From positions 1-41,808 of IMG/VR virus record IMGVR_UViG_3300028557_000076: a DNA stretch of 41,808 bases. The stretch is one strand, 5' to 3'. Below are positions 1 to 41,808 of the stretch, piece by piece. Numbering within the stretch: position 1 is the stretch's first letter; the number at the start of each line of letters is the position of its first letter. Origin of the DNA: a virus. A model generated the notes under the pieces. That model was given only the letters and a program-made list of their open reading frames with translations, had not been told where the DNA came from and did no database searches. The position numbers were made by a program, and so were the translations under genes.

Positions 1-52
1 TTACAGCTGTTCCGGAAGTTGTAGGTATGTTTAAACTATTAGTTTGTGCCAT
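1..52 (-). CDS. Tail fibre protein, 5' end cut by the window edge
   Basis: The ATG at 52 (reverse) opens a frame reading MAQTNSLNIPTTSGTAV to the window edge, identical to the starts of the fibre genes at 1672 and 40372. If the genome is circular, this is the start of the gene at 38777-40372. Its leader carries the same sequence as the other copies. Confidence 0.75.
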   Translation of the reverse strand, partial: MAQTNSLNIPTTSGTAV

Positions 53-120
53 TTTTTACCTTTTATGTTTTCTCATTCCAGGGAACATATCCTATTTCAA
101 TTGCTATTCTTCTTTTTACA
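1..120. repeat. Direct repeat R, left copy (fibre-gene start plus leader)
   Basis: These 120 bases are identical to 1621-1740 and to 40321-40440. They hold the first 17 codons of a MAQTNSLNIP-type fibre gene (minus strand) plus its leader. The match stops at base 121, where the flanking genes differ. If base 1 follows 40320 in a circular genome, the repeat continues to at least 223 bp (40218-40440 matches 1518-1740). Confidence 0.95.
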
Positions 121-122
121 AG

Positions 123-254
123 TCAAACAACGCCAGCACCAAATGTGACTAAAGTGCTATTATTAGAAGCACTCATTGCGGAAAAACCAGTTCCATTACC
201 CTTAAGTAGGGTATTGTTTGTCACTGGCGCATTGTGACTATTGGTGCTTACCAT
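123..254 (-). CDS. 43-residue fibre N-terminal-like protein
   Basis: This short frame starts at 254 and ends with TGA at 123, 14 nt downstream of the end of fibre A (269-1672). It begins MVSTNSHNAPVTNNTLLKGN, which resembles the opening of the neighbouring fibre genes (MVATNSLNI, MAQTNSLNI, MALTNSVN). Only the virion-anchoring N-terminus remains; there is no shaft or tip. It could be a truncated fibre gene left by recombination, or a small capping protein that competes for the fibre attachment site. Function is inferred only from the N-terminal likeness. Confidence 0.55.
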   Translation of the reverse strand: MVSTNSHNAPVTNNTLLKGNGTGFSAMSASNNSTLVTFGAGVV

Positions 255-268
255 CTACTTCCCTTTTT

Positions 269-1672
269 TTAAGCTACTTTGTATCCGCTTACATAACTTG
301 ATAAGTTTGTTCCTGATATCCCAACAGTCAGTGTAGAACCAGCTGCTACAACTTCAAATGTTGCTGTATTTGTTGCAAGCATCCTTGCAGTAACTCCAAA
401 ACTTAGGTTTAATTCTCCAGACACAACTGAAGGAGTTGGGTTCAGTAATGGCCCAAGATATGTATTCCCTGCTATCAGCATTCTTATTTGTGCAGATGTT
501 TGCACCACAAGACCTGTTAAAGTAATTGACATATCAAAATGATAAATTCCGTCAATTGGAGCAGTAAATACACCGGCAGTAGTAAAGTTAGCCCCTTGAT
601 CATAAGATTCTGTTAACGCATTTCCACTTCCGAAAGTAAACACAGTACCATCGCCAGTAACGTTTGAATCTGCTGTACCTAAATAAGCCAGGAATGCAGG
701 TTGAAGTGGAAGTGTTAAAGTGCCGATTCCATCATAACTTGATACTAAGGTTCCTGTGGCAGGTGATGTTCCTTGCCATATACATAGCCCTGTATTTGTT
801 GGGGCAGATGCACCTATATTCCATTGATTTCCGGGCAAACTAGGATTTATTCCTAAATATGCAAATGTGGAAGATGCTCCACTTTGGCAAGTAATTGTTA
901 ATCTTGCATTACTTGCGTTGGTATTTGCAGTGTTTTGGATACTTAAAGCTACGTTTGAACCGCTATTACTTGCTGATACAAACAATCCACTTGGGAGGGT
1001 AGTAGATACAGAAGGGACGCCAGAAGAATTTGTTACTAGAACCGCGCTGTTTGCCGTTGTTATTTGACCCACTACGTTTGCTGCAGAGCTATAAAGGATA
1101 CGGTTTATGGTCGTTGTCGCTGGGTATGTAGCTGTTGACCACACAGGCGCGGATGATGCAACAGATTGGAGAATCTGGTTTGATGTTGCAGTTGAAGGTA
1201 AAGAAGATCCAGAGCTATCAAAAGGGGAATATATTGCATTCCAACCGGCAGCAGCTGTACTTACAAGCGATATGACAGTAAGAACGAGTTGAGTGTTTGC
1301 AGCCATAGCTTGGATTGTGTTAGCGCCAGACGATTGTACGGTTACTACACCAGAAGAATTGTTAATTATTTTAAATGTTTGTCCAAGAACTAAAGTGGAT
1401 GTCACAGGCATTACTACAGTCTGAGTGGTAGATCCTGTAAAGAATTGCTGCTCAGCTGAAGCTACGGTCAAAGTTGTGGTACCTGCTGCGGTAGCTGTCG
1501 TTGCATACCCGGAGATTGATGAATTAAAATAGGAATTGCCACTTGAATCTCTTGATACAAGGTTAGATGTCCCAGATGATGCGCTGTAAGAAAGATTGGA
1601 AAAAGCTGTTCCAGTTCCTATTACAGCTGTTCCGGAAGTTGTAGGTATGTTTAAACTATTAGTTTGTGCCAT
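269..1672 (-). CDS. Tail fibre A with C1q/TNF-like tip
   Basis: 467 residues, rich in Ser, Thr, Asn and Gly as expected for a trimeric fibre. Residues 1 to about 146 are shared, with about four substitutions, with fibre B (38777-40372); the rest is unrelated. The C-terminus carries a C1q/TNF-like beta-sandwich signature (FTAPIDGIYHFDMSITLTG near residue 370), a common receptor-binding head. It is the fourth gene of a fibre run reading leftward from 4348. It lies between two direct copies of repeat R, so recombination could remove it (with 123-254) as a 1,620 bp cassette. Receptor-binding role is inferred from composition, domain and position. Confidence 0.8.
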   Translation of the reverse strand: MAQTNSLNIPTTSGTAVIGTGTAFSNLSYSASSGTSNLVSRDSSGNSYFNSSISGYATTATAAGTTTLTVASAEQQFFTGSTTQTVVMPVTSTLVLGQTFKIINNSSGVVTVQSSGANTIQAMAANTQLVLTVISLVSTAAAGWNAIYSPFDSSGSSLPSTATSNQILQSVASSAPVWSTATYPATTTINRILYSSAANVVGQITTANSAVLVTNSSGVPSVSTTLPSGLFVSASNSGSNVALSIQNTANTNASNARLTITCQSGASSTFAYLGINPSLPGNQWNIGASAPTNTGLCIWQGTSPATGTLVSSYDGIGTLTLPLQPAFLAYLGTADSNVTGDGTVFTFGSGNALTESYDQGANFTTAGVFTAPIDGIYHFDMSITLTGLVVQTSAQIRMLIAGNTYLGPLLNPTPSVVSGELNLSFGVTARMLATNTATFEVVAAGSTLTVGISGTNLSSYVSGYKVA

Positions 1673-3108
1673 TTTTTACCTTTTATGTTTTCTCATTCCA
1701 GGGAACATATCCTATTTCAATTGCTATTCTTCTTTTTACAGAAAAATAGCAATTTTTGAACCTTAATTTATTTCTTATGTTAAATCAGGATTTCCAACGC
1801 TTGAAATTACAACAAACGTTGTGTTGGCTGTAACACAAACAAACTTAACGCCGTCATATCTGTTTGTTGAAGCAAGAGCTGTAGTACCTGCACTTGAACC
1901 AAAGTTTAGCGTTTGTGAGTTTGTGGCAAGGTTAATAGACCAACCGCCGGCTCCTGCTCCAGCTACTGCAAATACTGTTCCTACAGCGCATGTTGCAGGA
2001 GGAGTAAATGTACAAAGAGTACCATTGTTAGATACATACCCTTGGTTTACTGCCATCGTTTGTGAAGCGGATGTTACGTTAAGGTATGGAGCTTGTGCAG
2101 ATGGTGTTCCAGCTGCTTGGAAGGAAGGAAGAGCGCCTGCACCGTTAGATGTAAGAACTTCGCCAGCAGATCCAATACCAACTTGTTGTAATACACCTGT
2201 AGATGTAGTACCACCAGTTAATATTGCATAAGCAGTAAGAGTCGCAAGACCTGTACCACCACCAGCAACTACCGCTGTTCCAAATGATCCGTTAGCAGAT
2301 GAACCGCCAGAAATAAATGGAACACCAGCTGTAGCAGATGGAGCAATGCTAGATATGGCGTTAGATGCGCCACCGAGTAAAACGTTGTATTGTGTTACTG
2401 GAGTTTCTGTAAATACACCAGTTGTAGAGTTATATGACACAACTCCTGAGGAATTGATATTAAGGCTGTTTGTAGCTACCATGATAAATCCTTTTTTAAT
2501 TCTTGTTTAAACTAGAGTCCATGACCCTTCAGATCCAATTGTAACCCACTGGGTATTGGCTGATCGGTATACCAACTGCAATGTACATCCTATAGCTGTG
2601 CTTTCAGCTCTTCCTGCTACTGCTGATGTTGAGTTAGCAAGACGTATTGTTTGTCCAGCTGCTGCTTGAACAATTACTACTGATGCTGTTTGTGCTGAAA
2701 TGATTACTACATCGCCTTGCGTTGGGCTTGCTGGAAGGGTTCCTGTCACGGATGCAGTTACAAAATAACCATTACCTGCAGCAGCCGTAAATGGTGCCGC
2801 TATATCACTCCAAGATATCGAAGAACTAGATCCAGTAATTGTTAGAGTGTTTGTCCCAGGGGTTCCCGTTACTGTAATTCCTCCACTTCCGACTAACGAC
2901 ATGTTACCATTGGTATCAGGAGATACTGCACCACCTGTGTTGCCTGTTAGCGAAGTTAATCCACTAGCTCCACTGATTTGAGTCCAGGTAGCTGTTACCG
3001 TTCCATTAAACGCTGAAAGAGAAGTTAATACATAAACAGTGTTACCTGTTTCATTAACCCAGTTTTTACCTATGTTGTATAAAACATCTGAAGATGAAAG
3101 ATTCCTAA
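1518..3108. repeat. 1,591-bp repeat identical to the right end of the window
   Basis: Every line I compared matches 40218-41808 with a constant offset of 38,700 and no difference seen. It covers the first 51 codons of fibre A, repeat R, the gene 1775-2482 and most of 2507-3202. Left of 1518 the match continues to about 1235 as roughly 85-90% homology, mostly synonymous, then stops. The right end of the contig is therefore either circular overlap with a cassette missing, or a true duplication. Confidence 0.95.
1775..2482 (-). CDS. Tail fibre-associated protein, MVATNSLNI class
   Basis: 235 residues. The N-terminus (MVATNSLNINSSGVVSYNST) belongs to the same anchor class as fibres A, B and C. 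The middle is Ala/Gly/Ser-rich. The C-terminal 100 residues form a beta-rich domain (GGWSINLATNSQTLNFGSSA; NRYDGVKFVCVTANTTFVV) that resembles the C-terminus of 38054-38773. It starts 24 nt after the end of 2507-3202 in the same direction. An identical copy is at 40475-41182. Probably a short fibre or fibre-connecting protein. Confidence 0.7.
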   Translation of the reverse strand: MVATNSLNINSSGVVSYNSTTGVFTETPVTQYNVLLGGASNAISSIAPSATAGVPFISGGSSANGSFGTAVVAGGGTGLATLTAYAILTGGTTSTGVLQQVGIGSAGEVLTSNGAGALPSFQAAGTPSAQAPYLNVTSASQTMAVNQGYVSNNGTLCTFTPPATCAVGTVFAVAGAGAGGWSINLATNSQTLNFGSSAGTTALASTNRYDGVKFVCVTANTTFVVISSVGNPDLT

Positions 3109-3202
3109 CATCTATATGAGGAGCTTCACCAATACTACTTTTTGTTCCCCAGGCTTGTAAATATGCAGTTCCGCCAGGTTGAAAACTTGTTATGCTGCTC
3201 AT
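2507..3202 (-). CDS. Tail fibre-associated protein, 'TSADxxxPIG' class
   Basis: 231 residues. The N-terminal 75 residues (RNLSSSDVLYNIGKNWVNET, then LTSLSAFNGTVTATW) match the opening modules of 3578-4348 and 38054-38773, a second anchor class in this locus. The C-terminal half is a beta-rich domain (PTQGDVVIISAQTASVVIVQ; QLVYRSANTQWVTIG). It lies between 3225-3566 and 1775-2482 in the same operon. A truncated identical copy lies at 41207-41808. Virion location is inferred from composition and neighbours. Confidence 0.7.
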   Translation of the reverse strand: MSSITSFQPGGTAYLQAWGTKSSIGEAPHIDVRNLSSSDVLYNIGKNWVNETGNTVYVLTSLSAFNGTVTATWTQISGASGLTSLTGNTGGAVSPDTNGNMSLVGSGGITVTGTPGTNTLTITGSSSSISWSDIAAPFTAAAGNGYFVTASVTGTLPASPTQGDVVIISAQTASVVIVQAAAGQTIRLANSTSAVAGRAESTAIGCTLQLVYRSANTQWVTIGSEGSWTLV

Positions 3203-3224
3203 ATAAAAGTCCTTATTTTAATTT

Positions 3225-3566
3225 TTAGTACTGTCCAATTCCAGACACTCTGAAATTTCCTGATGCAGGGGCTGAACCCAATTGCTTTACAAAAACTGCA
3301 TATAGAGGAGTTAGTAATACTCCATTTGTTTTTTCATCTAATTTTAGGAGTGTCGCTGCTGGAAATTCCATGAAGTCATTTACTCCATCTAAGGAAATAA
3401 TCACGCTTGTGTTAAAGCTTGAATAAAGGATGAGTTGAGTTAAAGGTTGAGTAAAGGAAGCAACTTGAACATAGCTTGCTCCTACACTTCCAAACGCTAA
3501 AGATTGCATAGCTATAGGCTGCGCTCTCATTAACTGTTGGGTCATCGATGAATTGCCAAAGCTCAT
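3225..3566 (-). CDS. Small virion-associated beta protein
   Basis: 113 residues. It has the pattern VIISLDGVNDFMEFPAATLL followed by LDEKTNG and FVKQLGSAPASGNFRVSG, the look of small phage tail or fibre-tip proteins built from one jelly-roll-like domain. It starts 11 nt after the end of 3578-4348, so it is in the fibre operon. I do not recognise a named family. Likely a tail or fibre accessory protein. Confidence 0.6.
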   Translation of the reverse strand: MSFGNSSMTQQLMRAQPIAMQSLAFGSVGASYVQVASFTQPLTQLILYSSFNTSVIISLDGVNDFMEFPAATLLKLDEKTNGVLLTPLYAVFVKQLGSAPASGNFRVSGIGQY

Positions 3567-3577
3567 ATTATTTCCTT

Positions 3578-4348
3578 TTAGTTAACTATTTCCCAAAAAA
3601 CAACTGATACATCAGAAGCCTGAAGAGCTGTTGCATTTGCAATCTGCACTGAGTTTATTACAAAGGATGTACCTGATGTGATGGTTCCTATTGATAGAAT
3701 ACCAACAGAGGCTGCTCCTGTAGCTCCAATACTTTGTCTATAAAGTCTAATTAGAGAAGATGCTGTAACGGCTGTTGTTGCAATTGTTACTGTACCACCC
3801 ACTAAAACTGCTGTTCCTGCTGAGTTTGCTCCGGCGGCAGCGCTCGATCCAACACTTGAATAAATATCTTTATTTCCAGCTGTCCCTTTTACAAAGTTGC
3901 CGTTAGTAGCTGTGATAGCTCCAAGTGTCGCAGTCAGTGATGTGCCAGCGGTGATAGATGTTGTAGAAGCAATAGATCCTGGGGCAATAAATGCTGCTGG
4001 GATTGAAAGAGTAGTTGTACCGGCTGTTTGTGTTGCTGTAAGTTGGCTTGCAGTTCCTGCTATGATATAGTTATTAGATACAGGAGCATTGGAGTTAATC
4101 GTTGCTATTCCTGATGTTACACCGCTTGATGCCTGCCAGTTAGCTGTTACCGTACCATTAAATGTAGAAAAAGAAGTTAGTTCATATGTTGCATTTCCAA
4201 CTTGATCTACCCATTTCTTGCCTATAGGAAATAAAATATCTGCTGAAGTTGGGGCTCTAGATTGTAGTACTGGTACTTCTACGTTTTCAGGTTTAGCGCC
4301 AAAACCTTGGCTGTAGAGCATTGCGCCTGGCTGTATGGGATTGGACAT
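3578..4348 (-). CDS. Tail fibre-associated protein, first gene of the fibre operon
   Basis: 256 residues. The opening module (SRAPTSADILFPIGKKWVDQ, then TYELTSFSTFNGTVTANW) is the second fibre anchor class of this locus. The centre is Thr/Ala/Ser-rich, and the C-terminus (VLVGGTVTIATTAVTASSLI; SFVINSVQIANATALQASDV) is the kind of beta domain seen at the end of many short phage fibre proteins. A 248-bp gap separates it from the ejection-protein gene upstream, so it may have its own promoter. Confidence 0.7.
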   Translation of the reverse strand: MSNPIQPGAMLYSQGFGAKPENVEVPVLQSRAPTSADILFPIGKKWVDQVGNATYELTSFSTFNGTVTANWQASSGVTSGIATINSNAPVSNNYIIAGTASQLTATQTAGTTTLSIPAAFIAPGSIASTTSITAGTSLTATLGAITATNGNFVKGTAGNKDIYSSVGSSAAAGANSAGTAVLVGGTVTIATTAVTASSLIRLYRQSIGATGAASVGILSIGTITSGTSFVINSVQIANATALQASDVSVVFWEIVN

Positions 4349-4596
4349 ATAGAATCTCCTGTAGCGGAATAAAAATCTTCACTTGTTATCTAATGAAAAT
4401 TTAAATACTACTAAGATTTAAGTACAGGTCATTTCAAGGAAAGATTGCATCTTGGAAAGATAGGGAGAAAAGGGGTATGCTTTTGCTTAAAATATAAGGA
4501 ATATATGTCTATTTACATAATTTTTTTTTGCATTGTAATGTACTATCTGTTTATTGATGGTTCATCTAAAAAGTGTAATTGCTCTTGCAAGTGCGA
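4349..4596. other. Intergenic gap between ejection and fibre genes
   Basis: AT-rich, no convincing reading frame on either strand. At its right end a small inverted repeat (GATCA...TGATC on the minus strand) lies just past the stop of 4597-6786. A long A-tract (minus strand, about 4522-4530) sits in the middle. A promoter for the fibre operon would be expected here, but I see no clear -35/-10 pair. Confidence 0.4.
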
Positions 4597-6786
4597 TCAT
4601 TGAGTTCTTTGATCTTCCACTCCAGCCTCTAAAGTTCCTGGCGCTACTTCTTTAACATAGGCAACAGCTTTTTTTGCAATTTCTTGCATTAATTTCTTGT
4701 CATTCTTACCAGATGCTATTACTGCATCCTCTACCATACCTAAAAATTTAGCATCCCCCATTAAATGGGCGGCTACTTTTGCTCCCACTACTGATGCCCC
4801 AGTTGTAATCAACCAAGGATTTCCAGTAAAAATGCCAAAAAAACCTCCAATTATACTTCCTAATGTGGCTAAATCGGCTCCGGCAGTTGCAGATTGCGAC
4901 GCGTTGAAGAATTTTTGCGCTGATTCAGCAAGTCTTGCTACATGAGCTTGTAATTTCACAAGTTTTTTATATGCATCTTTCGGCAAAAGTTCGCTCACCA
5001 ATTCTCTAGTTGAACCTTTTTTAAGAAGATTAGTAAACGTACCCAGTTTAAGTTGCCCAGACACATTATCAACCATTTGATCGCCTATAAGCGTATCAAG
5101 CTTTCTTCGTGCTATATCTTTGAAAACTTGTCTTCCTTCTGGAGTTATAGATAACGCATTACGTAATTCTTTAATTCCTTGTGGAGTATTCATCTTATTC
5201 ATAAGCGTTTTGGGATTTTCTGAACGTAAAATGGCATCTATATTTTTATTTCTAAATGTTTTTGCATGACTTGAAAATTCTTTGTTTGCTTTAACCCAAT
5301 CATTCATAAATTCTTTGTTTTTTAGACCAAAAGAAGTTATTGAATTATCAAGTTCTTTGATTAGACCTTTAAGAAGTTGTTTTTGTCCGCCTTGGACTTC
5401 ATAATTTACAATGTCATTAAGTTCAATCTTGTTATTTATAAGGTCTTGGACTTTAGCAGATTTAAGATTTCCTTCTGCGTCATATATGTCTTTTTTTAAT
5501 TCTTCAATTCTTTTGAGGACAGTAGAAGTTTCAGTGGATTTTACAGAACCAGGTTTTAAAGATTTTTCTAATTTGTCGATTGCTGAAGCTAGTTTTACAG
5601 GGCTAACAGTAGACTTTTCATCTATAGCGCCTCTGGCTTTGCCGTAAATCTTTCCAATTCTTTGCTTTTCTTCGTTTCTAATAGATGTTAAATATTCTTT
5701 ACCTATTTCTGCGGCTTCCTGTTCTGTTGCAAATTTAGCAGTCCCTAATTTATCCCCTACAGCTTTATATTCATTTACAACTTCACTAGTTATTTGTTTA
5801 CGAAGTTCTCCTAGTGGCTTACCTGTTAGTCCTGATGCAGCAAGACGAGCTTGAATCATTTTAACAATGTCGCTGTTGGTAATCGTTCCTAAATCTCTTG
5901 TAAAACCAGCTTCTTTAGCAGCTGCTGCTAGATCTTGTTGCACTGCACCTTTTGTATTTGCAAGTGCTGCGGCTCCCTTCGCTAAGAATTCTTTTGGGTT
6001 CCTTAATGCTTTTGCTGTTCCTTTTCCAAGTCCTGCAAGTCCTCCACCTATAGCGTCTCCTAAAACAGCCGATGCCATTGTACCCAGAGGTCCAAAACCC
6101 CCTTCTTCAGCAATTTGCAATGCTGTACCCGCTGTTAATCCTCTTACAGATTTTTGGCCTGGTATAATTGCTTTCATCAATTCCTTAGGTGATGTTCCTA
6201 TTTTTATAAGTTCTTTGGCTCCCTTACTACTTTTAAGCCATGCAGTCCAATTAGCTGCCTTTTCTAAAACCCCTTCTGGATGTAAATCTGTACCCGTAGC
6301 TTTTTCAGTTAGCCCTCTTAATGATATATCTTTTACTGGTCCAATACCCGTTTGTACAAATTTACCAGACTCTTCGATGGAACCCATTTGTTTTTTTAAT
6401 GACTCTAGCAATGCTCCATCTTGCTCGTCAAATTGCCCCATAGATTTTAGTTCAAGAAGTCTTTCGATGTCTTGAGCTACATTTTCTCTGTAGGGAACTT
6501 GTTGAGCTTCCTTGGATGATTGCGCTTGCAATCCTAATTCAAGTAGTAGTATAGCTTTTTCAGCCGCTCCTAATCCAAATTGAGTAGCCACTCTTGCAGC
6601 TTTAGCCGTTTTAGATCGTTTTGGCTGGTAAGACGATAAATACTCATTGATTTCTGAAGGTGAATATCCTTCTTCTTGCGCTCCCATTAAATCAAAATCA
6701 GGATGTTGCTCTGCTAAAAATCCTGTTATTTCCTCATCAGAATATCCTTCTTTCCGGGCGCCTTCATAATCAAATCGTTTTGCCAT
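4597..6786 (-). CDS. Large internal virion / DNA-ejection protein
   Basis: 729 residues, highly charged and mostly helical. The N-terminus carries two copies of a short motif (YEGARKEGYSDEEITGFL at about 7-24, then LMGAQEEGYSPSEINEYL at about 33-50), a layout common at the start of large ejection proteins. Long coiled-coil-like segments follow (about 280-620). A hydrophobic stretch near residues 640-675 (LGSIIGGFFGIFTGNPWLIT) could insert into a membrane. It follows 6787-7470 with no gap, making a run of three ejection-type genes. Function is inferred from size, architecture and position between tail and fibre genes. Confidence 0.65.
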   Translation of the reverse strand: MAKRFDYEGARKEGYSDEEITGFLAEQHPDFDLMGAQEEGYSPSEINEYLSSYQPKRSKTAKAARVATQFGLGAAEKAILLLELGLQAQSSKEAQQVPYRENVAQDIERLLELKSMGQFDEQDGALLESLKKQMGSIEESGKFVQTGIGPVKDISLRGLTEKATGTDLHPEGVLEKAANWTAWLKSSKGAKELIKIGTSPKELMKAIIPGQKSVRGLTAGTALQIAEEGGFGPLGTMASAVLGDAIGGGLAGLGKGTAKALRNPKEFLAKGAAALANTKGAVQQDLAAAAKEAGFTRDLGTITNSDIVKMIQARLAASGLTGKPLGELRKQITSEVVNEYKAVGDKLGTAKFATEQEAAEIGKEYLTSIRNEEKQRIGKIYGKARGAIDEKSTVSPVKLASAIDKLEKSLKPGSVKSTETSTVLKRIEELKKDIYDAEGNLKSAKVQDLINNKIELNDIVNYEVQGGQKQLLKGLIKELDNSITSFGLKNKEFMNDWVKANKEFSSHAKTFRNKNIDAILRSENPKTLMNKMNTPQGIKELRNALSITPEGRQVFKDIARRKLDTLIGDQMVDNVSGQLKLGTFTNLLKKGSTRELVSELLPKDAYKKLVKLQAHVARLAESAQKFFNASQSATAGADLATLGSIIGGFFGIFTGNPWLITTGASVVGAKVAAHLMGDAKFLGMVEDAVIASGKNDKKLMQEIAKKAVAYVKEVAPGTLEAGVEDQRTQ

Positions 6787-7470
6787 TTACTTACCCATGA
6801 ATGATCCTAAGGATCTTTTTGGTTTTTGTGGTTCGGTACTTTGCTTTCCTGAGCTATATTCTTTATAAACATCTTCTAGCTCTCTACCTTCTAAAGCCCC
6901 TTTTAAATGAGCTTCCATTTCATCTAAAATTCCCTCAATTGCAGCTTCTGGGAGAGTAGGATCGTATAGTCTTTCTGCTAGCACTTCAAATTCGGCTTTG
7001 TTACGTATAGGTAGGGTAGAAGCTAACTGAATTAGTTCCTTACCTGCCTGCTCGTAACCAGAGCGCACTTTTCTTCCTTCATTACTTAAGGATGACATAA
7101 TTTTTGGAGTTTGACCTATGCCGCCTAATTTAGGACCTAAATGGCCACTGGCAAGTCTTTCTCTTTGTCTTTCAATTGTTTCTAGCCCTTGCCTTGCTGG
7201 GGCTTCTTTTTCATGTCTAGCAGCTCTTAACTTTTCACCTTGAGTTTGCGATTCTACACCTGATTGCAAAAGAGCCTTTCTCATTTCCGGGTTTTTTATT
7301 CCAGAAAGTTTGACTCCATATTCTTTATCAAGAAACTCATCTTCTTTCTTTCTATTTACGCTATTTGCAAAATGCGATGCTCCACCAGCTACTCCTGCTC
7401 CTATTCCTCTTCCCAAACTTCTTCCAATTTGAGAACCAAAACTTGGCGCTTCATCAAGTACTATAACCAT
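6787..7470 (-). CDS. Probable DNA-ejection / internal virion protein
   Basis: 227 residues. The N-terminal 35 residues are Gly/Ala-rich and amphipathic (IGRSLGRGIGAGVAGGASHF); the rest is charged and helical with a Lys-rich C-terminus. The start overlaps the upstream stop by one base (TAATG), which indicates translational coupling with 7470-8042. Small, Gly-rich, helix-forming proteins next to a large ejection protein are typical of P22-type gp7/gp20-like sets; the match here is by layout only. Confidence 0.5.
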   Translation of the reverse strand: MVIVLDEAPSFGSQIGRSLGRGIGAGVAGGASHFANSVNRKKEDEFLDKEYGVKLSGIKNPEMRKALLQSGVESQTQGEKLRAARHEKEAPARQGLETIERQRERLASGHLGPKLGGIGQTPKIMSSLSNEGRKVRSGYEQAGKELIQLASTLPIRNKAEFEVLAERLYDPTLPEAAIEGILDEMEAHLKGALEGRELEDVYKEYSSGKQSTEPQKPKRSLGSFMGK

Positions 7471-8042
7471 TAGAATCCTCCCATCATTGCAGATTTTGCA
7501 TAAGTATCTGCGAAGTCAGCTCCCTTCTCTGCTCCACCAAGTAGTAATTGCTTCCAGAATGGAAGAGATTTCTTAGTGAGAGTCTGTTCGTATGGCCTTT
7601 GATTGAGTAGTTCATTTCCAAAACCCATCAGGTCTTTGATGGCATTCTGTTGAAGTCCTACACGATTGGCCTGAAGTTGCTGGGCAAAGTCAGAGGCTGC
7701 TTGATTTGCTGTATTTTGAAAACCTGATGATCTTCTTACTCCAGATCCCATGCCTGAAAAGCGAGAAGCAAGCTGACCTTGTAATCCAGAGAATTGCTTA
7801 AGTGCTGGGGCTTCGATTTGATTGAAGATGTCTTCATCACCACCAGCTAAGCGAGAAGTAAAAGAATCAGGGCCAAGTTGACCAAAGAGTTGTTGGAAGA
7901 GATTGTGTTGTTCGGGGGTAAAATTATTTAAAACACCTTTTTGATACCCTTTTGGAATTTTTTCCTGCATCCCTGTAGAAGATGATCCTACAGACATTCC
8001 AGTTGGTCCTCGATACCCTTGAAATCCACTCATCGATGACAT
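7470..8042 (-). CDS. Probable virion protein, first gene of the ejection cluster
   Basis: 190 residues with a strong AGGAGG ribosome site 4 bases before the ATG at 8042. The sequence is Gln/Gly/Ser-rich with helical repeats (GLQGQLASRFSGMGSGVRRS, then SDFAQQLQANRVGLQQNAIK) and an Ala/Gly-rich C-terminus (LLLGGAEKGADFADTYAKSA). It heads a tight three-gene run with the two ejection-type proteins. This type is often annotated as a hypothetical or tail protein; an internal, ejected protein is my inference. Confidence 0.5.
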   Translation of the reverse strand: MSSMSGFQGYRGPTGMSVGSSSTGMQEKIPKGYQKGVLNNFTPEQHNLFQQLFGQLGPDSFTSRLAGGDEDIFNQIEAPALKQFSGLQGQLASRFSGMGSGVRRSSGFQNTANQAASDFAQQLQANRVGLQQNAIKDLMGFGNELLNQRPYEQTLTKKSLPFWKQLLLGGAEKGADFADTYAKSAMMGGF

Positions 8043-8107
8043 ACACCCTCCTAATCTTTTATTTATTTCAGTCTATTCGCTCTTCGGATTAAATAAAAGT
8101 TTGGATC

Positions 8108-8137
8108 TTACATTTTATAAGGGTTATATCATATATA
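8108..8137 (+). promoter_or_regulatory. Candidate promoter for the RAMP-like gene and its array
   Basis: TTACAT at 8108-8113 and TATATA at 8132-8137 are separated by 18 nt on the plus strand, within a very AT-rich stretch. Transcription would begin near 8144, immediately before the pentamer array that starts at 8146. The elements are imperfect and the region is low-complexity, so this is a prediction. Confidence 0.4.
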
Positions 8138-8145
8138 TATATCCT

Positions 8146-8240
8146 TGTGGTTGTCATCGGTGGGATGTGGCAAGCTGAGGATCCGTAGGTTTGGGTCCGG
8201 AAAGGTGATGTTAGGTCCGATTTGGTGGGCTACGGTTTGG
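8146..8240 (+). repeat. Upstream pentamer array (consensus YNNGG), 19 units
   Basis: Cut into five-base units from 8146, this 95-bp tract reads tgtGG, ttgTC, atcGG, tggGA, tgtGG, caaGC, tgaGG and so on. Ten of 19 units end in GG in the same register; two more (gtaGG and tttGG at 8185-8194) are shifted by one base through a 4-nt then a 6-nt unit. Most units start with T. The tract is G-rich on the coding strand of the following gene and ends just before its AT-rich ribosome-site region, so it would form the 5' untranslated part of that mRNA. A matching array follows the gene at 8880-8974. Confidence 0.8.
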
Positions 8241-8266
8241 CTATTTTTATTTTACAAGGAGAGAAA

Positions 8267-8872
8267 ATGAAGCAAATTGGGGGAGAAGTTCCTACAAATG
8301 GAGCAAAAGAATCTATCGAATTCTCTTGCCCCTACCAAGTTAGTGTGAAGTTAAAAGGTACTTCTGATCTTCTATTTCACAGATGGAATGTTGAGGGAAT
8401 CGAAGAAAAAAGTAAAGCTGCCAAGGGATCAAAAGCTAAGAAATCAGACGACATTGAAACTTATATTTATCGAAATAACGAAGGATATCTTTGTCTTCCT
8501 GGTGAATATTTAAGGCAAGCCATCATTCATGCTGCAAAATATAAACAAGACCCGCGTTCTCCTAGAAAATCTGCTATGGATCTATATAAAGCTGCTATAG
8601 TGGTTTTGAATCCTCTTTCTTCTCTTGGAGTCAAAAATTGGGATTATATAGATAAACGCAGAGTAGTTATTCAAAAAAGTGGAATAACTCGTTCTAGACC
8701 TGCTATGAATGTAGGGTGGGAATGCGAATTTGATCTTCAGGTTTTATTGCCTGAATACATTTCTGAATCTGAATTAAATGATGTTATTTCTATGGCAGGA
8801 AAATTAGTTGGTTTAGCTGATTTTCGACCTACATATGGAAGATTTCAAATAGTGAATTTTAAAAAGTTTTAA
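8267..8872 (+). CDS. RAMP/Cas7-like protein flanked by pentamer arrays
   Basis: 201 residues from the ATG at 8267, preceded by AAGGAG; in-frame sequence before this lies in the array. Seen in the sequence: an opening beta strand (CPYQVSVKLKGTSDLLFHRW), a Lys-rich loop, then LCLPGEYLRQAIIHAAKY, which resembles the 'lPGSSLKGalR' helix of RAMP/Cas7 proteins. A central segment (DKRRVVIQKSGITRSRPAMN) precedes a strand pair (WECEFDLQVLLPE). The C-terminus VGLADFRPTYGRFQIVNFK resembles the RAMP glycine-rich loop. Inference: a single-domain RRM-fold RNA-binding protein. It stands alone on the plus strand inside the minus-strand late operon, between ejection and tail genes. Its own promoter and two flanking arrays suggest a self-contained unit. 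Target and role are unknown. Confidence 0.65.
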   Translation: MKQIGGEVPTNGAKESIEFSCPYQVSVKLKGTSDLLFHRWNVEGIEEKSKAAKGSKAKKSDDIETYIYRNNEGYLCLPGEYLRQAIIHAAKYKQDPRSPRKSAMDLYKAAIVVLNPLSSLGVKNWDYIDKRRVVIQKSGITRSRPAMNVGWECEFDLQVLLPEYISESELNDVISMAGKLVGLADFRPTYGRFQIVNFKKF

Positions 8873-8879
8873 TTTTTTG

Positions 8880-8974
8880 TGTGGCCCGGTTAGCTACGGC
8901 ATAGTCCGGTTAGGTGTTGTTGATTGTGTTCCGGTGTGGTGAGGTTCGGCGTGCCTAGGTGGTCTATTGCATGG
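8880..8974 (+). repeat. Downstream pentamer array (consensus YNNGG), 19 units
   Basis: Starting 7 nt after the stop codon of the RAMP-like gene, 19 five-base units run without a slip: tgtGG, cccGG, ttaGC, tacGG, catAG, tccGG, ttaGG, tgtTG, ttgAT, tgtGT, tccGG, tgtGG, tgaGG, ttcGG, cgtGC, ctaGG, tggTC, tatTG, catGG. Eleven of 19 end in GG in phase, and all 19 start with a pyrimidine. Units tgtGG, tgaGG, tccGG, ttaGG and tacGG also occur in the upstream array. The tract ends at the stop codon of the convergent gene 8977-9453. Confidence 0.85.
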
Positions 8975-8976
8975 GT

Positions 8977-9453
8977 CTATGTATTTACTATCCACTCAAG
9001 GATAAGTAATCCCTTAGACATGGAGGGGGGTGATCCTCCTCCTTTTGTTATTATAACTTGAGTTGCGCTAACTTTAACATTTATTTGATTTGTTACGTTT
9101 GTCACATCCACATACGGCAAAGTTTGCCAATATGTTCCATCAAAAAAAGTTCCCCAAATTCTAGTAAAATTTGTTACAGAGTTTATGTCAGGTCCAAGAT
9201 TAAAAATTAAATTTGAATCGCTAAACTGAAAAATTTGTCTTTGCCCTTGTTGTTTTTTATTTCCTTGTAAAAACCAGGCTTCTCCATTTATTGCCGGTCT
9301 TCCTGTAGGAAATAACCCTATAGTCCGAGCGTTAACCACATTTGCTATATCTAGATAGGATTTATCAACCTCTACCTGCAATGCTTGTGGGTCTTGAGGA
9401 AATGATCTAGTGGTACGTAGATATGGAGTTTGATTAACAATATTAGAGGTCAC
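8977..9453 (-). CDS. Small tail protein
   Basis: 158 residues, beta-rich, no named family recognised. Motifs include ARTIGLFPTGRPAINGEAWF and TNFTRIWGTFFDGTYWQTLP, typical of short phage tail or fibre-base proteins. The start overlaps the stop of the large tail hub gene by 4 nt (9450-9453), so the two are translationally coupled and probably act in the same structure. Its 3' end abuts the pentamer array. Confidence 0.6.
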   Translation of the reverse strand: MTSNIVNQTPYLRTTRSFPQDPQALQVEVDKSYLDIANVVNARTIGLFPTGRPAINGEAWFLQGNKKQQGQRQIFQFSDSNLIFNLGPDINSVTNFTRIWGTFFDGTYWQTLPYVDVTNVTNQINVKVSATQVIITKGGGSPPSMSKGLLILEWIVNT

Positions 9454-12400
9454 GCAAGCACCATGCTTGGTTGGACATCAATAATCATAGAATGCAACTC
9501 AATTTCAGCAAATTGATTTTGCGGGCCCACAACTTGTAGACTTCCACCGCTCGAATAAGCGGTAAACGCTGTGCTATCCACCCCTAGAGTTATTGTGGTT
9601 CCACTTCTTGCTATTACATTATATGTATTACCATTTAACTGTGTCATACCTACAACACCTGTAATTCTTACTAGCTGTCCTACTGATACTTGATTAGTAC
9701 AGGTTAGGACACATGGCGATGCTTGCGTTGCTGCTGTGATGGTAAAAACATTACCTGATGCAGTAAGCGATCTCATCTGTGTGTCAGACATAGTAAAACC
9801 AAATTGTATAGTATCACCAAGAAGAGAAGTATTTATGCGGTGCCATATCTGATCTTGATCAGATGCTGTAACCATTTGCAGGTTGGTGTTAGCGGCAGTT
9901 GCTATACTTGTTAACCCTAAATTTGTGCTTTCTGGGCATGTATATAACACTGTGCTGTAAATCAAACTGTTATTTACTGAGTTGACTTCAGGAACTACAG
10001 GACCTTGGTTGTATGCTGATACACCTTGACCTACTGAATTTTGGCTTAGATAGATTAAAAGAGTGATCTCAGAAGTAGGTGTGTAAGAAAGTAAATACAT
10101 TTGCGGGCCAATTCTTGTCTTACGGGCCATTTCCCAAGATACCGGGAATTGTTTAGTCTGTATCAATGGAACATACATTCTCTTGATTACACCACCCCCA
10201 GAATATGTGCCTGATGCAATAGGAGGATTTAAAGTAAAAGTACTGTCCGATGGCGATGTTGCTACAGAAAAGATTTTATTGTTTACCTGGTAGCCAATTG
10301 TACCTATACATCCACTGATAATTATGTAGTCTCCTACATTTAAGCAGTGATCTGGAGAAGTTACGGTATTTCCAGAAAATGACTGAATATATAACGAATT
10401 TCCTTCAGCTGTACCATCGTTTCTTAAAAGAACAAATCCTTGCTGATTTCCTGCCATTACTTGAGGTTGTAGAAGAGTAGATGTGCCAGCATTCCATGGT
10501 TCATTCCATTGATCCCATGTAGGATATGTGTCACCTATTGTTGCCCATGTATTTCCTGTAACTTTTCTAAACTGTCCATAGGTTGTGTAGCACTCGTTAA
10601 ATATAGCCCAGGAATTGTCTCTGTAGTTGTATTGCAAGGTTTGATTGGGAAATTTATACCTTATTTCATTGTCTGGATAGGTGAAGTAAATCCATTCGCT
10701 AATAAAATCTCTTTGCGCTGTGACTCTTTGCGCTCCGTTATTTGTATTTCTAAATTGAAAGATTTGATCAGGTATTTCTAAGTCAATTCTTTGTGCTGAG
10801 ACTTGACTTGTTATAACAATTCCATGCTCTCCAGTGCTGAGTGCCCCTCTATCTAAATTCACCCCTGAAAAAGTGCTTCCTGAACCCAGTTCAGAGTTAA
10901 TTGTAAAGAAATTAAAAGGAACAAGATCATTTCCAGTATAGACAAAGCGTGCCTGCTGCTTACTAAAACCCATTATTAGAACGTCTTCATTAGAGGACAC
11001 AGTAAGAATAGGATTGAATGTACCAGCTGTAATAAATCCACCAAACCCCGCTGTATCTTCAAAATAAGCTGAAGGGGTAGCAGTTTGATTGGTTGGAACT
11101 AGTAATGGAACAAAACCTGGCGGTGATAATGGTGGGTTGGTTGGCGTGTCAACTGTTGCAGATGGAGCATTCGTGTATGAACATGTATAATAGGGAGTTC
11201 CATTCTGACTGTAAATGACTGTATCCTGCAAATACTTCTGACTATTTGCAGAGGAAGTTTGTACAACAGGTCCTATGAAGAGTAATCTGTCCTTAAATGG
11301 AACGATCATTCTTGCACCAACAAGGTAGTACTGATCTGCTGGAAGATCCGCTATTGAATAGTCTAATTGTGATAAAGGGGGCGCAAAGTTTACCCAGCCA
11401 TTAGGTTGGTTAAGTGTAGGAGTTGTAGCATTACCATTCGTAGGATCACCATCATACCATCTTAAACAGTCTTTAGTAACATCTGAGCGATTAGTTAGGT
11501 ATTGGGCTATTCCTGAAGAAATTGCTCCTCCACCTGCTATTGTAGCATTAGGAAAAGTTACATCTACTGTATTTGCTGCTTGCGGATCTGTACTAGTTAC
11601 GTATCCTGTTTGAAAATTTATGCCTTGAACTACTGCTATTGGCACTTCATTAATAAATAAAAAATCACCTTGTTTTAGTCCATGTGAAGCAATAGTTAAA
11701 GTTACGTTTGTCGTAGAATTTACGACTATGTTTGTAATTGCTTTATACTGCATCCCTATATTTTGGACACGAAAAGGGATGTTTATTCCATTAGTAGCCC
11801 ATAAAGCACCTTGATAATTGACTGTCCAAAATTGTTGGTAGTCTTCTCCATTCCATGACGTTGGTGTCCATGTAGTCTTTGCTGAGTAACCAGCATACGT
11901 TGCATCAGCAGGGTTTTTATAAAAGCTTATGTCGTAGATGCTATATGGAGAAGTAGGGACGATATTATAAGAGTACGTAGTGTCAAAACCTATATTTCCT
12001 GGAAACTGCGATCCATCTGCTTCTAATCCAGCTCCTGGTGGAGAAGAAAGAGGGTCGGTAGTTAAAACAAGATCTTCTAGACCCATCACTGGAAGGTCAG
12101 GATAATAATTAAAGGTTGCGTTTATGCTATTTCCTGCTCCAGCTGTTATTGTGATAGCTCCTGTAGCATAATTTATTGTCCCAGTTCCTCCTAATGATCC
12201 TGTTAAAACTCCATTTGAAGAAGGATCTGTGTAAGCTTGGGCCACAGTAACGTTATTTATTGTTACTGTTCCCGGAACTATATTTCCATTTGACTGCAGA
12301 CTAAATCCTGTAAGAATGTTTGCAGCACCTGATGATAAAGCAATAGTCGAGGTAGACGAATAGGAAGCTAAAGTGGAATTAAAATATCTTCTTAAACGAT

Positions 12401-12557
12401 TAAGAAGCGATGTTCCTCGTTTTCTTTTTACCCTACCTCTCCACTGGTATGCATTCAATAAAGTAGGAAAAGAATCATTGTCGATGTTGAAAGCAGTTCT
12501 ATCGTTTTTTAAACCCTTTCCTATCCCTCCATTACCTACAACGATCTTTTCTCCCAT
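9450..12557 (-). CDS. Large tail hub / DNA-stabilisation-like protein
   Basis: 1,035 residues, about twice P22 gp10. The N-terminus (NGGIGKGLKNDRTAFNIDND) and the middle (PLSQLDYSIADLPADQYYLV; RMIVPFKDRLLFIGPVV; VLIMGFSKQQARFVYTGNDL) have the look of P22-gp10/T7-gp12-type tail hub or nozzle proteins. Three beta insertions resemble E1-FCCH-type domains (HGLKQGDFLFINE; CLNVGDYIIISGCIGTIGYQ; VSVGQLVRITGVVGMTQLNG). It follows 12558-13163 immediately (TAA-ATG) in the tail operon. Role as the tail hub that plugs the portal channel is inferred from size, order and motifs. Confidence 0.65.
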   Translation of the reverse strand: MGEKIVVGNGGIGKGLKNDRTAFNIDNDSFPTLLNAYQWRGRVKRKRGTSLLNRLRRYFNSTLASYSSTSTIALSSGAANILTGFSLQSNGNIVPGTVTINNVTVAQAYTDPSSNGVLTGSLGGTGTINYATGAITITAGAGNSINATFNYYPDLPVMGLEDLVLTTDPLSSPPGAGLEADGSQFPGNIGFDTTYSYNIVPTSPYSIYDISFYKNPADATYAGYSAKTTWTPTSWNGEDYQQFWTVNYQGALWATNGINIPFRVQNIGMQYKAITNIVVNSTTNVTLTIASHGLKQGDFLFINEVPIAVVQGINFQTGYVTSTDPQAANTVDVTFPNATIAGGGAISSGIAQYLTNRSDVTKDCLRWYDGDPTNGNATTPTLNQPNGWVNFAPPLSQLDYSIADLPADQYYLVGARMIVPFKDRLLFIGPVVQTSSANSQKYLQDTVIYSQNGTPYYTCSYTNAPSATVDTPTNPPLSPPGFVPLLVPTNQTATPSAYFEDTAGFGGFITAGTFNPILTVSSNEDVLIMGFSKQQARFVYTGNDLVPFNFFTINSELGSGSTFSGVNLDRGALSTGEHGIVITSQVSAQRIDLEIPDQIFQFRNTNNGAQRVTAQRDFISEWIYFTYPDNEIRYKFPNQTLQYNYRDNSWAIFNECYTTYGQFRKVTGNTWATIGDTYPTWDQWNEPWNAGTSTLLQPQVMAGNQQGFVLLRNDGTAEGNSLYIQSFSGNTVTSPDHCLNVGDYIIISGCIGTIGYQVNNKIFSVATSPSDSTFTLNPPIASGTYSGGGVIKRMYVPLIQTKQFPVSWEMARKTRIGPQMYLLSYTPTSEITLLIYLSQNSVGQGVSAYNQGPVVPEVNSVNNSLIYSTVLYTCPESTNLGLTSIATAANTNLQMVTASDQDQIWHRINTSLLGDTIQFGFTMSDTQMRSLTASGNVFTITAATQASPCVLTCTNQVSVGQLVRITGVVGMTQLNGNTYNVIARSGTTITLGVDSTAFTAYSSGGSLQVVGPQNQFAEIELHSMIIDVQPSMVLA

Positions 12558-13163
12558 TTATATACCTATAGCGATATAAAATGCCGAAACACTTCCTGTT
12601 GAAGCTACTAACCTTATTGTGCTTGCCGTTCCTACTGCTCCTATAATAGTTCCTGCTGAGCCTGAAGTCCATTGACTAGCGACAACGCCAAAACAAGCGC
12701 TTGGGAAAGGTGTTGCTGGGGAAGTTGCTAAGTTTATTGTAATTCCTGCCGTTGTAACAGTTGGAACAAAACCAAATTTTATAATAAGTCCTCCAAATAA
12801 CATCACACTTCCATATGGGCTAGGAGCATCTGAAGAACTTGCATATTTTATATAATATTGGAGTTGACTCTGTGCTGCAGTTCCGGAAAATGCAAACAGT
12901 TGAGAAAGTCCATTAGGTAAATTATTTCCGTTACCATCTTGGTTATTGGAAAATAAAGTTAGTAAAGAAGCAGGCAAGGAAGGCACGTTATTGCTATTAA
13001 ACGTTACTTGGTTATGTCTTCCCCCTCCAGATGCATTAAATGTTACATGATCCACACCTAAAATACTGTTTATAGATGATGTGTTTGTAAGCATGTCAGA
13101 TTGATCAACACTTGGATTATTATTAGCCGCGGGAACCCCAGTATTATAACTAAATGTGCTCAT
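12558..13163 (-). CDS. Tail protein with gp53-like beta tip
   Basis: 201 residues. The N-terminal half is Asn/Ser-rich. The C-terminal half (GGLIIKFGFVPTV; PFPSACFGVVASQW; SVSAFYIAIGI) follows the pattern of the gp53-like receptor-binding beta domain found at the ends of phage fibres. The start overlaps the upstream stop by 4 nt (ATGA at 13160-13163). Likely a tail spike or fibre component attached to the hub. Confidence 0.6.
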   Translation of the reverse strand: MSTFSYNTGVPAANNNPSVDQSDMLTNTSSINSILGVDHVTFNASGGGRHNQVTFNSNNVPSLPASLLTLFSNNQDGNGNNLPNGLSQLFAFSGTAAQSQLQYYIKYASSSDAPSPYGSVMLFGGLIIKFGFVPTVTTAGITINLATSPATPFPSACFGVVASQWTSGSAGTIIGAVGTASTIRLVASTGSVSAFYIAIGI

Positions 13164-14347
13164 ATTGCTCCGTATCCTGAGTTACCGCCCATACCAAATT
13201 GGTTAGAGCCTTGTGAATATATGGTCTGCGTTCTTGTAGAAGTAAATTGTCTTTGGCTTCTCTTCCATACCAACGTCTCTTGCTCTCTAAATAATGGCTC
13301 ATAAAATTGAAACTGCTCTATGTCGCCAGTGTCTGAAAGGATCTTACGGGCTGCTCCTCTCGCTATATATTCTGCCATATATCCAAATTGAAGAGCTGCG
13401 CTAGTTGTGAGATACGCTGCTGGTGTGAGGTAAGCATCAATTTCAACAAGGTACTGCATGGCTGGAATACTTCGAAGAGTAAGAGTATTATTATAATATA
13501 GGATAGCACGAGGTAAACCCGGATTGTAATACCACGCTTGTACATTGATATTTTGTCCTGATGGAATTGCGACTGGAAAAGTTACTTTAATCACACCGGT
13601 TTGGTAGTTGATGGTGTTGGAAGTTGTGCTGTAGCCTCCAGAAAGTCCTGCATTTCCAAGGGGTGCTTTACCTGGACTCATAAGAAGACCATAGTTCACA
13701 TTACTACTTAAAAATTGCCCTGAATCTGCTACAACCACATTAGCACCTGTTGCATCAGTAGATGTAATCCATACAGATGGGAATGTATTAGCCACAGGTA
13801 TTGTAGTGATAAATGTAGATGTAACAGGAGGATCAACATTTGCTCCAGTGGCTATAACTCCAGAAATATCAACATGCCCTCTGAGTATAGTACTCGGCTG
13901 CTGATTAACTGTTGTTGTAGTGTTTGTAGAGAAAGGGATGTTGATCGTATATGGACCAACTGTATTATCTCCTACAACATTACCTATTACTGGTTGAATG
14001 TATGTAGACCATGCAGGATTAAATACCTCTTTCTGAGTAGTAAAATACACCGGTACACCACCTATGCGGGCATTACCTGTGAATCCTTGGTATACTGGAT
14101 AGTAAGAAATAGATTGGTTTCCTTGCTCTGTCTGCAAAGAATACAGGGGCATATTGTATTGATCTACCCCTGGCTGCGTCTGAAACTGATAGGTGGTCTT
14201 GTAGTCAAATAACTGTACGCGTGCGTCCATGTCCGAGATAACGAATCTATTGATGTAGTCTAAGATAAGATTATCCGTAATGGATGAGTTAGAAGGAGAT
14301 TTTATGATCCTTCGTACGTATGTTACTACATCGGTAAGTAAATTCAC
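13160..14347 (-). CDS. Head-tail connector / tail tube-like protein
   Basis: 395 residues, GTG start at 14347 with AAGGTGG six bases upstream. The N-terminus (TDVVTYVRRIIKS, then ILDYINRFVISDMDARVQLF) is a helical segment typical of adaptor or tail-tubular proteins in podoviruses. A large beta region follows. The C-terminus (EYIARGAARKILSDTGDIEQ, then YEPLFREQETLVWKRSQRQF) is again helical. This helix-beta-helix plan and its place just before the hub gene suggest the ring that joins portal to tail. Family identity is by layout, not by a clear signature. Confidence 0.55.
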   Translation of the reverse strand: MNLLTDVVTYVRRIIKSPSNSSITDNLILDYINRFVISDMDARVQLFDYKTTYQFQTQPGVDQYNMPLYSLQTEQGNQSISYYPVYQGFTGNARIGGVPVYFTTQKEVFNPAWSTYIQPVIGNVVGDNTVGPYTINIPFSTNTTTTVNQQPSTILRGHVDISGVIATGANVDPPVTSTFITTIPVANTFPSVWITSTDATGANVVVADSGQFLSSNVNYGLLMSPGKAPLGNAGLSGGYSTTSNTINYQTGVIKVTFPVAIPSGQNINVQAWYYNPGLPRAILYYNNTLTLRSIPAMQYLVEIDAYLTPAAYLTTSAALQFGYMAEYIARGAARKILSDTGDIEQFQFYEPLFREQETLVWKRSQRQFTSTRTQTIYSQGSNQFGMGGNSGYGAI

Positions 14348-14364
14348 TTACAACCACCTTAAGG

Positions 14365-14955
14365 TTAAAATCCTGTTCCACTCATAAAAATTGACTTTCT
14401 CTTATTCACTGGGTGCGCATCAAGCCTTTGCACAACTGTATCTACTGCCATTGCGCCGTAGTATTGACCGTAGCCATCACCACTTGTTAAAGTGGTCTGA
14501 TCCATCTTTAACCTATGATAGTTGCAACGTTTTATTTGTTCAGCTAAATAACGTGGTGCCCATACAGGTTTATTTGTAGGGACCTTCCAAAATTCAGCAG
14601 GAACACCAGCATATGGCTTTGTCCACGTCTCGATAGTCTCGCCGATGATTTCTTTATGTTCTGCTATTAGCTGCACATACTCTTTATCAAACTCCCATGC
14701 AGCACGGAATGTTTCATTAAATTTCTCTCTGCTTGATATGGTTTTATCAGGTTTTAGATAGATGTCTTTTGATTTAGCAATCTCATTCTGTGACATCTTA
14801 GTCTGCATCTCTGTTTCTTCTTTCGGCGCTTCATTCATGCGGTCAAGAGTCATTTTCTTAATGCTATCATCAAATGCTTCAAATTGTTTTTGTGCTTTGT
14901 CCAGCTCTTTTTCAGCTGAGGTTGTTACTTTTGGTTTTTTTTCGTTATCGCTCAT
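14365..14955 (-). CDS. Conserved-looking virion-module protein, function unknown
   Basis: 196 residues. The first 70 are acidic/basic and helical (AEKELDKAQKQFEAFDDSIK). The rest is compact with several aromatics (EFWKVPTNKPVWAPRYLAEQ; DGYGQYYGAMAVDTVVQRLD). It lies between 14964-15377 and the connector gene with short gaps, same strand. I recognise no family; a head-completion or connector-associated protein is possible. Confidence 0.5.
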   Translation of the reverse strand: MSDNEKKPKVTTSAEKELDKAQKQFEAFDDSIKKMTLDRMNEAPKEETEMQTKMSQNEIAKSKDIYLKPDKTISSREKFNETFRAAWEFDKEYVQLIAEHKEIIGETIETWTKPYAGVPAEFWKVPTNKPVWAPRYLAEQIKRCNYHRLKMDQTTLTSGDGYGQYYGAMAVDTVVQRLDAHPVNKRKSIFMSGTGF

Positions 14956-14963
14956 AGTTTCCT

Positions 14964-15377
14964 CTAGTTCGGTGAGATATTAATAAAGCTGCCAGGGATA
15001 TATGTAGTATTGTTAATTCTACCGCTGGCGTTGATTGCCCCTGTATTGACATCTCCTACAGCAAGTATTTGCGGAACTTGAGTATAAAATGTGGGGGAAG
15101 GTATGAATGCATTTGCATTCGTAGAGTTTATGGTTACTGTAACCTGTGTAGTTGTGGGTATTGCTATCACATATCCCGTCTGCTCATTAAGCTGTCTTGA
15201 ACCATAGTATTCAGGAATAAGAAGTCTAACCATTTGCCCTATCACATAATCATGAGCTGTCGATGTAGTGACTGTCGTCGTCACACCTAATGACAAAGCA
15301 GATATTTGGTATCTTCTAGGAGCATAGTATTGAGGCTCTATTGGCGGGTTTGAATATGGCGGTTTAGGTCCGGGCAT
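14964..15377 (-). CDS. Small capsid-associated beta protein, paralogue of 15463-16566
   Basis: 137 residues from MPGPKPPYSNPP at 15377, chosen because AAGGAG lies 4 bases upstream; a longer frame from 15395 lacks this. The core (LGVTTTVTTSTAHDYVIGQM, then VRLLIPEYYGSRQLNEQTGY) and the C-terminal motif PQILAVGDVNTGAINASGRI are shared with the larger protein at 15463-16566 (QMLAVGDVNTGGVVYSGGNL). Both follow the capsid gene, so a decoration or head-surface role is plausible. Confidence 0.6.
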   Translation of the reverse strand: MPGPKPPYSNPPIEPQYYAPRRYQISALSLGVTTTVTTSTAHDYVIGQMVRLLIPEYYGSRQLNEQTGYVIAIPTTTQVTVTINSTNANAFIPSPTFYTQVPQILAVGDVNTGAINASGRINNTTYIPGSFINISPN

Positions 15378-15396
15378 GCTACTCCTTAAGAACAAT

Positions 15397-15416
15397 GAGG
15401 GAGATTGCTCTCCCTC
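15397..15416 (-). terminator. Hairpin with GCAA tetraloop after 15463-16566
   Basis: Minus strand: GAGGGAGA, loop GCAA, TCTCCCTC, a perfect 8-bp stem, followed by a moderately T-rich stretch. It sits between two late genes, so it may reduce rather than stop transcription, or protect mRNA ends. Similar GCAA-loop hairpins occur at 29350 and 35777. Confidence 0.6.
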
Positions 15417-15462
15417 AAATATTAAATAGACACGAAATACTTACAATGTAATTTATTTTAAA

Positions 15463-16566
15463 TTACATGTCCGTAAGCATGGCTCTCCAATAAATCACGT
15501 TGGTATTAGCGCCAACAAGCACAGATGATGAAAGGTTAGAACCTGCACCAACACCTACTACAAATCCTTGACGTGTGTTATTCACAAACGCACCAGAAAT
15601 TGCAGGACCATTGATTGTAGATACGCCATTGACTACAGGAGATGGATAAAGATTTCCACCACTGTAAACAACACCACCTGTATTAACATCGCCAACAGCT
15701 AGCATTTGTGCTGCTGTAAGGCCCGGTACGCTAGATACAGCTATGTTTGATGTATAAGCTGTATACGACGTTGAGTTGATGTTAACTGTTACTTGTGTAG
15801 AGCTATTGACAACTGTTACATAACCATACATAGGCGAGCCAGGTATGAGTATATTAGGAAGTGAGTTGAGCTGAGTAATTCCCCACGCTGAAGGAATTCT
15901 AAACGCAACTTCTTGTCCCACTACTAAGTTATGTGGTGCAGTTGTGCTTACAACAGTTGTAGAACCAGTTGTTACAGCTGTAATGAAGGACACTTCAGGG
16001 GAGTATAGAAAAGGGTAAAGAACCTTTTTCACAAACGCACCTGTAGGTGATCCAGACAATGCAGTGTAAGCAGATTGGTTAGTATTCCATGGAATTGTAA
16101 ATGTTGTAGCACCTGTTACTGTCACAACAAAAGGAATGTCACTGATTTGTGGCATACCTGTTGTAGAAGACTGATACAGACCTTGGAAAAGCACAATGTC
16201 ACCAGAAGAATAACCATGAGCTGATGCCGTTGTAACAACAGCAGGGCTAGCTTTAGTAATGCTTGCGATTTGTATTTGTGTTCCATATTGCAGAGAGAGA
16301 CCAGCGCTAAATGTGCTGATACCATTTGCAACAACAACGTCAGACACTAGCACTGGAGTTGCGTTATACACGCCAGTTTCTAATGCATAACCTTGTCCCA
16401 TAGCAACATCCCAATATGCAGATACAACAGCGTTAGCTGAAGGTGCTGCAAGAGCTGCGCTATAGTTCCATATCTCTACAGTTGTTGGTTGAAAAGGAAG
16501 GTATACTGCCTTTTGCGCACCTGTAGATGTAAAGCTACCTTTTGCTATTCTTGAATATTCAGCCAT
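15463..16566 (-). CDS. Capsid-associated beta-repeat protein
   Basis: 367 residues from MAEYSRIAKGSF at 16566, just after the capsid stop (TAACATG) with a G-rich ribosome site. A frame extending to 16650 overlaps the capsid gene and is unlikely. Two beta modules of the type 'hG..xGdxVxF...' are visible (SPAVVTTASAHGYSSGDIVL and STTVVSTTAPHNLVVGQEVA). The C-terminal QMLAVGDVNTGG segment is shared with the next gene. A head decoration or minor capsid role is inferred from its place directly behind the major capsid gene. Confidence 0.6.
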   Translation of the reverse strand: MAEYSRIAKGSFTSTGAQKAVYLPFQPTTVEIWNYSAALAAPSANAVVSAYWDVAMGQGYALETGVYNATPVLVSDVVVANGISTFSAGLSLQYGTQIQIASITKASPAVVTTASAHGYSSGDIVLFQGLYQSSTTGMPQISDIPFVVTVTGATTFTIPWNTNQSAYTALSGSPTGAFVKKVLYPFLYSPEVSFITAVTTGSTTVVSTTAPHNLVVGQEVAFRIPSAWGITQLNSLPNILIPGSPMYGYVTVVNSSTQVTVNINSTSYTAYTSNIAVSSVPGLTAAQMLAVGDVNTGGVVYSGGNLYPSPVVNGVSTINGPAISGAFVNNTRQGFVVGVGAGSNLSSSVLVGANTNVIYWRAMLTDM

Positions 16567-16567
16567 G

Positions 16568-18839
16568 TTACACCCCGCTAGCGTTAGAAGCTCTTGTGCA
16601 GAGCAGGTTTCTAATAGCTGTATCTTGTGTGATTGCTTGCGCTTGTGCAAACTTCACTGCAAGAGTAGCGTTTTGTGCCAACATACCAGAATAGTAAGGA
16701 TCTCTATAAATCAGATTCATGGAATATCCATCCTGATTTATATGAGTAAGCGCCTGCTTTCCAACGACGGTGTTATAATAAACATCGCGGCTGTTTGCAG
16801 ATGCATTCCTTGCTACTGGCGCTTCAGAGCTTGTTAGAATTCTGATGTTAAATACAGAACCCCATTCGCTAGGAAGTGCTGATGCATTGGTTGGGTAGTT
16901 CCAATTGTTTAGAACACCTTGTCCAACGAGGCCATCAAAATCCGTTTGTAGTTCAGTGCTCGAGAGCATGAAATACGAACTTCTTATAGGACCTGTACCA
17001 AAACGATCCATACCTTCGATACCAGTCATGAATTTATATGCATTATTTGTCTTATCTATTACTTAGGTGACCTAGACTACAAACATCTAGGCGGTTAGTC
17101 ATTTCTGCTAACTCTGTATATCTCTATACAGGTTGGACTATCGCATCTCCTTTCGGAGCCCTTGAGTTTAGTCTCTCAGCCTGCACGGTTTCCCTGCTTG
17201 GCCCTTGTTATCCGTCTGCTTATGCAGCGAGGAACTCCAAGTCAATTATCAAAAGTTTATACTCGACACAAAGTTTATCGAGTGTTGTAGCAACTAATGA
17301 GAAGTCAGAAACTCCTAAGTTAGTTGGGTTATCGTTGTTGCTTCCGCCACCTGCGTTCAACTGGCTAGCAGCTGATACGACGTAGTCACGGAGGATGAGA
17401 TCTTCCTATCTGTTACTTTTAAGACCTATCCCTAGGCGGGGAAACCTCTTCGGATCTCCCTCTCGGATTTTATTTATAGTCCGAGTACTGACTTTCGCAT
17501 CTGTATTTCTACAGTCCAACCGCTAAGTCGATCAGGCTTGTCATTTAACTAAGCTAATGCAACAATATACATGCATCTACACACATAAAAAAGGAGTATG
17601 TAAATGCCTGTTATCCCTTACGAAAAAAAGATTTATGAACCTCTCATTCTTGCTTATCTTGCTGGTATTATTGATGGTGAAGGATCTTTGTGTATTTATC
17701 GCGTTAATCCTGCCAGATATAACCGATATCAGAATCCTAATTTTAGGTCTGTCCTTAACATCTCTAATACTAAAAAGGAGCTTTTTGATTGGCTTGAGAA
17801 CCATTTTGGTAATCTCAATAAATCTAAAAAACATAAACGCTCTATCTTTAAGAAAAACTCTACTCATGAACGATGGATTTATGAATGGGTTGTTCAAGGT
17901 CATCGACTTCTCGATATCTGCACTCAAGTTTTGCCCTATCTTGTCCTTAAAAAAAGACAATGTGAGCTTATTATTGAGTTTAGAAAGACCTATGATAATC
18001 AAAAAGGATGCGGTGCGCATTGCCCTCTTGACCCCAATCTCATTGCTATAAGAGAAGATATTAGAGTTGAGATGTGTCGTCTCAATGCTAAAGGTTTTCT
18101 TAAAGCTGATATTGAACATTTTGATTCCTTACAATCTTAGTTAAACCATTGCCCCTTGTTGCCCTTTCACTACGGTGATAAGGGTTTCCAAGTCAATCAG
18201 GTTAGATTTATACAGGCCTACTATCTCAAGCCTGTCTCATGGCCACGGCAAGTCTTTCTGAAACCCAAGCGAGAACTCCCTCTTGATCTTGCAGTATGAC
18301 CTGCTCATTGATTCAATTAGCCATTAAGCTGCTGCACAATCTTCAATGCAGCCGGTTCCAAAAAACGCCATTTGCGCATCAATGATATCCCTTTGTGGAA
18401 CTTGAGCTGGAGGATCAATCCCCGAGTTACCAAGTTGCACTGTAGGAGGCTGTAAACTTCTTGGACGCATAAAGCGGCAAGTAGTACCACCATTTGCTGG
18501 CATGGAGACCTTATCGCAAATAGTGATGTAATTCCATTCTGTTACTTTTATGACCTATCCCTAGGCGGGGACTTTCTCTACTTATCCCTCACTGTGTTTC
18601 CACAGTGTTCAGAGCACCGCATCCACTTTTGTGGTCTTCTCGCTTGCTACGTTCACGGTCCTTTCAGGTTCCGCCTTGTTGCCTTCAGCATTATCTGGTC
18701 AGGTTTTCAAGTCAATTAGAGAAGATTTTACTACCACAAACTATTCTATGGTAGGAGTTGGAACATAGAGCATCGCAGGCGCAAGCGACTGGAGGATCAT
18801 TGGTCCAAGATTCCCTGTATTTGTAATTTGACCTGACAT
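16568..18839 (-). CDS. Major capsid protein, five exons interrupted by group I introns
   Basis: Exons on the minus strand: 18839-18748, 18534-18346, 18313-18229, 17405-17277 and 17050-16568, joining in frame to 325 residues. Each 5' junction ends in T that would pair with G in the intron guide sequence. The joined protein reads through junctions sensibly: PTPT-MNYITI, FFGTGC-IINEQVILQDQ, MRQA-EDLILRDYV, ATTLD-TNNAYKF. The order of features (NEQVxLQDQ, RxxEDxxxRDxV, DNPTNL) recalls N4-gp56/P22-type major capsid proteins. Position after scaffold and before capsid-associated genes agrees. The second interruption is only 32 nt and lacks a ribozyme core, so without removal or bypass the protein would end early at a TAA near 18325. 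Start: ATG 18839 with AAGGAT upstream. Confidence 0.8.
17051..17276 (-). ncRNA. Group I intron 4 of the capsid gene (226 nt)
   Basis: P1 pairs exon ACTCGAT with intron GTCGAGT, with the last exon U opposite G. The core shows ATTGACTTGG, AACAAGG, then GACTA, a CTCC-gaaa-GGAG hairpin, ATGCG and TAGTC, which fit the P7/P8 and S elements of group I introns. The 3' end (GCCTAG hairpin, AAGTAATAGATAAG) ends in G. No endonuclease gene. It probably self-splices from the capsid transcript. Confidence 0.8.
17406..18228 (-). mobile_element. Group I intron 3 of the capsid gene (823 nt) carrying an antisense endonuclease
   Basis: P1 pairs exon CAGGCT with intron AGGCCTG (U opposite G). Then come CTGATTGACTTGGAAACC, a GGGCAACAAGGGG block and, after a long insertion, GGACT, a CTGT-agaaa-ACAG hairpin, ATGCG and AGTC. 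The 3' end CCTAGG...AAGTAACAGATAG is almost the same as in intron 1. The insertion holds a plus-strand LAGLIDADG gene (17604-18140), opposite to the intron. Splicing gives MRQA-EDLILRD. Confidence 0.85.
17604..18140 (+). CDS. LAGLIDADG homing endonuclease, antisense to its host intron
   Basis: 178 residues with a single LAGLIDADG motif near the N-terminus (LAYLAGIIDGEGSLCI). One motif and this length suggest a homodimer of the I-CreI kind, which cuts an intronless allele so the intron is copied in. AAGGAG lies 8 bases before the ATG. The gene is transcribed opposite to the intron and capsid gene, so it needs its own promoter or read-through from the other side, and its antisense mRNA would overlap the intron. 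The overlapping minus-strand frame at 17577-18119 is judged a shadow. Confidence 0.85.
   Translation: MPVIPYEKKIYEPLILAYLAGIIDGEGSLCIYRVNPARYNRYQNPNFRSVLNISNTKKELFDWLENHFGNLNKSKKHKRSIFKKNSTHERWIYEWVVQGHRLLDICTQVLPYLVLKKRQCELIIEFRKTYDNQKGCGAHCPLDPNLIAIREDIRVEMCRLNAKGFLKADIEHFDSLQS
18314..18345 (-). other. Intron relic: P1 of a group I intron without its core (about 32 nt)
   Basis: Exon GCTGCAT pairs with GTGCAGC 8 nt further on, with the final U opposite G, exactly the P1 geometry of the three intact introns. The following CTAATTG also matches their sequence, but where they continue CTTGGAAACC this one jumps to exon sequence (AATCAATGAGCAG). Core blocks AACAAGG and ATGCG are absent. The piece is 2 modulo 3 in length and brings TAA in frame, so it interrupts the capsid frame. 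The exact 3' boundary is 18314 (ending in G) or 18311. Confidence 0.7.
18535..18747 (-). ncRNA. Group I-like intron 1 of the capsid gene (213 nt)
   Basis: P1 pairs exon CTACCAT with intron GTGGTAG (U opposite G). Then CTAATTGACTTGAAAACC, a GGCAACAAGGCGG block, a CCAC-aaaa-GTGG hairpin followed by ATGCG, and a 3' end CGCCTAGGGATAGGTCATAA followed by AAGTAACAGAATG. This 3' end is nearly identical to intron 3. P7 pairing is less clear than in the other two. Splicing joins codon AT|G in frame (PTPT-MNYITI). Confidence 0.75.
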
Positions 18840-18979
18840 GGATTTTTATCCTTGTTGTCAATTAGTGACATATAGATCCGTGGACGAGAACGTATTACGT
18901 CCGTTTTCTAGTCTGTCTAGATGGAAGTTGCGAAATCTTCCTTACGCGAGTTGCTAGTTTAACGTACTAGTAGACGAAA

Positions 18980-19004
18980 GAGCTGAGGTAATTAGTCTCA
19001 GCTC
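18980..19004 (-). terminator. Hairpin upstream of the capsid gene
   Basis: GAGCTGAG, 9-nt loop, CTCAGCTC: a perfect 8-bp inverted repeat, followed on the minus strand by TTTCG. It lies between 19030-19287 and the capsid start. The weak T-run suggests partial termination or an mRNA-processing signal that sets capsid expression apart from the genes before it. Confidence 0.55.
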
Positions 19005-19029
19005 AATAGAGATATAGCAATTAAAGTGT

Positions 19030-19287
19030 TTAATTGTCAACGGGCACGCTAGGGGACAGTTTGTCTTTCCAAGGCGACTTGCCTTCTTTCCTAGCTTTCC
19101 AAGCTTCTTTTATGTTCTTACTAAGCCATGTATTGTACTTAGGCCCTATGTAGTCTAAAAAATTAACTGCTGGATGGTCGTTTAAAAACTCATCACACAA
19201 CTTACATAGAATAAAAGCTTTTCCACCTGCTACACGAATGTAGTTAGGCTCTGTCTTTTCTGAGCATTTAACGCACTTTTCTAGCAT
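19030..19287 (-). CDS. Small zinc-ribbon-like protein between scaffold and capsid
   Basis: 85 residues. Two Cys pairs (CVKCSE at 5-10 and CKLCDEF at about 28-34) could bind one zinc ion. The C-terminal half is basic. The ATG follows the scaffold stop (GGATAGATG) with AAGGCTGGG as ribosome site, so it is co-translated with the scaffold. Function unknown. Confidence 0.65.
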   Translation of the reverse strand: MLEKCVKCSEKTEPNYIRVAGGKAFILCKLCDEFLNDHPAVNFLDYIGPKYNTWLSKNIKEAWKARKEGKSPWKDKLSPSVPVDN

Positions 19288-19941
19288 CTATCCCAGCCTT
19301 AGATTTCTCTTAAGTTCCATCATCTTGTCATAAGCGGTCTTCTGTCCACCTTGGCTAAAATCGCTTTGTGAACTGTATGGTGTAGTGCCTATGCCTGATG
19401 GTTGGTAGTATGCAGAACGTCTGTTAGCATCAATCTTATCTTGAACAGAAGGCTTAGGTGCTGCTGGCTTATGTAATCCAAGAGCTTTAATGTTCTTGTA
19501 TACTAGCTTTTGTCTTTCAAACCCTTCTGGCATCTCTAGGATTGTGTCTCCAAGCTCTGGATCAGCGTTGTAGAGCGTTTGAGCATGCTTTAACACCTCT
19601 TCAAAGTCAGGGTTAGACTTTAACCAAGCTCTTTGTCTTTCTTCATAAATAGCCTGTTGTACAGCAGAGCGAACAAGACTTTCAGAGTCTTGCTTAGTCT
19701 TTTGGCTATATTTATTAAGCTCTTTCTTAAGTTTTTTACGATCCACATAAGGGTCTGAGCTATCATCGTCATCATCGTAATCATCAGTCGGAGCTGTTCT
19801 CTTTTGTTCTAATTCAGCGATTCTTCTATCGCGTTCATCAAGCATCTTTTGGTACATGGCTTCTTGTTTACGGAAGTTTAGTTCTTTGTCGTTTGGTCTA
19901 GCATCTTGTGCTACTGGTGTCTCTTGTACTGGTGCTGTCAT
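19288..19941 (-). CDS. Scaffolding-like protein
   Basis: 217 residues, highly charged, no hydrophobic core. It has an N-terminal coiled coil (EAMYQKMLDERDRRIAELEQ), an acidic run (DDYDDDDDSSDPY), a Lys-rich helix, a middle helical part (DFEEVLKHAQTLYNADPELG) and a basic C-terminus (KTAYDKMMELKRNLRLG). Such a profile, between portal and capsid genes, fits an internal scaffold whose basic C-terminal helix binds the coat protein. AAGGAT precedes the ATG at 19941. Confidence 0.7.
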   Translation of the reverse strand: MTAPVQETPVAQDARPNDKELNFRKQEAMYQKMLDERDRRIAELEQKRTAPTDDYDDDDDSSDPYVDRKKLKKELNKYSQKTKQDSESLVRSAVQQAIYEERQRAWLKSNPDFEEVLKHAQTLYNADPELGDTILEMPEGFERQKLVYKNIKALGLHKPAAPKPSVQDKIDANRRSAYYQPSGIGTTPYSSQSDFSQGGQKTAYDKMMELKRNLRLG

Positions 19942-20015
19942 ATATAAATCCTTGATCTTTACGCCGATAAGCGATTATGTTCATATTAAACTAAAAATAT
20001 AATTAATAGGAAAGC

Positions 20016-20576
20016 ATGAAGGTTAATAGATTAGATGCACATGATCGTTTTGAATACTTTACAAAACAAAGTTTTGACATTGGTAAAACATGTCAAAATA
20101 TGATAAATCAACGTCCATTCGGTGAACATCCGTTCTATATCTTTGCTCATAAAAGACAAATAGGGCTTGATGAAAGAATAGCAATCTTTGAAGATGACAT
20201 CAGAATGTCGCTCATTGACCTAACATACAAACGTAAATATAACTCACTTGATGAGGTCCCCACTGATAGACTTATATGGCAGCCTAGACTTACAAAGCCT
20301 AAGGCACAAGACAACTCCATGCTATTCAAGGCCTATCCTGGCTCTGATAATGTTAAGATTCTATGGATGATACCAGCTAGAGAGATGTGGGAGCAGTATA
20401 CAAAGGGTAAGATGCTAGAGAATAAGACTGTAGTAGAGAGTATAAATGCATTTAAGAATGACCCAGCAAAGCTTGAAATGCGTGAAGATGATGATCTACC
20501 AGATGTAGTGATAGATAAAATCTATAAAGAGATGAGTATGAATGCAAAACGACCGAAATATGGAATGATTCTTTAA
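20016..20576 (+). CDS. Plus-strand protein of unknown function within the head module
   Basis: 186 residues, AGGAAAGC just before the ATG. It is acidic with many Met and Arg, and has the segments HPFYIFAHKRQIGLDERIAI and ILWMIPAREMWEQYTKGKML. No catalytic motif recognised. It lies opposite to the head genes, between scaffold (starting at 19941) and a small gene whose stop overlaps its own (20573-20576). Such opposite-strand single genes in a late operon are often independently expressed add-on genes. Confidence 0.65.
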   Translation: MKVNRLDAHDRFEYFTKQSFDIGKTCQNMINQRPFGEHPFYIFAHKRQIGLDERIAIFEDDIRMSLIDLTYKRKYNSLDEVPTDRLIWQPRLTKPKAQDNSMLFKAYPGSDNVKILWMIPAREMWEQYTKGKMLENKTVVESINAFKNDPAKLEMREDDDLPDVVIDKIYKEMSMNAKRPKYGMIL

Positions 20577-20749
20577 GCCATATTTTTAGGTGGTTTCCTC
20601 AGTTTGACTTTTGATAGAGGTGTAGTCGGCATTGTCGATACATCTCTTATCTTAGCCATAGGGTTCTTCATGCCAGATCCATAAGCATCACCCATGCCTC
20701 TTTTAGCATTTGAGGTGTGGGCTTGCTTTAATCCTTTAATTTTTTTCAT
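20573..20749 (-). CDS. Small basic protein downstream of the portal
   Basis: 58 residues, start ATG at 20749 overlapping the previous gene's stop. It is Lys/Met-rich: MKKIKGLKQAHTSNAKRGMG, then DAYGSGMKNPMAKIRD. Small Gly/Lys/Met proteins of this pattern (with 'GMGDxYGxGxxxPxxKxR') accompany portal genes in many P22-type phages in my recollection; function unknown. Confidence 0.65.
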   Translation of the reverse strand: MKKIKGLKQAHTSNAKRGMGDAYGSGMKNPMAKIRDVSTMPTTPLSKVKLRKPPKNMA

Positions 20750-20961
20750 TTTTCACGCTCTTTAAATTCAAAACAAATAGCATTAGGTTTTTCTTCATCT
20801 AGAGCGGGACGTATGATAAATTCATAAAATGGTAAGTTGTTATGTAATGATTTTTCTTTAATCCAATCTCTTAAAATCATATCAAATAACATTCCATGTT
20901 GATTTCTGTCTCCATCAGCATACAGTTCTTTTGCAAGATATATATTTTTTTTATATGTCAT
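20746..20961 (-). CDS. Small protein of unknown function
   Basis: 71 residues from the ATG at 20961, which overlaps the end of 20951-21202; a TTG 6 bases earlier is less likely. The sequence is helical with charged ends (MTYKKNIYLAKELYADGDRN, then FEFKEREK). It belongs to a chain of overlapping small genes after the portal. No family recognised. Confidence 0.55.
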   Translation of the reverse strand: MTYKKNIYLAKELYADGDRNQHGMLFDMILRDWIKEKSLHNNLPFYEFIIRPALDEEKPNAICFEFKEREK

Positions 20962-21202
20962 CAACAACCATCGTCTTTACTCTACCTTGAGGAAGAACAT
21001 CTACAAATTGCTTAGGAGCTTCTTTGCTACCCACAGGCTGTCTATGACCTACGCCATAATGTGTGCCTGCATTAACAAAAGAGGATGATCTTTGGTCATA
21101 TTGAGGACATCTGAAATCCCATGGAGATTTCTTACCATCGACTGGCTTGTCTTTTGGACGCTGCGATTTAATCGCTGTAGGATCTTTAAAACCTGATTTC
21201 AT
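20951..21202 (-). CDS. Small basic protein of the portal-adjacent cluster
   Basis: 83 residues, rich in Lys, Pro and Gly and low in hydrophobic residues (KSQRPKDKPVDGKKSPWDFR; FVNAGTHYGVGHRQPVG). It may be unstructured until bound to a partner. Its end overlaps the next gene, giving coupled translation. No family recognised. Confidence 0.6.
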   Translation of the reverse strand: MKSGFKDPTAIKSQRPKDKPVDGKKSPWDFRCPQYDQRSSSFVNAGTHYGVGHRQPVGSKEAPKQFVDVLPQGRVKTMVVDDI

Positions 21203-21298
21203 AATTGCCTCTAAGTAATGCGCATTTGGCTGGGTCCACCTTTTGGATCAATGCGCAATCTCCATCGATGCGACGAGCTGCCCCGTCATTTGCCCAAA

Positions 21299-21514
21299 TT
21301 AGTTTCTATAATCAGACTTAACAGGATGAGCTTTAGCTTTTCTAATGCCAGCTTCTTGTTGTCTTTTGATTGTCTCAGTAGTGTCTTCATAAGAAGAAAG
21401 ACCACCTGCACCTTCTGCAGAAGATTCCATCTTATGTTTTACGCCTTCTGGAAATACTGAACCTTTTGACTTACCGCCCGCCCAAAAGGAATGATCACTT
21501 ATGTGCCTTACCAT
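21299..21514 (-). CDS. Small hydrophilic protein downstream of the portal
   Basis: 71 residues, Gly/Lys/Glu-rich (HSFWAGGKSKGSVFPEGVKH; YEDTTETIKRQQEAGIRKAK). First small gene after the portal stop at 21594. Likely a minor head or packaging accessory; no motif points to a specific role. The 96 bp before the next gene hold only a 13-codon frame. Confidence 0.55.
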   Translation of the reverse strand: MVRHISDHSFWAGGKSKGSVFPEGVKHKMESSAEGAGGLSSYEDTTETIKRQQEAGIRKAKAHPVKSDYRN

Positions 21515-21593
21515 ACTTACTCCTATGAGCCTTGTGGCTCGTTTGCTTTAACCTTCTTTATAACACTGCAATACTATATATCCAAGAAATTGT

Positions 21594-23765
21594 TTACATA
21601 CCATCAGGTTCTTGCTGTTGCATTCCTACTCCCTCTTCTTGCGGAGGAATAGTAGGTAGACCATTCATGATCTTTGTCACAAACTCAGAACTGAACGCTT
21701 CATGCCTTGTGCGTTCTGTAGCACGTCTTTCTTCTTCTGCCTCAGCATCACCCATAGCGTCTATCTGACCTATCTTAAGCATAGTCTCAACAGCCCCAAG
21801 TTTAGCTGTGACATCAACCATCTTATCAAGAGCTTCCATTTTAGCTTTAGTAGCGAGAGCTTTGTTTTTAGATAGCTCTGACTCTCTTTCTTCTTTAAGA
21901 CCAAGGTCAGACTCAAATCTTCCATATCTCTCTTTAGCAGATGCAATGTTAAGAGCTGCTTTAGATGTAAGTTCTTTAAGTTTCGTCTCTTCAAATGCGT
22001 GCTGTATGTTGGTAGCTTCAGCTTGAGTTGCTGCTGCCTGCTGTTCTTGCTGCTGTAGATATGGTATGATCTCACCCTTACCTGTGATATTCATCTTAGG
22101 AATGATCATAGAAGGAGGGAATACCTCACGGCCAAACGAGGCGTTTATATCCATCATCTGTTGAGCCTGAAGATTACCCTGCGTAGGTGTAAGCAGTCCT
22201 TCTTCTACTACAGTCTTATACTTAGCAAAGACTTTAGAATAAAAATGAGCACTTGGCTCTTCATTTATCATGATCTGTACTTTTTCAGGTGACCAGTTGT
22301 TGAGTGCTATCTGTAGTAGACGCTCACCAAGCAGCTTCAATGCAAAGTCCCACTGATCAAAATACTTCTGGAATGGAAGGAGATTAGCATCTTGCTTCAT
22401 AAGAAGTGTTAATGAAGATATCTGCTTATCTTGCTGTCCTGACCAATTTTCTATATCAATACCAGATACTTTAAAGACTAGATCAGACATCTGCTGTGCT
22501 AGTGCAAGGTCAGACTCAGGAACAGCCGAAGGAATGATCTTCTCTACATCTGTCATCTCATAGCCTTCATTGACTATGACATCCCATCCTTGCCCTGCTT
22601 TCTTAAGGTTGTCTTCATTAGCTACAGCACCTACCTTACGTTTCCAACCTGCATTGATCGTTGCAGCTGCAATATCATTGTTTTGAAGGACCTTATGGTT
22701 AAATAGGAACTGAGGAGAACGCATTGCAAAGGTTAATGAGCGCGATCTAAGCTCAGGCTGATTGATATGCGGGTCGTAGTTCCAGAAGTTAGGGATAAAT
22801 GGGCACTCAGGGCCTTCCCATAGTGGGTTTTCAGCGTGATACATTAGTCTATCATTAAGCACTACAGCACATTTCCATACTGGCGAATCAACTATTACCA
22901 CTTCTAAGTCTGGTATGTATTGTAGTATCTCATCTGCTTGCCCGTCACCACCTGCAAAGTCAAAGAATTGGTGCATCTTTGGTGAATATAGCCTCTTTCT
23001 CTTCTTATTTGATCTGTACCATGCATAGGTAAGGATGAAAAGGCCCGAGCGATTCATGGTAAAGTTTTCCGGAAGGAAATAGAAGTTACCGAACCGCTGA
23101 GGCGAGGACATCTGAGGGCTTACGTTATCCATCTTACCAGGAAAGCGAAGATCTGCTTCAGTCTTAGAAATGTATTCTTGGCACACAATGTATTGGCAGT
23201 CACTTAAAGAAGGATCTCTCCAGAATGGATCTGTGATAAATGAATTGTATTCCCAGACTTTAAGTCTCAGTTGCCCTTGAGCTGGATCATCACCAGTAAA
23301 ATCAAGATATGGCTGCATTAGATTAAGACCTGCTACAGCTGATAGCTCACAAGACTTAGAAAAAGCTTCATGTATCCCTTCTTTCTGACAAACTTCAGAC
23401 ATTAGCTTTGTGTATTGGTCTGTTGTTTGCGGGTCTGATCCGTCGGTTGGTTGATAGAGTATTGACTTTCGATGCTGTCTTTGACGTCCAGTAACCATAT
23501 TTATGGGCTGCTGTATCAAGTTGAAGTAGTAGTTCTGTACCGATATGCCAGGATTGAACGACAGAGATCTATTGATAAAAGATTGGTTACCTGCAACGAA
23601 TAGAGTATCAATATTGGATTGATTCCATCTAGCGTCTTCGAATGGTTTTGACTTGGATACTATGTTATCTAGCCAAGTGATTATGTTCCCTTGGGTAGGT
23701 TCTTGTGATGTATTCCACGGCGTGAGTGCGATGCCCAAATGACCCCCAAGTGATTGTAAGACCAA
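21594..23765 (-). CDS. Portal protein, P22 type
   Basis: 723 residues, close to the 725 of P22 gp1. Typical segments: FEDARWNQSNIDTLFVAGNQ near residue 40, MVTGRQRQHRKSILYQP at about 93, EYNSFITDPFWRDPSLSDCQ, and ECPFIPNFWNYDPHINQPEL. The C-terminal 150 residues are coiled-coil-like, as in the P22 barrel. It forms the dodecameric ring through which DNA enters and leaves. No in-frame ATG exists near the 5' end; the frame opens with TTG at 23765, and a TTG further down (LGIALTPW) preceded by GGGGG is also possible. It follows the large terminase by 42 nt. Confidence 0.85.
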   Translation of the reverse strand: MVLQSLGGHLGIALTPWNTSQEPTQGNIITWLDNIVSKSKPFEDARWNQSNIDTLFVAGNQSFINRSLSFNPGISVQNYYFNLIQQPINMVTGRQRQHRKSILYQPTDGSDPQTTDQYTKLMSEVCQKEGIHEAFSKSCELSAVAGLNLMQPYLDFTGDDPAQGQLRLKVWEYNSFITDPFWRDPSLSDCQYIVCQEYISKTEADLRFPGKMDNVSPQMSSPQRFGNFYFLPENFTMNRSGLFILTYAWYRSNKKRKRLYSPKMHQFFDFAGGDGQADEILQYIPDLEVVIVDSPVWKCAVVLNDRLMYHAENPLWEGPECPFIPNFWNYDPHINQPELRSRSLTFAMRSPQFLFNHKVLQNNDIAAATINAGWKRKVGAVANEDNLKKAGQGWDVIVNEGYEMTDVEKIIPSAVPESDLALAQQMSDLVFKVSGIDIENWSGQQDKQISSLTLLMKQDANLLPFQKYFDQWDFALKLLGERLLQIALNNWSPEKVQIMINEEPSAHFYSKVFAKYKTVVEEGLLTPTQGNLQAQQMMDINASFGREVFPPSMIIPKMNITGKGEIIPYLQQQEQQAAATQAEATNIQHAFEETKLKELTSKAALNIASAKERYGRFESDLGLKEERESELSKNKALATKAKMEALDKMVDVTAKLGAVETMLKIGQIDAMGDAEAEEERRATERTRHEAFSSEFVTKIMNGLPTIPPQEEGVGMQQQEPDGM

Positions 23766-23807
23766 ACAATATCTTAAAGATTTTATTATGGCAATACGGA
23801 GTAATAA

Positions 23808-25088
23808 CTAGAATGTGCGTTGAAATCTATTCTTAAGGTAGTTTTGTTGGTTCTGAGCTTCAAGATACTCGTTATAGACTGAAACTTTGTGGGTAAAACA
23901 TACATAGCGGCCTGCGTCCATGCAATGATCATCTTTCTTTAATGGCTCATCATATCCCTTCTCGGCAGACCTAGAATCCCATACATAGCTCTCTGTCTCA
24001 CGGATCATATTCTCGCATTCTTTGCATATGAATAGGTTGCCCTTTCGCATCTCTGAAGTCATGAATGTAATGCCATTTGTCACATCATTGTCTGCATCTA
24101 CGACATGAAGGCCACGCTTTCTAAGCTCTAACTTAAATGATGCTGCACTTGGATCTACATACACTGCTTTGACGCCATATGGTTCTAAAAACTCTAGTAC
24201 ATCATCTGCATACTCTGAGTTAGTCTTCTGTCTTCCCATTTTCTTAGAGTCCCACACATACTCTTTCTCAAACCATCTGGACACTCCAGACTGTGTATAA
24301 CGCCCTGTGCTTACCCCCATCAACATACAAGCGAAGTTATTCGTGGTTCCGTAGTCTATACCTGCAACCCAATACTCTGCAGCGCGGGGAGGACGCGAGA
24401 GTACGTGGATCTTTCTGTCGAAGAAATCAAATATCGCACCTTCGGCAAGACACCATAGCCCTAAATAATTTCGCTTGTAGAATAGGCCAGAGAGAGAGTC
24501 CCTGATACGTTGTTTGTAGTCTTCACCTACATAAGGGTTGTCATCCAGTGTGTAGTGAAGAGAATAATAGTTTGCATCACCAGCTTCTGCTTTATCTATC
24601 CATTGCTTAATCTTATGATTAGGATGTGATGGGTTCATGGAAGCAAAGCCCATAGAATGCTCTTTAGAAAGACGAGTATCGATCATGTCTATGATAGATT
24701 CAGGATATAGTGTCATCTCATCGCATAAGACTAATGAGAATGTCTTACCTTGGAACTGACCTATCGCGCCTTCATCTTTAGCGCCAAGGCATGTGATAGT
24801 CTTATCCATAAATCGTAGCTGTCTTTTACCTGCAAACCATGTACAAAACGGTCTAAACATAGCGAACTGCTCTGACTCTAACAGTAAGCGCACTACGTTT
24901 TGATAGATTGTATCGGATGAGTGGCCAACCATGAATATTTGGGAGTCTGGACATTTGTATGATGCCTGCATAAACCGCATGAGAGTTCCGACGGTCTTTC
25001 CAGAACGTACAGAACCATGAGCTATGTTCCATTTAGCCTGCGATTCAACGATAAACTGTAATTGCTTTGGAGCTAGAGGATGTTGCAT
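23808..25088 (-). CDS. Terminase large subunit
   Basis: 426 residues. The ATPase domain has a Walker A-type loop HGSVRSGKT (about 24-32) and a Walker B stretch FSLVLCDEM (about 118-126). The nuclease domain has GIDYGTTN (about 245), AVYVDPSA (about 310) and a late HCMDAGRY with the third acidic residue (about 401). It pumps DNA into the prohead and cuts it, with the small subunit encoded just upstream (25463-25921) and the portal just downstream. Separation of the two terminase genes by an opposite-strand gene is unusual. Confidence 0.92.
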   Translation of the reverse strand: MQHPLAPKQLQFIVESQAKWNIAHGSVRSGKTVGTLMRFMQASYKCPDSQIFMVGHSSDTIYQNVVRLLLESEQFAMFRPFCTWFAGKRQLRFMDKTITCLGAKDEGAIGQFQGKTFSLVLCDEMTLYPESIIDMIDTRLSKEHSMGFASMNPSHPNHKIKQWIDKAEAGDANYYSLHYTLDDNPYVGEDYKQRIRDSLSGLFYKRNYLGLWCLAEGAIFDFFDRKIHVLSRPPRAAEYWVAGIDYGTTNNFACMLMGVSTGRYTQSGVSRWFEKEYVWDSKKMGRQKTNSEYADDVLEFLEPYGVKAVYVDPSAASFKLELRKRGLHVVDADNDVTNGITFMTSEMRKGNLFICKECENMIRETESYVWDSRSAEKGYDEPLKKDDHCMDAGRYVCFTHKVSVYNEYLEAQNQQNYLKNRFQRTF

Positions 25089-25124
25089 AATTTGTTATCT
25101 TACTTAAAAGATAAGGTTTATGTC

Positions 25125-25508
25125 ATGAAAAATAGAGCTAAATGCCGTCTATGCGGAACCATCATCGAGTCTTTTCATTACTACGATTATGTAGAGTGTA
25201 AGTGCGGAGAGATTTCCGTATGTGGAGGCCCTGAGTGTTACCAGACTGGCTCTAAAGATCCCAGCTATATAAACTTTATCCGTGTGGATGATGAAGGTAA
25301 TGAGTTTGTAGTTAAGGTATCTGGTACTCATGATGAACCAAAAGGGGAAGAGCCTCCAAAGCTCACGCGTTCTGACTATTTGAAGATGTTAGATGATATG
25401 ATTAAGAATATAGAGAATTTGCCATCACACGCTATGCAAACACCTATTACACACTACGACCTTTACTCTTCGCTTTTATTGCTATCTACAATCTTACGTG
25501 CTGAGTAA
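25125..25508 (+). CDS. Zinc-ribbon protein, DUF7695-like, between the terminase genes
   Basis: 127 residues from the ATG at 25125 (MKNRAKCRLCG); an earlier frame start at 25080 overlaps the terminase. Cys pairs CRLC and CKCGEISVCGG fit the short 'KCxxCGxxIES...CxCG' domain I know as DUF7695, followed by an acidic tail. It is on the plus strand and its end overlaps the small terminase gene by 46 bp antisense. It may be an independently expressed accessory gene. Family call is from memory of the motif. Confidence 0.6.
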   Translation: MKNRAKCRLCGTIIESFHYYDYVECKCGEISVCGGPECYQTGSKDPSYINFIRVDDEGNEFVVKVSGTHDEPKGEEPPKLTRSDYLKMLDDMIKNIENLPSHAMQTPITHYDLYSSLLLLSTILRAE

Positions 25509-25921
25509 TGAGCTTGAGCATCTGCAAACTGTGTCATAAGAGCTAGCATTCCGGCTTGTGCTTGAGGATCTACAGATACTTGAGCTGCTTCGCTATATCC
25601 TCTATCTTTACCCTTAGTCTTTAGCATGAAAGTAATAGCTCCAAGCTCTTTTTCTTCTGTTAACTCAGAGAGATTGAGCTCAGCTATATCTATTCTTTTT
25701 TGGATAGCATGCTCTCTTGCTTCTTGAAGATATTCAGAGCCTGCAATTCTTTGAGATAAATGTGTCGCACTCATGCCTATTTTTTCAGCTGCTAAGTATT
25801 GAAGACCTTTAGTTGCTTTTAAAGCTTCTGCAATTAATTCATCAGAAATTACTTTAGGTTTAATTCCTTTAGGTATCTTTCGCTTATAAACTTGCGGTTT
25901 AACTACCTTTTTCTTAGCCAT
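25463..25921 (-). CDS. Terminase small subunit
   Basis: 152 residues. A Lys-rich N-terminus is followed by a helix-turn-helix (EALKATKGLQYLAAEKIGMS, then ATHLSQRIAG) for DNA recognition, a helical oligomerisation part (IDIAELNLSELTEEKELGAI) and an Ala/Gln-rich tail. The motif KTKGKDRGYSE is common in phage small terminases. It recognises the packaging site and activates the large subunit, whose gene follows after the plus-strand insert. Confidence 0.85.
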   Translation of the reverse strand: MAKKKVVKPQVYKRKIPKGIKPKVISDELIAEALKATKGLQYLAAEKIGMSATHLSQRIAGSEYLQEAREHAIQKRIDIAELNLSELTEEKELGAITFMLKTKGKDRGYSEAAQVSVDPQAQAGMLALMTQFADAQAHYSARKIVDSNKSEE

Positions 25922-26037
25922 TTGTCTCTTTAAGTAAAGTAAGATTTATCTATTTTCCAATTTTAGCGATGAAAAGATAAAAAGCATTACTTATTTTTTT
26001 GATGAGAGAAAAGAAATGTTTAGTTATTTTGAAATCA

Positions 26038-26238
26038 TCAGATAGGGTTGTTCACTTTACCGTCCTCACACTGTGTGGGGACGGGTTTTCCTGATTTACT
26101 TAGCTTCCATCGACCTTTTTTTGTATCGCAGTCTATAAATCCACAATTTTTGCATTCGATATAAATCATAGAAAAACATGAAAAAGATTCTACAGCTGTG
26201 CATTTCCACTTATGCCCAAACAGACACTTCCAGCTCAT
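26038..26238 (-). CDS. Small Cys-rich protein, DUF1660-like
   Basis: 66 residues beginning MSWKCLFGHKWKC, with a later CKNCGFIDC: the 'CxxFGHKW...CxxCG' layout I associate with DUF1660 prophage proteins, a likely single zinc site. ATGA overlap (4 nt) with 26235-26507. Function unknown. Confidence 0.6.
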   Translation of the reverse strand: MSWKCLFGHKWKCTAVESFSCFSMIYIECKNCGFIDCDTKKGRWKLSKSGKPVPTQCEDGKVNNPI

Positions 26239-26507
26239 TCTTCCTCTCTATATAACTCTAACATAAGAACATCTTGGCATACCTTACACTTCTTTATCCT
26301 TTTTGGGAGGAATCCTATTAACAACTCCAACTCGTCGATATAAAAAGTTCCCTCTTCCCACTTATGGATAATCCCACATTTACAAGGCTGTTTTACATAC
26401 TTTGCTGGCAATGGCACTTGGACTGGCACGTGTATCCCTATGTCATCAAAAGTGATTTTAGGGGGATTGTTTTTGTAATACTCATTTATTTCTTCGTGAT
26501 AATTCAT
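26235..26507 (-). CDS. Small Cys-containing protein of unknown function
   Basis: 90 residues from MNYHEEINEYYKNN at 26507, chosen for AAAGGAT upstream; a longer frame from 26588 would overlap the DUF551 gene. CKCGIIH and CKVCQDV could form a zinc site. It lies between DUF551 and DUF1660-like genes with overlaps or a 1-nt gap. Confidence 0.55.
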   Translation of the reverse strand: MNYHEEINEYYKNNPPKITFDDIGIHVPVQVPLPAKYVKQPCKCGIIHKWEEGTFYIDELELLIGFLPKRIKKCKVCQDVLMLELYREEE

Positions 26508-26508
26508 T

Positions 26509-26781
26509 TTAATCCTTTGGCAATTCAGGTAGTGGCATCCAATGTGTGGGCTCTTTAAAATGTTCTGGATACCATTTATGATTCCCACTGACTATTTTAG
26601 TTTCAGTGCCCAACCAAACCATTGTTGTTGGAGTTTCAAGATAAACATTCTCTTTATCAAGAAATCTAAAAGAATTTGGATCGTGTTTATATACAAGTGC
26701 CACGAAATATTTATCTTCTATTTTTACTAAAATTTTTCCTTCTTTATCAGGAAGTCTATCGCTGCATTTAATCCATTCCAT
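26509..26781 (-). CDS. DUF551 family protein
   Basis: 90 residues starting MEWIKCSDRLPDKEGKILVK and ending EPTHWMPLPELPKD. The opening W-I-x-x-x-D-R-L-P and closing THWMPLPExP are the hallmark of DUF551, a short family frequent in phages and prophages, of unknown role. It follows the HNH gene in the same direction. Confidence 0.85.
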   Translation of the reverse strand: MEWIKCSDRLPDKEGKILVKIEDKYFVALVYKHDPNSFRFLDKENVYLETPTTMVWLGTETKIVSGNHKWYPEHFKEPTHWMPLPELPKD

Positions 26782-26816
26782 AAATTCCTATTGACAAGTG
26801 TTAAAATATTGATATG

Positions 26817-27350
26817 CTACGGCACTTCACATACAACAGAACCGCACTCAATTCTTCCGTTCTTGGGTGTTTGAGTAATCCATTTTCCTTCTCGAACAGC
26901 TTTCTGATATCTTTTTGAAGCCAATGTTGTAGGATCTTTCTTAAATACTCCCATGTCATATGCATGGCAAAAATTTTTAATTTCAGTTGTCCATTCAAGA
27001 TTATCCAGGTTATTATTTAACTTGTTACCATCAATGTGGTTTACCACAAATCCTGGCGCATAACCCTTTATAAAAGTTAAAGCTAACATTCGATGTAAAG
27101 ATTTAATTTTCTTATTAACGCTTAATACAAAATAGCCATCTTTTTTTCTAAATTTTTTGTATTTTCCTGTGTCTTTAGACCAAACTTTTCCGCAACGTGA
27201 AATAAAAACCCTACGATGACCTTTCGCGTAATACCATTCTATACCTTCTGGAACAGTCTTTAATGTAACTTTTCTTAATGTTCCAGATCTGATTTTCTTT
27301 TTCTTTTTAAACTTATGACCACAATTTGGACAACAAACCATATTTTTCAT
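26817..27350 (-). CDS. HNH homing endonuclease, free-standing
   Basis: 177 residues. N-terminal zinc ribbon (CCPNCGHKFKKKKK), then a segment (EWYYAKGHRRVFISRCGKVW) like NUMOD4, and an HNH core: SLHRMLALTFIKG, VVNHIDGNKLNNNLDNLEW. The His before IDGN and the Asn residues are the active-site set. The start overlaps the lipoprotein stop by 4 nt, so it has inserted cleanly in the operon. It likely promotes its own spread by cutting DNA of related phages; no intron seen around it. Confidence 0.85.
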   Translation of the reverse strand: MKNMVCCPNCGHKFKKKKKIRSGTLRKVTLKTVPEGIEWYYAKGHRRVFISRCGKVWSKDTGKYKKFRKKDGYFVLSVNKKIKSLHRMLALTFIKGYAPGFVVNHIDGNKLNNNLDNLEWTTEIKNFCHAYDMGVFKKDPTTLASKRYQKAVREGKWITQTPKNGRIECGSVVCEVP

Positions 27351-27505
27351 ATATTACTTCCCACTAAAGGGATCTTCACTTTTACATCTGGGCTTACTTC
27401 CTGCTGAGTATCCACCATATCCGATGCTGTGCCCTCTGTGTGGTTCATTACTACAGAGAATGTACAAGAAGTTAGTGTAGTGAGTAGGATGAGCATCTTT
27501 ATCAT
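27347..27505 (-). CDS. Small lipoprotein
   Basis: 52 residues. A short hydrophobic leader (MIKMLILLTTLTSC) ends in a lipobox LTSC, so the protein would be lipidated on the Cys at position 14. The mature part (HTEGTASDMVDTQQEVSPDV) is acidic and lacks structure. The stop overlaps the HNH start; the start lies 2 nt after the stop of 27508-27783. It could be an outer-membrane spanin or a surface exclusion protein. No partner inner spanin is clear. Confidence 0.75.
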   Translation of the reverse strand: MIKMLILLTTLTSCTFSVVMNHTEGTASDMVDTQQEVSPDVKVKIPLVGSNI

Positions 27506-27507
27506 AA

Positions 27508-27783
27508 TCAATCTCTTTCAAATAGCAGAGTTTCCTCTATGTATTGATCTGCCGCTTTAAATATAAGATGTGGATCTTCTTCACACCCTGTCTTGTAGCA
27601 TACATATGCCATAAAAAAGAGATTAAGGAGATCGTCATTGATCCCTTCGCTCTGCCTGGTAAGCATAAGTTTGTGAGCTAGTGAGTAATCACCTTCATAT
27701 GCACTTTGCCACATAATTTCATCTGTGGTTGCATATCCGGAAATGGAAGTAGTGGCAAGAAGTAGTGTAAATATTTTTTTCAT
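27508..27783 (-). CDS. Secreted (periplasmic) small protein
   Basis: 91 residues. MKKIFTLLLATTSISGYA is a signal peptide with a likely cut after A18. The mature helical protein has two Cys (CYKTGCEE), which may form a disulfide in the periplasm. The helix pairs (AYEGDYSLAHKLMLTRQ) look Sel1/TPR-like but too short to assign. The start overlaps the end of 27783-27965 by one base. A role at the envelope (lysis control or superinfection exclusion) is possible. Confidence 0.7.
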   Translation of the reverse strand: MKKIFTLLLATTSISGYATTDEIMWQSAYEGDYSLAHKLMLTRQSEGINDDLLNLFFMAYVCYKTGCEEDPHLIFKAADQYIEETLLFERD

Positions 27784-27965
27784 TATTTTTTCTCTATTAA
27801 TCCATTTATTCGTTGGTTTGTTTGGTCTACTTCTTTCATTAATTTCTTTAATAAAGTTAACATTATTTTATTTCCTTCATATAAAGTTAACCCTGAATGA
27901 GTGGCGTTTTCTAAAACACGAATTAAATAATCCAAATCACATTTTTCATATTCTGTATCTGTCAT
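27783..27965 (-). CDS. Small helical protein of unknown function
   Basis: 60 residues, charged and helical (YLIRVLENATHSGLTLYEGN, then LLKKLMKEVDQTNQRINGLI), possibly a short coiled coil. It overlaps its upstream neighbour by 4 nt and its downstream neighbour by 1 nt, which supports it as a real gene in the small envelope operon. Confidence 0.6.
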   Translation of the reverse strand: MTDTEYEKCDLDYLIRVLENATHSGLTLYEGNKIMLTLLKKLMKEVDQTNQRINGLIEKK

Positions 27966-28045
27966 ATCGTCACTATGTAGCTAAAGATTGCGCAGAAGAT
28001 GACGACTGCTACGATAAGTCCATAAAATATTGTCTTATAGTCCAT
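27962..28045 (-). CDS. 27-residue single-span membrane peptide
   Basis: MDYKTIFYGLIVAVVIFCAI followed by FSYIVTI: nearly the whole peptide is one membrane segment. AAGGA sits 7 bases before the ATG and the stop overlaps the next ATG by 4 nt, so translation is likely. It is the first gene after tRNA-Asn. Such peptides can act as holin-like or regulatory membrane peptides; not assignable here. Confidence 0.65.
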   Translation of the reverse strand: MDYKTIFYGLIVAVVIFCAIFSYIVTI

Positions 28046-28063
28046 AAATTTTCCTTTTTATAA

Positions 28064-28135
28064 CTGCGCCTGATGGATTCGAACCACCGACTAACGGCTT
28101 AACAGGCCGCTACTCTACCGCTGAGTTAAGGCGCA
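28064..28135 (-). tRNA. tRNA-Asn (anticodon GTT)
   Basis: A full cloverleaf folds on the minus strand: acceptor TGCGCCT/AGGCGCA, D stem ACTC/GAGT, anticodon stem GCGGC/GCCGT around loop CTGTTAA, T arm GGTGG-TTCGAAT-CCATC, discriminator G. No CCA is encoded. The virion proteins are very Asn-rich, so extra tRNA-Asn may help late translation. Its 5' half overlaps the end of the HNH gene 28110-28505. Confidence 0.95.
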
Positions 28136-28505
28136 ATAAATGTTGATTTTTTACCGAACAACTTCTAGAACAATGAAAGTTTTTAGTTTTTCCTATCTGA
28201 GATTTGTAATCTTTTGTAAGTCTTGAATATATTTTTTTACAATATGGGCAAATTAAAAATGTAACATTTTTTTCTTTCTCATTTTGATGTAACTTACTGT
28301 GAGTTGATCTTTCTATCATTTCTAAATTTTCAAATCTGTTGTCCCTTTTATTTTTGTTTTTGTGATGAATATCATATCCGTTTGGTGGAACTATTTTGGT
28401 ATTTTCCCACCATACTAAAATATGTTCATATGCATATTTTCCCCGGTATTTTTTTCCTGGGTAATCTTTTGGAGCTTTAATTAAAGTATACTGTCCATTT
28501 TTCAT
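28110..28505 (-). CDS. HNH endonuclease next to and overlapping tRNA-Asn
   Basis: 131 residues. HNH core: YEHILVWWENTKIVPPNGYD, IHHKNKNKRDNRFENLE, then a second Cys motif CPYCKKIYS...CSRSCS. The IHHKN and DNRFENL match homing-type HNH nucleases in phages. The last eight codons and stop lie within the tRNA gene. This may indicate the nuclease gene landed beside the tRNA, with its coding end supplied by tRNA sequence. Confidence 0.85.
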   Translation of the reverse strand: MKNGQYTLIKAPKDYPGKKYRGKYAYEHILVWWENTKIVPPNGYDIHHKNKNKRDNRFENLEMIERSTHSKLHQNEKEKNVTFLICPYCKKIYSRLTKDYKSQIGKTKNFHCSRSCSVKNQHLLRLNSAVE

Positions 28506-28644
28506 ATATTTATGTTAACAGAGCGTTACCATACTTTTACACTTCTTTTTTCAACTCCCAATATGATTAAACAGTAAGCTTACTTACATTTTAAGTGCAA
28601 GATATTCTTGTATTTGCTATCATTTTCTTTCACAAGGCGGTTTT

Positions 28645-28860
28645 ATGGATCTTTTCATTTCTATCCTACTGATAATTTTCTTCCTTTTTGGTGCATTTTC
28701 TCTATACACAGTAGCTGAACTTATAAGCTCTGTATATGGAAGGAGGAATGACAGGACAAGGATTGCAAGACTTGAAAGCAGTAACGAGATATTCATGAGT
28801 GTAGCTTGGTTTATAGCTGCTTGTGTATGTATTTTAATTTTTACACTAATGGTAATGTAA
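28645..28860 (+). CDS. Small two-span membrane protein
   Basis: 71 residues: a hydrophobic segment (ISILLIIFFLFGAFSLYTVA), a basic loop (YGRRNDRTRIARLE), a second segment (SVAWFIAACVCILIFTLMVM). An AAGGCGG ribosome site precedes it. It is transcribed opposite to the HNH gene and overlaps the next ATG by one base. Two spans and a charged loop would suit a holin, but position and orientation do not prove it. Confidence 0.65.
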   Translation: MDLFISILLIIFFLFGAFSLYTVAELISSVYGRRNDRTRIARLESSNEIFMSVAWFIAACVCILIFTLMVM

Positions 28861-29033
28861 TGGCTAAAAAAAAAGTTGGTATTAGTCTTGTTTTGATTAG
28901 ACTTCCTGTAGACGTGCACAAGAACTTAAAAATTGTATGTGCCGTTAAGGGAAAAAGCATTCAAGAGAGTATGGTGGCAATAATCAATAGTTTTGTTGAT
29001 CAAAATTTACCAGATATAAAGAGCGCGCACTGA
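28860..29033 (+). CDS. Small ribbon-helix-helix-like protein
   Basis: 57 residues from the ATG at 28860 (TAATG overlap with the membrane protein). After a Lys-rich start, ISLVLIRLPVDVHKNLKIVC and KGKSIQESMVAIINSFVDQN give one beta strand and two helices, the ribbon-helix-helix plan of Arc/CopG regulators and antitoxins. The partner gene is a membrane protein, so a two-gene toxin-antitoxin-like or regulatory pair can be considered. Ends 27 bp inside the convergent gene 29007-29189. Confidence 0.65.
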   Translation: MAKKKVGISLVLIRLPVDVHKNLKIVCAVKGKSIQESMVAIINSFVDQNLPDIKSAH

Positions 29034-29189
29034 CACATCTTCTGGTTCTTCACCAAAGAGTTTGATTGCTTCTTCTACTAGTGAAGATAAAGTTTTGTCT
29101 TCGTGAGATAGAAATATATCCTCATAGACAAGGTGTTTGTGAGTTTGTGTTCTCTCTGCTGTCTTTACTTTGATGGATAGCTCTATCAT
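29007..29189 (-). CDS. Small phage protein of unknown function
   Basis: 60 residues. It has a strand-rich start (MIELSIKVKTAERTQTHKHL) and an acidic helix (KTLSSLVEEAIKLFGEEPED). CAGGA precedes the ATG. The opening of the frame overlaps the end of 29122-29334, and its end overlaps the convergent plus-strand gene. The balanced composition suggests it is real. Confidence 0.6.
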   Translation of the reverse strand: MIELSIKVKTAERTQTHKHLVYEDIFLSHEDKTLSSLVEEAIKLFGEEPEDVSVRALYIW

Positions 29190-29334
29190 GGTGTTCCTGT
29201 TTTAGTGCGTTTCTAATCCATTGAGAGGTTATGTGAGTATATATGTTATTTTTTTTATAACTTACGTGACCTTTTTTGTTTAATTCATTGACGCATTTTT
29301 GATCTAAGTCTTCTTTGTCATCAAAATCTATCAT
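29122..29334 (-). CDS. Small charged protein, overlapping its neighbour
   Basis: 70 residues (MIDFDDKEDLDQKCVNELNK at the start). The last 22 codons overlap the next gene in another frame; these last residues (KDSRENTNSQTPCL) look unconstrained. Probably a real short gene whose tail runs into the next start. No family recognised. Confidence 0.45.
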   Translation of the reverse strand: MIDFDDKEDLDQKCVNELNKKGHVSYKKNNIYTHITSQWIRNALKQEHHDRAIHQSKDSRENTNSQTPCL

Positions 29335-29349
29335 GATTTTCCAATGTGA

Positions 29350-29367
29350 AGGGGGATTGCTCCCCCT
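29350..29367 (-). terminator. GCAA-loop hairpin
   Basis: Minus strand: AGGGGGA, loop GCAA, TCCCCCT. The central 16 bases (GGGGGAGCAATCCCCC) are identical to the terminator hairpin at 35777. It sits between 29374-29637 and 29122-29334. No strong T-run follows on the minus strand. Confidence 0.6.
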
Positions 29368-29373
29368 ATGTTA

Positions 29374-29637
29374 TTAAATCCCATCTAAGCAAGGATCTGG
29401 CGCTACTACTGCTTGGCTCTCAAGGGCAAGCAATCTTTTTTGCATATCATATAAGTCCCCGATAAATGGAACGTTAGCTTTTACTGCATAGTCATTAAAG
29501 CATGTAAGGTTATCAAACACCATTTGAGCAAGGATTGGCTCATTAGTTGCTTGGTTTTCATCAAGTGGAAGAACTAGTTGAGCTGTAAGTGATGCATTTG
29601 TCTCTGCTTTGTGCGCTAGAAATGATTCATATAACAT
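29374..29637 (-). CDS. Small protein, paralogue of 29653-29907
   Basis: 87 residues beginning MLYESFLAHKAETNASLTAQ and ending with a GDLYDMQKRLLALE helix. The next gene upstream has MLYDKFLKYKAEKNTELLKQ and HIYDIQKEISKLK at the same places, so the two come from one duplication. Predominantly helical; function unknown. Confidence 0.65.
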   Translation of the reverse strand: MLYESFLAHKAETNASLTAQLVLPLDENQATNEPILAQMVFDNLTCFNDYAVKANVPFIGDLYDMQKRLLALESQAVVAPDPCLDGI

Positions 29638-29652
29638 GGTTTGTCCTGTGGT

Positions 29653-29907
29653 TTAGTGTTTTTCTGTGGAAACTTCTATTTTGAGTTTCGATATTTCTTT
29701 TTGGATGTCGTAGATATGAAAAATCATAGGTTTGTCTTTATTTTCATCCATATTGCAATATTCTTGAAAGGATTGTGGGGTGTCAGTGATGATTTTCTTG
29801 TAGATGGACAGATTATGCATTTTATTTTTTGCTTCAGGAGTCTTTACCTGCTTAAGAAGTTCAGTATTCTTTTCTGCTTTATACTTCAAGAATTTGTCAT
29901 ATAGCAT
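29653..29907 (-). CDS. Small protein, paralogue of 29374-29637
   Basis: 84 residues, Lys/Glu-rich. The N- and C-terminal helices match those of its downstream neighbour (see MLYDKFLKYKAEK). The middle part differs. Two copies side by side suggest related but not identical partners. No family recognised. Confidence 0.65.
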   Translation of the reverse strand: MLYDKFLKYKAEKNTELLKQVKTPEAKNKMHNLSIYKKIITDTPQSFQEYCNMDENKDKPMIFHIYDIQKEISKLKIEVSTEKH

Positions 29908-29909
29908 GA

Positions 29910-30200
29910 TTAGTCCTTATTTAAAATGTAATCTTTGTCCATGTAGTGTCCGTCTGGTTCATCCGATTCTCCATCTGCAATTTCTTTCATTGTGTAGAGC
30001 AAGTCTTTAAGACTAGACATATGGTATGCGTGATCATGCAGTTTGTCATGTTGCTCATCAGTAGGCAATAATTGGAAGTTATCAGCAAACTCTTTATCTC
30101 TACAGAAAGAAGACTTAATATCCCACATGTCATGATCGAGAGCTTGTTGTAGCATAACTGAAAGCTTGCCAAGATCTTCTATGCGTTCTGGACGAGCCAT
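29910..30200 (-). CDS. Small acidic protein of unknown function
   Basis: 96 residues from MARPERIEDLGKLSVMLQQA at 30200 with AAGGA upstream. His/Asp/Met-rich helices (DEQHDKLHDHAYHMSSLKDL). It follows the RusA gene by 3 nt. No family recognised. Confidence 0.6.
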   Translation of the reverse strand: MARPERIEDLGKLSVMLQQALDHDMWDIKSSFCRDKEFADNFQLLPTDEQHDKLHDHAYHMSSLKDLLYTMKEIADGESDEPDGHYMDKDYILNKD

Positions 30201-30203
30201 CAC

Positions 30204-30368
30204 TTAATCCTTTTTTCCAGAAGCTTTCTTTTTAGGAAGACTTGGATTTGATTTCCTTGCCTCTGAGTAAGCAATCGCAGCCGCTTGTTTAACTGGGTGT
30301 CCTGCCTTAACTTCTGTTGCAATGTTTTTTGAGATGATTTTTTTTGAGCTTCCTTTTCGAATTGGCAT
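30204..30368 (-). CDS. Possible internally started 54-residue protein within the RusA frame
   Basis: An in-frame ATG at 30368 has AGGAG nine bases upstream. It would give MPIRKGSSKKIISKNIATEV...AIAYSEARKS, basic and helical. From memory, small phage proteins of the pattern 'MPxRKGSSxKxxSxNI...AIAxxxAR' exist as independent genes. So this may be both a fusion domain and a separate product. Confidence 0.5.
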   Translation of the reverse strand: MPIRKGSSKKIISKNIATEVKAGHPVKQAAAIAYSEARKSNPSLPKKKASGKKD

Positions 30369-30779
30369 AATAACTGTCTCCTCGCATGGGTAAATCTTGA
30401 TGATGGTCTTTTCTTTTCCTGGCTCGCACCAATGCTTTTTGGAATGGAGGTCGTACACTTGAGCGTCATCTTTAATAATAAGTTCCTTAAGGCAGTTTTC
30501 GTATAAGTAATGCACATTTGAGTTGTCAGGGTATGTAGTGTGTTTTATTTCCCCTGAAAGCATCAAAGGAATCTTCCATTTTGGCGTGGATTTTGGGTAA
30601 GCAAAATAAAAGTCCATTTCTACTCTTACTGCTAATTTAATTATTTCACCTTTGTACTGCTTTCGCATCCAATTCTGTATTCTTTTTTTATCAGGTCCTC
30701 TAGGGTCATAAGCTCGACGCCCGTAACCCTTGTGATGTACTGATGGAATAGGTCTTTCAGGAATTTCAAGGAGTATCAT
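30204..30779 (-). CDS. RusA-type Holliday junction resolvase with a C-terminal add-on
   Basis: 191 residues. The RusA part (about 1-135) has the expected TYPDNSNVHYLYENCLKELI, then DDAQVYDLHSKKHW, with the paired Asp residues and downstream Lys of the metal site. It would resolve junctions and branched DNA before packaging, and works with the ERF annealing protein. The last 54 residues (MPIRKGSSKKIISKNIATEV and on) are a separate motif that could be started internally. Confidence 0.8.
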   Translation of the reverse strand: MILLEIPERPIPSVHHKGYGRRAYDPRGPDKKRIQNWMRKQYKGEIIKLAVRVEMDFYFAYPKSTPKWKIPLMLSGEIKHTTYPDNSNVHYLYENCLKELIIKDDAQVYDLHSKKHWCEPGKEKTIIKIYPCEETVIMPIRKGSSKKIISKNIATEVKAGHPVKQAAAIAYSEARKSNPSLPKKKASGKKD

Positions 30780-30963
30780 TCTTTACCTCTTCTTCTCTTA
30801 TCACTTGAAATGCACTCAACATAAGTCCTAGTATGTGGAATTGCTCCCATCGTTTGGTCATAGTTTTTACATTCTTGCAAGTGCCTGCTTTGTGCAGCAA
30901 TTCTGCATGTAGTTCTTTCATTACATTCGCTTCATAATCGTAAAGAAATGGTTTATTTACCAT
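30766..30963 (-). CDS. Small helical protein of unknown function
   Basis: 65 residues (YDYEANVMKELHAELLHKAG; QFHILGLMLSAFQVIREEEV). It overlaps both the HTH gene upstream (11 nt) and RusA downstream (14 nt), so it is translated as part of one operon. No family recognised. Confidence 0.6.
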   Translation of the reverse strand: MVNKPFLYDYEANVMKELHAELLHKAGTCKNVKTMTKRWEQFHILGLMLSAFQVIREEEVKNDTP

Positions 30964-31141
30964 GACCCATGTCCTTCATTTTTACTTCACCATGTGTAAC
31001 CTTCTCAATCTTCTTGGCAACTTTTGGGTGCGGGCGAACTCCATCAATCCAATTGTAAACAGTAGATCGCGCCACTTTTATAATTCGTGAAAACATTTCA
31101 GGTGTTAGATGCTTTGTGTGTAGGTAAGTTTTAAGATCCAT
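30953..31141 (-). CDS. Small Cro/CI-like helix-turn-helix protein
   Basis: 62 residues. FSRIIKVARSTVYNWIDGVR is a helix-turn-helix of the lambda-repressor class, with too little C-terminal sequence for a CI-type cleavable domain. Divergent from the early operon at 31272, with inverted and direct repeats between them. Likely a Cro-like regulator binding there. There is no integrase in the window. Confidence 0.75.
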   Translation of the reverse strand: MDLKTYLHTKHLTPEMFSRIIKVARSTVYNWIDGVRPHPKVAKKIEKVTHGEVKMKDMGHGK

Positions 31142-31170
31142 TTACATCTCTTTTTCTTTGCGTTCAATAT

Positions 31171-31246
31171 ATATAATCTGTCCATTTTACGAAAGAAAAA
31201 TATGTCCAACTTATGTATTGCGCTTAATTGCTAGCTTTCGTATGTT
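31171..31246. promoter_or_regulatory. Divergent early/late control region with operator-like repeats
   Basis: Plus strand: TTGCGC (31218-31223), 17 nt, TATGTT (31241-31246), serving 31272. Minus strand: TTTCTT, 17 nt, TATATA, serving 31141. Overlaid on these are an inverted pair TACGAAAG (31188-31195) / CTTTCGTA (31235-31242) and two direct TGTCCA words (31179-31184, 31203-31208) 24 bases apart. The HTH protein next door probably binds some of these. Confidence 0.6.
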
Positions 31247-31271
31247 TTAGGAAAAACAAAAAGGAGAAAAT

Positions 31272-31484
31272 ATGGATAAAGAACTCAATGATTACTTGCG
31301 ATTAACCTTTGTTCAAACACTTATGGATGAGTGGAAAGATCTATGCCCCAGACTTAATTCTGCAAAAAGCATGGAAGAGGCTTACGAGATATACGAGGAT
31401 TATGAACTCAGAGTCCATAACCTTACGAGATATTTTTACCTAAGAATTAAACACGACAAGGAGAGAGAAGATGCCAAGATCTGA
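31272..31484 (+). CDS. First early gene, small acidic protein
   Basis: 70 residues, helical, Leu/Glu-rich (DKELNDYLRLTFVQTLMDEW). AAGGAG lies before the ATG. It overlaps the ERF gene by 14 nt. Function unknown; early position suggests a role with recombination or host takeover. Confidence 0.7.
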   Translation: MDKELNDYLRLTFVQTLMDEWKDLCPRLNSAKSMEEAYEIYEDYELRVHNLTRYFYLRIKHDKEREDAKI

Positions 31485-32115
31485 ACAAATTAACGAACTT
31501 GCTACAGCTTTGTGTGAAGCTCAAGGCTCTTTTCCCATATTACAGAAAAGAACTAAGGCTTACAACTACATGTATGCTGACTATGCAGAAATAAAAGAAT
31601 GTGTCCAGCCAGTTTTACAAGCTCACGGACTATGCATTACTTCTGATGTAGATTGGGAAAAAGGAGTTCTAACAATGGCCCTTGTTCATACTTCTGGTCA
31701 GTCTTTAACCTGTCCTATCAAATTACACTACAAAGCAGATGGAAAGGTAAACGAGATGCAAGCTATGGGGTCTGCTCTCACTTATGCAAGAAGATATGCC
31801 ATATGCTGCTTATTAGATTTGGCCGCTGATAAGGAAAGTGATGATGATGGAGAGCGATCTTCCCCTAAAGGATATAGCCAACACACCGGCGAGGTTCATA
31901 AACCTGAAGAGAAAGAACCGGGCAAACCGCTTACCGAAGCCCAATGTGCTGAGCTTGACGCTCTTCTCAATGATGATTTAAAGAAGGATTGGATTACTCA
32001 GCAGATATGCCAAAAACACAGCATTCCATCTGTATACGATATGGACTCAAATATGTTCGCAGAGGCTAAAAAATGGCTTTTAAATCGCAAAAAAATGGCG
32101 TTGGAGAAGAAGTAG
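31471..32115 (+). CDS. ERF-family single-strand annealing protein
   Basis: 214 residues. INELATALCEAQGSFPILQK, then KTKAYNYMYADYAEIKECVQ, GLCITSDVDW and MGSALTYARRYAICCLLDLA match ERF-type annealing proteins (typical YxxYAxxxxI and GSxxTYxRRYxLxxxLGI motifs). The C-terminal part is a charged helical tail. It pairs complementary strands during recombination-dependent replication. Its partner resolvase is RusA on the other strand. Confidence 0.88.
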   Translation: MPRSEQINELATALCEAQGSFPILQKRTKAYNYMYADYAEIKECVQPVLQAHGLCITSDVDWEKGVLTMALVHTSGQSLTCPIKLHYKADGKVNEMQAMGSALTYARRYAICCLLDLAADKESDDDGERSSPKGYSQHTGEVHKPEEKEPGKPLTEAQCAELDALLNDDLKKDWITQQICQKHSIPSVYDMDSNMFAEAKKWLLNRKKMALEKK

Positions 32116-32375
32116 TGATTAAGTGGAAACCTCTTACTTCAAAGCACCCTCAAGGGGGATATCTCCTCAAAGATGACTTTGGCTTTATACGGTGTGTAGA
32201 TCGCTCATCTAGTGCTGTAGATATTGTATGCTTCTCTTTCATCTCCCCTATCTACATCAAAGCACCTATCCCTAAACTTCCAGATGACATGAAATGGTGT
32301 GTAGAGATGGAAGATGGGAGCATGATGGATGTTAATGAAGCTATGAAGTTAGAAAGAGGTTTACAGAATCCTTAA
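32115..32375 (+). CDS. Small protein with GTG start, coupled to ERF
   Basis: 86 residues. GTG at 32115 shares its G with the ERF stop (TAGTG), and GGAGAAG is 5 bases upstream, so I prefer this over the ATG at 32073 inside ERF. The protein is beta-rich (QGGYLLKDDFGFIRCVDRSS) with a DDMKWCVEMEDGS segment. No family recognised. Confidence 0.6.
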   Translation: MIKWKPLTSKHPQGGYLLKDDFGFIRCVDRSSSAVDIVCFSFISPIYIKAPIPKLPDDMKWCVEMEDGSMMDVNEAMKLERGLQNP

Positions 32376-32424
32376 GTTACTTTAGATTAAAAACTTCTAG
32401 CGTCCTCCAGAACGTTAGGTTGTT

Positions 32425-32469
32425 CCCGCTGTTTTAACCCCCTTAAAGTTATGCCAGCGGGTTTTTTTT
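32425..32469 (+). terminator. Intrinsic terminator T1 after the ERF operon
   Basis: CCCGCTG (32425-32431) pairs with CAGCGGG (32455-32461), followed by eight T. Strong on the plus strand. Confidence 0.85.
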
Positions 32470-32540
32470 GTTTACATGTTGCTTTAAATGTAAGCATTGT
32501 AATATTGTTAACACGTTTTAAGTCGTAAATATCCTACTAC

Positions 32541-32571
32541 CCCCTGGCAATAGTGCTTGCGGGGTTTTTTT
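32541..32571 (+). terminator. Intrinsic terminator T2
   Basis: CCCC...GCAA pairs with TTGC.GGGG, then seven T. It lies about 80 nt after T1 with no gene between, so the interval may encode a short RNA or the signals back each other up. Confidence 0.75.
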
Positions 32572-32682
32572 CATTTATAGCAAAAAATTCGGCATTATAC
32601 GGTCATATACATCCGTTGACCAATAAACCACAATTTCTTAGGATAGTGTCGTTACCTCGTATGAATTGTTAGGATAATTTTA

Positions 32683-32713
32683 CCCTCTATGCACCGTGTG
32701 TAGAGGGGTTTTT
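32683..32713 (+). terminator. Intrinsic terminator T3
   Basis: CCCTCTA (32683-32689) pairs with TAGAGGG (32701-32707), then a T-run. Third such element in 290 bp. Another G-run followed by eight T appears at about 32730, with only a weak stem. Confidence 0.75.
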
Positions 32714-33049
32714 CTTTCGCTCCGCTTCAGGGGTTTTTTTTGCCTACATCCGATTGTTTGCTACCAATTCGTTAGATTTTGGTAGGAAATTGGTAGATCT
32801 AGCTTACGATAACTACGTAAGTTTCATAGACAAGCATCAATTTTGATTTGCTTAAAAAAGAAAGGGAAGAGTAGAGTCACCCTTCCCTGAAATATCGGGG
32901 GAACTACCTTGCCGGGTAGTCTTTAACATCACATAGCATACGCAGTGCTAATTGACGCTTCCGAACTGGTAATTATAAATACCGTCGATTAAGTTCCAAG
33001 TCAAATAGAAACTACGGATGCAAGTAAAACCTTTACTTGTAGGTATATC
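32714..33049 (+). other. Long structured leader before the replication gene
   Basis: No gene. Inverted repeats: TACCAATT / AATTGGTA (32762-32769 / 32788-32795), CTTACG / CGTAAG (32803-32808 / 32816-32821), AGGGAAG / CTTCCCT (32863-32869 / 32882-32888) and CAAGTAAA / TTTACTTG (33021-33028 / 33032-33039), the last just before the ribosome site. These could be operators, an origin or RNA control structures for 33050-33697. Confidence 0.5.
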
Positions 33050-33697
33050 ATGTCCGTTATCCGAGTCACACACGAAATCAATTATATAGTCCTCCAAAAA
33101 GAATGCCTTGAAGATATGAACCTTTCTTTAAAAGCTAAGGGTCTATGGGCATACCTTCTTACTAAACCTAACGATTGGAAGTTTTATGTCAGCCAACTTG
33201 TTACAGTCCTTAAAGAAGGTAAGGATGCCATTTACTCAGCAATGAAGGAACTTATTAACAATGGTTACTGTCAAAGAAATATCATTAGGGATGACTCAGG
33301 CAAAGTAGTATCAACTGAGTATATTGTCTCTGAAGTAAAAAAATTTATACCACAACGGGAAAAGCCGGAAGTGGATATCCCAAAAGTGGAAGACCCGCAA
33401 CTACCAAGTATTGATTCTTCACTAAGTATTAAAAATACTACATACATACCTCCTAAGGCTCCAAAGCCTCAGAATGAGGGGAGTAAGGTATGTAGTCCTT
33501 CAAACGAAGAAAAGAATCGCTCGCTAATCGCTGAGCTTAAGAGAGACTTGCCGGAAGACTGTAAGGGGTTATACATCTACCAAAAGAGCAAATTAGCTTG
33601 CGACTCAAGTCACGGAATCGATCTCTCACTTCTAATGCCTCATGAAGACTTTTTAAGGTTAATTTTAAGGGCTTACGACTTAAGCCTAACTGGATAG
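33050..33697 (+). CDS. Winged-helix replication initiator-like protein
   Basis: 215 residues. The N-terminal domain (NLSLKAKGLWAYLLTKPNDW, then FYVSQLVTVLKEGKDAIYSA and MKELINNGYC) is a winged helix-turn-helix common at the start of phage and plasmid replication proteins (DnaD/O-like). A Pro/Lys linker and a small helical C-terminal domain (FLRLILRAYDLSL) follow. With no polymerase in sight it probably recruits host enzymes. The hairpin 33021-33039 may control its translation. Confidence 0.75.
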   Translation: MSVIRVTHEINYIVLQKECLEDMNLSLKAKGLWAYLLTKPNDWKFYVSQLVTVLKEGKDAIYSAMKELINNGYCQRNIIRDDSGKVVSTEYIVSEVKKFIPQREKPEVDIPKVEDPQLPSIDSSLSIKNTTYIPPKAPKPQNEGSKVCSPSNEEKNRSLIAELKRDLPEDCKGLYIYQKSKLACDSSHGIDLSLLMPHEDFLRLILRAYDLSLTG

Positions 33698-33703
33698 GTA
33701 TGT

Positions 33704-34075
33704 ATGTCGCGCTTTGCTAAAAATACCGACAAAGAAGAGGTTTTAAGAGAGCCCCATGTAGACCTTGAGACTAACCGCAAAGATGCTATTGCTTTTGAAA
33801 AGTTTTGGAACCCTAAATGCAGGGGAAAAAGAATGCATGGAAAGACGATGGGGTTTGATGCAGAGGTTGTATATGTTCGTGACGATTGCTTAGAAATTTG
33901 CTGGGATGTTCCCTATTGCAAATCCTTTGCTTCGTTTGTACATAGATGCAACTTTGATCAGTCAAAAACAGAATTTAGACGTGAGGCTACTGCTGCTTTG
34001 CGTGCTGCGGGTGTGCTTGCAAAGAAAGAACCCCCTTTAAACCAAAGAATGAAAGATCTTTTCGGCAATGATTAG
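33704..34075 (+). CDS. Early protein of unknown function
   Basis: 123 residues, charged, with a central strand pair (GFDAEVVYVRDDCLEICWDV) and a helical C-terminus (EFRREATAALRAAGVLAKKE). Follows the replication gene by 6 nt. No family recognised. Confidence 0.65.
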   Translation: MSRFAKNTDKEEVLREPHVDLETNRKDAIAFEKFWNPKCRGKRMHGKTMGFDAEVVYVRDDCLEICWDVPYCKSFASFVHRCNFDQSKTEFRREATAALRAAGVLAKKEPPLNQRMKDLFGND

Positions 34076-34330
34076 ATGGACTTAAAAGATAACAATGTTT
34101 ACATTGTAAGCAACCTTGGAGGTAACATGGTTTGGGTTAAAACTTGCAAAGGATCTTTGCTAAATTTAGATCATTGTGAACTTATATATATTAAAGAAAT
34201 TAACTCTTTTTATCGTGTGACAGCCTGCCTTTCAAAGGATGATAATTCAGAATATTATCTTTCTGAAGCTTTTAACACGCTACAAGAAGCTGAAGTATTT
34301 TTGCATGAACTCTATGAGAAAATTCAATGA
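34076..34330 (+). CDS. Small early protein of unknown function
   Basis: 84 residues: an N-terminal beta part (NNVYIVSNLGGNMVWVKTCK) and a helix (AFNTLQEAEVFLHELYEKIQ). The ATG follows the previous TAG directly; the stop overlaps the next ATG by 4 nt. Confidence 0.6.
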   Translation: MDLKDNNVYIVSNLGGNMVWVKTCKGSLLNLDHCELIYIKEINSFYRVTACLSKDDNSEYYLSEAFNTLQEAEVFLHELYEKIQ

Positions 34331-34584
34331 CTAAATGGAAAAAATCTAAAACAAATCGTGGATGGACAATCTACCTATTCAAAGATTACTACGGCGAAGA
34401 ATGCTCTCTCCAAAAAAGCTCTTCGGCTGAATGTGATCAAGTATGGCTTGGGCTACAAAGGGATGACCCTAAAAAGCATCCTGTCTTTGGAGATTCCCTT
34501 GGCATGAGGATGCTTATTGATAGAAAGCTTGCAGCCAAATTAGCTTTAAAGCTTGCCGCATTTGCAGAGACTGGGGAGATATGA
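34327..34584 (+). CDS. Small early protein, 'YYGxECSLQKSSSA' family
   Basis: 85 residues with the run KDYYGEECSLQKSSSAECDQ followed by VWLG and a C-terminal AAKLALKLAAFAETGEI. This string is familiar from many unannotated phage early proteins. Role unknown. Coupled at both ends by ATGA overlaps. Confidence 0.7.
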   Translation: MTKWKKSKTNRGWTIYLFKDYYGEECSLQKSSSAECDQVWLGLQRDDPKKHPVFGDSLGMRMLIDRKLAAKLALKLAAFAETGEI

Positions 34585-34841
34585 CCCTAACCCTTGAAGA
34601 CCTACACAAACTCAACTGCCCATATGACACTTGGGAAGAATACCGTTTAAACTGCGTAACAGATGATGAAAAAGCTAACTGGACTCTTTGCCTGCTTGAA
34701 TACTGTAAGCGCGTTAAATGGGCTGTAAGCAAGGAATTAAAAGAGTCTGCGTTGAAGATAGAGGCAGAAATTAGAGATCAGAGGTTGTTGGAAGAAAAGA
34801 TGAGGAGAAAACATGAGCAAGCCAGACAAAATAATCTATGA
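34581..34841 (+). CDS. Small early helical protein
   Basis: 86 residues. NCPYDTWEEYRLNCVTDDEK, then a long charged helix to the end (DQRLLEEKMRRKHEQARQNN). The C-terminus overlaps the next gene by 29 nt. No family recognised. Confidence 0.6.
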   Translation: MTLTLEDLHKLNCPYDTWEEYRLNCVTDDEKANWTLCLLEYCKRVKWAVSKELKESALKIEAEIRDQRLLEEKMRRKHEQARQNNL

Positions 34842-35064
34842 CATCATATTAGGTGATTACACACTAGACATGATCGATGACATTGACACTACACACTGGA
34901 CAGAAGATTACATCGATGTACTGGATGTGCTTTACAAATTGAAAAAGCAAGACAAGAGTCTTACTATGGAGCATATTTATAAAGCTGGAGGACAGATTGT
35001 CTTCCTTAATGCTTTGAATGCGATTACTAGGGTTGAAACACTAATTGAAAAAGGTAGACTATGA
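34813..35064 (+). CDS. Possible stand-alone DnaB N-terminal-like domain
   Basis: 83 residues. The order ...IILGDYTLDMIDDI, HWTEDYIDVLDVLYKLKKQD and AGGQIVFLNALNAIT follows the DnaB helicase N-terminal domain plan ('xLLxDxxxLDxV...dF....H..If.......G...d....GG..yL..l'). No ATPase domain is attached. If correct, it could dock on host DnaB or primase. Weak similarity; other helical folds are possible. Confidence 0.45.
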   Translation: MSKPDKIIYDIILGDYTLDMIDDIDTTHWTEDYIDVLDVLYKLKKQDKSLTMEHIYKAGGQIVFLNALNAITRVETLIEKGRL

Positions 35065-35444
35065 AGTTTGAAGTTGCTGTTGCAGCATTATCTCAAGGTG
35101 AAAAAGTTCGAAAAGTCGAATGGAATAAAAAAGAGTATATTGTAAAACTCAACGACAAGATTTGTGATGAAAATGACAATGCGTATGACCTTCCTTTTAA
35201 TTGTTTTGAAGATGAATGGGAACATTACGAAGAGAAAGAGGAAGAGGAAAAAGCTCTATGCTTTGATCATGTCATGGTAGGACTTAAAGACAGCAAAAGG
35301 TTTAAGAGGTCTGTATGGAAAGACATCCATATCAAAAGATTGTTTAATTCTATCATTTTAGAGTCATCTACAGAACATGCAGCATGCCTTTGGAACCCTA
35401 CAATTGCAGACCTAGACGCTGTAGATTGGTATGAGGTCAAGTAA
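35061..35444 (+). CDS. Tandem DUF2829 (Tad2-like) protein, candidate anti-defence gene
   Basis: 127 residues in two similar halves. Half 1: FEVAVAALSQGEKVRKVEW ... EDEWEHY. Half 2: FDHVMVGLKDSKRFKRSVW ... WNPTIADLDAVDWYEV. This is the DUF2829 plan (short helix with GxxVxRxxW, C-terminal 'W.P...DLxAxDW'). DUF2829 includes Tad2, which sequesters the signal molecule of Thoeris defence. Tad2 itself is single-domain; a fused pair could form its binding sites within one chain. Ligand not predictable from sequence. Confidence 0.65.
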   Translation: MKFEVAVAALSQGEKVRKVEWNKKEYIVKLNDKICDENDNAYDLPFNCFEDEWEHYEEKEEEEKALCFDHVMVGLKDSKRFKRSVWKDIHIKRLFNSIILESSTEHAACLWNPTIADLDAVDWYEVK

Positions 35445-35867
35445 TACAGGATAGACACTATGCGCCTACCCCTTGATTAACCCCTAAGTATTTAAATTAT
35501 TTATTTAACACGGAACCCTTTTATTAGTCAATCACCCTCCCTTGAAAGGGAAGGCATGTCGTGAGACAAGCTTAGTTGACCAGCCTTAGTCCCGCAAGGG
35601 GCTATGTTAGAGAAGAATATATAGGCACCGTAGAATGCTTCCTCAGTTCTACGCTCTGCGGTTAATGGTTAAACAGATGTAAGGGTTAAGTCAGTGCTGT
35701 TAACATTAAACCTTCTTATAACTTTGGCGAGGGGAGACCACCAAAAGGTGGCGTTACAAGGCCCTTACGGGCATTTGGGGGAGCAATCCCCCTTTTATTA
35801 ACAATTTAAAAGAGGAGCGGCATTTCCTCCCCATCCCAAAGAATGGGGTCTCCATGCCGTCAATATA
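35445..35867 (+). ncRNA. Non-coding region rich in hairpins, possible structured RNA
   Basis: No convincing frame. From left to right: CCCTT-ga-AAGGG (35539-35550), CGTAGAA / TTCTACG (35629-35653), CCACC-aaaa-GGTGG (35738-35751), GCCC-ttac-GGGC (35761-35772), then the terminator at 35777-35796. Beyond it GGCAT...CCCCAT...ATGGGG...ATGCC (35819-35858) forms a two-part hairpin right before 35868. About 300 nt of ordered stems ending in a terminator suggests an RNA gene. Confidence 0.5.
35777..35796 (+). terminator. Intrinsic terminator with GCAA tetraloop
   Basis: GGGGGA, loop GCAA, TCCCCC, then TTTTATTA on the plus strand. Ends the early operon or the candidate RNA before it. Confidence 0.85.
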
Positions 35868-36161
35868 ATGAAAGCTTACGATGCGATTATGTCTTTTTAC
35901 CGCATAAAGGGACTTCTTAAACTAAAAGATCTGTCAGATGACCTAGAAATTTTAGAGTCTTACCTAGAAATGCAATTTTTTTTAGAGGAAGAGGAAAGGA
36001 AATTTTTAGAGGGATTTGCCTACGCACCAAAAGATACGGCCACATATACGGCCAATTTAGAAGAAATACGGCCATTAAAGATTAAAGATTCGATGCGACA
36101 CAAGGTTTCTGAGTATTATTTAGAAGATGGCATTCCAAATAGCAGACCATTGGACGATTAA
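35868..36161 (+). CDS. Small early-end protein of unknown function
   Basis: 97 residues, acidic and helical (LKDLSDDLEILESYLEMQFF). No clear ribosome site; a stem (35819-35858) precedes the ATG by 9 bases, so translation may be regulated or initiated in another way. The frame is otherwise healthy. No family recognised. Confidence 0.5.
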   Translation: MKAYDAIMSFYRIKGLLKLKDLSDDLEILESYLEMQFFLEEEERKFLEGFAYAPKDTATYTANLEEIRPLKIKDSMRHKVSEYYLEDGIPNSRPLDD

Positions 36162-36178
36162 TCTTTTTTGGCATGTCT

Positions 36179-36442
36179 TTAAGGGTTTTGTTTTCTACGG
36201 GCAAGAAAGTCAGTAATGTCGGGAGAAAGAGTAGAGTTAGTAAGAGTTTCAAAGGTTCTTCCAGCTGTTATATTTTTACATGCTTTTATTTGTCTATTTC
36301 TAAATGTCCAACACTCGCCAGTTGAATCTATAAAACACACCCACATCAAATCATGCTCTATACCTTCATCTATCAGGAAGTGACATAGAGCAGATCCTTT
36401 TGGAGTATCTAAAGGAAGAGGAGGGTTTAACTGAATAATCAT
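36179..36442 (-). CDS. Small conserved-looking phage protein
   Basis: 87 residues starting MIIQLNPPLPLDTPKGSALC, followed by HDLMWVCFIDSTGECWTFRN and IKACKNITAGR. This 'xxLNPPLPxxTPKG...HDLxWVCFxDxxGECW' pattern is familiar from many unannotated phage genes. Role unknown. Last gene of the leftward late block in circular order, convergent with the early block. Confidence 0.75.
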   Translation of the reverse strand: MIIQLNPPLPLDTPKGSALCHFLIDEGIEHDLMWVCFIDSTGECWTFRNRQIKACKNITAGRTFETLTNSTLSPDITDFLARRKQNP

Positions 36443-36447
36443 TATCT

Positions 36448-36561
36448 TTACTTCTTCTTCATGCAGTCTTTCTTGACCATCTCTTTGACCATTTTCTTGT
36501 CCTCTTTAACATCCATGTGCTTCATAACTTTCTTTTCTTTTTTGACTTCTTTCTTTTTCAT
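36448..36561 (-). CDS. 37-residue Lys-rich protein
   Basis: MKKKEVKKEKKVMKHMDVKE and on to KKDCMKKK. AGAGAG sits before the ATG at 36561. About half the residues are Lys; it may bind nucleic acid. Short but the reading frame is clean and it lies in line with its neighbours. Confidence 0.5.
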   Translation of the reverse strand: MKKKEVKKEKKVMKHMDVKEDKKMVKEMVKKDCMKKK

Positions 36562-36593
36562 CTCATACTCTCTTTAAATTTGTTCAATTAAAT

Positions 36594-36677
36594 TCATTTG
36601 TTTAAATGTTTAGCCATCAACCATAAGACTATCCCCATACCTATTATCATAGCTAATATAATGGCGAATGGTAGCAT
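36594..36677 (-). CDS. 27-residue membrane peptide
   Basis: MLPFAIILAMIIGMGIVLWL followed by MAKHLNK: one membrane span with a short basic tail. Ribosome site weak. It follows the fibre genes. Could be a holin-like or regulatory peptide; assignment not possible. Confidence 0.45.
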   Translation of the reverse strand: MLPFAIILAMIIGMGIVLWLMAKHLNK

Positions 36678-36729
36678 TATTTTGGATTCTCTGGTTTTTT
36701 TGTAATAAAAGTTACTCTAAAATTTTCCA

Positions 36730-38046
36730 TTAAGCATTTACAAAGTAGAAGCCAGTCATAGACATACTGCTATTGTTTGCAAAAGCTGCATCAGTAAGCT
36801 GAGTTGATCCAACAGAGGCTCCCCATTGCAATATATTTGCTGTCAAAGTGTTTGCCACCATCTGGATTAACACATTGTTATAGCTAGCCCCAAGAGTTAT
36901 ATTATTTCCATAGGCCATTATTGTTTTTGTTTGAGCTGCTCCATCATTTTTTGATAATACAGGAAATCCCGTTAACGTTGCTACTCCGGTAGAGGATCCT
37001 TTTGATGACAGAACAAAATCAAAATTAAAATATACCACTCCTGCTATTTGCCAATAGTATCCAGATTGAGAAGCATATGTCACGCCTGTAGATGCCCCGC
37101 CAAATGCTATCCCAATAGTAATTGCAGTGTATGGAACGTAAGGAACTGTTCCCATCTGACCTGTAGATGAGTTCTGAGTAACTATAGTTGGGTTAGATAC
37201 CGTTACCCCTGTAATACCTGCTATATAGCATTCGTTTTGCTGGCCAGATCCTGATCCTTGAGTTCCAATACGTATTTTATTTGAATCTCCAATTGTACCA
37301 CCATTTGCTATGATTATATTGTTTGATTCGCTTCCTGTGTATGCAGTGCCTGCACTTGAGCCTATTGTTATATTAAACGAGCCAGTGGGAGTAGATCCAC
37401 TGTAAGCTAAATAGCCAATAGCTACTGAGTTAGATGCTGTGGTTGCCGCCCCCATAGCAGAATAACCCAGTATTGCGTTATTTGATCCCGACGTAATTGC
37501 GTTCCCGCTAGATTGCCCGACGGATGTATTGGTATTCCCTGCATAGGAAGCACTTGCAAGGGAGTTTGCACCTACTGCTACGTTTCCTGATTGTGTTGTA
37601 ATAGAATTTAAAGCAAATCGTCCAACTGCCGTATTTGCTACACCAGATGACAATGAAGAAAAAACTTGACTTCCCAGTCCGGTATTAAAATTTCCAGAAA
37701 TTGAACCATTTCCTGAAGAATTCCCGACAATAGTATTACTTAAATTATCTGTAACCCTGAAGGAAACTATAGATGTAGCACCGTTAAATGCAACAGTCGA
37801 TCCAGCACTTGCAGTGGCATTAAAGGTTATTGTTCCAGATGAAGGTGTTGCAGATCCGCTGTCTGTTGCAAAGGATATGGCCACAGCACTTGATGTAGCT
37901 ATAGAGGTATTGCCTGCAACCCCATCTGCATTAGTAAGAGTGATGCCAGTTCCAGCTTGAAAGGTTCTTCCACTCCATGCGCCAGTAGATGTATTAAGAA
38001 CCTGGTATCCTTGTGAGGATGCATTGACTGAGTTTGTTAGTGCCAT
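36730..38046 (-). CDS. Tail fibre C with YadA-like shaft and beta tip
   Basis: 438 residues. Anchor class 1 N-terminus (MALTNSVNASSQGYQVLNTS). Residues about 150-270 have a repeated 'GxNxaxGxxaxxxxxxgxxNtavG' pattern (NTAVGRFALNSITTQSGNVA), a left-handed beta-roll as in YadA heads. Then NKIRIGTQGSGSGQQNECYI and a C-terminal tip (GVTYASQSGYYWQIAGVVYF) typical of phage receptor-binding ends. Last structural gene of the late operon. Confidence 0.78.
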   Translation of the reverse strand: MALTNSVNASSQGYQVLNTSTGAWSGRTFQAGTGITLTNADGVAGNTSIATSSAVAISFATDSGSATPSSGTITFNATASAGSTVAFNGATSIVSFRVTDNLSNTIVGNSSGNGSISGNFNTGLGSQVFSSLSSGVANTAVGRFALNSITTQSGNVAVGANSLASASYAGNTNTSVGQSSGNAITSGSNNAILGYSAMGAATTASNSVAIGYLAYSGSTPTGSFNITIGSSAGTAYTGSESNNIIIANGGTIGDSNKIRIGTQGSGSGQQNECYIAGITGVTVSNPTIVTQNSSTGQMGTVPYVPYTAITIGIAFGGASTGVTYASQSGYYWQIAGVVYFNFDFVLSSKGSSTGVATLTGFPVLSKNDGAAQTKTIMAYGNNITLGASYNNVLIQMVANTLTANILQWGASVGSTQLTDAAFANNSSMSMTGFYFVNA

Positions 38047-38053
38047 ATTTTCC

Positions 38054-38773
38054 TTATACTGTTACGCAGTTCCCTTCTAAAATTGTTGCAAAAAACCCTG
38101 TATTTGCTACATTGCAAACGATACGAATCCAATCGCCCCTGTTTAATGATGCAATAGATCCAGCAGCTCCTAGAGTGGTTTGATTTATACCCACAGTTAT
38201 TTGCTGTCCTGCGCCTTGTTTTATTATCCAACCAGCAGCATTCATTGCTACAACTTCATAGGTATCGCCAACTGCTGATGTGGCCGGAAGGGTAAATTCT
38301 AGCTGCGCACCACCATTTGAAAACCATGCAGCATTATCCGCAAGAGTTCGGTTAGTTGTCGTTACTGTCCATGTAGAGCCAGAATTATTTGCTGACAAAA
38401 TTATTCTATTGTTTGCATTGTCTGATGTAATTGTCAAAGACCCATCAGTATTTATTAATTGAATGTTGTATGGATTTGGCGATCCGGAAGAACCTGAGCT
38501 AGATACCGCGGTATTTGCTGTGTCTGATAAAGTTTGCAATAAACTATTAACTATAGAAATTAGGACCCAGTTTGCCTGGACATACCCACTTGTAGAGCTA
38601 AAACTATTTAAATAATACAAGTTTGACGTGCTGTTATTTAACCAAAATTGACCAAGTGGCCATGGGGCACCTACATCCGCTGTAGTTGGATTTCTGGTAT
38701 CAATCCATATACCACCTGTGGGCGTAGTACCGACACCCTGACCATATGCTTGCTGTGATGTGTTAAATCCCAT
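38054..38773 (-). CDS. Tail fibre-associated protein, 'NPTTADV' class
   Basis: 239 residues. Opening GIWIDTRNPTTADVGAPWPL, then QFWLNNSTSNLYYLNSFSST matches the anchor modules of 2507-3202 and 3578-4348. The C-terminal domain (EFTLPATSAVGDTYEVVAMN, then AAGWIIKQGAGQQITVG) resembles the end of 1775-2482. It lies between fibres B and C with 3- and 7-nt gaps. Confidence 0.7.
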   Translation of the reverse strand: MGFNTSQQAYGQGVGTTPTGGIWIDTRNPTTADVGAPWPLGQFWLNNSTSNLYYLNSFSSTSGYVQANWVLISIVNSLLQTLSDTANTAVSSSGSSGSPNPYNIQLINTDGSLTITSDNANNRIILSANNSGSTWTVTTTNRTLADNAAWFSNGGAQLEFTLPATSAVGDTYEVVAMNAAGWIIKQGAGQQITVGINQTTLGAAGSIASLNRGDWIRIVCNVANTGFFATILEGNCVTV

Positions 38774-38776
38774 TTT

Positions 38777-40372
38777 TTAGCCTATTTGAGTAGTTAGCGT
38801 AGTTATCGAACCTACAGTAATTGTCCCAGTTGTCGTTACTCTAGCATAATATTTAGCAGGTACTACAAAGCTAAATCCATATGGTAATGCTGTTACAGTT
38901 ATCGATGCAGTTACAGCTTGTGCAGTTGGGGTGTTAGTAGGTCCAACACCGACTAGTATTACCGCCGCCGTAGAAGAAGTAATCTCCATGGATACATTTA
39001 CAAGAATTGGGTAGTTAGCGGTATTTTGTAAAGCTGTACCCACTGCTAATTGACCAAATGCTGTACTTGCTGTATTTGCGGCTACAGGGGTCAAGCATTG
39101 CAACTGGTCATTAGATATGTCTTGAGATGTTAGGTAAGGAGTTGGGGAACCTGCAACTAATGTTGGATTTGCAATACCTGAGATAAAAGCTCTTGAAAGT
39201 TGATTAGCTCCAGTTCCTGTGCTAGCACCTATTGCAAGAGAATTGCTTCGACCTGTTACGCCACTATTTTTTATTAAAATGTTATTGGATTCTGCTCCAG
39301 TAAGAGAAATTCCAGAATTAAGGCCTAGAGCTAAATTGTTGTCTCCAGTTAATACATTTTCTAAACTTTGGCTTCCTATTGCAAGATTGTTATCCCCACC
39401 ATTTAAAAGCCTCAAGCTGTAGTACCCTATAGCCAGATTTCCAGCATCACTAGCACTTGTAAATAAAGCATTTGTCCCAATTCCCAATACCCCTGAAACT
39501 ATTTCCCCGGGAGATAAAGCTTGAAGACAATTGTGCCCTATAGCTATTACATCGCTTCCTTCCGTATTATTTGATTGAGAAAAGTTTCCTATACTTATGC
39601 ATCGTTCGTTTTTTTCTGAACCTTGCATAGCTTGCGATCCAATAGCGATGCAATCATCATTTGAAAGTGCTGAAAACAGAGCTGCACTTCCTAATGCCAC
39701 ATTTCTTGTTCCAGTTAATGGATTTGTTGCTCCGGCATCTTTTCCTAAAAGTGTATTAGAAGATCCATCTGTAATAGATAATGTTACATTTGGTGTAGCC
39801 GCATTAAAACGGACTGAGCGGCCGCAATCATATGTAGAAGTACCAGCTTTTATTGTTACCGCATTTGTTGAAAATGCAGTGCCCACATCTCCAGTAAATT
39901 GGATTGAATTTGTTCCTGTTAATAAAGCGTAGGCTGCATTCCAACCGGCGGCAGCTGTACTTACAAGCGATATGACAGTAAGAACGAGTTGAGTGTTTGC
40001 TGCCATAGCTTGGATTGTGTTAGCGCCAGATGATTGCACGGTCACTACGCCAGAAGAATTATTGATGATAGTAAACGTTTGTCCAAGAACAAGAGTGGAT
40101 GTCACAGGCATTACTACAGTCTGAGTAGTAGATCCTGTAAAGTACTGTTGTTGAGCAGAGGCTACAGTAAGCGTAGTTGTACCTGCTGCGGTGGCTGTGG
40201 TTGCATAGCCAGAAATAGATGAATTAAAATAGGAATTGCCACTTGAATCTCTTGATACAAGGTTAGATGTCCCAGATGATGCGCTGTAAGAAAGATTGGA
40301 AAAAGCTGTTCCAGTTCCTATTACAGCTGTTCCGGAAGTTGTAGGTATGTTTAAACTATTAGTTTGTGCCAT
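38777..40372 (-). CDS. Tail fibre B with YadA-like shaft
   Basis: 531 residues. The first 146 match fibre A closely; the rest differs. The shaft (about 190-400) repeats the pattern seen in NVALGSAALFSALSNDDCIA and NLAIGYYSLRLLNGGDNNLA, a YadA-like beta-roll, ending with RAFISGIANPTLV and a beta tip. In circular order it would follow the small frame 123-254. Receptor specificity probably differs from fibre A because the tips are unrelated. Confidence 0.8.
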   Translation of the reverse strand: MAQTNSLNIPTTSGTAVIGTGTAFSNLSYSASSGTSNLVSRDSSGNSYFNSSISGYATTATAAGTTTLTVASAQQQYFTGSTTQTVVMPVTSTLVLGQTFTIINNSSGVVTVQSSGANTIQAMAANTQLVLTVISLVSTAAAGWNAAYALLTGTNSIQFTGDVGTAFSTNAVTIKAGTSTYDCGRSVRFNAATPNVTLSITDGSSNTLLGKDAGATNPLTGTRNVALGSAALFSALSNDDCIAIGSQAMQGSEKNERCISIGNFSQSNNTEGSDVIAIGHNCLQALSPGEIVSGVLGIGTNALFTSASDAGNLAIGYYSLRLLNGGDNNLAIGSQSLENVLTGDNNLALGLNSGISLTGAESNNILIKNSGVTGRSNSLAIGASTGTGANQLSRAFISGIANPTLVAGSPTPYLTSQDISNDQLQCLTPVAANTASTAFGQLAVGTALQNTANYPILVNVSMEITSSTAAVILVGVGPTNTPTAQAVTASITVTALPYGFSFVVPAKYYARVTTTGTITVGSITTLTTQIG

Positions 40373-40474
40373 TTTTTACCTTTTATGTTTTCTCATTCCA
40401 GGGAACATATCCTATTTCAATTGCTATTCTTCTTTTTACAGAAAAATAGCAATTTTTGAACCTTAATTTATTTC

Positions 40475-41182
40475 TTATGTTAAATCAGGATTTCCAACGC
40501 TTGAAATTACAACAAACGTTGTGTTGGCTGTAACACAAACAAACTTAACGCCGTCATATCTGTTTGTTGAAGCAAGAGCTGTAGTACCTGCACTTGAACC
40601 AAAGTTTAGCGTTTGTGAGTTTGTGGCAAGGTTAATAGACCAACCGCCGGCTCCTGCTCCAGCTACTGCAAATACTGTTCCTACAGCGCATGTTGCAGGA
40701 GGAGTAAATGTACAAAGAGTACCATTGTTAGATACATACCCTTGGTTTACTGCCATCGTTTGTGAAGCGGATGTTACGTTAAGGTATGGAGCTTGTGCAG
40801 ATGGTGTTCCAGCTGCTTGGAAGGAAGGAAGAGCGCCTGCACCGTTAGATGTAAGAACTTCGCCAGCAGATCCAATACCAACTTGTTGTAATACACCTGT
40901 AGATGTAGTACCACCAGTTAATATTGCATAAGCAGTAAGAGTCGCAAGACCTGTACCACCACCAGCAACTACCGCTGTTCCAAATGATCCGTTAGCAGAT
41001 GAACCGCCAGAAATAAATGGAACACCAGCTGTAGCAGATGGAGCAATGCTAGATATGGCGTTAGATGCGCCACCGAGTAAAACGTTGTATTGTGTTACTG
41101 GAGTTTCTGTAAATACACCAGTTGTAGAGTTATATGACACAACTCCTGAGGAATTGATATTAAGGCTGTTTGTAGCTACCAT
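40475..41182 (-). CDS. Second copy of the MVATNSLNI-class fibre-associated protein
   Basis: 235 residues, identical to the product of 1775-2482. Either a genuine duplicate or the same gene seen twice because the contig overlaps itself. I favour overlap. Confidence 0.75.
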   Translation of the reverse strand: MVATNSLNINSSGVVSYNSTTGVFTETPVTQYNVLLGGASNAISSIAPSATAGVPFISGGSSANGSFGTAVVAGGGTGLATLTAYAILTGGTTSTGVLQQVGIGSAGEVLTSNGAGALPSFQAAGTPSAQAPYLNVTSASQTMAVNQGYVSNNGTLCTFTPPATCAVGTVFAVAGAGAGGWSINLATNSQTLNFGSSAGTTALASTNRYDGVKFVCVTANTTFVVISSVGNPDLT

Positions 41183-41206
41183 GATAAATCCTTTTTTAAT
41201 TCTTGT

Positions 41207-41808
41207 TTAAACTAGAGTCCATGACCCTTCAGATCCAATTGTAACCCACTGGGTATTGGCTGATCGGTATACCAACTGCAATGTACATCCTATAGCTGTG
41301 CTTTCAGCTCTTCCTGCTACTGCTGATGTTGAGTTAGCAAGACGTATTGTTTGTCCAGCTGCTGCTTGAACAATTACTACTGATGCTGTTTGTGCTGAAA
41401 TGATTACTACATCGCCTTGCGTTGGGCTTGCTGGAAGGGTTCCTGTCACGGATGCAGTTACAAAATAACCATTACCTGCAGCAGCCGTAAATGGTGCCGC
41501 TATATCACTCCAAGATATCGAAGAACTAGATCCAGTAATTGTTAGAGTGTTTGTCCCAGGGGTTCCCGTTACTGTAATTCCTCCACTTCCGACTAACGAC
41601 ATGTTACCATTGGTATCAGGAGATACTGCACCACCTGTGTTGCCTGTTAGCGAAGTTAATCCACTAGCTCCACTGATTTGAGTCCAGGTAGCTGTTACCG
41701 TTCCATTAAACGCTGAAAGAGAAGTTAATACATAAACAGTGTTACCTGTTTCATTAACCCAGTTTTTACCTATGTTGTATAAAACATCTGAAGATGAAAG
41801 ATTCCTAA
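41207..41808 (-). CDS. Second copy, truncated by the window edge, of the 2507-3202 protein
   Basis: The frame is open to the edge at 41808 and identical to residues 32-231 of the gene at 2507-3202; the start would lie outside. An internal Met at 41602 is not the start. Confidence 0.75.
   Translation of the reverse strand, partial: RNLSSSDVLYNIGKNWVNETGNTVYVLTSLSAFNGTVTATWTQISGASGLTSLTGNTGGAVSPDTNGNMSLVGSGGITVTGTPGTNTLTITGSSSSISWSDIAAPFTAAAGNGYFVTASVTGTLPASPTQGDVVIISAQTASVVIVQAAAGQTIRLANSTSAVAGRAESTAIGCTLQLVYRSANTQWVTIGSEGSWTLV

Follow-up and report, generated by a model that had tools for sequence, protein, structure and literature searches.

A phage VIPR cassette whose two guides appear to spell rival-phage versions of both adjacent genes

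The DNA analyzed here is IMG/VR virus record IMGVR_UViG_3300028557_000076, positions 1 to 41,808 (this whole stretch of 41,808 nucleotides is referred to as the window). It carries a small cassette that, as judged from its gene and repeats, is a predicted one-protein, RNA-guided DNA-silencing system of the VIPR kind. The two guides of the cassette appear to spell rival-phage versions of both adjacent genes, and a comparable pattern appears to recur in related cassettes. Guides directed against alleles of flanking genes are new relative to the main text of the VIPR preprint (PMC13142463), which makes no mention of homing, neighbours, orthologues or exclusion.

VIPR (Viral Interference Programmable Repeat), composed of the protein Vipr and the RNA vrRNA and exemplified by phage SUSP1, was described in a 2026 preprint (PMC13142463). 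According to that work, Vipr is a small single-RRM RAMP homologue of ~20 kDa, and vrRNAs are ~100 nt RNAs made of YNNGG repeats (9–16 units in the studied clades), encoded beside vipr on the same strand and each carrying an invariable structured 3' tail. It is through the NN pairs that the RNA reads double-stranded DNA, skipping one base per unit, usually the codon wobble base; the ribonucleoprotein (RNP) forms, binds DNA and represses without a PAM, and perturbed NN pairing abolishes silencing. An accessory gene, vap, is typical and not required of all systems (PMC13142463).

Results

The gene in the middle of the cassette (8267–8872, plus strand) encodes a protein of 201 amino acids. The preliminary description had called it RAMP/Cas7-like from the sequence, and structure prediction bore out this fold: the AlphaFold2 model had a pLDDT of 86.7, and its best Foldseek matches were Cas7-11, Csm3 and type VII Cas7, with E values as low as 4.8e-7 and TM scores of at most ~0.58. 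A Pfam search with the protein gave no match, and the protein matched phrog_4652. A profile of its clade (47 sequences) hit PDB entry 36pp_D, 'SUSP1 Vipr protein', at E=9.5e-11, hhalign against SUSP1 Vipr gave 98.1%, and tblastn with the protein found phiSUSP1 at E=5e-4. By these computational measures, the protein is a member of the Vipr family, with the small RAMP/Cas7 fold. A close homologue (59.5% identity) is WJZ48083.1 of phage DSL-LC04 (OR003939.1; locus L005), whose annotation as a 'helix-turn-helix transcriptional regulator' is apparently wrong; period-5 arrays lie upstream of that gene as well.

Two repeat tracts lie on the gene strand on either side of vipr, vrRNA 1 at 8146–8240 and vrRNA 2 at 8880–8974, which confirmed the previously described pair of 95-bp tracts of 19 five-base units flanking a plus-strand gene. 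Each tract could be read in a single register, with 11 of the 19 units ending in GG. For the downstream tract, our recount agreed with the earlier one, including a pyrimidine at the start of all 19 units; for the upstream tract, the in-register array stood, and the earlier count of 10/19 had to be corrected to 11/19 in one register. Over the 38 units of both tracts, position 1 was a pyrimidine in 35, position 4 was G in 30 and position 5 was G in 27, and positions 2 and 3 were mixed. In 95-nt stretches elsewhere in the window, the same period-5 GG score reached at most 5 on the plus strand and 6 on the minus strand. The shuffled control suggested earlier came out in favour of the arrays, in that 11 GG units never arose when either tract was dinucleotide-shuffled 20,000 times (maxima 10 and 8). 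The NN code reads GT TG TC GG GT AA GA TC AG TG CC AA GA TA CC TT GG AC TT in vrRNA 1 and GT CC TA AC AT CC TA GT TG GT CC GT GA TC GT TA GG AT AT in vrRNA 2.

Between tract 1 and vipr is an A/T-rich stretch (8241–8266, plus strand), a possible short vrRNA tail, which includes a ribosome-binding-like AAGGAG (8256–8261). Directly 3' of tract 2, a stem-loop is predicted at 8975–9019 (plus strand), and folding of 8975–9060 was more stable than all of 200 shuffles (z = −3.5), making it a candidate vrRNA 3' tail; a stable stem-loop was thus present 3' of tract 2 only, with the A/T-rich stretch in the corresponding place 3' of tract 1. A terminator-like hairpin with a T run (9022–9046, plus strand) marks the apparent end of the plus-strand cassette, and the stem-loop and the hairpin after tract 2 are consistent with a single transcription unit. 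The cassette is flanked by two minus-strand genes, at 7470–8042 (190 amino acids; without a homologue among annotated phages) and at 8977–9453 (158 amino acids). These genes are 934 nt apart in the window and adjacent in most relatives, where the gap is mostly tens of bases or less (start sites in the relatives were estimated by alignment), so the proposal that the cassette is an independent insert held. In the 934-nt insert, vipr is the sole gene, and no vap gene was found. A few relatives have other inserts in the same gap between the orthologous late genes; because HNH_3 endonuclease genes fill it in two of them (L087, 2023–2673; L134, 2021–2689), the gap is an insertion hot spot shared with endonuclease genes.

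We scanned the NN strings across the window at skips of 0 to 3 nt. Guide 1 gave one outlier, matching 25 of 38 positions at skip 1 in antisense orientation to gene 7470–8042 next to the cassette, at KIPKGYQKGVLNNFTPEQH (7906–7961); the 13 mismatches of this site are mostly in the middle of the guide. Homologues of this gene were then considered in a set first fetched by protein similarity alone, without use of the guide. In the unselected homologues L008, L009 and L012, guide 1 matched 27, 24 and 27 of 38 positions, at one site and at skip 1 (skips 0, 2 and 3: at most 23/38), and its column maximum over the unselected orthologues was 22.5 versus at most 19.7 in shuffled guides (0/300). The matched motif in the orthologues is K.PKGY..GQL..FTPEQ, read antisense, and the window's own site scores in the middle of their range. 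The preliminary description had also advised searching the variable positions as gapped patterns: a scan with a partial guide 1 pattern retrieved 39 contigs, most of them belonging to the family of the window phage, with a best match of 30/38, and exact half-guide patterns of guides 1 and 2 gave no match in viral_contigs. Since the 39-contig set was guide-selected, the statistics for guide 1 rest on the unselected orthologues. The gapped profile test (z=11.8) and the ranking among 1,250 ORFs (19 of the top 20 belonging to the gene 7470–8042 family) include selected sequences. Shuffled guides never attained the match level of guide 1, and the match was repeated, at 29/38, in a further collection picked via the other flanking gene. 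These comparisons show computationally that guide 1 matches orthologues of the adjacent gene at skip 1 and at that skip alone, as expected if its NN pairs set the target by the VIPR rule.

The best matches of guide 2, which decodes to [IM][IM]PYT[DE]STGT[HQ]TYG[IM]VYGT, were in orthologues of the second flanking gene, 8977–9453, in antisense orientation at the motif YTDGTNSYGLxYGT. They took ranks 1, 2 and 4 among the 1,250 ORFs, all at this one motif, and the match was replicated in 78 more relatives (best 25/38). Shuffling of the guide reached the observed level in 0/1000 cases for units 1–12, 0/1000 for units 1–15 and 16/1000 for all 19 units, the unit sub-ranges having been chosen after the data were seen; a plain column average did not reach significance over the initial 34 orthologues (51/300 shuffles). 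We regard the orthologues of gene 8977–9453 as the probable target of guide 2. The aligned site in the window itself (~9106–9162) matched only at background level, 16/38. Two other candidates for guide 2 were set aside: a sense match to WTKPYAGVPAEF in gene 14365–14955, an outside possibility that ranks lower (23.2 vs 26.4), and an isolated skip-3 match of 26/38 in L044 (= L131). Across relatives, the scores of the two guides were weakly correlated (rho 0.22, P 0.053). Among the contigs scanned, there was no match better than 30/38 for guide 1, and none better than 25/38 to a flanking-gene orthologue for guide 2; with these as the best matches, the exact target phages were not found in the scanned collections.

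Arrays of the same type were present in 89 of 94 loci of the Vipr clade, 247 on the gene strand versus 3 on the opposite strand, with unit consensus frequencies of 0.88 for Y, 0.94 for G4 and 0.83 for G5. Homologues lacking period-5 flanks, which the preliminary description had named as evidence against its reading, were accordingly the exception. An array directly follows vipr in 66 of 91 clade relatives, and a 10-nt super-period, in which GG and non-GG units would alternate, was not seen in the clade. Applied to SUSP1 as a positive control, the array finder returned one upstream and three downstream arrays, in agreement with the preprint.

In order to survey self-matches, 806 guide windows from 82 loci were compared with their own loci, and matches with E<0.05 were taken as strong. 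At skip 1 there were 17 strong self-matches, 14 of which (in 11 loci) lay within 500 bp of the array; at the other skips the corresponding numbers were 0/3 (skip 0), 0/2 (skip 2) and 1/6 (skip 3). Best matches at skips 0, 2 and 3, whatever their strength, fell within 500 bp of the array in ~13–16% of cases, and shuffling of the unit order left on average 1.0 near strong match (maximum 3 in 30 runs). These values demonstrate, at the computational level, a clade-wide excess of matches to flanking genes. Only 11 of the 82 loci passed the strict threshold; the counts are probably lower bounds, because the carriers' own alleles have diverged. In three loci, the decoded peptide resembles an allelic variant of the neighbour's product (L187, [IM]TL[KN][DE]T[IM]A[DE]R[IM]LA[RS] vs MGLNDSISDRIISR; L169, [FL]VL[IM][DE][FL]SS[IM]A[HQ]PSY vs LVLLDFSSILHPTW; L235, PAG[KN]YLAV[IM]V[DE]S[DE][IM] vs PAGRYQAAVVDSEM). 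In L003, the first guide matched 17/22 immediately upstream of its own array, and its decode, YVS[DE][DE][KN][DE][FL]L, can be set against the end of the neighbour, YVSEDKIFLD. When the longest ORF was used to assign it, the wobble phase of near self-matches could not be read unambiguously in GC-rich loci (14/26).

Discussion

The preliminary description had presented this as an undescribed system, which does not hold, as the same architecture, a Vipr protein with YNNGG vrRNAs flanking its gene, has already been published as VIPR (PMC13142463). Its idea of a constant GG, with the remaining bases as code or guide, was right in kind; in VIPR it is the NN pairs that read DNA, with a 1-nt skip. 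The window cassette shares with VIPR a homologous, phage-encoded Vipr protein, gene-flanking YNNGG arrays on the gene strand and 1-nt-skip decoding. It differs in that its Vipr comes from a distant clade (24–28% identity to the SUSP1 and Medea1 proteins), its tracts have 19 units each versus 9–16 in the studied clades, its insert is without vap, with long arrays right after vipr in most clade relatives, and its guides seem to aim at relatives' flanking-gene alleles rather than at satellites or prophages. With the class 1 CRISPR RAMP complexes (Cas7/Csm3) the protein shares the fold, but the insert, which holds one gene and 5-nt-unit arrays only, has neither further cas genes nor a repeat-spacer array, and the guide is noncontiguous.

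We consider local allele exclusion to be the best explanation of the cassette, and a probable one. In this model, a minimal VIPR cassette, ordered as vrRNA 1, vipr, vrRNA 2, stem-loop and terminator, would have been inserted between two neighbouring genes on the opposite strand. Vipr would form a complex with each of the two vrRNAs, whose NN dinucleotides would pair with double-stranded DNA under the 1-nt-skip rule. Each guide would spell the first and second codon positions of its flanking gene, as they stand in a related phage's allele and not in the carrier's own. On co-infection, the RNP would bind and silence the rival's copies of both genes at the locus lacking the cassette, and the diverged alleles of the carrier would escape. 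We infer transcription, RNP formation, silencing, own-allele escape and a benefit to spread from the sequence comparisons; the site of guide 1 in the window retains 25/38, which counts against regarding self-escape as proven.

The guides could instead be those of an ordinary VIPR system as published, aimed at competitors wherever this is useful, so that a match to orthologues of the neighbours would reflect shared genes and not position. SUSP1 guides do target satellites and P. fulva guides prophages (PMC13142463), and within the flanks fetched the arrays of SUSP1 and Medea1 showed no match to their own flanking genes; however, the two genes next to the cassette are precisely those indicated by guide 1 and, probably, by guide 2, and strong self-matches in the clade cluster within 500 bp of the arrays, which leaves this explanation unlikely. 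Less probable still is that the vrRNAs tune the expression of the carrier's own neighbouring genes. The guides match the gene families of the neighbours, and 25/38 is retained at the own guide 1 site, yet most of the mismatches there fall mid-guide, the carrier's guide 2 site does not rise above background, relatives score higher with both guides, and silencing is abolished when NN pairing is perturbed (PMC13142463). As for the view that the arrays have lost any guide role and are G-rich repeats, either decayed or structural RNA only, a perfect GG is indeed missing in 8 of 19 units of each tract. Against it, guide 1 matches one orthologous site in many phages at the 1-nt skip only, and relatives' guides retain conservative peptide matches to their neighbours; we give it hardly any weight.

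Local allele exclusion has a precedent in intronless homing and marker exclusion, where the T4 endonuclease SegF, encoded between soc and 56, targets gene 56 (PMC2988022). In both cases an insert between genes would act on the neighbour's allele in a related phage, and HNH endonucleases occupy the very same gap in two relatives of the window phage. The window cassette has no nuclease gene, however, and RNA guides would choose its target, so that silencing or binding is expected, which should lead to exclusion and not to copying driven by double-strand breaks. The likeness is an analogy of logic, not membership. Whether a whole clade of VIPR cassettes consists of such nuclease-free, RNA-guided, homing-like elements, each placed between two genes and armed with guides against rival alleles of them, so that alleles lacking the cassette are excluded from mixed infections and its own spread is favoured, is in our estimate an even question; if true, guide content would mirror the sequence around the cassette, a point relevant to guide acquisition.

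VIPR has been suggested to be an ancestor-like CRISPR relative, and guides against neighbour alleles make the choice and purpose of guides directly testable beyond the few studied VIPR clades. The finding connects the long-standing question of marker exclusion in phages with RNA-guided silencing, lends computational support to 1-nt-skip decoding in a clade far removed from SUSP1, and offers many natural pairs of guide and near-target for measuring mismatch tolerance.

Other features of the window and of the clade

The window phage encodes a P22-like portal. A HEARO RNA (RF02033, 136 bits) was found at 35527–35741 (plus strand). HEARO RNA usually accompanies HNH/IsrB-like proteins; the ORF just 3' of it here (35868–36161, 97 amino acids) is unlike them, so this copy may be an orphan. 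Three identical 120-nt copies are present at 1–120, 1621–1740 and 40321–40440, and a 300-nt pair, 89% identical and 38.7 kb apart, lies near the contig ends (1235–1534 and 39935–40234); these repeats could stem from redundant ends, either of the genome or of its assembly, or from duplication of tail-fibre-like genes.

Among the clade members, very long YNNGG arrays surround vipr in L196 (2517–5435) and L004 (2294–2908), with up to 115 units per block, far exceeding the 9–16 units that the preprint gives per vrRNA. A single chromosome contig of a cyanobacterial MAG, Stenomitos rutilans, holds two Vipr loci, L236 and L237, ~100 kb apart; their array coordinates are identical, and they are possibly duplicated prophages.

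Follow-up and report, generated by a model that had tools for sequence, protein, structure and literature searches.

The capsid gene of virus record IMGVR_UViG_3300028557_000076, analysed over its whole length of 41,808 nt (the window), carries on the minus strand a 32-nt insert that is probably a coreless intron of group I type, removed by the catalytic core of another intron, most likely the next one downstream in the same transcript. We assign this reading a probability of about 0.8, judging from comparative sequence analysis. The best reading of the inserts found in related uncultured phages is that they are coreless introns for which a neighbouring intron supplies the splicing ribozyme, apparently a natural counterpart of artificial "spliceozymes", and the data suggest that one ribozyme may remove two introns.

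Interruptions of the capsid gene in the window

The capsid gene extends on the minus strand from the ATG at 18839 to position 16568, and its product is the PHROG 1357 major head protein. Spliced alignment revealed four interruptions. Exon 1 (18748-18839; the ATG was read off the sequence, and the spliced alignment starts at 18830) is followed by intron A, a core-bearing group I intron of 213 nt (18535-18747; core model match at 18605-18732, 95 bits), and by exon 2 (18346-18534). The 32-nt insert, hereafter the mini-intron, occupies 18314-18345, as assigned from the aligned boundaries and the splice signals. Exon 3 (18229-18313, 85 nt) separates it from intron C, a core-bearing group I intron of 823 nt (17406-18228). 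Further downstream lie exon 4 (17277-17405), intron D, a core-bearing group I intron of 226 nt (17051-17276; core model match at 17129-17262, 98.7 bits), and exon 5, which matches PHROG 1357 and runs to the capsid stop (16568-17050). The exon boundaries were all set by spliced alignment. When the frame is read on into intron D, it terminates in LEFLAA-stop.

The earlier note had placed the 32-nt insert at these coordinates, and spliced alignment to an uninterrupted homologue confirmed both its position and its length. The 3' end of exon 2, GCTGCAT (18352-18346), constitutes the 5' strand of P1 and pairs with the guide GTGCAGC (18337-18331), with the described U.G pair at the splice site. The two strands are separated by the loop TGAA (18345-18342) and by the tetranucleotide GATT (18341-18338). 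The latter directly precedes GTGCAGC and can pair with the AATC that begins exon 3, and thus supplies a P10 that had been overlooked. The 3' part of the mini-intron consists of a linker, the in-frame TAA (18326-18324) and the terminal omega-G (18314). The TAA does break the capsid frame, as had been noted, and the frame-0 reading ends in CIEDCAAA-stop; among the bases CTAATTG, previously regarded as conserved, only the last G is. When the insert is excised, GGCTGCAT joins AATCAATGAG, encoding FFGTGCIINEQV as in the insert-free relatives, and the spliced product FFGTGC-I-INEQV is identical to the protein of the uninterrupted relatives. A reading in which frame 2 (RFLEPAALKIVQQLNG) gives the true protein, interrupted by a single-base homopolymer error, was considered and dropped, because a GC(I)INEQV-like sequence, and no frame-2 peptide, is encoded by the 55 contigs in which the flanking peptides lie 18 nt apart. 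The description of the insert as coreless also held, since among the matches of the core model R1 to 45 sources, those in the window lay only at introns A, C and D.

Introns A and D belong to a set of 25 small introns that share P3, P4, P5, P6, P7 and P8. In the alignment of these 25 cores, 97.5% of cells were paired, a value reached in 0 of 500 shuffles, and 20 of the 27 pairs showed double changes. Intron C, which lies outside this alignment, was assigned to group I by the model matches alone (18103-18213 and 17483-17602); its core is split by an ORF, and P3 (TCTAACC/GGTTGGA) and P7 (CGACTT/AAGTC) were recognised by eye. The ORF (17604-18140, plus strand, 178 aa) is endonuclease-like and antisense to the capsid gene. 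It matched PHROG 5046, 'HNH endonuclease', with an E-value of 6.9e-24 and contains a LAGLIDADG-like motif, LAGIIDGEG, identified by eye; a Pfam search returned nothing at 0.001. With Rfam, no group I intron was recognised in the window at the gathering threshold or, for 16400-19000, at E ≤10, and across 15 loci a single intron was matched, at site 90 of locus L021. We attribute these misses to a limit of the Rfam model, because the introns have a well-supported core. The L021 intron (2585-2847 of that locus) differs from the rest of the introns in this gene in being a canonical Rfam group I intron (RF00028, 79 bits).

Elsewhere in the window, a HEARO RNA (RF02033, 136 bits) was found at 35527-35741 on the plus strand and a tRNA-Asn (gtt) gene at 28063-28136 on the minus strand. 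ORFs of equal length recur 38,700 bases apart in 1-3108 and 38701-41808, and the final 60 bases of the window have an earlier copy in the record with that same offset, which suggests that the window ends overlap by up to about 3.1 kb.

Coreless inserts and their splice signals among related phages

Relatives were collected by a search with the last capsid exon, and the best 80 of 175 related viral contigs were examined. In 55 contigs, the peptides flanking the mini-intron site were spaced by 18 nt; in the window and four contigs the spacing was 50-61 nt. When 2.9 million viral contigs were screened with a pattern for the P1 hairpin, 32 stretches matched, nine of them at this capsid site; all nine were short, and none of these records carried a full-length intron there. 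Together with the window they make ten distinct phages with an insert at this site, which we name 91.2. Site names give the residue and the codon phase, as obtained when the capsid protein was aligned to the loci with splicing allowed. The site 91.2 inserts are 32-44 nt long and share the invariant arrangement GGCTGCAT-NNNN-GATTGTGCAGC, their last G being followed by AATC or AATT.

Altogether, 45 coreless capsid inserts were identified at four sites: 88.0 (12), 91.2 (10), 104.0 (21) and 114.0 (2). Duplicate contigs were removed from this set, as were loci L022, L154 and L203, whose genes are diverged or cut and align poorly. In-frame residue insertions at 203, 212, 247 and 248 were excluded from the tallies. 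Sites 69 and 81 of L149, a single mis-split full intron, were left out of the neighbour tally and of the insert set used in the junction test, and site 81 of L183 and L205 was retained as core-bearing despite mis-set ends. The matches listed by pattern scans for site 88 and for the intron of site 122 were mostly unrelated, and loci with capsid homology alone were used; one further pattern search likewise returned many unrelated matches.

Most of the inserts are 30-79 nt long, and ten at site 104 measure 325-987 nt. In nine of these ten (946-987 nt), the 5' splice site and the guide are separated by an ORF of about 290 residues. Two LAGLIDADG-like motifs were seen by eye in these ORFs, and both of the two ORFs tested matched Pfam LAGLIDADG_1; the nine inserts are thus putative homing-endonuclease introns without a ribozyme. 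The gene that harbours the inserts is single in all 14 records searched, and its exons remain highly conserved. Across all capsid loci, about 28 core-bearing intron sites were found in this one gene, which is unusually dense, and endonuclease ORFs occur within the capsid introns of the group in both antisense and sense orientation. A host assignment from MAG records with capsid relatives was rejected, as the phyla named are unrelated to each other and the records are likely mis-binned.

Splice signals were present throughout the set. P1 was found in 45/45 capsid inserts (6-8 bp, with the final U of the 5' exon paired with G) and so was P10 (3-7 bp), its guide strand lying directly 5' of the P1 guide. 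P10 between the guide sequence and the 3' exon is common in group I introns, although not universal. P10 reached 4 bp or more in 44 of the 45 inserts versus 1.7% in a null of random stretches from the same coding sequences. When T-ended junctions were compared, the true junction was the only one in its own coding sequence to reach its P1 plus P10 score in 40 of 45 cases. In the capsid set, synonymous substitutions in the exons are accompanied by covariation in P1 and P10, e.g., ACTGG/ccagt versus ACCGG/ccggt and TTGGT/GCCAA versus TCGGT/GCCGA at site 88, or GTGTTA/taacac versus GTATTA/taatac at site 104. The covariation comes chiefly from sites 88, 104 and 114; at site 91.2, P1 is invariant in the ten inserts and P10 varies once, to AATT, where a G.U pair keeps it. 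Each of 54 inserts (45 capsid and nine portal, see below) had exactly one placement with U before and G at the end; because the spliced alignment favoured U...G boundaries, we counted every placement compatible with the same protein, which gave 1-3 per insert. Removal of the insert restored the protein of the relatives for the 45 capsid inserts. A P3-P8 core was absent from the coreless inserts, the short ones spanning 30-79 nt versus 116 positions in the core model. These features, and the constant downstream core described in the next section, are read directly from the sequences.

The portal gene, which was not part of the original plan, serves as an independent test of the capsid pattern. 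The portal set comprised 80 loci, of which 15 with an early frame break were aligned together with five further regions; L469 and L476 (cut or divergent) and five hairpin loci are omitted from the tallies. Nine distinct coreless inserts were found at four portal sites (6.1, 21.2, 31.0 and 35.0), with a P1 of 6-9 bp and a P10 of 3-7 bp. The five hairpin loci (L514, L519, L521, L523 and L487) carry a different short insert near portal codon 35, 48 nt long in four and 51 nt in one. It forms a hairpin of about 17 bp in which the stem sequence varies and the pairing is kept, and it contains an in-frame stop. CGG (Arg) precedes it and CGN (Arg) TGG follows, where relatives have one Arg. Having none of the P1, P10 and final-G logic, this insert looks like a translational bypass element, as far as its sequence can tell.

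Position of the cores and alternatives to splicing by a neighbouring intron

The insertion next downstream of the coreless insert was core-bearing in 44 of 45 cases, a core being called by the motif or, for 12 motif-less introns, by a length >130 nt. In the 45th (L205), the record has core matches beyond the locus edge, further downstream. Of the 44 intervening exons, 43 were 21-91 nt long; that of L427 measured 168 nt. The insert lay upstream of a core wherever downstream sequence was present, in the capsid and portal genes alike; no core was found upstream of it in 20 of the 45, so a downstream core suffices. A coreless insert preceded the introns at 96.2, 98.2, 101, 116.2 and 122 in 40/40 cases, those at site 120 in 3/6 and those at site 144 in 1/6. 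Cores without an insert were seen at capsid site 120 (3/6), at portal site 40 (2/2) and at all capsid core sites upstream of 96; a core thus does not demand an insert. Among the 12 portal loci with a core, ten had an insert upstream, the two without it being those at site 40. In 75 distinct loci gathered independently of the insert (the best 80 of 175, minus four duplicates and L022), insert and core occurred together in 21, neither in 50, the core alone in four and the insert alone in none (Fisher p 6e-15). The insert-core site pairings number 11 in the capsid and six in the portal gene; since the sequences are related, counts of inserts are not counts of independent events.

Several explanations had been offered in the earlier note: a core supplied by a sister intron, a relic, ribosomal bypassing, an assembly deletion and a population mixture. 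The first fits, as P1, P10 and the omega-G are kept and the next downstream insertion bears a core in all but one capsid case; the others fit poorly. In the mechanism that we propose, the insert would be a splice substrate only, contributing a 5' splice site after U, a guide for P1 and P10, a short linker, often with an in-frame stop, and a terminal G. In the window, the ribozyme would be supplied by the core of intron C, 85 nt downstream. This core would dock P1 of the mini-intron, and guanosine would cleave after GGCUGCAU; the core would then bind the terminal G of the mini-intron, and the exons, aligned on one guide, would be joined. Separately, the intron C core would use its own P1 for self-removal. 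We infer from the patterns described the splicing itself, the core responsible, the order of the steps, the action in cis rather than in trans and the recruitment of the 3' splice site. For the latter, no P9.0-like element was found, and comparisons by eye of the insert 3' linker with the partner core, and of the 3' ends of inserts and full introns for a common, GTAA-like motif, gave nothing consistent.

The strongest competitor, which we nevertheless regard as unlikely, is splicing in trans, with the core coming from another transcript or from excised intron RNA instead of the neighbouring intron in cis. Intron removal in trans by engineered group I ribozymes has been described (PMC4094466), and 7 of 23 whole carrier records contain a further core, located in the portal gene (P22-like portal), so that a different core could act. 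Against this, R1 matches were confined to the capsid gene in 16 of the 23 records, and in five (L095, L051, L427, L201 and L277) the single core match lay just downstream of the insert. R1 misses some introns, giving no match in L010 and L048, and a single core therefore means a single detectable one. The consistent order of insert and core also speaks against trans splicing; in some phages a distant core may splice the insert.

Ribosomal bypassing of the insert, as in T4 gene 60, is very improbable, even though most inserts are only 30-79 nt long, have a stem-loop at their 5' edge and contain in-frame stops. The take-off and landing codons of T4 gene 60 match (PMC5009743), whereas synonymous codons at these positions were found in 0 of 35 phase-0 inserts. 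Site 91.2 does have an Ile codon before the gap and another at its end, but bypassing there would drop one Ile that is present in the relatives. Bypassing would also have to cover nine inserts of 946-987 nt with a gene inside, and it gives P10 and the final G no role.

It is less probable still that the capsid gene is defective or redundant and the insert a dead remnant. The frame is indeed broken in the DNA, yet the gene is single and its exons are conserved, P1 and P10 covary, and a core accompanies the insert; the term relic, in the sense of a dead leftover, does not fit an element maintained at eight sites in two genes, one form of which carries a homing endonuclease gene. Hardly any weight is left for an assembly deletion or a population mixture in which real phages have a full intron here: the evidence comes from assembled contigs, but 2.9 million viral contigs yielded nine records with the insert, all mini and none full-length, lengths vary while signals stay constant, eight sites spread over two genes show the pattern, and such artefacts do not account for 54 inserts in many independent contigs.

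Ala-Ala-stop endings, related systems and biological meaning

When left unspliced, the in-frame reading ended in Ala-Ala-stop in 39 of the 45 coreless capsid inserts and in 39 of the 96 core-bearing capsid introns. The other two frames gave 0 and 0 of 45 inserts and 1 and 0 of 96 introns, and shuffled sequences 1.6% and 0.25%, respectively. In the site-88 inserts without this ending, reading on into the shifted exon often gives RLAA-stop or RLVA-stop. The ending was found in none of the nine coreless inserts and none of the 12 core introns of the portal gene, which indicates that intron structure does not produce it as a side effect. The ssrA tags end in LAA, and owing to this resemblance we infer that the capsid Ala-Ala-stop is a putative degron, which would mark unspliced, truncated capsid protein for degradation. 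A search by title and opening of the abstract, covering a minority of subscription papers, returned no intron-encoded ssrA-like tag; a search of the same scope returned no natural coreless group I intron.

The insert itself falls outside the group I introns, because the defining feature, the P3-P8 core, was tested for and is lacking, which bars membership; it would work like a spliceozyme substrate. A core was found elsewhere for each such substrate (44 of 45 capsid neighbours and the 45th by the record search), and 10 of the 12 portal loci with a core also have an insert. As in the Tetrahymena-derived artificial spliceozymes, the interior sequence is largely free; those are engineered and intermolecular, whereas the inserts are natural, apparently act in cis and carry their own guide for P1 and P10 (PMC4094466). 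With mobile group I introns that carry homing endonuclease genes, the inserts share the U.G pair in P1, the P10, the terminal G, the LAGLIDADG gene and the location in essential phage genes, but have no P3-P8 core within the element. In Twort orf142 and Coxiella 23S rRNA, tandem group I introns likewise flank a very short exon, of 23 and 34 nt, and a core in tandem constructs can reach over a short exon to the distal 5' splice site; those introns each have a core and exon skipping is the outcome discussed, whereas here the first intron is coreless and the exon must stay (PMC10136302). T4 gene 60 resembles the insert as a short frame-breaking insertion in a phage gene; there, ribosomes skip via matched GGA codons, while the insert has unmatched codons and splice signals (PMC5009743). 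The capsid gene of Cluster J mycobacteriophages contains a group I-like intron, spliced as shown by RT-PCR, with an antisense LAGLIDADG-like ORF as in the window; the excerpt of that report describes one large intron and no coreless partner, which the window has (PMC3706429).

Reduced introns that are thought to rely on parts from elsewhere, as the coreless inserts would, occur also in Euglena chloroplasts; those group III introns are derived from group II, unlike the coreless inserts. We consider it rather probable that the inserts are mobile 'satellite' introns, which contain either a homing endonuclease gene or no gene at all, have discarded their ribozyme and are spliced by that of a neighbour, and that the capsid introns additionally encode an in-frame degron. 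As part of this reading, one catalytic RNA would serve several introns of a gene, in parallel to a step towards the spliceosome.

If true, a natural self-splicing ribozyme removes introns besides its own, and those introns are its dependent substrates, which would provide a living and testable model for the passage from a catalytic RNA to a general splicing machine. It would also mean a new lifestyle for homing endonuclease genes, that of a mobile intron without a ribozyme, and the Ala-Ala-stop, if it is a degron, would be a built-in quality control of incomplete splicing. Frame-broken essential phage genes that are annotated as pseudogenes or assembly errors would likewise be explained.
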